From Entophlyctis helioformis (Eukaryota > Chytridiomycota > Chytridiomycetes > Chytridiales > Chytriomycetaceae), in assembly GCA_025526915.1 (NCBI GenBank), contig JAHLKH010000274.1, forward strand, positions 1 to 25,632: a DNA stretch of 25,632 nucleotides. The letters run 5' to 3'. This document shows positions 1 to 25,632 of the stretch, piece by piece. The number at the start of each line of letters is the position of its first letter. Within the stretch, counting starts at the first letter, position 1. The translations under genes and the position numbers were made by a program. Under the pieces are notes generated by a model. The model saw only the letters and a program-made list of their open reading frames with translations, had not been told where the DNA came from and did not search any database.

Positions 1-204
1 ACAGACGGCGGGTTTCAGTACACAAGGTCATTCATTGATATAGCTTCGTAGTAATAAAGGCATATGCACGGGCAGTACCTGACAGACGGCGGGTTTCAGT
101 ACACAAGGCGACGACTGGGGCAAGTCGCCTTGTGGTCTGTCAGGATTCAAGTGGGACGCGCGACCGGTTGCACGCGTGTCACGTGATCGCGGCTGACTGT
201 TACA
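1..204 (-). repeat. 3' LTR of the gypsy element (edge-truncated)
   Basis: It matches 5656-5859 with one mismatch. If the LTR begins at the TG seen at 5654, only two bases are missing at the window edge. Read on the element strand it starts TGTAACAG. It contains two copies of a 29-bp unit that starts tgacagacggc, one at the outer end and one at 80-108, and a two-part hairpin at 78-144. Confidence 0.9.
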
Positions 205-214
205 GCCCCCCTTG
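205..214 (-). other. Polypurine tract of the gypsy element
   Basis: On the element strand the bases just before the 3' LTR read AAGGGGGGC and are followed at once by TGTAACAG. A purine run touching the 3' LTR is the usual primer site for plus-strand DNA synthesis in LTR retroelements. Confidence 0.65.
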
Positions 215-265
215 ACGAGGGATCCTCTGGAGAACAATCGGCACAGACAAAGAAGGAAGCCACAT

Positions 266-3200
266 TCACGTCCAATGCATCCCCAGCGTGGCGGCGGCTG
301 CGACGGACCGGCGGCTGTCTGGGAGGGCGGCGAGGTACTGGTCCAGCAGATCAGGTGCAGTCTCGCGCAACTCGGCCTCCGATCGGTACTCGTTGTGTTG
401 CGGGCCGTAACCGAGGTACGAGACCACAAAGGAGCGGCGGCCGTTGCGAGCGACCTTGTGTCCCACAATCGCGTCAATCTCCCATTCAGCTGCTGCAGGG
501 TCATCAGCAAAGGCGACTGCAGGTGGCTGAGCAGGCAGTGGCCGGCCAGGGAAAGCGGTGGCCGGATCGCGGTACGGCTTCAGAAGACGGACATGGAACC
601 ACGGATGCAGACGATGCATAGTCGGATGCAGAGCCAGCTTGCAGTTGAGACCATCCAGTGCGGCATTGACCTCTGTGATCGGGAATGGACCCAGCCAGTT
701 GGGCAGGAACGCGTTGGGGCGATGCGTGTCGGTGGGCCACACAATGCCGGCGGCTTGCAGCATGACCATGTCGCCGACAGCGTAGGCAGGAGCATCACGG
801 CGGTGGCGATCGGCGTTGCACTTCTGTCGTTCTTGAGCCTTGGTCAGGTTGGCTGTGGCATCCACGCGAGCCTTGTCAATGGCAGCGAGCAGGTCGTGGA
901 CAGCAGGCGGCGATGATGCTGCCGGCTCGTGTGGCAGCGTGCGAGGCTCGAGGCCAAAGGCGAGGAAGTACGGAGCATAGCCAGTCGATGCGCTTGGAGC
1001 AGAGTTGAGGGCGTGGACAGCCGCATCGAGCATGTGCTCCCAGTTGCTGCCGCGGTGGTTGGCGTACTTGGACAGCAGGTCCTTGAGCGTGCGGATGGTG
1101 CGTTCGGACTGGCCGTCGGTCTCCTGGTGGCGGGCCGTTGCCATGACTTGCTCAATGTCCAGCGCCGCACAGAGCGCCGTCCAGAAGGCAGACAGGAAGC
1201 GAGCGTCGCGGTCCGAGACGATAGACGACGGCAGGCCGTGGCCAGCAAGCACCCATCGGTTGAGGAACAGCGCGGCAAGATCCTCGGCAGTCGCATCGCG
1301 TCGCGTCGGCACGCACTTGACAAGCTTTGTCAGGCGATCCACAACAACAAACACAGCATCGTTGCCCTCGTCCGACATGGGCATGAAGGCAATGTCGCAC
1401 GCCACAGACTGGAAGCGGTCGGCAGGGATGGGCAGCGGGTGCAGCAGACCGGCAGGCGCCTGCGTCGACGAGTTGAACCGCTGGCAGGCGTCGCACGAGC
1501 TCACAAAGCGACCGACCGACGCAGCCATGTCTGGCCAGTAGTAGTGCGCACGCAGACGGCCGTATGTTCGTTCGCGGCCCTGGTGGCCGGCATGGGCCGG
1601 CTCGTGGTACGAGGTGAGCAGGTCGGTGCGCACTTGACCCTCTGGGATGTACATGCGACCCTCGTAGAACCATAGGCCGTCGACCAGCTCGAGTTTGGCT
1701 GCCAACTGACGCTCGTGCAGAGCAGCATCAGCAGGATCGGCCTTCCAGCGAGCGACGTCCAGCAGGAACGGATCGGCATCGAGCAGCGGGCGAACGCGGT
1801 CGGCAATGTCGGGTGTTGCGGTGGTCAAGGCATCCACTTCAACCTTTGCACGGCATCGAGCGCAGTGCGGGGCAACAGTCACATGGCGCGACAGCATGTC
1901 GGCAAGGTTGTTGTCGCCCCCCTGGATGTACTGGACCACAGCATCAAACTCCTGCAGCTCCATGATCCAGCGAGCCTGGCGGTACGACAGCTTGGGCTGC
2001 GTCGAGATCCATCGCAGCGAGGCATGGTCGGTGTGGATGGTGAAATGCACGCTGAGCAGGTAGTGCCGGTACTTGTCGCAGGTGTCCACGATCGCCAGCA
2101 TCTCGCGCTCGTGGGTCGGGTAGTTGCGTTCCGCATCATTGAGCTTGCGCGAGTAGAACGAGACCGGATGGATCTTGGCCGTGCCGTCCGCCTCGACATG
2201 CTTCTGGCCAATCCAGCCACCAATGGCAAACTCGGATGCGTCCGTGTACACGTGTGTCTCCAGCGACGGGTCAAAGTACTTGAGCACCGGAGCGTTCGTG
2301 ATGGCGTCCAGAATAAAGTCCACAATGGCCCACTTGGCCTCGTCCATCACAAAGGGCACGTCCTTGCGCAGCATGTCCGTGAGCGGCACACAGATGTCGG
2401 CATGGTCTTTGATGAAATCCTTGACCCACACGACTTGCCCAATGAAGCGCCGCAGATCGCCAACCGACCCAATGATCGGCCGAGTCTTCAGTGCCAGCCG
2501 ATGCTTGTCCTGGATCGAGTAGCCGTCACCCAGCAACAGATGACCGCAGAACTCGAGCCGCGACGAGAAGAACTCGCACTTGGACATCTTCAGGCGGAGC
2601 GATTCGGCGCGCAGACGACGGAACACTTCCTCCAGGTGCAGCAGGTGGTCCGCCTCGGTCTCCGAGTAGATCAGGATGTCGTCCATGTAGGCGACAACGC
2701 AGACGTCCAGCAGGTCGTGGAAGATGCGGTTCATCATGGCGTTGAAGGTGGCAGGAGCGTTGCAGAGCCCAAAAGGCATCACCTTGAACTCGTAGTGGCC
2801 GTAACGGGTCACAAACGCCGTCTTGGGGATGTCTTCGTCGTAGATGCGGATGTTGTAGTAGCCGTCCCGCAGATCGACCGACGACATGAACGGCTTGCCT
2901 GCGACGCGGTCAATGAGCGACTGGATACTGGGCATCGACGCGCGATCCTTGACCGTGATGTTGTTCAGCCCACGATAGTCGATGCACAGACGCAGACCGC
3001 CGTCCTTCTTCTTGGCGATCACGATACCCGCAGCAAATGGCGACACAGAGCCGCGGATCATGCCACGCGCGGCGAGGTCGTCCAAGAACGCCTTGACAGC
3101 ATCCTGGTGCTCAGTCGGCAGGCTGCGCGTAGGGCGGCGCGGCGGCGGCTTGGAACCAGGCACCAGCTTGATACGATGATCCTCAGGCCGCGACGGCGGC

Positions 3201-4024
3201 AGGTTGCCCGGTTGGAAGAGGGCCTGGAACTGGATCAACAGCGGATGGACAACCTCAGGCTGCGTCTCCAGGCTCAGATGGGCGAGTGGATCCGCCTCGT
3301 CAATCGCCGCAATGGCCGCGTCGGTTGCCGTATCTGCGTCCCCACAGCTGGTCAGGGCCATGATCTCGACATATGATGACTCGTCCGCATGGAAATCCTC
3401 GTAGCTGACGAACTCAATGCCGTGCTGCGCAGCAATGGCCTCAAGGGACATCGGAGCATGATCGCAGGGTGGTTCGGGTGCTGGTTCAGATGCTGTTTCG
3501 GGTACTGGTTCGGGTGCGGGTTCGGGTACTGGTTCGGGTGCTGGTTCGGGTGCTGGTTCGGATGCGGGTTTGGATGCGGGTTCGGGTACTGGTTCGGGTG
3601 TCGGGTCAAGTGTGGGTGCCGCTGAGGGGTGCAGACGCCATACAAAGTCGCGCCCCATGGCCTTGTGGTGGAATGCAAATGAGCGGTCGGCCATATCGCC
3701 CTTGGTGATCACCACCTCAGCAAACCACGGCGTACCCAGGATCACATCGGTGCTGATGTCCGCGACAAAGAACTGCAGCTGCTGCGCGTAGTCCCCAACC
3801 CCAAGAGTAATGGTCACCGCTTCCGCAACGCGATGGCACTCCTGGTTGGCATACTCGACCGTGAACGGCTCAATGGAGCAGGTCTGTGCACCAATCCGAC
3901 GCGCGAAACTGCGCGACATCACCATACCAGATGCGCCGGTGTCCAGCAGGGCCACGCACGGGAACCCATCGGCGGTTGCCATGACATGCGATCGGATAGG
4001 CGAGCGGACCGGCGGCATGGGCAA
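266..4024 (-). CDS. Gypsy Pol polyprotein: protease, RT, RNase H, integrase, chromodomain
   Basis: The 1252-codon open frame encodes the enzymes that copy the element RNA into DNA and integrate it. In order, with rough residues: aspartic protease motif LLDTGAS near 28; a proline/glutamate-rich repeat linker near 135-185; reverse transcriptase with YMDD near 445; RNase H YTDAS near 590; an integrase HHCC zinc finger near 810-850; the integrase core with SDRDARF near 930 and the TDGQSE glutamate near 970; and a chromodomain-like end near 1180-1230. The frame opens about 4073 with no obvious ATG of its own there, and 4024 is TTG; the first ATG is at 4018. It overlaps gag in the -1 frame, so expression by frameshift from gag is likely. 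No stop or frameshift breaks it, so it may be functional. Confidence 0.93.
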   Translation of the reverse strand: MPMPPVRSPIRSHVMATADGFPCVALLDTGASGMVMSRSFARRIGAQTCSIEPFTVEYANQECHRVAEAVTITLGVGDYAQQLQFFVADISTDVILGTPWFAEVVITKGDMADRSFAFHHKAMGRDFVWRLHPSAAPTLDPTPEPVPEPASKPASEPAPEPAPEPVPEPAPEPVPETASEPAPEPPCDHAPMSLEAIAAQHGIEFVSYEDFHADESSYVEIMALTSCGDADTATDAAIAAIDEADPLAHLSLETQPEVVHPLLIQFQALFQPGNLPPSRPEDHRIKLVPGSKPPPRRPTRSLPTEHQDAVKAFLDDLAARGMIRGSVSPFAAGIVIAKKKDGGLRLCIDYRGLNNITVKDRASMPSIQSLIDRVAGKPFMSSVDLRDGYYNIRIYDEDIPKTAFVTRYGHYEFKVMPFGLCNAPATFNAMMNRIFHDLLDVCVVAYMDDILIYSETEADHLLHLEEVFRRLRAESLRLKMSKCEFFSSRLEFCGHLLLGDGYSIQDKHRLALKTRPIIGSVGDLRRFIGQVVWVKDFIKDHADICVPLTDMLRKDVPFVMDEAKWAIVDFILDAITNAPVLKYFDPSLETHVYTDASEFAIGGWIGQKHVEADGTAKIHPVSFYSRKLNDAERNYPTHEREMLAIVDTCDKYRHYLLSVHFTIHTDHASLRWISTQPKLSYRQARWIMELQEFDAVVQYIQGGDNNLADMLSRHVTVAPHCARCRAKVEVDALTTATPDIADRVRPLLDADPFLLDVARWKADPADAALHERQLAAKLELVDGLWFYEGRMYIPEGQVRTDLLTSYHEPAHAGHQGRERTYGRLRAHYYWPDMAASVGRFVSSCDACQRFNSSTQAPAGLLHPLPIPADRFQSVACDIAFMPMSDEGNDAVFVVVDRLTKLVKCVPTRRDATAEDLAALFLNRWVLAGHGLPSSIVSDRDARFLSAFWTALCAALDIEQVMATARHQETDGQSERTIRTLKDLLSKYANHRGSNWEHMLDAAVHALNSAPSASTGYAPYFLAFGLEPRTLPHEPAASSPPAVHDLLAAIDKARVDATANLTKAQERQKCNADRHRRDAPAYAVGDMVMLQAAGIVWPTDTHRPNAFLPNWLGPFPITEVNAALDGLNCKLALHPTMHRLHPWFHVRLLKPYRDPATAFPGRPLPAQPPAVAFADDPAAAEWEIDAIVGHKVARNGRRSFVVSYLGYGPQHNEYRSEAELRETAPDLLDQYLAALPDSRRSVAAAATLGMHWT
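3470..3620 (-). repeat. Pro-Glu minisatellite in pol (PEPAPEPVPE-type linker)
   Basis: About a dozen imperfect 12-base units (plus strand ggttcgggtgct and variants) encode a Pro-Glu-Pro-Ala/Val repeat between protease and reverse transcriptase. It reads as a flexible linker. Tandem units like this often change copy number. Confidence 0.8.
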
Positions 4025-5580
4025 AGACGAGCAGTGGGTAACAGATGTATTGCAGCTGTTCCCGAACCATGATCACTAGGGGGTGCCACACTGGCGACTG
4101 CGACTGGTGCACCGCCACTGCGGTGGAATGGGCATGCCGGGTTCCTGATGGATGCGTGATCGGGTCGGCGGCAGGCGTAGCAGCCGTGGTTGGCCTTCAG
4201 GAACTCGCGGTCCGCCTCTGAGAGCGGTCGACCAACGCGCGACATCACCGCCTGCCACTCGCTGGCCAGGCCGGCGCTGTTTGCTGGGGCTGACACGGAT
4301 TGCGTCCTCGGCGCTGCTGGGATCGTCACTGGAGCCGGCGGCGTTCTGGCCGGTGCAGGAGCCGTCTGCGTGCGACGGCGTCCACTTCCAGAAGCCGATC
4401 CTGAGCCCACATTGGCAGATGGCGTCGACAGGGTGCCATTGAGTGCCGCGGCCGTCAAAACCGCCGCCTGGGCATACTCGGCCTTGGACCGCATGTTGGC
4501 GTCGAGCTTCTCGATCAGCTCCAGGTAGTCTGCAAACGTCTGTGGGCCGTCGAGACCGTCCGGACCCTCCAAGATGTCGATCCGAGCCTTCAGCTCCTGT
4601 GAGCACAGCGAGTACGCCTTCTTGATCATCGCGGCGTCCGAGGCGTCGGCGTCGCGTTGCAGGGCCGTGAGACGATCGCCCCACTGGGCACACGCCTCGC
4701 CAGGTGCGGGTACAAAACGATCGATGACGAGCTGTGCACGCTGGATGAGATGCGCCGGACGGTACCTGCGGTTGCCCACCTCAATGACCTGGGCCAATGA
4801 ACGCAGCTCTCGCGCCTGGACACGCGGCATCACAGTGTTGGAGAACCACTCTCGGGCAGAGCCCCTCAAGCAGCGTTCTAACATGCGAATGCGAACGGGT
4901 TCCTCCCTGTAGAGCGCCGGGCAAATGCCCATGCTGCTCTCCAGGGCGCGGGTGAATACTTTCCAGGCCCGGGCGTTGCCCAGCGGATCGGCCGCTGGGT
5001 CGCCGTCAAACCTGAGCTCCTTCAAGTCATTCTCGGCCTCCGTCTGCCGCGCGCGGAACAGCGCGGCATCGGAGGCTGCCGCTGGCGTCGGTAGATCCAT
5101 CGTGCCGTGCTGACTGATGCTGATGGATTGCGATCGCGACGGTGCGGGTGCTCGAGCCAGAGACGAGTGAGCAGCAAACGCCGCTGAGTTGAACTGGGCG
5201 CTTGAGGCGTGAACCGACTGCGAGCTTGCTACCGAGGCCGCCTCGTCCTGGATGGCAGAATCCCGATGTCCCAGCGCGGCGAGGAGCGACCCGTAATCCG
5301 CGACCGGTTGGATGTCTCCATCCTGCAGCAGGCTGCCGCCCTCAGGCACCGCGTCTCGCATCTCGGCCATCAACTCGGGTCTCTTCAAGAGCAGCCTCAT
5401 GGCCGCCTCTGCCAGGCTTGAGCCAAGGCGGTAGTTGGTGACAGTGCGGACGACAGTGACGGGTGTTGGCAGGCCGGTCTGGTTTTGCTGGTGTTGCTGG
5501 TGTTGCTGGTGTTGCTGTTCAATGCTGCTGTCTGCTCCGACCGCACCAGTGCCCTCGGCACTGAGGCTGTCGGTCGTCAT
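3919..5580 (-). CDS. Gypsy Gag (capsid and nucleocapsid)
   Basis: This 553-codon frame starts at an ATG 73 bases inside the 5' LTR. It should form the particle that packages the element RNA. Near residue 25 there is a glutamine/histidine run from a tgctggtgt-type repeat. The middle, roughly residues 190-370, has the helical, W/L/R-rich look of a retrotransposon capsid, including a segment reading ARAWKVFTRALESS. Near residue 467 is a nucleocapsid zinc knuckle, C-x2-C-x4-H followed by C after seven residues instead of the usual four. The frame runs on to 3919 and overlaps pol, which lies in the -1 frame. Codons after about 4073 may therefore be read only in unshifted product. Confidence 0.85.
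   Translation of the reverse strand: MTTDSLSAEGTGAVGADSSIEQQHQQHQQHQQNQTGLPTPVTVVRTVTNYRLGSSLAEAAMRLLLKRPELMAEMRDAVPEGGSLLQDGDIQPVADYGSLLAALGHRDSAIQDEAASVASSQSVHASSAQFNSAAFAAHSSLARAPAPSRSQSISISQHGTMDLPTPAAASDAALFRARQTEAENDLKELRFDGDPAADPLGNARAWKVFTRALESSMGICPALYREEPVRIRMLERCLRGSAREWFSNTVMPRVQARELRSLAQVIEVGNRRYRPAHLIQRAQLVIDRFVPAPGEACAQWGDRLTALQRDADASDAAMIKKAYSLCSQELKARIDILEGPDGLDGPQTFADYLELIEKLDANMRSKAEYAQAAVLTAAALNGTLSTPSANVGSGSASGSGRRRTQTAPAPARTPPAPVTIPAAPRTQSVSAPANSAGLASEWQAVMSRVGRPLSEADREFLKANHGCYACRRPDHASIRNPACPFHRSGGAPVAVASVAPPSDHGSGTAAIHLLPTARLCPCRRSARLSDRMSWQPPMGSRAWPCWTPAHLVW
5484..5520 (-). repeat. Poly-Gln/His trinucleotide-type repeat in gag
   Basis: The plus strand shows repeated tgctggtgt units. 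On the gag strand these encode alternating Gln-Gln-His near the Gag N-terminus. It is a low-complexity stretch without a known role. Confidence 0.7.
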
Positions 5581-5653
5581 TCCTTCCGTCTGGTCACTGA
5601 CTGTCTTGAGTCGTCGTGCAACAGGACGATGTGCAACGAGACGATGGGCGGTC

Positions 5654-5859
5654 TGACAGACGGCAGGTTTCAGTACACAAGGTCATTCATTGATATAGCT
5701 TCGTAGTAATAAAGGCATATGCACGGGCAGTACCTGACAGACGGCGGGTTTCAGTACACAAGGCGACGACTGGGGCAAGTCGCCTTGTGGTCTGTCAGGA
5801 TTCAAGTGGGACGCGCGACCGGTTGCACGCGTGTCACGTGATCGCGGCTGACTGTTACA
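5654..5859 (-). repeat. 5' LTR of the gypsy element
   Basis: The 206-bp repeat has TG...CA ends and is the near-identical partner of 1-204. Read on the minus strand it should carry the element promoter. It contains the same 29-bp duplicated unit (5654-5682 and 5735-5763) and the same hairpin (5733-5799). On the element strand the sequence after it begins GACCGCCC and does not show the TGG expected of a standard tRNA primer-binding site, so the exact inner boundary or the priming mode is uncertain. Confidence 0.88.
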
Positions 5860-5860
5860 G

Positions 5861-7286
5861 CGTTGTGCTGGCCCTCGCGGCAATCCTCGGTCTGCGGTTG
5901 CGACAGTTTGACGTCAACACTGCGTTCCTGCACGGCGATCTCAAGGAGGAGGTCTACACTCAGCAGCCGATGTGTAAGGATCGAGTCTGGGTCACGTGAT
6001 CGCCCATTGACACCAATCTGCCTTTCCTGCACGGAGTTTCCCCAGCTCTCCTCAACCATCTGTGCAGGTCTGTGCTTCCCCCAGTCCCCTTGGTAACCCA
6101 ATGAACTCAACCATCTGTGCAGTCTTATCTGCTACCGACTCTCTTCCCTTTCACAATGGGCTTCAACGACGGCACAGGTCGCATGTGGCGGTTGATCAAG
6201 AGTCTGTACGGTCTCCGCCAAGCGCCACTTGCCTGGAACGAGAAGTTTCACACCGCCATGGACGAGATGGGATACGCCTGCAGCGACATGGTGGACGCAT
6301 GCTGCTACATCAAGCGCCAGGACAAGGTGTTTGTGATCGTGGTCTTGTACGTCGATGATCTCCTGGTACTGACGGCCAACAACAAGATGTTTGCTCAGCT
6401 CAAGGAAGGTCTCGAGTCGCGGTTTGCCATGAAGGATCTCGGCGAGGCCCAGTCGTTCCTGGGCATGAAGATCGATCGCGACGAGGCCACGGGCAACTAC
6501 CACGTCTCCAACACCAAGGCCATCGAGAAGATGCTGGCTCGCGTGGGCATGCAGGACTGCAAGCCTGTTGGTACGCCGATGCCGACGTCTACTCTGGAGT
6601 TTGGTGGGCCCAAGACGTCGCAGCCGGTACGCGAGGTGATTGGCATGCTGTCACATCTGGCCAGGACCACGCACCCAGAGATCTCAGCCGCGGTTGGAAT
6701 TGTATCGCGGCATGTGTCGGAGCCTACGGAGCATCTCTGGACGCACATCAAGCGAATCCTCCGGTACCTGAAGGGCGTCAAGGACGCCTTCTTTGTCTTC
6801 AGCGGAGACTCGATCGAGCTGTCTGGGTTTGCCGACGCGGATTTCGCTGGAGACCTGGCGGATCGCAAGTCGACGTCTGGATGGACATTCTATGTGGGTC
6901 GGAGCTGTGTGAGCTGGAAGAGCGCCAAGCAGAAGTGCGTGTCACTGTCCACATACGAAGCAGAGACGGTGGCCATGTCGGATGCATGTAGGGAGCTGGT
7001 GTGGTTGCGGCGCATGCTGGAATGGCTGGGCTTCAAGCAGGATGGCCCGACGATACTGCGCAACGACAACTCCAGCTGCGTGACCAACACAAAGGGAATG
7101 CTCCGGCTGAAGTCGTCCAAACACATCGACATCCGAAATCTGTATGTGCGTGAGGTGGTCAAGTCGGGTGTGGCAAAGGTGGTACACATGGCGACCGAGG
7201 ACAATGTCGCAGACATCATGACGAAGCCGTTGGCGAAGGATACATTCAATCAGCACGCTGGAAGTCTGGGGATGGTGCTGAACTAG
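5861..7286 (+). pseudogene. Copia Pol fragment: reverse transcriptase and RNase H, disrupted
   Basis: The 5' piece (5861-5972) reads VVLALAAILGLRLRQFDVNT and continues with the copia reverse-transcriptase motif TAFLHGDLKEEVY. The 3' piece resumes at 6159 with GFNDGTGRMW, SLYGLRQAP and the catalytic YVDDL near 6349-6363. RNase H follows with FADADFAGD, DRKSTSG, ETVAMSDACREL, NDNSS, KHIDIR and MTKPL, ending at a stop at 7284-7286. The two pieces share a frame but are separated by 186 bases that bring an in-frame TGA at 5997. The gypsy insertion removes everything upstream. The order RT then RNase H at the 3' end agrees with Ty1/copia. The copy cannot be autonomous in its present state. Confidence 0.9.
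5973..6155. repeat. 183-bp insertion inside copia RT (possible solo LTR or small element)
   Basis: The insertion falls between QQP and GF of a conserved reverse-transcriptase block. It starts TGTAAGG, ends TTTCACA, and is flanked by ATG on both sides (5970-5972 and 6156-6158). With the repeat it is 186 bp, a multiple of three. The 17-mer ctcaaccatctgtgcag occurs twice inside (6051-6067 and 6106-6122). TG...CA ends suggest a solo LTR, but a 3-bp target duplication is shorter than usual for one. It is not a normal intron, since no AG lies at its 3' end. Confidence 0.5.
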
Positions 7287-7303
7287 AGGCAACAACGGCA
7301 TCT

Positions 7304-7312
7304 GAAGGGGAG
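7304..7312 (+). other. Polypurine tract of the copia element
   Basis: The purine run GAAGGGGAG touches the TGTTG start of the 3' LTR, 17 bases after the pol stop codon. This is the expected plus-strand primer position. Confidence 0.75.
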
Positions 7313-7439
7313 TGTTGCGGGGGCAGATTGGTTGTTGCAGTGGATGATGAAAGTGGAATTTGGATTGGAAATTTGTTTTAATACAACAAGAAAATACTGT
7401 CTCACAAGTCAGTCGCAGAACCAACGGCAAGAATCAACA
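7313..7439 (+). repeat. 3' LTR of the copia element (127 bp)
   Basis: The repeat starts TGTTG and ends CAACA, a perfect 5-bp terminal inverted repeat typical of copia LTRs, and follows a polypurine tract. It is AT-richer than its surroundings in the middle, with a TTTTAATACA stretch. The 5' partner is outside the window, so the boundary rests on these end motifs. Confidence 0.82.
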
Positions 7440-10400
7440 GGTGTGCTTCAAGACACAAGGACAACTGTGAGTTGAACTGCAGGCTTGTGATTGCAAGCAT
7501 CTTGTGCACATTCAAGATGCATGCCTAACATTACATTCAACCACGGCAGGATCCATACCTGGTCACGCCGGCCATGCAGGCTGAGCGTGATAAGGAGCGA
7601 GCTGAGCGAGCTGAGAAGGCCAAGACCAAGAAGTTCATCCAGGAGCACAAGAAGGATGCGAGCAGGCAAGCCCGCCAGGCTCAATTTGATGCCGAGACAC
7701 GGGCGTAAGTGGCATATGGCATGGCATGTGCCTTGAGTGTGTGTGCTGACCGGTGCGTTCTTTGACAGATATGAGCGTGGTGAAAGATCGGCGATAGAGC
7801 AGATGCTTGAAAAGATCCACCGCATGATGGCATTGCCAGTCATGACGGCTGCTGCTGCCATCCATGGCAATGAGGCAAGGCCGGTGGAGAGCACATACGA
7901 TCGCCCTGAGCAGATCGTCAAAATGGAGGTATGAGTTTGGATTGCCAGGTTGCTCTGCATGTCTGGCTTTGTGTATGTTGACTTGTGCTACACACAGGAA
8001 ATGCTCTCTGGAGATCCAATGCTTGCAAAGTATTTTGGACGCCAGGCCAAGACGGCGCCGGCAACACAGACCCGCGGTTCACTTTCAGAAAGCATCTTCA
8101 ATGGCGTGTACCGATACACGGCCGACGTGCGGCGTGCATGCATCACTATGATCGGCGCCATCGTCGAAGAGCTCGTCGCACTCGACCCATATACACCGCT
8201 GCCACTCAAGTTCTGCGTCATGGAGGCCAGGAGGAATGGTGAGATGGAGTATGTCTATATTGATCCTGATGACCTCAAGGACGAGAGCGCGTGGCTCTAC
8301 GCCGCTGGATGCGTCCTCAGATGGCCAGTTAATGCCCGGCGCATGTACGGCGAGGGCCCGCTCTGCAGCAACACCGACATTGCTCACTATGGCGACTTGG
8401 TGAGACTTGAGGCGGGCACAATGGTCAAGATCTGCACCTTCACCGACGACACAGCACCAGCAGTAGCAACAGCAGCACCAGCAGCAGTAGCCGCCGCATC
8501 CAGCAGCACCGATGCCCAACCACCAGCCATCGAGCCACCACTACAACGGGCAGTACCATCGGCAAATGATCTGCTCAAGGTGCTCACAAACAGCACCTCT
8601 AGTGGCGAGGGTGCTGTTAATATGCTTCTGTGATACCTGGGCTACATTCTCACCGGTCAGGAGTCGGTCATGCCGCGGGCGACAAAGCATGTGGCCCACT
8701 CGTGGATTGTGACCATCATGCAGATGATCATCAACCGCGAATGGACGCAGCAGATGATCCGGGACAGCATGACCAAGATGCGGGCTGGTGTGGCGCGGGC
8801 AGCCAAGATGAACGCGACGCAGGCCGGCTCATTGCTGTCAGCCATTGTGCACATGGACGCAAGCACGATGCATGCCGTTTTGCCTGGCAGGCTTGACGAC
8901 AGTTTGTGTGCAGCTGCTCGGAACGACATCTACAGCAACCTTGCACGGGGCATCTGTGGCATGCTTGCTGTGCACTTCATGACCCACCAGTCGATGCTCA
9001 TTGACTGGGCAATCCACCAACTGATTCCTGGTATATCTGCTGACAAGGTAGCGGAATTTGCCAAGGCAATGGATACAGCCACCGGGGACGCCACGTCTGG
9101 CATGCCACTGTCGACCAGACAAGACGGACGCGTTGTCGAGATCCCACAAGCACTGCACAGGCTCACGGCGGTCGTGCGCAACAAGTCGCTGTCAGAGGCC
9201 GGCCAGTTCAAGCAGTTGTGTGATCTCGCAGGCTCATCCCTCAAGTTGTGTCCGCAGCCTGCAGGCCGCGATCCGTTTGTCCTCATCACTGAGACCACCC
9301 TCTTTTGGGCGGTGATGAGGACAAAGGATGAGCGCATCCGTGGCAATCAGGATCCTGCTTTGCAGGCATTGAGACTACAGCTTCTGGCTGCACTTGGTTG
9401 GTCGCACTGCCTGTATATGCCATGTGTACACAATTTGATGCTGACACTGCACTTATCTCCAAGGCTATGAAGATGCCGAGTCAGCTCTTGAGTTGCCCAA
9501 CAAGGATATCAGGAAAGCATTCAGCGCAAGTCGCGAGGTTTGCATCTTTGGCATCCTTCTCCCAGGTCTCCGCCCCAAGAAAGGTCGCTTCCAGACACCT
9601 TCAGAAGCCAAAGATGAGATGGACGCGGTTGCCAAGGCCACAGCCAAGGCGACGCAAGAGGCTGATGAGCAGGGTCTGGATGGCAAGGAGCGCGAGGAGC
9701 ATATCAAGGCTGCGATTGATGCTGTGCGTCCAGCAAGACCAGCCAAGGCGATCCTACTTGGCAGCATCATGACGGATGGATACAGCATCTACCAGCTGGC
9801 ACTGGACTGCCGCACAAACCGTCCAGAGTCACCTTGGTGTATGTGGCGTGCTTGAATGCGATGGTGCACACATGGATTCTGACTGCCGCCTTGATCTGCA
9901 GACCCCAACGCGGCGTCCCCAGGCGAGCAGCCGTGGCTTGTTGACGAGGCTGATGGCGAGCCCGATTACATTAACGGCGAATGTGAGTTGCTGTGCCAAT
10001 CCAGACGAGCACTTGTTGTCCACATCAACTGACATGCCATCTATAGCCGCTAATCCAGCCGACCCGTCAGCCACCAAGCCATACACGCCCAATCCTGTAA
10101 GCCACTTGCATGCTAACCTCGCGCATTGGTGCACATACATTGCACATTCCTCACTCATGTCATGGCATGACAGGGCAAGCTCAGCTTCTACGCCTCGCAG
10201 CGACTGCGCAACATCCTCAAAGCCAACAAGCTGTTCACCAACAAGGGCTACCGGTTTGTGCGTATTGTCGGCATTGATTGGGGCAAGCGGTACCTGTATG
10301 GCGCGTCCAGCATGCTGGTCGATCTGGCAACTTTCACCTATACCCTCGAGTCCAACTACGTGCTCTCCTCTGGCATGTTTCAAGCTGAGCGTGACTTTCA

Positions 10401-11572
10401 GGACTGGTATGTATGCAATGACTCTGCCACGCGCACTTTTGACCAGATCAACTCACAGTGCCTGCCTCCTGTGCCAGGCTCAACAATCGATATGCCAAGG
10501 CAACCGACGTCCACGAGGTTATTGCATTCAAGACAGCAAAGCATGCCGATCCAGGCATTTCAGCAGGCGAGAGAGCCTTTTGGGATCTGCGCTGCCATGC
10601 GTACTGCACGCCATTCTTGAATGCACGGGTACGTTTTCTCTGATTCTGAATGTCCCATTGGCATGGCCGCCATACTGCTTGATCGCCATGCTGATTGCAC
10701 TGGACGGCTTGGCATGACATGGCATTCCACAGAAGGTCAAGGCCAAGTGGTTCACCAAGCGCAGCAACAGCACGTCTGATCGCGGAAACGCTCTTGAGGG
10801 CATCATGAAGCTGGCAGGATCGACCACTGGCAAGCGCGCACCTCGTGCATCTCAAGGCCGCTGTGACAAGCCAACAGAGAAGGACATTCCCGTTGTGTGG
10901 GCATTTGGCATCGACTTTACAGGTCAAGGTGGCCGGCACGCTGTGTTTGAGAAGTTTCTCATCAGGCATCTGCGGTCGTCTGGATATGCCTATGTGCGTC
11001 TGATGCCACGCTGTCCATCCATCCATCCATCCATCTGTGCACCAACTGACCACACGATCCTGCACACACACACACAGATCTACCGCTGCAATGAGAACCT
11101 GACCAGCCAGATGTGCCCGCAGTGCAAGCAGCGGATCCCATACGAGAACCGCACCAACCTGCGACGCTACGAGTGCACAGACTGCGATACCGTCTACCAC
11201 CGAGACGTGCTTGGAGCCACCAACATCGGAATGGTCGCACTGTGGCATCTGCTCTTTGGACACCGGCCGCTCTACTTGACACACACCAAAGCCGACAGCA
11301 ATCCAGCCATGCAAGCGCACCTCAACAGCATCGCGGCAATGCATATCTCCATCCAGCTGCGTGCAAGAAATGCTCCGCCTGTTGTCCCACAGCCTCAAAC
11401 GCGGAAACACTTCAAGTCGCATGTGGCCTCATGGGACCAGATCAGCCTGCCGTCCTGTGGCGTTCAAGACACGGTCCATCCGTCGTCCAGCAGCGACCAG
11501 CACGCAGACAGCCTGCCCTCAAGTCACCTGACCTACATCCCACACAGTGACTTGTTTGACTACCAACTTTGA
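7440..11572 (+). CDS. Fanzor (eukaryotic TnpB-like RNA-guided nuclease), intron-rich, 5' end interrupted
   Basis: Exons fitted by frame and splice sites: 7440-7466 (remnant), 7550-7704, 7769-7928, 7998-8579, 8661-9396, 9464-9838, 9902-9982, 10047-10096, 10174-10406, 10478-10628, 10733-10993 and 11078-11572. From the first ATG (7574) they give 1084 residues in one frame. Near the C-terminus are a RuvC-I motif VGIDWGKRYLYGA (Asp740), an AFGIDFTGQGG block, then NENLTSQMCPQC with a candidate catalytic Glu926, zinc-finger cysteines 933/936/953/956, and RuvC-III YHRDVLGATNIG (Asp963). This order is that of TnpB/Fanzor proteins, which cut DNA guided by an RNA encoded by the element. The long N-terminal part has a Lys/Glu-rich helix (first 60 residues) and an Ala/Pro/Ser-rich linker near 250-285; I recognise no other domain. 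The 8580-8660 intron is the least certain and removes an in-frame TGA. The ATG at 7574 is preceded by an apparent splice acceptor, so true 5' exons are probably missing. Confidence 0.85.
11014..11076 (+). repeat. (CATC)n and (CA)n microsatellites in the last Fanzor intron
   Basis: The 84-base intron 10994-11077 holds about five CATC units and a CA run that leads into its AG acceptor. The intron length is a multiple of three and lacks a stop, so unspliced transcript would stay in frame, inserting 28 residues just before the zinc finger. Confidence 0.75.
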
Positions 11573-11612
11573 ATCGGGGCACCTCCCGATCGACCTAACG
11601 GGTCACTTTTTC
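11573..11612 (+). ncRNA. Candidate guide-RNA hairpins directly after the Fanzor stop
   Basis: Right after the stop codon there is a perfect stem ATCGGG (11573-11578) with CCCGAT (11585-11590), then a second stem GACC (11592-11595) with GGTC (11601-11604), then a run of five T. In TnpB and Fanzor elements the guide RNA comes from the 3' end of the gene and the element end beyond it. Position and structure fit, but the stems are short and no second element copy is available to define the end. Confidence 0.3.
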
Positions 11613-11800
11613 TAACGATAAAGGTAAGACCCTCGTTGGATGTGCCTCGCCCGCTTGTCGTCGCATGCTCGTTGCTGACTCGAACCTTCCATCGTGTGAT
11701 ACGCGGGCATCTATTCGTTGCCTCTTGCGACGAATATAACTCCAAAATCCTTGGTAATTGTATGAATATTGGGCCGGGGAAAGCTTCGTTTGGCCATGTC

Positions 11801-12263
11801 AGCCTGCTTGAGCATCTGGTCAAGGAGCACGGCGTCGATCTCGGCCAGTACAAGGCAGCCAGGAGCGATGTTGGTGCTGTTGCCGATGCACAAGTCATGC
11901 AGATGCTGCGTGATGCCGGCAATGTCTCGTTCTGCAAGCCGGCCTTGTGAGTGGTATCGTCGTCGTCTCATATGCAGATGCAGTGCGGTGCTCGAGTTTC
12001 CAATACAGACATCAGCACAGGCCAAGCATGTAGTCCTTCAGGCCTGCAAAGCGACGGCATGTCATATCTGGCGAGTCTTGGCATGCCGAGCATGCCAGGC
12101 ATTGACGATCACTCGAGCACCACAATGGCCAGTCAGAAAGGCGCAATGGAGACGATCAGCGGACGGATGGATGGATGGATGGATGGCTGTCCCTTGCAGG
12201 CAAGCCATCTGCGACAGCCGCTTTGAGGACGCCACGAGCTGCCACGTTGCTCGCGCTGTGTGA
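11801..12263 (+). CDS. Unidentified two-exon gene fragment downstream of Fanzor
   Basis: An acceptor at 11800 (catgtcag) opens a frame reading LLEHLVKEHGVDLGQYKAA and on to NVSFCKPA at 11946. A good donor, GTGAGT at 11948, can join to an acceptor ending at 12202 (ccttgcag) and continue QAICDSRFEDATSCHVARAV to a TGA at 12261. The composition looks like coding sequence, but the intron would be about 255 bases, longer than others here. Without splicing the frame stops at 11948-11950. I recognise no family. It could be the 3' end of a gene split by the Fanzor element, or a degenerate relic. No upstream exon is evident between 11612 and 11800. Confidence 0.28.
12165..12186. repeat. (GGAT)n microsatellite
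   Basis: Five GGAT units stand in non-coding sequence. They are the reverse complement of the CATC tract inside the last Fanzor intron at 11014. Confidence 0.85.
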
Positions 12264-12557
12264 CACGTCAAACGCGATGCACGACACACGCCATGCTGTG
12301 CACCCACTCGCAGCAGCATGGTCACATCCAGCGATCAGTGCTGCCCGCTCGCAAGCTCTGCAAGTCTTGCAGAGTTTCCAATCGCCAGCAACAACAACAA
12401 CAACAACAACAACAACAGGCGTGCTTTTGGGTTGAATACAAGTGGCATGATTCATTTGCTTGTTCAATACAGACAGACATGCAGACAGCATCACGCCGCA
12501 CGCATCATCAACGGCAGAATCGCATACGACGCTGGGGCAGAGACAATGGCGCGAGAA
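12264..12557. other. Intergenic stretch with (CAA)n, no gene seen
   Basis: Between the unidentified fragment and the 3' end of the OPT gene I see only a CAA/ACA repeat near 12389-12417 and no supported gene. This must hold the OPT 3' UTR on the minus strand, yet no AATAAA signal is visible there. Confidence 0.5.
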
Positions 12558-15020
12558 TTACTCCATAAAGTCCTCAATGGGACGGCCAGTGCACCAGAAG
12601 TCGATGGGGTAGGCGTTGAGGGCGGTGGTGACGGGAGGGTAGTAGATCGTGAGGACCGTGGCGAGGATGACGGCGATACCAGATCCGGCGTCGATGGCAG
12701 CGGCGAGCACGTAGTTGTACTTGGTCCACCAGGCGTGCGAGTACGTGAAGATGCCGTACATGAAGATGGTCGACACAATGGCCTGCGACGTGATCGACGA
12801 GAGCACAGAGCCAGAGCGGGCGGGGTAGGCCATGAGCGGGAAGTGGATGAAGCGCCAGTACGGGTGCGGGAACACCTTGTTGCCGAGCCACGGGAGGACG
12901 GGGAGGACGAGGCCGAGCAGGTAGCCGAGGTTGAGGCCAAAGTAAGGGCCCTCGGGGCCGAAGAAGCGGGCAGGGCCAATGGCACCCCAAATGGCACCGG
13001 CGTTGAAGAAGGTCGTGTGGCCGGGGTAGGTCCAGTCCTTGGTCTCGAGCGGGAAGTAGGCAATGACGATCCAGACGGCAGCGGTGTTGCAGAACGCGCC
13101 AACAACGGTACCCCACAGCTGCGAGAACACCATGTGGAGCGGGTTGATGTGCAGGTAGTGGCCGACCTTGAGATCAGCAGAGAGCGACAGGCACTGGATC
13201 ATGATGTTGTAGCCGTACGACTTGAACGACATGACAGGGACGGTCGAGCCGGGAGCAAGAAGACCCATGACAATCTGCGTGACAATGTTGAGGCCGAGCT
13301 GCTGGCCCGACGAGGCCTGGATGATGCCGTACGGGATCGTGAACACGAAGCCGAGAACGAGACCGAGGAGGGTGCCCCACCACTGGAGACGGAAGGGAGT
13401 GAACAGGCCGACCATCATCTGCACAGCGAGCCAGAAGCCGAGCCACGAGAGGTACATCCACTCGGGAATGTCGGGGTACGCCTTCATGAGCGTGTTGTGG
13501 ATGTCGGGGGTCTCCTCGTCGACCTGGTTGATCATCTCCTTGGTCTGGCGGACAATGTCCTTGTAGTACCACAGAGCAACGTGCGAGATACCGCAAGTGA
13601 GGGCAAGGAACGAGAGCGCGTACGTCATGGCAAAGTGCTCGGTGAGGTAGATGGGCTTGATCAGGTCGAACGCGGTCTGGTTGAGGTCAAAGTTGGAGCG
13701 GTCGTAGAAGGTCGTGGCGCGGAGCTGCTTGCCCTTGCGCGAGAACAGGGCAGGCGAGTTGGTGCGCGGGAAGGGAGTGTCGTCCGAGTACGTGTACACG
13801 GACTGGAGCTCGGTGGGGCGCTTGAACGCGTTGTTGTAGTACGCGAGGGGGACAATGATCCAGATGACCACAATGTTGGACACGAACACGTTCATGCTGG
13901 CCCACCACGGGACGGCGAGCACGTTGGTGCCGACAATCGTGGGGTCGAGCGACAGCGAGAACATGCCGACACCCATGTTGGGCGACGCAGAGCCGAGGTA
14001 GCGGACCGTCTTGCTGTTGGACATCCAGCACAGGATCGAGATGGCCTGCACGACACCGGCAAAGTACGACGGGAACCACTGCCACACAAAGGCAAACGAG
14101 AGCGCCAGCCAGAAGAAGGCGTAGCGAGAGAGACCGCCGGCCTTCTTGGACTCCTCAGACTCCTCCTCGGTCTTCTCGTGGAAGGCAACAAAGAGCGCGA
14201 CCGTGGGCAGGATCGTGGGCCAGTACATGGCAGCCGGGCGGACGAGGAAACGGCGGGTCATGCCGGCGAGACCGTAACCGATCATCTGGGTCGAGAACAC
14301 GAACAGGAGAGCGTTCCAGAAGGTGACGTTCTGGTCGTTCTGTTGGACGGGGACACAGAGCGGTGGTGGTGGAGTGGTAGTGGTGGAGTGGTTGTAGTGG
14401 CGGTGATGCACAGCAGACAGGCGAGTCAGTCACTGGTCCAAGAGCAGATGCAAGGCGAGCAGCGGCGGAATGCAATCCCGTCGTGGTGCACACCACAGCA
14501 CGGCACAACAACAGCACGGCACAGCATCCTGGTGCACACGACAACAGCAGCACCAAAGAGAACGCACCATGAACTTGGGGAACTTCTGGGCGACAACGTT
14601 CTCAATGCCGTACGGCTCACCACCAGCGGCACCGGCAATGATGTAGATGAGGACGTGCTCCTTGATGGTGAACGGGCCGGGGTTGAGGATGCCGCGGGGG
14701 AGCACCTTGGAGAAGAAGATACCCATCGGGTACGACAGCAGAGCGGCAACAACGTTGGTGATGGCGAACGAGTTGGTGCGGAACGAGAAGATGCCGTTGC
14801 AGAGACCGAGGAACACGGCAAAGATGGTGCCGAGGAGCACCATGCGGATGGTGAGCGACGGCGCAGCAGGGTCGTCGGTCTCGGGCACAATGCCCTTGGT
14901 GTACTGCTGGGCGTACACGGCGTCGATGGCCTCGATGTCGTCGGTCTGGGCCATGAGGGCCTTCTCGGCGTCAAGCTCGTGCTTGAGGTCGACCTTCTGG
15001 TCGGTCTTGGTGTCTGCCAT
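12558..15020 (-). CDS. OPT-family oligopeptide transporter
   Basis: Two exons, 15020-14568 and 14339-12558, are joined across a 228-base intron (GTGCGT...CAG) in phase 0 and give 744 residues. The family consists of proton-coupled plasma-membrane or vacuolar transporters that take up small peptides, glutathione or metal chelates. Seen in the sequence: a soluble N-terminal tail of about 55 residues; many hydrophobic helices from IRMVLLGTIFAVFLGLCNGI onward; the OPT signature LNPGPFTIKEH near residue 110-120; SYGYNIMIQ in the middle; and NKVFPHPYWRFIHFP near the C-terminus, in the position of the KIPPR-type motif. The length is normal for the family. The ATG is followed by an open, typical OPT N-terminus. 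The substrate cannot be told from the sequence. Confidence 0.93.
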
Positions 15021-16418
15021 GTCTAGAGGAAGCGGACGGGGATGGATTGGACGGAAGGGGCGGGGGCACGGCGAGCTATTTGAATGGCGACGGCTCTTGC
15101 CGCGCATAGCGCCGCATCGGCTGGTCTGTGTGCACCACCGGCTGCTCTGCTGCGCTGCTGCGCTGCTCTGCTGACTGTCCACGCGGTGTCACAGGCGAGC
15201 AAACTTGCGCAGCCACGCGGTGGTTTTCACGCCGCCGCGTGGATGGGCCACACGACACAGTGCAAATCCCACGCGGTGCAAAACTTGCCAAACAGTGCGC
15301 GCATCACACGGCCACGACCGCCGGATGTGCGCGCAACAGCGAGAGACCGTCGAGCGCCTCCAAAGAGCAGCGAGCCCATCAGCACCCAGCCAGGCGGATG
15401 TTGACGTGCAAAGTGTGCTGGCAAGCTGGCAAGCGCCACTCCCTTTGAGTGATGGCGGATCTTGTCATCGTCGTTCAACTGTGACGCACTGCTCGCCTGG
15501 CGTGTGGTACGCAGTTGGTGTTGGCTGGCTGGCCGGCTGGCTGGAGTGGAGTGGTGCACTCGCTGGCCTGACACTGTGGCGGCACTGGCGGTGGCAGCAG
15601 CGACAGCATCGCAGCGTGATAGCAGCCTGACAGGCTGGCAGCGTCACATCGCAGGCTGTCTGATGGCTCCATCCGATAGCGATTGCGCCGCCGCTCTCCT
15701 GTCCCCCTTTCCGGCCCCCTTTCCGGCCCCTTTCTGTCCCCCCTTCTGTCATTGCCCTTCTCCCGCGGCTCTTCCAGCGGCTCGCCGTGCGGCTCCTTCA
15801 CTTTGTTGTGCCTCGTGGCCAGCCAGCGTGGCCAGCCAGCGTGATCACCGCATGACACCGCCCAGCAATCTGACGCAGCATAACGGCAACTGGCGATCGT
15901 CTGCGCTCTCGCTCAAGCAGCTTGCGGGTCCCGTCCTGCTGCTGCCCAGCTGTCTTGCTGCCTCGCTGTCTTGCTGTGGGCTGTCCTGCTGCCTCGCTGC
16001 CTCGCTGCAACAGCGCTGCACTCGTCTGTGCCGAGATGCCGCTGGTGCACAGGCCTGCTGCTGTTGCTGGCGGGCAGCCACACTGACCAACTGCGCCGCT
16101 CGCTCTCTGCCAGTCTTTCGGCCAGTCAGCCTGCCCGTGCCTTGGTTGAACATGCCGCTGGTGCACTGGCCTGGTGCACGGCTCTGCTGCACGGCTCTGC
16201 TGCTCTCGTGGCCGCCTTCTCTCTCTCAGCTCTCCCTCTACTCGTCGCAGCCAACACCGGCCTCGCAGCAGCAGCAACAGCAGTCGCTGATGCCGCCACC
16301 GCCACCGCCACCTCCCTCTTGCCAACCGTCGCAGTGAGCAGCCAGACTGGCCAGAGCCGTGCGGGCTGGCCCACGCCGCCCTCTGCACTGCCCGGCTGAT
16401 GTAGCACATGGCGCTGGC
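15021..16418. other. Upstream region of OPT, low complexity, no firm gene
   Basis: This 1.4-kb stretch separates the OPT start codon from a doubtful small gene. Open frames exist on both strands but are rich in Trp/Cys/Ala/Ser and come from repeats such as ggccagccagcgt, ctgcctcgctgt and ccctttccggcc (near 15710-15740). None looks like a protein family. It presumably contains the OPT promoter on the minus strand. I see no clear TATA box. Confidence 0.5.
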
Positions 16419-16916
16419 ATGAACGACAACAGGTGCACACACACACACTCACTCACACACACGGCAGCCAGCCAGCCAGCCAGCCAGCGTGTGCTGGGCT
16501 GCTGCGGCGGATCGCCCAAGGCGACGCTTTCTGCCGCCCGGAAGTTCCTGGCCAAGCAGCCCAAAATGGACATGGAGAGAGACGCAGACAGCAGAGACAA
16601 CCTGGCCGGCCTGGCCGCTGCCCGAGGTGCGTGTGCGTGCGTGCGTGCGTGTGCATGCGTGTGCGTGTGTCGGCAGGCGTGCCACTGCGACCGTCAGCGT
16701 CTGCAAGCCTGTTGCACAGCGGCACAGCAGCACAGCACCGCTGACACTTGCCAATCCCTCCATCCTTCCTTCCTTCCAGCAAGCGCCACAACGCCGTCCG
16801 CCCTGCAGGTGTTTGCGACATCGTCAGACACCACTCGGTCGGGCTCGCCGTGGTGGTCGCCGCAGTCTGTCACTGCTTCTCAATGCCTTTATATGCAACA
16901 TCAGATGACGCGTTAA
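16419..16916 (+). CDS. Doubtful small spliced gene, unknown function
   Basis: A possible model begins ATG AAC GAC AAC AG at 16419 with a donor at 16433 (gtgcacac) and an acceptor within the CCAG repeat near 16484. It continues through VLGCCGGSPKATLSAARKF and KQPKMDMERDADSRDNLAG to a donor at 16627 (gtgcgtgt). The acceptor at 16779 (ttccttccag) keeps the frame to a stop at 16914-16916. The alternative acceptor at 16808 instead yields a hydrophobic segment VGLAVVVAAVCHCF that then runs antisense into the PPR gene. The central exon looks like coding sequence, but the introns are microsatellites (CA, CCAG, GTGC) and I recognise no family. It may not be a gene. Confidence 0.2.
   Translation: MNDNRCTHTHSLTHTAASQPASQRVLGCCGGSPKATLSAARKFLAKQPKMDMERDADSRDNLAGLAAARGACACVRACACVCVCRQACHCDRQRLQACCTAAQQHSTADTCQSLHPSFLPASATTPSALQVFATSSDTTRSGSPWWSPQSVTASQCLYMQHQMTR
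16436..16665. repeat. Cluster of microsatellites: (CA)n, (CCAG)n, (GTGC/GTGT)n
   Basis: A CA run near 16436-16463, CCAG units at about 16467-16488 and GTGC/GTGT alternation near 16627-16665 lie within 230 bases. Alternating purine-pyrimidine tracts like these are common in introns and intergenic DNA. Confidence 0.8.
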
Positions 16917-16968
16917 AGACGCGGGATAGTTGTGTATGTGAAAGAAACCACATTCTTCAAAGACATGT

Positions 16969-18885
16969 TCATTTTCGGGTGGGCATGACAAGGACAAGAT
17001 CGACGCTCGGGCGGTACCCACGCCACACCATCTTGTCAAACAGCCGGACGGCTAGCCGCTCATTGCCGATCCTGAGCTGCATCCGGATAATCTCCTCGTA
17101 TGTCTGTGCATTGGGCTGCATGGCTTGCAGCTGCTCGTTGAATAGCAGCATGGCATCGTGTACGCGGGTGGCGCGGGTGTACAGGTTGATCATGCGTGCG
17201 TAGGTGGCCGACAGAGGGCGGGGCGTGCCCCAATAGTGCTGGACGGTCTTGGTCTTTCCGTCCGCGTTGCTGTGGCTGTTCTTGTTGTAGCGCTCGCTGG
17301 GCTCATCAGACTCCTTGGAGATGTGGATGAACGACGGCAGGCTGGGGAGAGAGGGCGACGTGTCAAGACGCCACGAATCGCACAGGCTGAGCACGCCCTT
17401 CCAGTACGTCTCGGCACCGGCCAGGTCGCCACACGCCTGGCACGCCTCGATGATGGCGTCATACAAATGCTCGTCGACGGTGTGGGGGTTGCCATGGACC
17501 GGATCCTGCGCTTGGTCGAGCAGCTGCTGAAACAGGGCTTTGGCGTCGTCAAGCCGTCCGGTCAAGCCAAGCGCGCGGATGAACGCCTCGTGCACAACAC
17601 GAGACTTGACCTGCAGCGCATTCACTGGTGCTGCCTCTGAGCCAAACGGTCCGTTTGGCAGTGCCGACAAAGGCTCGGGCCCACGTGCACCAGCCAGGGC
17701 CTTGTAATGCTCGTACAGACGCTCGGCACCTTCAAAGTCACCCGCACGGGCGTAGCCGTCAATCATGATCGCCCATGCATCCGCATTGACCAGCCGAGAC
17801 GCAGGATGTGCGCTCAAACACCGCATCCACATGTCGGTGAGCGCGTCCAGATCGCCCAGCCGAGCAAACAGGGCCATGACCAGATTGAAGCAGGTCACGT
17901 CAGGCCGAATGCCCTCCTCCTGTGTCATCTTCTCCAACGCCGCCAGCATCTTGGCGCGGTTGAGCGTGCCCAGATGAATCATCATCTGCGCATGGTAGTC
18001 GCGGATATCGAGTGGAATGCCCAGCATGCGCATGCGCGTGACGACGGTCAGCGAGTGCGCCTCGGCGACGCTGGGCAGCGTGTGCTGCGTGATCAGCGAC
18101 AGGAGCGCCGAGTGGTCGTCGGCCGGGATGCGGGCAATCTCTGGCTGCTGGCCCAGCATGCGGTAGATGTACCATGCCTTGCGGATCTGGCGATGGTGGA
18201 GAGCGTCGTGGAAGGCTTCGGGCGTGATGGGATAGTCGTGGTGGATGCGGCGGGTGTACTGGGGCTCGGCGACCTCGCCCTGATTGGGCTTGCCGAGCTT
18301 GAGCGGCGGCAGCGAGTCTGTGGAGCCTTGTTGCAGAGACTGCTGCCGGTAGTTGCTGGTGTTCCTGCTGTTGGTGTTGGTGTTGGTGTTGGTGTTGGTG
18401 TTGGTGTTGGTGTTGGTGTTGGTGTTGGTGTCGCTGCTGCGCTGGTGCCTGGCCGAGCCGCTCGGCGTGTGCAGGCCGAAGTCGCTGCTGGCGAATGCCT
18501 CGAACGCAGCCTCGCCTGGGTCGTAGCTGTCGTCGATGAATCCGTCGTCCTGCCCGTCGGGCTCCGCCGCCGCTGCTGCTGCCAGCTCCATGGCCAGTGC
18601 AGACGACCCGGCTGGCTGGCCCTGCGGCTGTCCTGCAGCCGTCGTGGTCGTCGACATGAACTGCACCGACGGCAGCGGACGGCAGAATCGCTGCGACGGT
18701 GCGGTGCTAGCATGCTGCGCTGCGTGTTGTGCTGCGTGCGGCTGCGGCTGTGTCCGAGTGTGCCGTTGCGTGTGCGACTGGAGCTGTGGGTGCGACTGCG
18801 GCTGGCTGCTGCAGAGCGCAAGACTCGCAACGCTGCGCCGGCTGCTTGCCAGCCGCAGCGTTTGTGATCGTGCAAGACGCAGCAT
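16969..18885 (-). CDS. Mitochondrial pentatricopeptide-repeat (PPR) protein
   Basis: A single-exon 638-codon frame from an ATG at 18885. The N-terminus MLRLARSQTLRLASSRRS is Arg/Ser/Leu-rich without acidic residues, the look of a mitochondrial targeting sequence. Residues to about 215 are low complexity, with a (Asn-Thr) repeat near 155-175. From about 225 on there are helical pairs typical of PPRs: AFHDALHHRQIRKAWYIYRM, VTCFNLVMALFARLGDLDAL, AWAIMIDGYARAGDFEGAER, EAFIRALGLTGRLDDAKALF, YDAIIEACQACGDLAGAETY and YARMINLYTRATRVHDAMLL. PPR proteins bind organellar RNA and act in its processing, stability or translation. The exact target cannot be told. Its start codon lies 69 bases from the CFAP61 stop, so its promoter must overlap the CFAP61 3' end. 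Confidence 0.85.
   Translation of the reverse strand: MLRLARSQTLRLASSRRSVASLALCSSQPQSHPQLQSHTQRHTRTQPQPHAAQHAAQHASTAPSQRFCRPLPSVQFMSTTTTAAGQPQGQPAGSSALAMELAAAAAAEPDGQDDGFIDDSYDPGEAAFEAFASSDFGLHTPSGSARHQRSSDTNTNTNTNTNTNTNTNTNTNSRNTSNYRQQSLQQGSTDSLPPLKLGKPNQGEVAEPQYTRRIHHDYPITPEAFHDALHHRQIRKAWYIYRMLGQQPEIARIPADDHSALLSLITQHTLPSVAEAHSLTVVTRMRMLGIPLDIRDYHAQMMIHLGTLNRAKMLAALEKMTQEEGIRPDVTCFNLVMALFARLGDLDALTDMWMRCLSAHPASRLVNADAWAIMIDGYARAGDFEGAERLYEHYKALAGARGPEPLSALPNGPFGSEAAPVNALQVKSRVVHEAFIRALGLTGRLDDAKALFQQLLDQAQDPVHGNPHTVDEHLYDAIIEACQACGDLAGAETYWKGVLSLCDSWRLDTSPSLPSLPSFIHISKESDEPSERYNKNSHSNADGKTKTVQHYWGTPRPLSATYARMINLYTRATRVHDAMLLFNEQLQAMQPNAQTYEEIIRMQLRIGNERLAVRLFDKMVWRGYRPSVDLVLVMPTRK
18370..18431 (-). 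repeat. (GTTGGT)n hexanucleotide repeat encoding Asn-Thr in the PPR gene
   Basis: About ten GTTGGT units on the plus strand encode alternating Asn-Thr in the PPR protein before the first repeat. The six-base unit keeps the frame when its number changes. Confidence 0.9.
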
Positions 18886-18917
18886 CGTTGGGCAGGCCAG
18901 CGTCGGAATTGCGACGG

Positions 18918-18923
18918 TTTATT
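18918..18923 (-). terminator. AATAAA polyadenylation signal for CFAP61
   Basis: Read on the minus strand the hexamer AATAAA lies 31 bases after the CFAP61 stop codon, a usual distance, and 32 bases before the PPR start codon. Confidence 0.6.
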
Positions 18924-18954
18924 AGAGGCTCGTTGACGGATCGCCAGACACGCA

Positions 18955-21900
18955 TCACGGGAACGACTTGAAGACGGTCGTGTCGAGCAGAAACTCAAAC
19001 ACCTTGGCGTCCCACTGTCGACGGTCGGCCGACTGGTCAAACAGCTTGTACAGCAGCTGGTGCTCGCGCTCGGCCATCTGCGCCATCGGCACCTATAGTC
19101 AGCCGGTGTCATCCATCGCTCTGCGGCAGCAAGCCCAGCACGCACCACTTCATCCTTGTCGACATGGTGCTTGAGATGGGCGACAATCTCCTTCATCTCG
19201 TCGCTGCTGGGGTCCTTGACGGCCTCTTCGCGCGATACCTGCGCGAATCCAGGGAACCGATCGTGGTACAACGGCAATGCCCACGGCTCGCTCAAGAACC
19301 TATGTAGGGGAGCACCACTCGCCACGTCAGCCAGTCGCCACGGTGTGCACCATTCCGACATGCTGCATTGCGCATACTTTACAAAGTCGTAAATCACGCC
19401 CTCGTCAAACCGCGCGACCAGACGGTTCAGATACTTTTCGTGCAGTCCGTACAGACAGAGGATATTGTCTGTCGGGATCTTTTCCTGGCCGATAAAGGTG
19501 ACTGACCAGATGTACCCCTGCGGATCGAGATGGATGCTAAAGTATCCATGCACCAGTCGATCAATCACCAGATCGCGTCCCTGTGTGTGCAGCACCGCGT
19601 GACGCATCACGCATCATGCATCGGTCAGTGCCGCCCCAATGTGCGAATCGAGCAGACCGCGGTTGGGATACGCACGTATTCCAGTTTGTTGGCGCGCTCG
19701 GAAGCGAGCTGGCCGGGCAGGTGTGGCCGATTAAAGTACAGATAGTAGTGTCCGCCTGGCAGGTACGCCTCGATCTTCTTGGCCTGCACAAACTCGATGA
19801 GGTCGTTGGAGTCTTCGGGCAGGTTGGCCATCTGGCGGCCGGCTCCAGCTGCTGCAGCAGATGGTACTGATCCAGCCGGCTGCGGCTGCTGTGCCGCGTA
19901 GATGGCGTCCATGCCCGACGATGCGTGGTGTGCCACCATGAGCGTCGGATCGAAAATGTTGAGCAGCGTCTCGGCGAGCTTCGTACCGACTTCCTTTGAA
20001 TCGTAGTGCGCGTGCGACCACTTGGTCTGGTACCGGCTCGCGTACTTTGTGATGCTTCCTGCACCGAATCTGCCGCAACATTGTGGTGTGAGTGGGCCCG
20101 TGGTACGGCTGGCACGGTTTCGACACGAGAATGCACTCACATGAACGGGTCTTGCGTCCGGAAGTACTTGTCAATGACCAGTCGGCCATCAAACACCAGG
20201 CAGCTGTCGTTGATGAACTTGAAGGTCGCCTTGTCGATCGACCGCTCGTCGGCGTAAATGAGCATCTCGGCAATCGGCAATCGCACCGGCGTTGAATCCT
20301 CACGGTTCTGGAGAGCATGGAATAGCAGAAAAAGTCAGCTGACGCATCGCATGCAAGTCCATGCGGCAGCGACAACGACGACTTGCCAGAAGCACAAGGC
20401 CAAACAGCGTTGGCGGGTTGGATTCGGGCTGTGTGGCCCATTTGAGGATGCGGTATCCACGGTAGTGGTGCACGCCTGCCTGGACCAGATGGCCAAAGAC
20501 GCGGTCTTCGACAACAGGATCGTCAAAACACGTTGCCTTGGTCGGGAGCGTTGGATCGACCATGGCGATACGGCTGCCGGGCACGCCGCGTTTGAGAAGC
20601 ACTGTCCAAACGCAGTGTCAGCATGGGCGAGTGTGTGCATGAGATCAGCCATGGCCGCTCACTCTCGACGGTTGCATACGCCTGCACGCTGCGGCCAAAC
20701 CTGTGTGTTTCGACAGCAACCGAGTGTCAGCCGCTACACTGTGCGATAATGACGTGAGAGACGACCAACGTACACAACCGCCATGGTGCTGTCGTGTTGC
20801 TTGAGTTTGTCGATGCCTGCCATGATGGCTTCTTCTTCGTGCTTGACCATCGAGTACACGCCAGACAGCGCGGCTAGACCTGCGTCTAGCTTGCTGACCT
20901 GGTACTGCATGCCCGGACACATGACCAGATAGTCGTACCTGTGCAGCCATCGCATCCAAGGGTCAGTGGTGTCTCTGCAGTGAATTCCGACAGCTCCAAA
21001 GTACAACGCACGGAACAAGTCGGCCGCTGTCCAGATGGATCAGCTTGGACTCGCGGTCCAGCTCTTCCGTCGACTCGCAAATGACATCCACGTAGTAGTC
21101 GAGAGCCAGCTGATCGAGTCTGTGGAGTGCACATCCGCAGTGTTAGGTCTGCTCCTTCACCTGAGAGCCAAGCCAAGCATACTCGAGACTGGTGTAGCAG
21201 CGCTGGTTGACGAAATGGCACTTGGATGCCATTCGAGGCGGGCCGCCCTTGGAGATCAGCGTAAGATGCGTAAAGTGCAAGTGTGGCGTCTGGACATTGC
21301 ACACGCCAATAGCTCATTAGTTGGAATATGGCGGCATTGTCTGGCGGGTATTCGACGTACATAGACAAGCCGTTCGAGGAATGCGGTGCTGACATCCGAT
21401 CCACCGAGCACCACGATGCGGCTGTTGATGGCAATCTGGGCACGACGACCGTGTCAGCCTTTGCAGAGCGCTGCATCCAACAGCGAGAGGGGGCGGCGGA
21501 GCACATACACGTGGCTCAAAGATCAACGACGGTGTGATCAACTGCAGGTTGAATGGCAGCGGATCAGGCATCGGTACGCCGTCGCGCATGTTGTCAGGGA
21601 ACTCGATGCTGTCCCGGCATCCACACATGTGAGCATCGTCGCCACCGCTGGCATCGGCGAATGCATGCCACGGCACGCTTACACGCGACGACGCTTGACA
21701 GGCACCAGCTCGCGCAACGCCACGCGCTGCGACGCCAGGTCCTGTTGCGCGGCCTCGTCGACCAGGAACAGCAGACACGGCGACTGGCTCTGGCGCATGA
21801 CTTCCTGGAACACCCAGCGTGCCTGCACCTCGAACAACGGGTTGAAGATCATTTGGCGCAGCAGGACCGGCTTGTCGACCAGCGGCGTTAGTTTGGGCGA

Positions 21901-24339
21901 CATGAACCGCTCGATCTCGTATTGGTCCGTGTAGGCTTGCGGCGACCTGCACTGCTGTAGCACGATACAGCATGTGAGTTGGCCGAGGGATTCGGCCGTG
22001 TACACCACGTAATCTGTGCATGGATGGATATCGTGTTGGTGACGCTCGTGTCAGCAATGTTCGTGGTTGCGGTGATGTAAGCATCACTCAGACGACGGGC
22101 TGTTACCTGACTGAGGATCAGTCAAGGCACTCCGCACGCTGGACATGATTTCCTGCTGGTTCTTGAGCCCAAAAGTGAGCGAGTCCAGAGGCTCCACATC
22201 AGCCGGCACTGCACGGCGCACGTTCACCAGATCGCCACACCCGAACCTGTTCGTGATGTACAGGTTGTGTCTGTCCAACATGCACACCAGTCAGTCGCCA
22301 CCACACCATCCCATCGCTCTCACATCCGTAAAGAAAGCATCATAAGACTCACGCGGCGATCTTGCCCGCGCGTGTCTTGACCTTGGAGAACCGGTCTAGC
22401 AGCTTGATCTCGGGCGTGTTGGGCGGCAACGACACCAGGCAATAGTCGCGCGCACTGAACATCTGGAACGCCACGCGGATAAACTCGATCGAGTGGTTGG
22501 CGTACTGGTTCTCGATGCAGAACATGTTGACGCAGAAGGCGTTGGGTGTGCGCATGTCGGTCGGGTTGATCGCGTCGTCTTCTTCTGCCGGTGGCGCGGG
22601 CTGCGACAATGAGAGCTTGGGGTTGCTGTTGGTTGAGCTGCGTTTGGATGTCGAGAGCGCGTCGTCGGTCATGGCTGTGGCGGCCATGCTTTCGGACATG
22701 GCATCCATGTTGCTGGCGTCTGTATCTTGGGCCGCTGGCGACGAAACCGACGCCTTTGGTTGCTGTGGTTTGGCTTTCGGCACTGGCTTTACCTCTGTTG
22801 CGGGCCGCCGAGTCAGCTCGTGCTATCCACCTGCGGTGTCTGTTGGATGGCAAATGCATGATTTACCCTTCATGAGATAGTCAAACATCTCCAAATGGTA
22901 GACATCGTGCAGCATGGCCTGGTCAATCTCGCGGTTGATGCTCATGAATCCCACCACCTCGCCATCCGCCTGTCAATGCACCATCAAGCCGTTGTTAGCC
23001 GCAAGATGCTGTCCAGACAGCCCAAACGCACAACAACACTACCTCGGCAACAAGAGTGCGAACGGCTTCTGACTTGGACTCGACAAGGCCGGCCAGATAG
23101 TAGTCGGCATGCTCGCCCTTCAGCAACTGCCGTCATGCCATTTAGTGCATGTGGGCAGCAGATCACCGAGAAACTGCCGCACAAGCCACCTACATTCTGA
23201 CGGCGGAACATGGGCACGAGATCGTCGCAGTCCTCGACACGCGCACGCCGCACGCGGAACGTCGGCAGCACGTCGCGGCGATGGCACACCTGCAGGGAAA
23301 ACGTCGCGTTCGGGTTCAGCAGTGCTGCTTCGGTAAAGTACTTTGCGCCGCGCTTCATGTTGCGGAACCTGCGTCGGCTCGGCTGGGCATCGCCGTTGCC
23401 GCCCGATCCCCCTGCCGCAGCATTGGCCGAAGCCGACGCATCAGCCGACGGCGTGGGTGGGATGTACCGCGGCGACGAGAACGGCGGGAAGAGGATCAGC
23501 GAGTCTGGCAGGAAGTAGCAGATATTCTTGATGAGCGGCAGCAGCTCGTACAGCGTGTTGATGGACGTGTCGAGGAACGGCAGCGAGATGTCGGGGTCGG
23601 CAAAGAAGAAGGCGATGAATGCCGTGTTGTGGATCTGTGGCGGTCGGCAGACGCGTCAGTGGTGTGGATGGTTTTACAGACACGACACGCTGTTGGACTC
23701 ACGGTGGCGTCCTTGAAGTCGTACAGGGTTTTGATCCAGGCGTCCCAGGCACCTGCAATCAGCTTGTCGCCGGCCACGGCAGCAGCAGTCTCGGCACCTG
23801 CAGCAACGCCAGGAGCAGACTCGCTTGCAGCTGTATCCGCGCCACCGCCGCCGCCCCCGCTGCCGGTCATCTCATCGCCAGAGGCAGCGTTTGGCGCATT
23901 CGCCGCACCGCTGTTCGAAGCTGCCGCCGAGGCCACCTTGTTGGCCACAAACGACGGCGGCGTGAGACTGAACGCAGCAAAGCCAAACACCTTGGTATCG
24001 TTGGCATCGGTCGCCACGATGGCCAACGGACACGTATCACTGCAGCGGCACAGAGTGTGATGAGGGCGTCTGCCAACGGGACACGCGCTGCATGGCCACG
24101 ACGGCTTACATGAGCAGGGCGATGTTGTAGTCGCCGTATCGACGCTGGAGCGCGCGCTCCATGTCGTCGCGTCCAAACACGCCGCCCTTGACGAGCTTCT
24201 GGATCTTGGCAGCGTCTCGCATCTCTGCCCGGCGGTACGACAGAGGAGTTGCTCCTGCGCCTGCGCCTGTATTGGCACCTGCACCTGCGCCTGCTCCTGC
24301 ATTGGCAGTCGGCTGCCCTGTTGTTGACTGTTGCAGCAT
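18955..24339 (-). CDS. CFAP61: CFAP61-like cilia- and flagella-associated protein
   Basis: Twenty exons fit one frame: 24339-24110, 24039-23703, 23634-23194, 23126-23043, 22969-22867, 22794-22353, 22270-22107, 22013-21683, 21608-21509, 21435-21361, 21289-21183, 21119-21012, 20938-20774, 20700-20663, 20601-20387, 20307-20141, 20069-19676, 19580-19378, 19299-19146 and 19092-18955. They total 3996 bases, 1331 residues, near the roughly 1200-1300 of relatives. In Chlamydomonas the protein is a part of the calmodulin- and spoke-associated complex at the radial-spoke base of the axoneme. Evidence: an acetyltransferase-like N-terminal region (RVEDCDDLVPMF, DGEVVGFMSINREID); a Rossmann-like stretch (SRIVVLGGSDVSTAFLERL, near residue 750); LTLISKGG; YDYLVMCPGMQYQ; IFGAGSITKYASRYQ with HYDSKEVGTKLAETLLNIFDP; and FLSEPWALPLYHDRFPGF near the end. 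Intron 20386-20308 appears to use GC..AG (GCAAGT donor). Low-complexity inserts occur in exons 1, 2 and 6. The start codon is the first in-frame ATG after a closed upstream stretch. Confidence 0.9.
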
Positions 24340-24470
24340 AGCGTCACTGTCGAACGGTTTCTTTACAGGCAAACCTGGTGGATACCATCTCCGTCGCTTT
24401 CATTCGTCTGCGACCAGCGCAGGCTTCATCGACTCCTTCCCACCAAGGCAGCGTACTCGCCGTCGCCGGC
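24340..24470. other. Short NAA38-CFAP61 intergenic spacer
   Basis: Only 131 bases separate the NAA38 stop from the CFAP61 ATG on the same strand. The spacer must hold the NAA38 3' end and the CFAP61 promoter. Two upstream ATGs on the minus strand open only short frames that close before or across the CFAP61 start. Confidence 0.5.
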
Positions 24471-24817
24471 TCAGTACGACTCGATCTTTGCCGTTGCAAT
24501 GTAGCAGCCGCGAATGACCACCGCCCCAACGTACCGCAGCTGCTCTGTCCGCCCCCCTCGCACGTCGCAAGCGTCAGTCGGCACGATGCTCAGGTCTGCT
24601 CTGGTCTGCTCATGGCAACTCACGGCAACTCACCGCCGTCAAACTCCTCCGTGGCGTTGAGGACGACGTTGGCGTCCCGGTCGACGCACACAAAGAACCC
24701 CTGGAACACCCGGCCGTCGGTGACGGTGATGCGGGCCTTGCGGCTCAGCAGCATCTGCAGCTGGTCTCGCTTGCTTCGCCCATTCGCTGGCGTTGGCGTT
24801 GGTGTCGGCTCGTCCAT
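24471..24817 (-). CDS. NAA38: NAA38/LSMD1-like subunit of the NatC N-terminal acetyltransferase
   Basis: Two exons, 24817-24634 and 24544-24471, are joined across an 89-base GTGAGT...CAG intron and give 85 residues. The family is a small Sm-fold auxiliary subunit of NatC, which acetylates protein N-termini beginning Met-Leu, Met-Ile, Met-Phe or Met-Trp. The fold shows as Sm1, LLSRKARITVTDGRVFQGFF then VCVDRDANVVLNATEEF, and Sm2, LRYVGAVVIRGCYIATAKIE. The DGR..G.F.C.DRD.NV pattern is what separates it from other LSm proteins. A short PTPTPTP tail precedes the Sm1 motif. The ATG at 24817 is the only suitable one; the open frame upstream of it contains no ATG in a coding-like context. An LSm8-like spliceosomal protein is a less likely alternative. 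Confidence 0.85.
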
Positions 24818-24918
24818 GTCAACGAATGATCGTTTTGAAGGAAACAGTTGTGATCGCAACATGGACTGCTTGTATGGACAACCAACAGTGCACAAGCGGT
24901 CGACGCAAGACTGTGCGT

Positions 24919-24924
24919 TTTATT
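24919..24924 (-). terminator. AATAAA polyadenylation signal for the right-edge gene
   Basis: On the minus strand AATAAA lies 33 bases after the stop of the gene at 24958 and about 100 bases before the NAA38 start codon. Confidence 0.6.
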
Positions 24925-24957
24925 ACGATTGGCTGGCGCCACGGGTGCGGCTGCGGG

Positions 24958-25632
24958 TCACTCTGCCGCTACCAGCCGCGCTACCAGCCCGCTTGTCGAC
25001 GCTCTCCTGCGATGCCGCTGTACTCGTGGCGATCCTGGCAGACTTGCGTGGCCGCCCAGGTTTCCGTGCCGCCGGCTGCTTGGTGCTCGATGCTCTACCA
25101 CCACTGGCACGACGATCCTCTTCCTCTTCCTCTCCTCTTCCTCCTCGTCTTCGTCGTCTTCGTCATCGTCAGCCTCCTCGTCGTCAACCGCAATGAACTC
25201 CTTGTCGCTGCCGTCATCACTCTCGTCGCGTATCTGGCGCTTCTGTGGTTGCAACGACCGTGGCTCCTGCAACTCGCGCACAACCTGCGACGGCACAACA
25301 GGCGCAGAAGCCACTCGAGGAAGCCTCATGGCGGGCACGCGTTCCCTGGCAGCAGCTGGGGCTCCTTTCGCGTGTCCACTGCTGGCGGGCTCGCTGCCAT
25401 GAACAGCAGCCCGCTGCCGCTCAGTGACTCCCCGCGTGCCTCTGCCGCCATTCGCATTCGCACTCGCACTTGCGCTCGCACTTGCACTCACGACACGAAA
25501 CTGCGGCTCCGCACTCGTCCGTCCAGAAGCAGCAGCAACATCACCGCCGCCACTGCCGCCGCCAGTCTCGGGCATGACCCAACCGCGTGCGCGCACACTC
25601 GCCCGATCCCGTTCGCCCAGCCCGTAATAGAA
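24958..25632 (-). CDS. C-terminal part of an unidentified acidic/basic low-complexity protein, cut by window edge
   Basis: The frame is open from the right edge to a stop at 24958-24960. The first in-window ATG is at 25575, but the frame continues upstream of it (FYYGLGERDRASVRARGWV), so the start may lie outside. From the ATG there are a Gly-rich stretch, a Ser-Ala repeat (gcactcgcacttgc units near 25450-25490), and then, past the middle, DDGSDKEFIAVDDEEAD and a long Asp/Glu run followed at once by RKRKR. It ends with an Arg/His/Ser-rich tail. An acidic run next to a basic cluster is common in nuclear proteins, and RKRKR could be a nuclear localisation signal. No domain is recognisable, and I assign no function. 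Confidence 0.5.
   Translation of the reverse strand, partial: FYYGLGERDRASVRARGWVMPETGGGSGGGDVAAASGRTSAEPQFRVVSASASASASANANGGRGTRGVTERQRAAVHGSEPASSGHAKGAPAAARERVPAMRLPRVASAPVVPSQVVRELQEPRSLQPQKRQIRDESDDGSDKEFIAVDDEEADDDEDDEDEEEEERKRKRIVVPVVVEHRAPSSRRHGNLGGHASLPGSPRVQRHRRRASTSGLVARLVAAE
25100..25185 (-). repeat. Asp/Glu-coding low-complexity tract
   Basis: The plus strand shows cttcctcttcctc and cgtcttcgtcgtcttcg repeats that encode the acidic run of the edge gene on the minus strand. Confidence 0.7.

Follow-up and report, generated by a model that had tools for sequence, protein, structure and literature searches.

A truncated copy of an Entophlyctis helioformis DNA transposon whose family appears to join a FEN1/XPG-like module to a TnpB/Fanzor-like nuclease

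A glutamate precedes the zinc finger by about 50 residues in canonical TnpB proteins and by six residues in Fanzors, where it is rearranged (Ealt). The Fanzor motif given in PMC3627910 is D-X(125,275)-[TS][TS]-x2-C4-X(5,50)-RD, and PMC10711439 describes the DPG form of RuvC-I as near exclusive to Fanzors. The published Fanzor search pattern places 120-160 residues between RuvC-I and Ealt (printed in the source as '120160').

The window analyzed here is a stretch of 25,632 nucleotides (contig JAHLKH010000274.1) from Entophlyctis helioformis. The original prediction was of a large, intron-rich Fanzor gene in a flagellated fungus, and the host, a member of the Chytridiomycota, is such a fungus. 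We consider it probable that the locus derives from a DNA transposon with terminal inverted repeats (TIRs) and 8-bp target site duplications (TSDs) that encodes a FEN1/XPG-like module and a TnpB/Fanzor-like RuvC-TNB nuclease in one protein. The features of the window copy are as follows.

7313..7439, plus strand: 3' LTR, copia-type (label assigned by eye), interrupting the Fanzor-like element; 16 matches
7440..11775, plus strand: mobile-element fragment, LTR edge to right end (blastn against 20 paralogous loci)
7440..7466, plus strand: window exon 1, partial, equivalent to the eighth exon of the full gene
7550..7704, plus strand: window exon 2
7769..7928, plus strand: window exon 3
7998..9396, plus strand: window exon 4, containing an in-frame stop
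8631..8633, plus strand: the in-frame TGA (sense codon in alignable paralogs)
9464..9838, plus strand: window exon 5
9902..9982, plus strand: window exon 6
10047..10096, plus strand: window exon 7
10174..10406, plus strand: window exon 8, RuvC-I, Asp codon 10276-10278 in DWG
10478..10628, plus strand: window exon 9
10733..10993, plus strand: window exon 10, RuvC-II strand VVWAFGIDF (assigned by motif)
11078..11572, plus strand: window exon 11, with rearranged Glu 11093-11095, C4 zinc finger 11114-11185, RuvC-III Asp 11204-11206 and stop (Pfam PF07282, E 1.4e-10)
11573..11775, plus strand: 3' non-coding region to element end, candidate omega/reRNA scaffold (25-copy alignment)
11753..11775, minus strand: right TIR; 19/23 positions of the family form agree with the left end of full copies

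The window copy is a fragment. The LTR, copies of which are paired about 5 kb apart on C254, C71, C72, and C52, truncates the gene inside an exon, so that position 7440 is the LTR edge rather than a gene start, and the contig lacks the first seven exons and part of the eighth. In blastn comparisons the right edges fell at 11772-11778 in 20/20 paralogous loci, and fuller copies extend to the left of 7440. The spliced coding sequence in the window is 3,387 nt, a multiple of three (1,128 codons plus stop). Ten or more introns had been predicted; there are ten GT-AG introns of 63-104 nt between 7467 and 11077, and the same ten begin with GT and end with AG in all seven subfamily copies aligned to the window (C30, C129, C150, C69, C10, C18, and C43). 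The prediction of a spliced nuclease gene thus held for residues, introns, and length but not for an open frame or a gene start; the frame is closed by the TGA at 8631-8633. In a DNA-level alignment a sense codon occupies this position in 12/12 alignable paralogs (the other 12 of 24 copies were unaligned there), and therefore the stretch is coding. An intron spanning the TGA was ruled out because the 12 aligning paralogs read that stretch as coding sequence. Nine GT-AG spans (45-120 nt, multiples of three) could formally excise the TGA, and none of the nine has a GTAA, GTAG, GTAT, or GTGA donor. The best explanation is that a multicopy DNA transposon of E. helioformis left a dead remnant at this locus.

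A search of the genome for further copies, as the original prediction had proposed, returned last-exon matches at at least 123 loci. In the last-exon tblastn numerous TGA codons were seen, which may largely reflect read-through of the last intron and were left out of the counts. Six copies of the window's subfamily are 7.2-7.4 kb long, bounded by imperfect 23-bp TIRs with 19 of 23 positions matching. A TSD with eight of eight positions identical was present at 6/16 loci and was not seen at 7/16 (five of eight or fewer). These boundaries, together with the copy number, identify a eukaryotic transposable element. A Helitron-like, one-ended mode of transposition, like that of Chlamydomonas, was set aside because TIRs and TSDs were found. 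Some copies have just one flank in common.

The motifs expected of the RuvC half were found in the sequence and the spliced model: RuvC-I as GIDWGK, the Glu and RuvC-III Asp codons, and the zinc finger (TS-x2-C-x2-C...C-x2-C, 11102-11185). Their TnpB/Fanzor order was borne out by Pfam, NCBIfam, and the copies themselves, as D-W-G, Glu, the C4 zinc residues, and Asp are invariant in 25/25 copies. Pfam Cas12f1-like_TNB (PF07282) matched the window copy with 41.6 bits against a cut-off of 26.3. A profile comparison had also been called for, and NCBIfam guided_TnpB matched 7/7 family members (best E 1.2e-7); it was the best NCBIfam match of the window copy, at 29.8 bits, below the curated cut-off of 100 bits. 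In the window copy 188 residues separate D from TS, followed by the C4 cluster and then five residues to RD, which satisfies the published Fanzor motif. The D-to-TS spacing was 188-191 in 8/10 copies, those in which the motifs were located by script. Six residues lie between Glu and the first zinc Cys in the window copy, and both positions align in 25/25 copies. Two further acidic residues are invariant: an Asp (AFGID) 39 residues upstream of the zinc finger and a Glu at a distance of 51 residues, the latter ahead of the RuvC-II strand as judged by motif. RuvC-I is DWG in 25/25 copies, and its distance to the rearranged Glu in the window copy, 183 residues, is outside the published range. Because DWG stands in place of DPG, the RuvC half is, judged from sequence, Fanzor-like rather than a textbook Fanzor, and the predicted identity stands as TnpB/Fanzor-like but not in the strict sense. 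Purifying selection is evident in the pN/pS values of 0.31 over TNB/RuvC-III and 0.50-0.53 over window exons 8-10; values were 0.83 over window exons 6-7 and 0.88 over the C-terminal tail.

It might be supposed that this zinc ribbon/RNase-H protein is the element's DDE-type transposase and not an RNA-guided nuclease. The element has TIRs and 8-bp TSDs, no transposase domain was found in the exons scanned with Pfam, and the TnpB match is carried mainly by the TNB/RuvC-III stretch. However, guided_TnpB matches every family member compared, and the D-x(188-191)-TS-x2-C4-RD layout with a rearranged Glu is that of Fanzors. We therefore regard a DDE transposase as very unlikely. In the PDB the RuvC-core profile gave only weak matches, LaTranC among them at E 0.55.

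Upstream of the part preserved in the window, the full gene has a module that appears to be a FEN1/XPG-like (PIN-like) structure-specific nuclease. FEN1/XPG nucleases have seven metal-binding acids in a set order. In the module seven such acids occur in order (D56, D106, E193, D195, D216, D218, and D276 in the numbering of the C10 module); the first four are conserved in 4/4 full modules and the last three in 7/7. Modules carrying all seven are 32-61% identical to the first one, and 3/4 full modules, as aligned, start with MGV or MGI. Pfam XPG_I_2 was reported in 4/4 full modules over the EAD-DSD stretch (E 2.9e-4, 0.0023, 0.017, and 0.27), always sub-threshold (best 20.9 bits against a cut-off of 24.2). 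It was the top Pfam match in 3/4, and in the C10 module it ranked third (E 0.27), behind FAD_binding_4 at 0.037. Over module residues 48-360, dN/dS was 0.19-0.35 in the 8/10 pairs that were computable; between distant families the synonymous changes approach saturation. One alternative is that the module is an unrelated or dead domain and the element simply a divergent, large Fanzor. Besides the sub-threshold Pfam scores, the module had no match to five archaeal FEN1s in profile-profile comparison or to the PDB in sequence and profile searches, and AlphaFold confidence was uninterpretably low in both models run (pLDDT 33 for the module, modeled from three sequences, and 49.5 for the other). 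The ordered acids in such divergent modules, the purifying selection, and the rank of XPG_I_2 argue against this alternative, which we find unlikely.

The prediction of a large, intron-rich gene proved to be an understatement: comparison of copies gives a full gene of 18 exons, 17 introns, and about 1,780 codons. The FEN-like and RuvC modules appear to be encoded as one protein via a long linker, presumably from a single mRNA. The stretch running from the FEN module's end into the Fanzor part splices with no frameshifts and no stops in C22, C26, and C172, three copies that differ from the window's subfamily by about 35%. It is possible, although unlikely, that this is an ordinary Fanzor element in which a FEN-like protein and a Fanzor protein starting downstream have a gene each, and that the two genes travel together unfused. 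For example, the public gene model P0011 (397 aa) joins exons 1-4 as here and then stops in exon 5 via an alternative acceptor, and 11/14 copies, including 6/6 copies tested of subfamily A, carry one or more frameshifts or stops in the joining stretch. However, the joining stretch is clean in the three copies named above, and its protein is 33-66% identical in eight copies outside subfamily A, with introns mostly matching. No end-to-end intact copy could be demonstrated among those fetched. An open frame of 1,297 codons in C10 was dropped as proof of a single reading frame because other families show a 97-nt intron in the first-drafted exon 5 and C10 has a frameshift.

The 3' region (11573-11775) has 83% mean column identity across the 25-copy alignment (A5). 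Its predicted RNA structure is 97.9% paired, with four pairs changed on both sides, and this slight covariation hints at a structured RNA encoded by the 3' end, a candidate omega/reRNA scaffold. Rfam gave one chance match elsewhere (E 1.7). For a fusion of both nucleases, we infer a most likely mode of action in which the RuvC half would be loaded with an RNA that comes from the 3' end of the element and takes its guide from the flanking sequence. This half would open and cut matching sites, chiefly empty donor sites, whose repair would copy the element back, and the FEN/XPG half would trim flaps or the displaced strand at the edge of the R-loop. The predicted RNA-guided nuclease may thus fit the family, but not the window copy with its nonsense codon and missing 5' exons. 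A bolder proposal is a self-sufficient, RNA-guided two-nuclease transposition enzyme, in which the RuvC half opens a guide-directed R-loop and the displaced strand or flap is cut by the XPG/FEN-like half; the element would then need no conventional transposase either to spread or to restore itself. Alongside Fanzor1 and Fanzor2, the family would be a third TnpB-derived lineage in eukaryotes; we think this proposal improbable as a whole.

No description of a FEN/XPG-like and TnpB/Fanzor-like combination was found. The Fanzor core as a single sequence matched none of 5,126 candidate proteins of about 620-1,974 aa at E<=0.001. Among 7,997 candidates scored in each case, the Fanzor core profile had 10 matches at E<=0.01 (proteins of about 156-497 aa) and the FEN-module profile three at E<=1 (about 212-674 aa), all from E. 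helioformis; these searches were made by size range, which a full-length fusion in another species could escape. Pattern scans of 84,980 bacterial and archaeal species genomes in GTDB and of IMG/VR gave 28 and 15 pattern matches, respectively, none confirmed, and phage tblastn returned three records (best E 0.03). The public proteins found for the family are all 'hypothetical' pieces of 168-397 aa, and genes of this kind are therefore easy to miss. A genuine fusion would be, as far as these searches show, a new TnpB/Fanzor-like architecture that couples a guided cutter to a structure-specific nuclease and is maintained by purifying selection within a high-copy family of elements in a single genome. 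The TnpB-derived repertoire would then reach past DPG-type Fanzors, and the contribution of a eukaryotic guided nuclease to the persistence of a TIR transposon could be tested directly.

Like FEN1/XPG proteins and XPG_I_2, the N-terminal module has an MG(V/I) start and HVD, HVDG, EAD, DSD/DTD, and NDY-type acids in order. Unlike them, it falls below the Pfam cut-off, does not match the archaeal FEN1s, and is transposon-borne and joined to RuvC. The TnpB clade with D-Phi-G described in PMC10711439 shares D-Phi-G, the rearranged Glu, C4, and RD, whereas the present protein is eukaryotic, spliced, joined to a second domain, and marked by the invariant Asp (AFGID) 39 residues ahead of the zinc finger. 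Fanzor1 and Fanzor2 elements, for example SPu-1 (SPu-1-1p) of Spizellomyces punctatus, are likewise eukaryotic transposon genes, in a chytrid host in the case of SPu-1, with the D-x(188)-TS-x2-C4-RD layout, a Glu that precedes the first zinc Cys by six residues, and a candidate RNA at the 3' end. They differ in having DPG rather than DWG and a published spacing of 120-160 rather than 183 residues to Glu; SPu-1 encodes 633 aa rather than about 1,780 codons with a FEN-like N terminus, and its TSD is TA rather than 8 bp. The MCi-2 Fanzor elements of Mucor circinelloides, as described in PMC3627910, also combine a homogeneous, Fanzor-bearing 3' part with 5' parts that differ between copies, but have TSDs of 11-12 bp and no recognizable TIR, in contrast to the 8-bp TSDs and TIRs of the E. 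helioformis element.

The gene at 7440 to 11572 (plus strand) belongs to a high-copy TIR element of the chytrid Entophlyctis helioformis, and the gene of this element appears to fuse a FEN/XPG-like nuclease to a DWG-type Fanzor-like nuclease. This element family, not the broken copy in the window, is the main finding. The window is an entire contig (25,632 bases) of a 29.6-Mb assembly and contains the following other features:

266 to 5682, minus strand: LTR retrotransposon gag-pol of the Ty3/gypsy type, from motifs read by eye
5694 to 7439: copia-type fragment adjoining the Ty3/gypsy element
7313 to 7439: copia-type 3' LTR adjoining position 7440
11114 to 11185, plus strand: zinc finger of the window copy
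12558 to 15188, minus strand: long spliced reading frame, oligopeptide-transporter-like by eye, beyond the right flank of the element

Three-frame reading and comparison with paralogs gave eleven exons (coding sequence, 3,387 nt) and ten GT-AG introns of 63 to 104 nt, in agreement with the original prediction of at least ten introns. The catalytic codons are at 10276, 11093, and 11204, exactly where they had been placed. The product matched Pfam Cas12f1-like_TNB above the cut-off (E = 1.4e-10), and NCBIfam guided_TnpB matched seven of seven family members, at best with 1.2e-7, which is under its curated cut-off. The reading frame is interrupted by a single TGA (8631 to 8633); among 24 other copies compared, the 12 that align there all have a sense codon. 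Because the copia-type 3' LTR, which elsewhere lies in pairs spaced by about 5 kb, adjoins position 7440, the left part of the element is absent from the window. In the window, only a broken fragment of the element remains. By eye, the gypsy-type element and the copia-type fragment are nested insertions.

The original prediction had called for a genome search for other copies. The last exon gave at least 140 matches, which merged into at least 123 loci on at least 100 contigs with 137 of 547 candidates scored. The right end of the element gave at least 40 matches (40 of 208 candidates scored), and the left end gave at least 63 (40 of 117 scored), several of them repeats inside one end. Similarity stopped at window positions 11772 to 11778 in all 20 fetched loci, beyond which the flanks differed, except that contigs C14 and C125 share theirs. 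Fuller copies run about 2.9 kb further left than 7440. End-match coordinates place six subfamily copies (C10, C43, C67, C129, C150, and C166) at 7.2 to 7.4 kb. The copy on C22 reaches about 8.0 kb, and there are longer ones, some of which carry nested insertions. Over 23 positions, the left end, GGCCCGGTTCTCATACCATTACC, has 19 identities to the right end in reverse complement. Just inside left ends (for example, left-end sequences L029 and L034, near 249) are tandem repeats of about 28 to 31 bp with GATTGGTC, an inverted CCAAT.

TSDs were compared over 8 bases at the 16 loci with both flanks read (C186, C342, and C5, in which the right end was not read, were left out). All 8 bases matched at six loci (C12, C63, C13, C272, C7, and C395), one base off the junction in C272; the first bases of the element are altered in C7, C395, and C272. 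The match was 7 bases in C30, 6 in C22 and C69, and at most 5 in C67, C166, C1, C129, C150, C10, and C43. Left flanks are common to C129, C150, and C67 (over more than 3 kb for C129 and C150), and right flanks to C10 and C166, as to C14 and C125; in such copies the opposite flank differs or was not compared. It looks as if halves of copies had been exchanged.

In the 3' half, introns taken as a group varied less between families than the exons separating them. Over window positions 9839 to 11077 in 25 copies, pi was 0.069 in six pooled introns versus 0.119 in the exons between them and 0.143 at third codon positions; this comparison left out the last exon (0.158) and the 3' region (0.118). With CpG columns removed, the values were 0.055 for introns and 0.091 for exons. 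Window exon 10 is an exception (0.072, within the intron range). When two-state sites were taken in pairs (14,196 in all), 11,982 pairs had all four combinations, and variants assort as mosaics. Gene conversion or recombination between families probably lies behind this pattern.

In fuller copies, exons left of 7440 are in phase with window exon 1, and the first four exons of the gene encode a putative FEN1/XPG-like module, which begins with MGV/MGI and has HVD, HVDG, EAD, DSD/DTD, and NDY-type acids like those of FEN1. A purpose-written spliced aligner found this FEN-like module in 8 of 10 loci tried. C10, C18, C22, C63, and C15 carry it complete or almost complete and with no frameshift; the C15 match contains a single stop at its far end. 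In C125, C88, and C102 it was seen only within the partial sequence examined, and nothing credible was matched in the partial sequence of C24 or C239. The first four acids are conserved in all four full modules and the last three are invariant across seven. Pfam XPG_I_2 was reported in each full module, as the top match in three, always below the cut-off (best E, 2.9e-4). dN/dS was 0.19 to 0.35 in the 8 of 10 pairs that were computable, with synonymous changes near saturation in distant pairs. Searches of PDB gave no match by sequence and none relevant by profile, a profile of the module did not match five archaeal FEN1s, and its AlphaFold model was unusable.

The public 397-amino-acid model P0011 has exons 1 to 4 spliced identically to ours and a stop in exon 5. 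With an extra 97-nt intron, the region joining the two modules has no frameshifts or stops in C22, C26, and C172; the other 11 of 14 copies have at least one, some perhaps alignment errors at low identity. Because the region is open in those three copies, the preferred model is one predicted gene with 18 exons and roughly 1,780 codons. No fetched copy was proven intact throughout.

The final 210 nt of the element (203 after the stop) have a mean identity of 83% over 25 copies. In the RNAalifold structure, 97.9% of cells were paired, versus 35 to 47% when slid. Changes on both sides occurred in four pairs (12 cells; shuffle mean, 4.3; none of 500 shuffles as high), and the number of pair types was not unusual, being reached by 83 shuffles. 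Because one alignment served both to derive the structure and to test its pairing, there is weak support for the 3' end as a candidate functional RNA. The minus-strand sequence GGTTCGAGTC at 11677 to 11686, which resembles a tRNA B box, is kept in 23 of 25 copies and could be a pol III promoter mark or chance.

In a literature thin on subscription papers, no paper was found on Fanzor with an XPG or PIN domain, on a TnpB-XPG fusion, or on an XPG-like protein in a TIR DNA transposon, and none, judged by title, on FEN1/XPG in fungal transposons. Fanzor and FEN1 came up together in one review. Two viral contigs are reported to have "Fanzor flap endonuclease homologs," with no fusion described in the accessible part of that source (PMC11071296). 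Neither high copy number nor 5' variation is novel by itself: in a red alga, one Fanzor element is reported to have about 150 copies, and Mucor is reported to have Fanzor elements whose 5' parts vary (PMC3627910).

The original prediction of a Fanzor gene holds for its key residues; the window copy has an in-frame TGA, and the RuvC-I motif of the family is DWG. All 25 copies keep D-W-G, the rearranged Glu, the four Cys, and the RD Asp unchanged. As described in PMC10711439, the Fanzor fingerprint is DPG with a rearranged Glu, and a separate clade has D-Phi-G with a rearranged Glu. By this fingerprint the family, which shares the rearranged Glu with Fanzor but has DWG in place of DPG, is not a textbook Fanzor. 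It may have diverged from other Fanzors or may stem from an independent capture of a TnpB.
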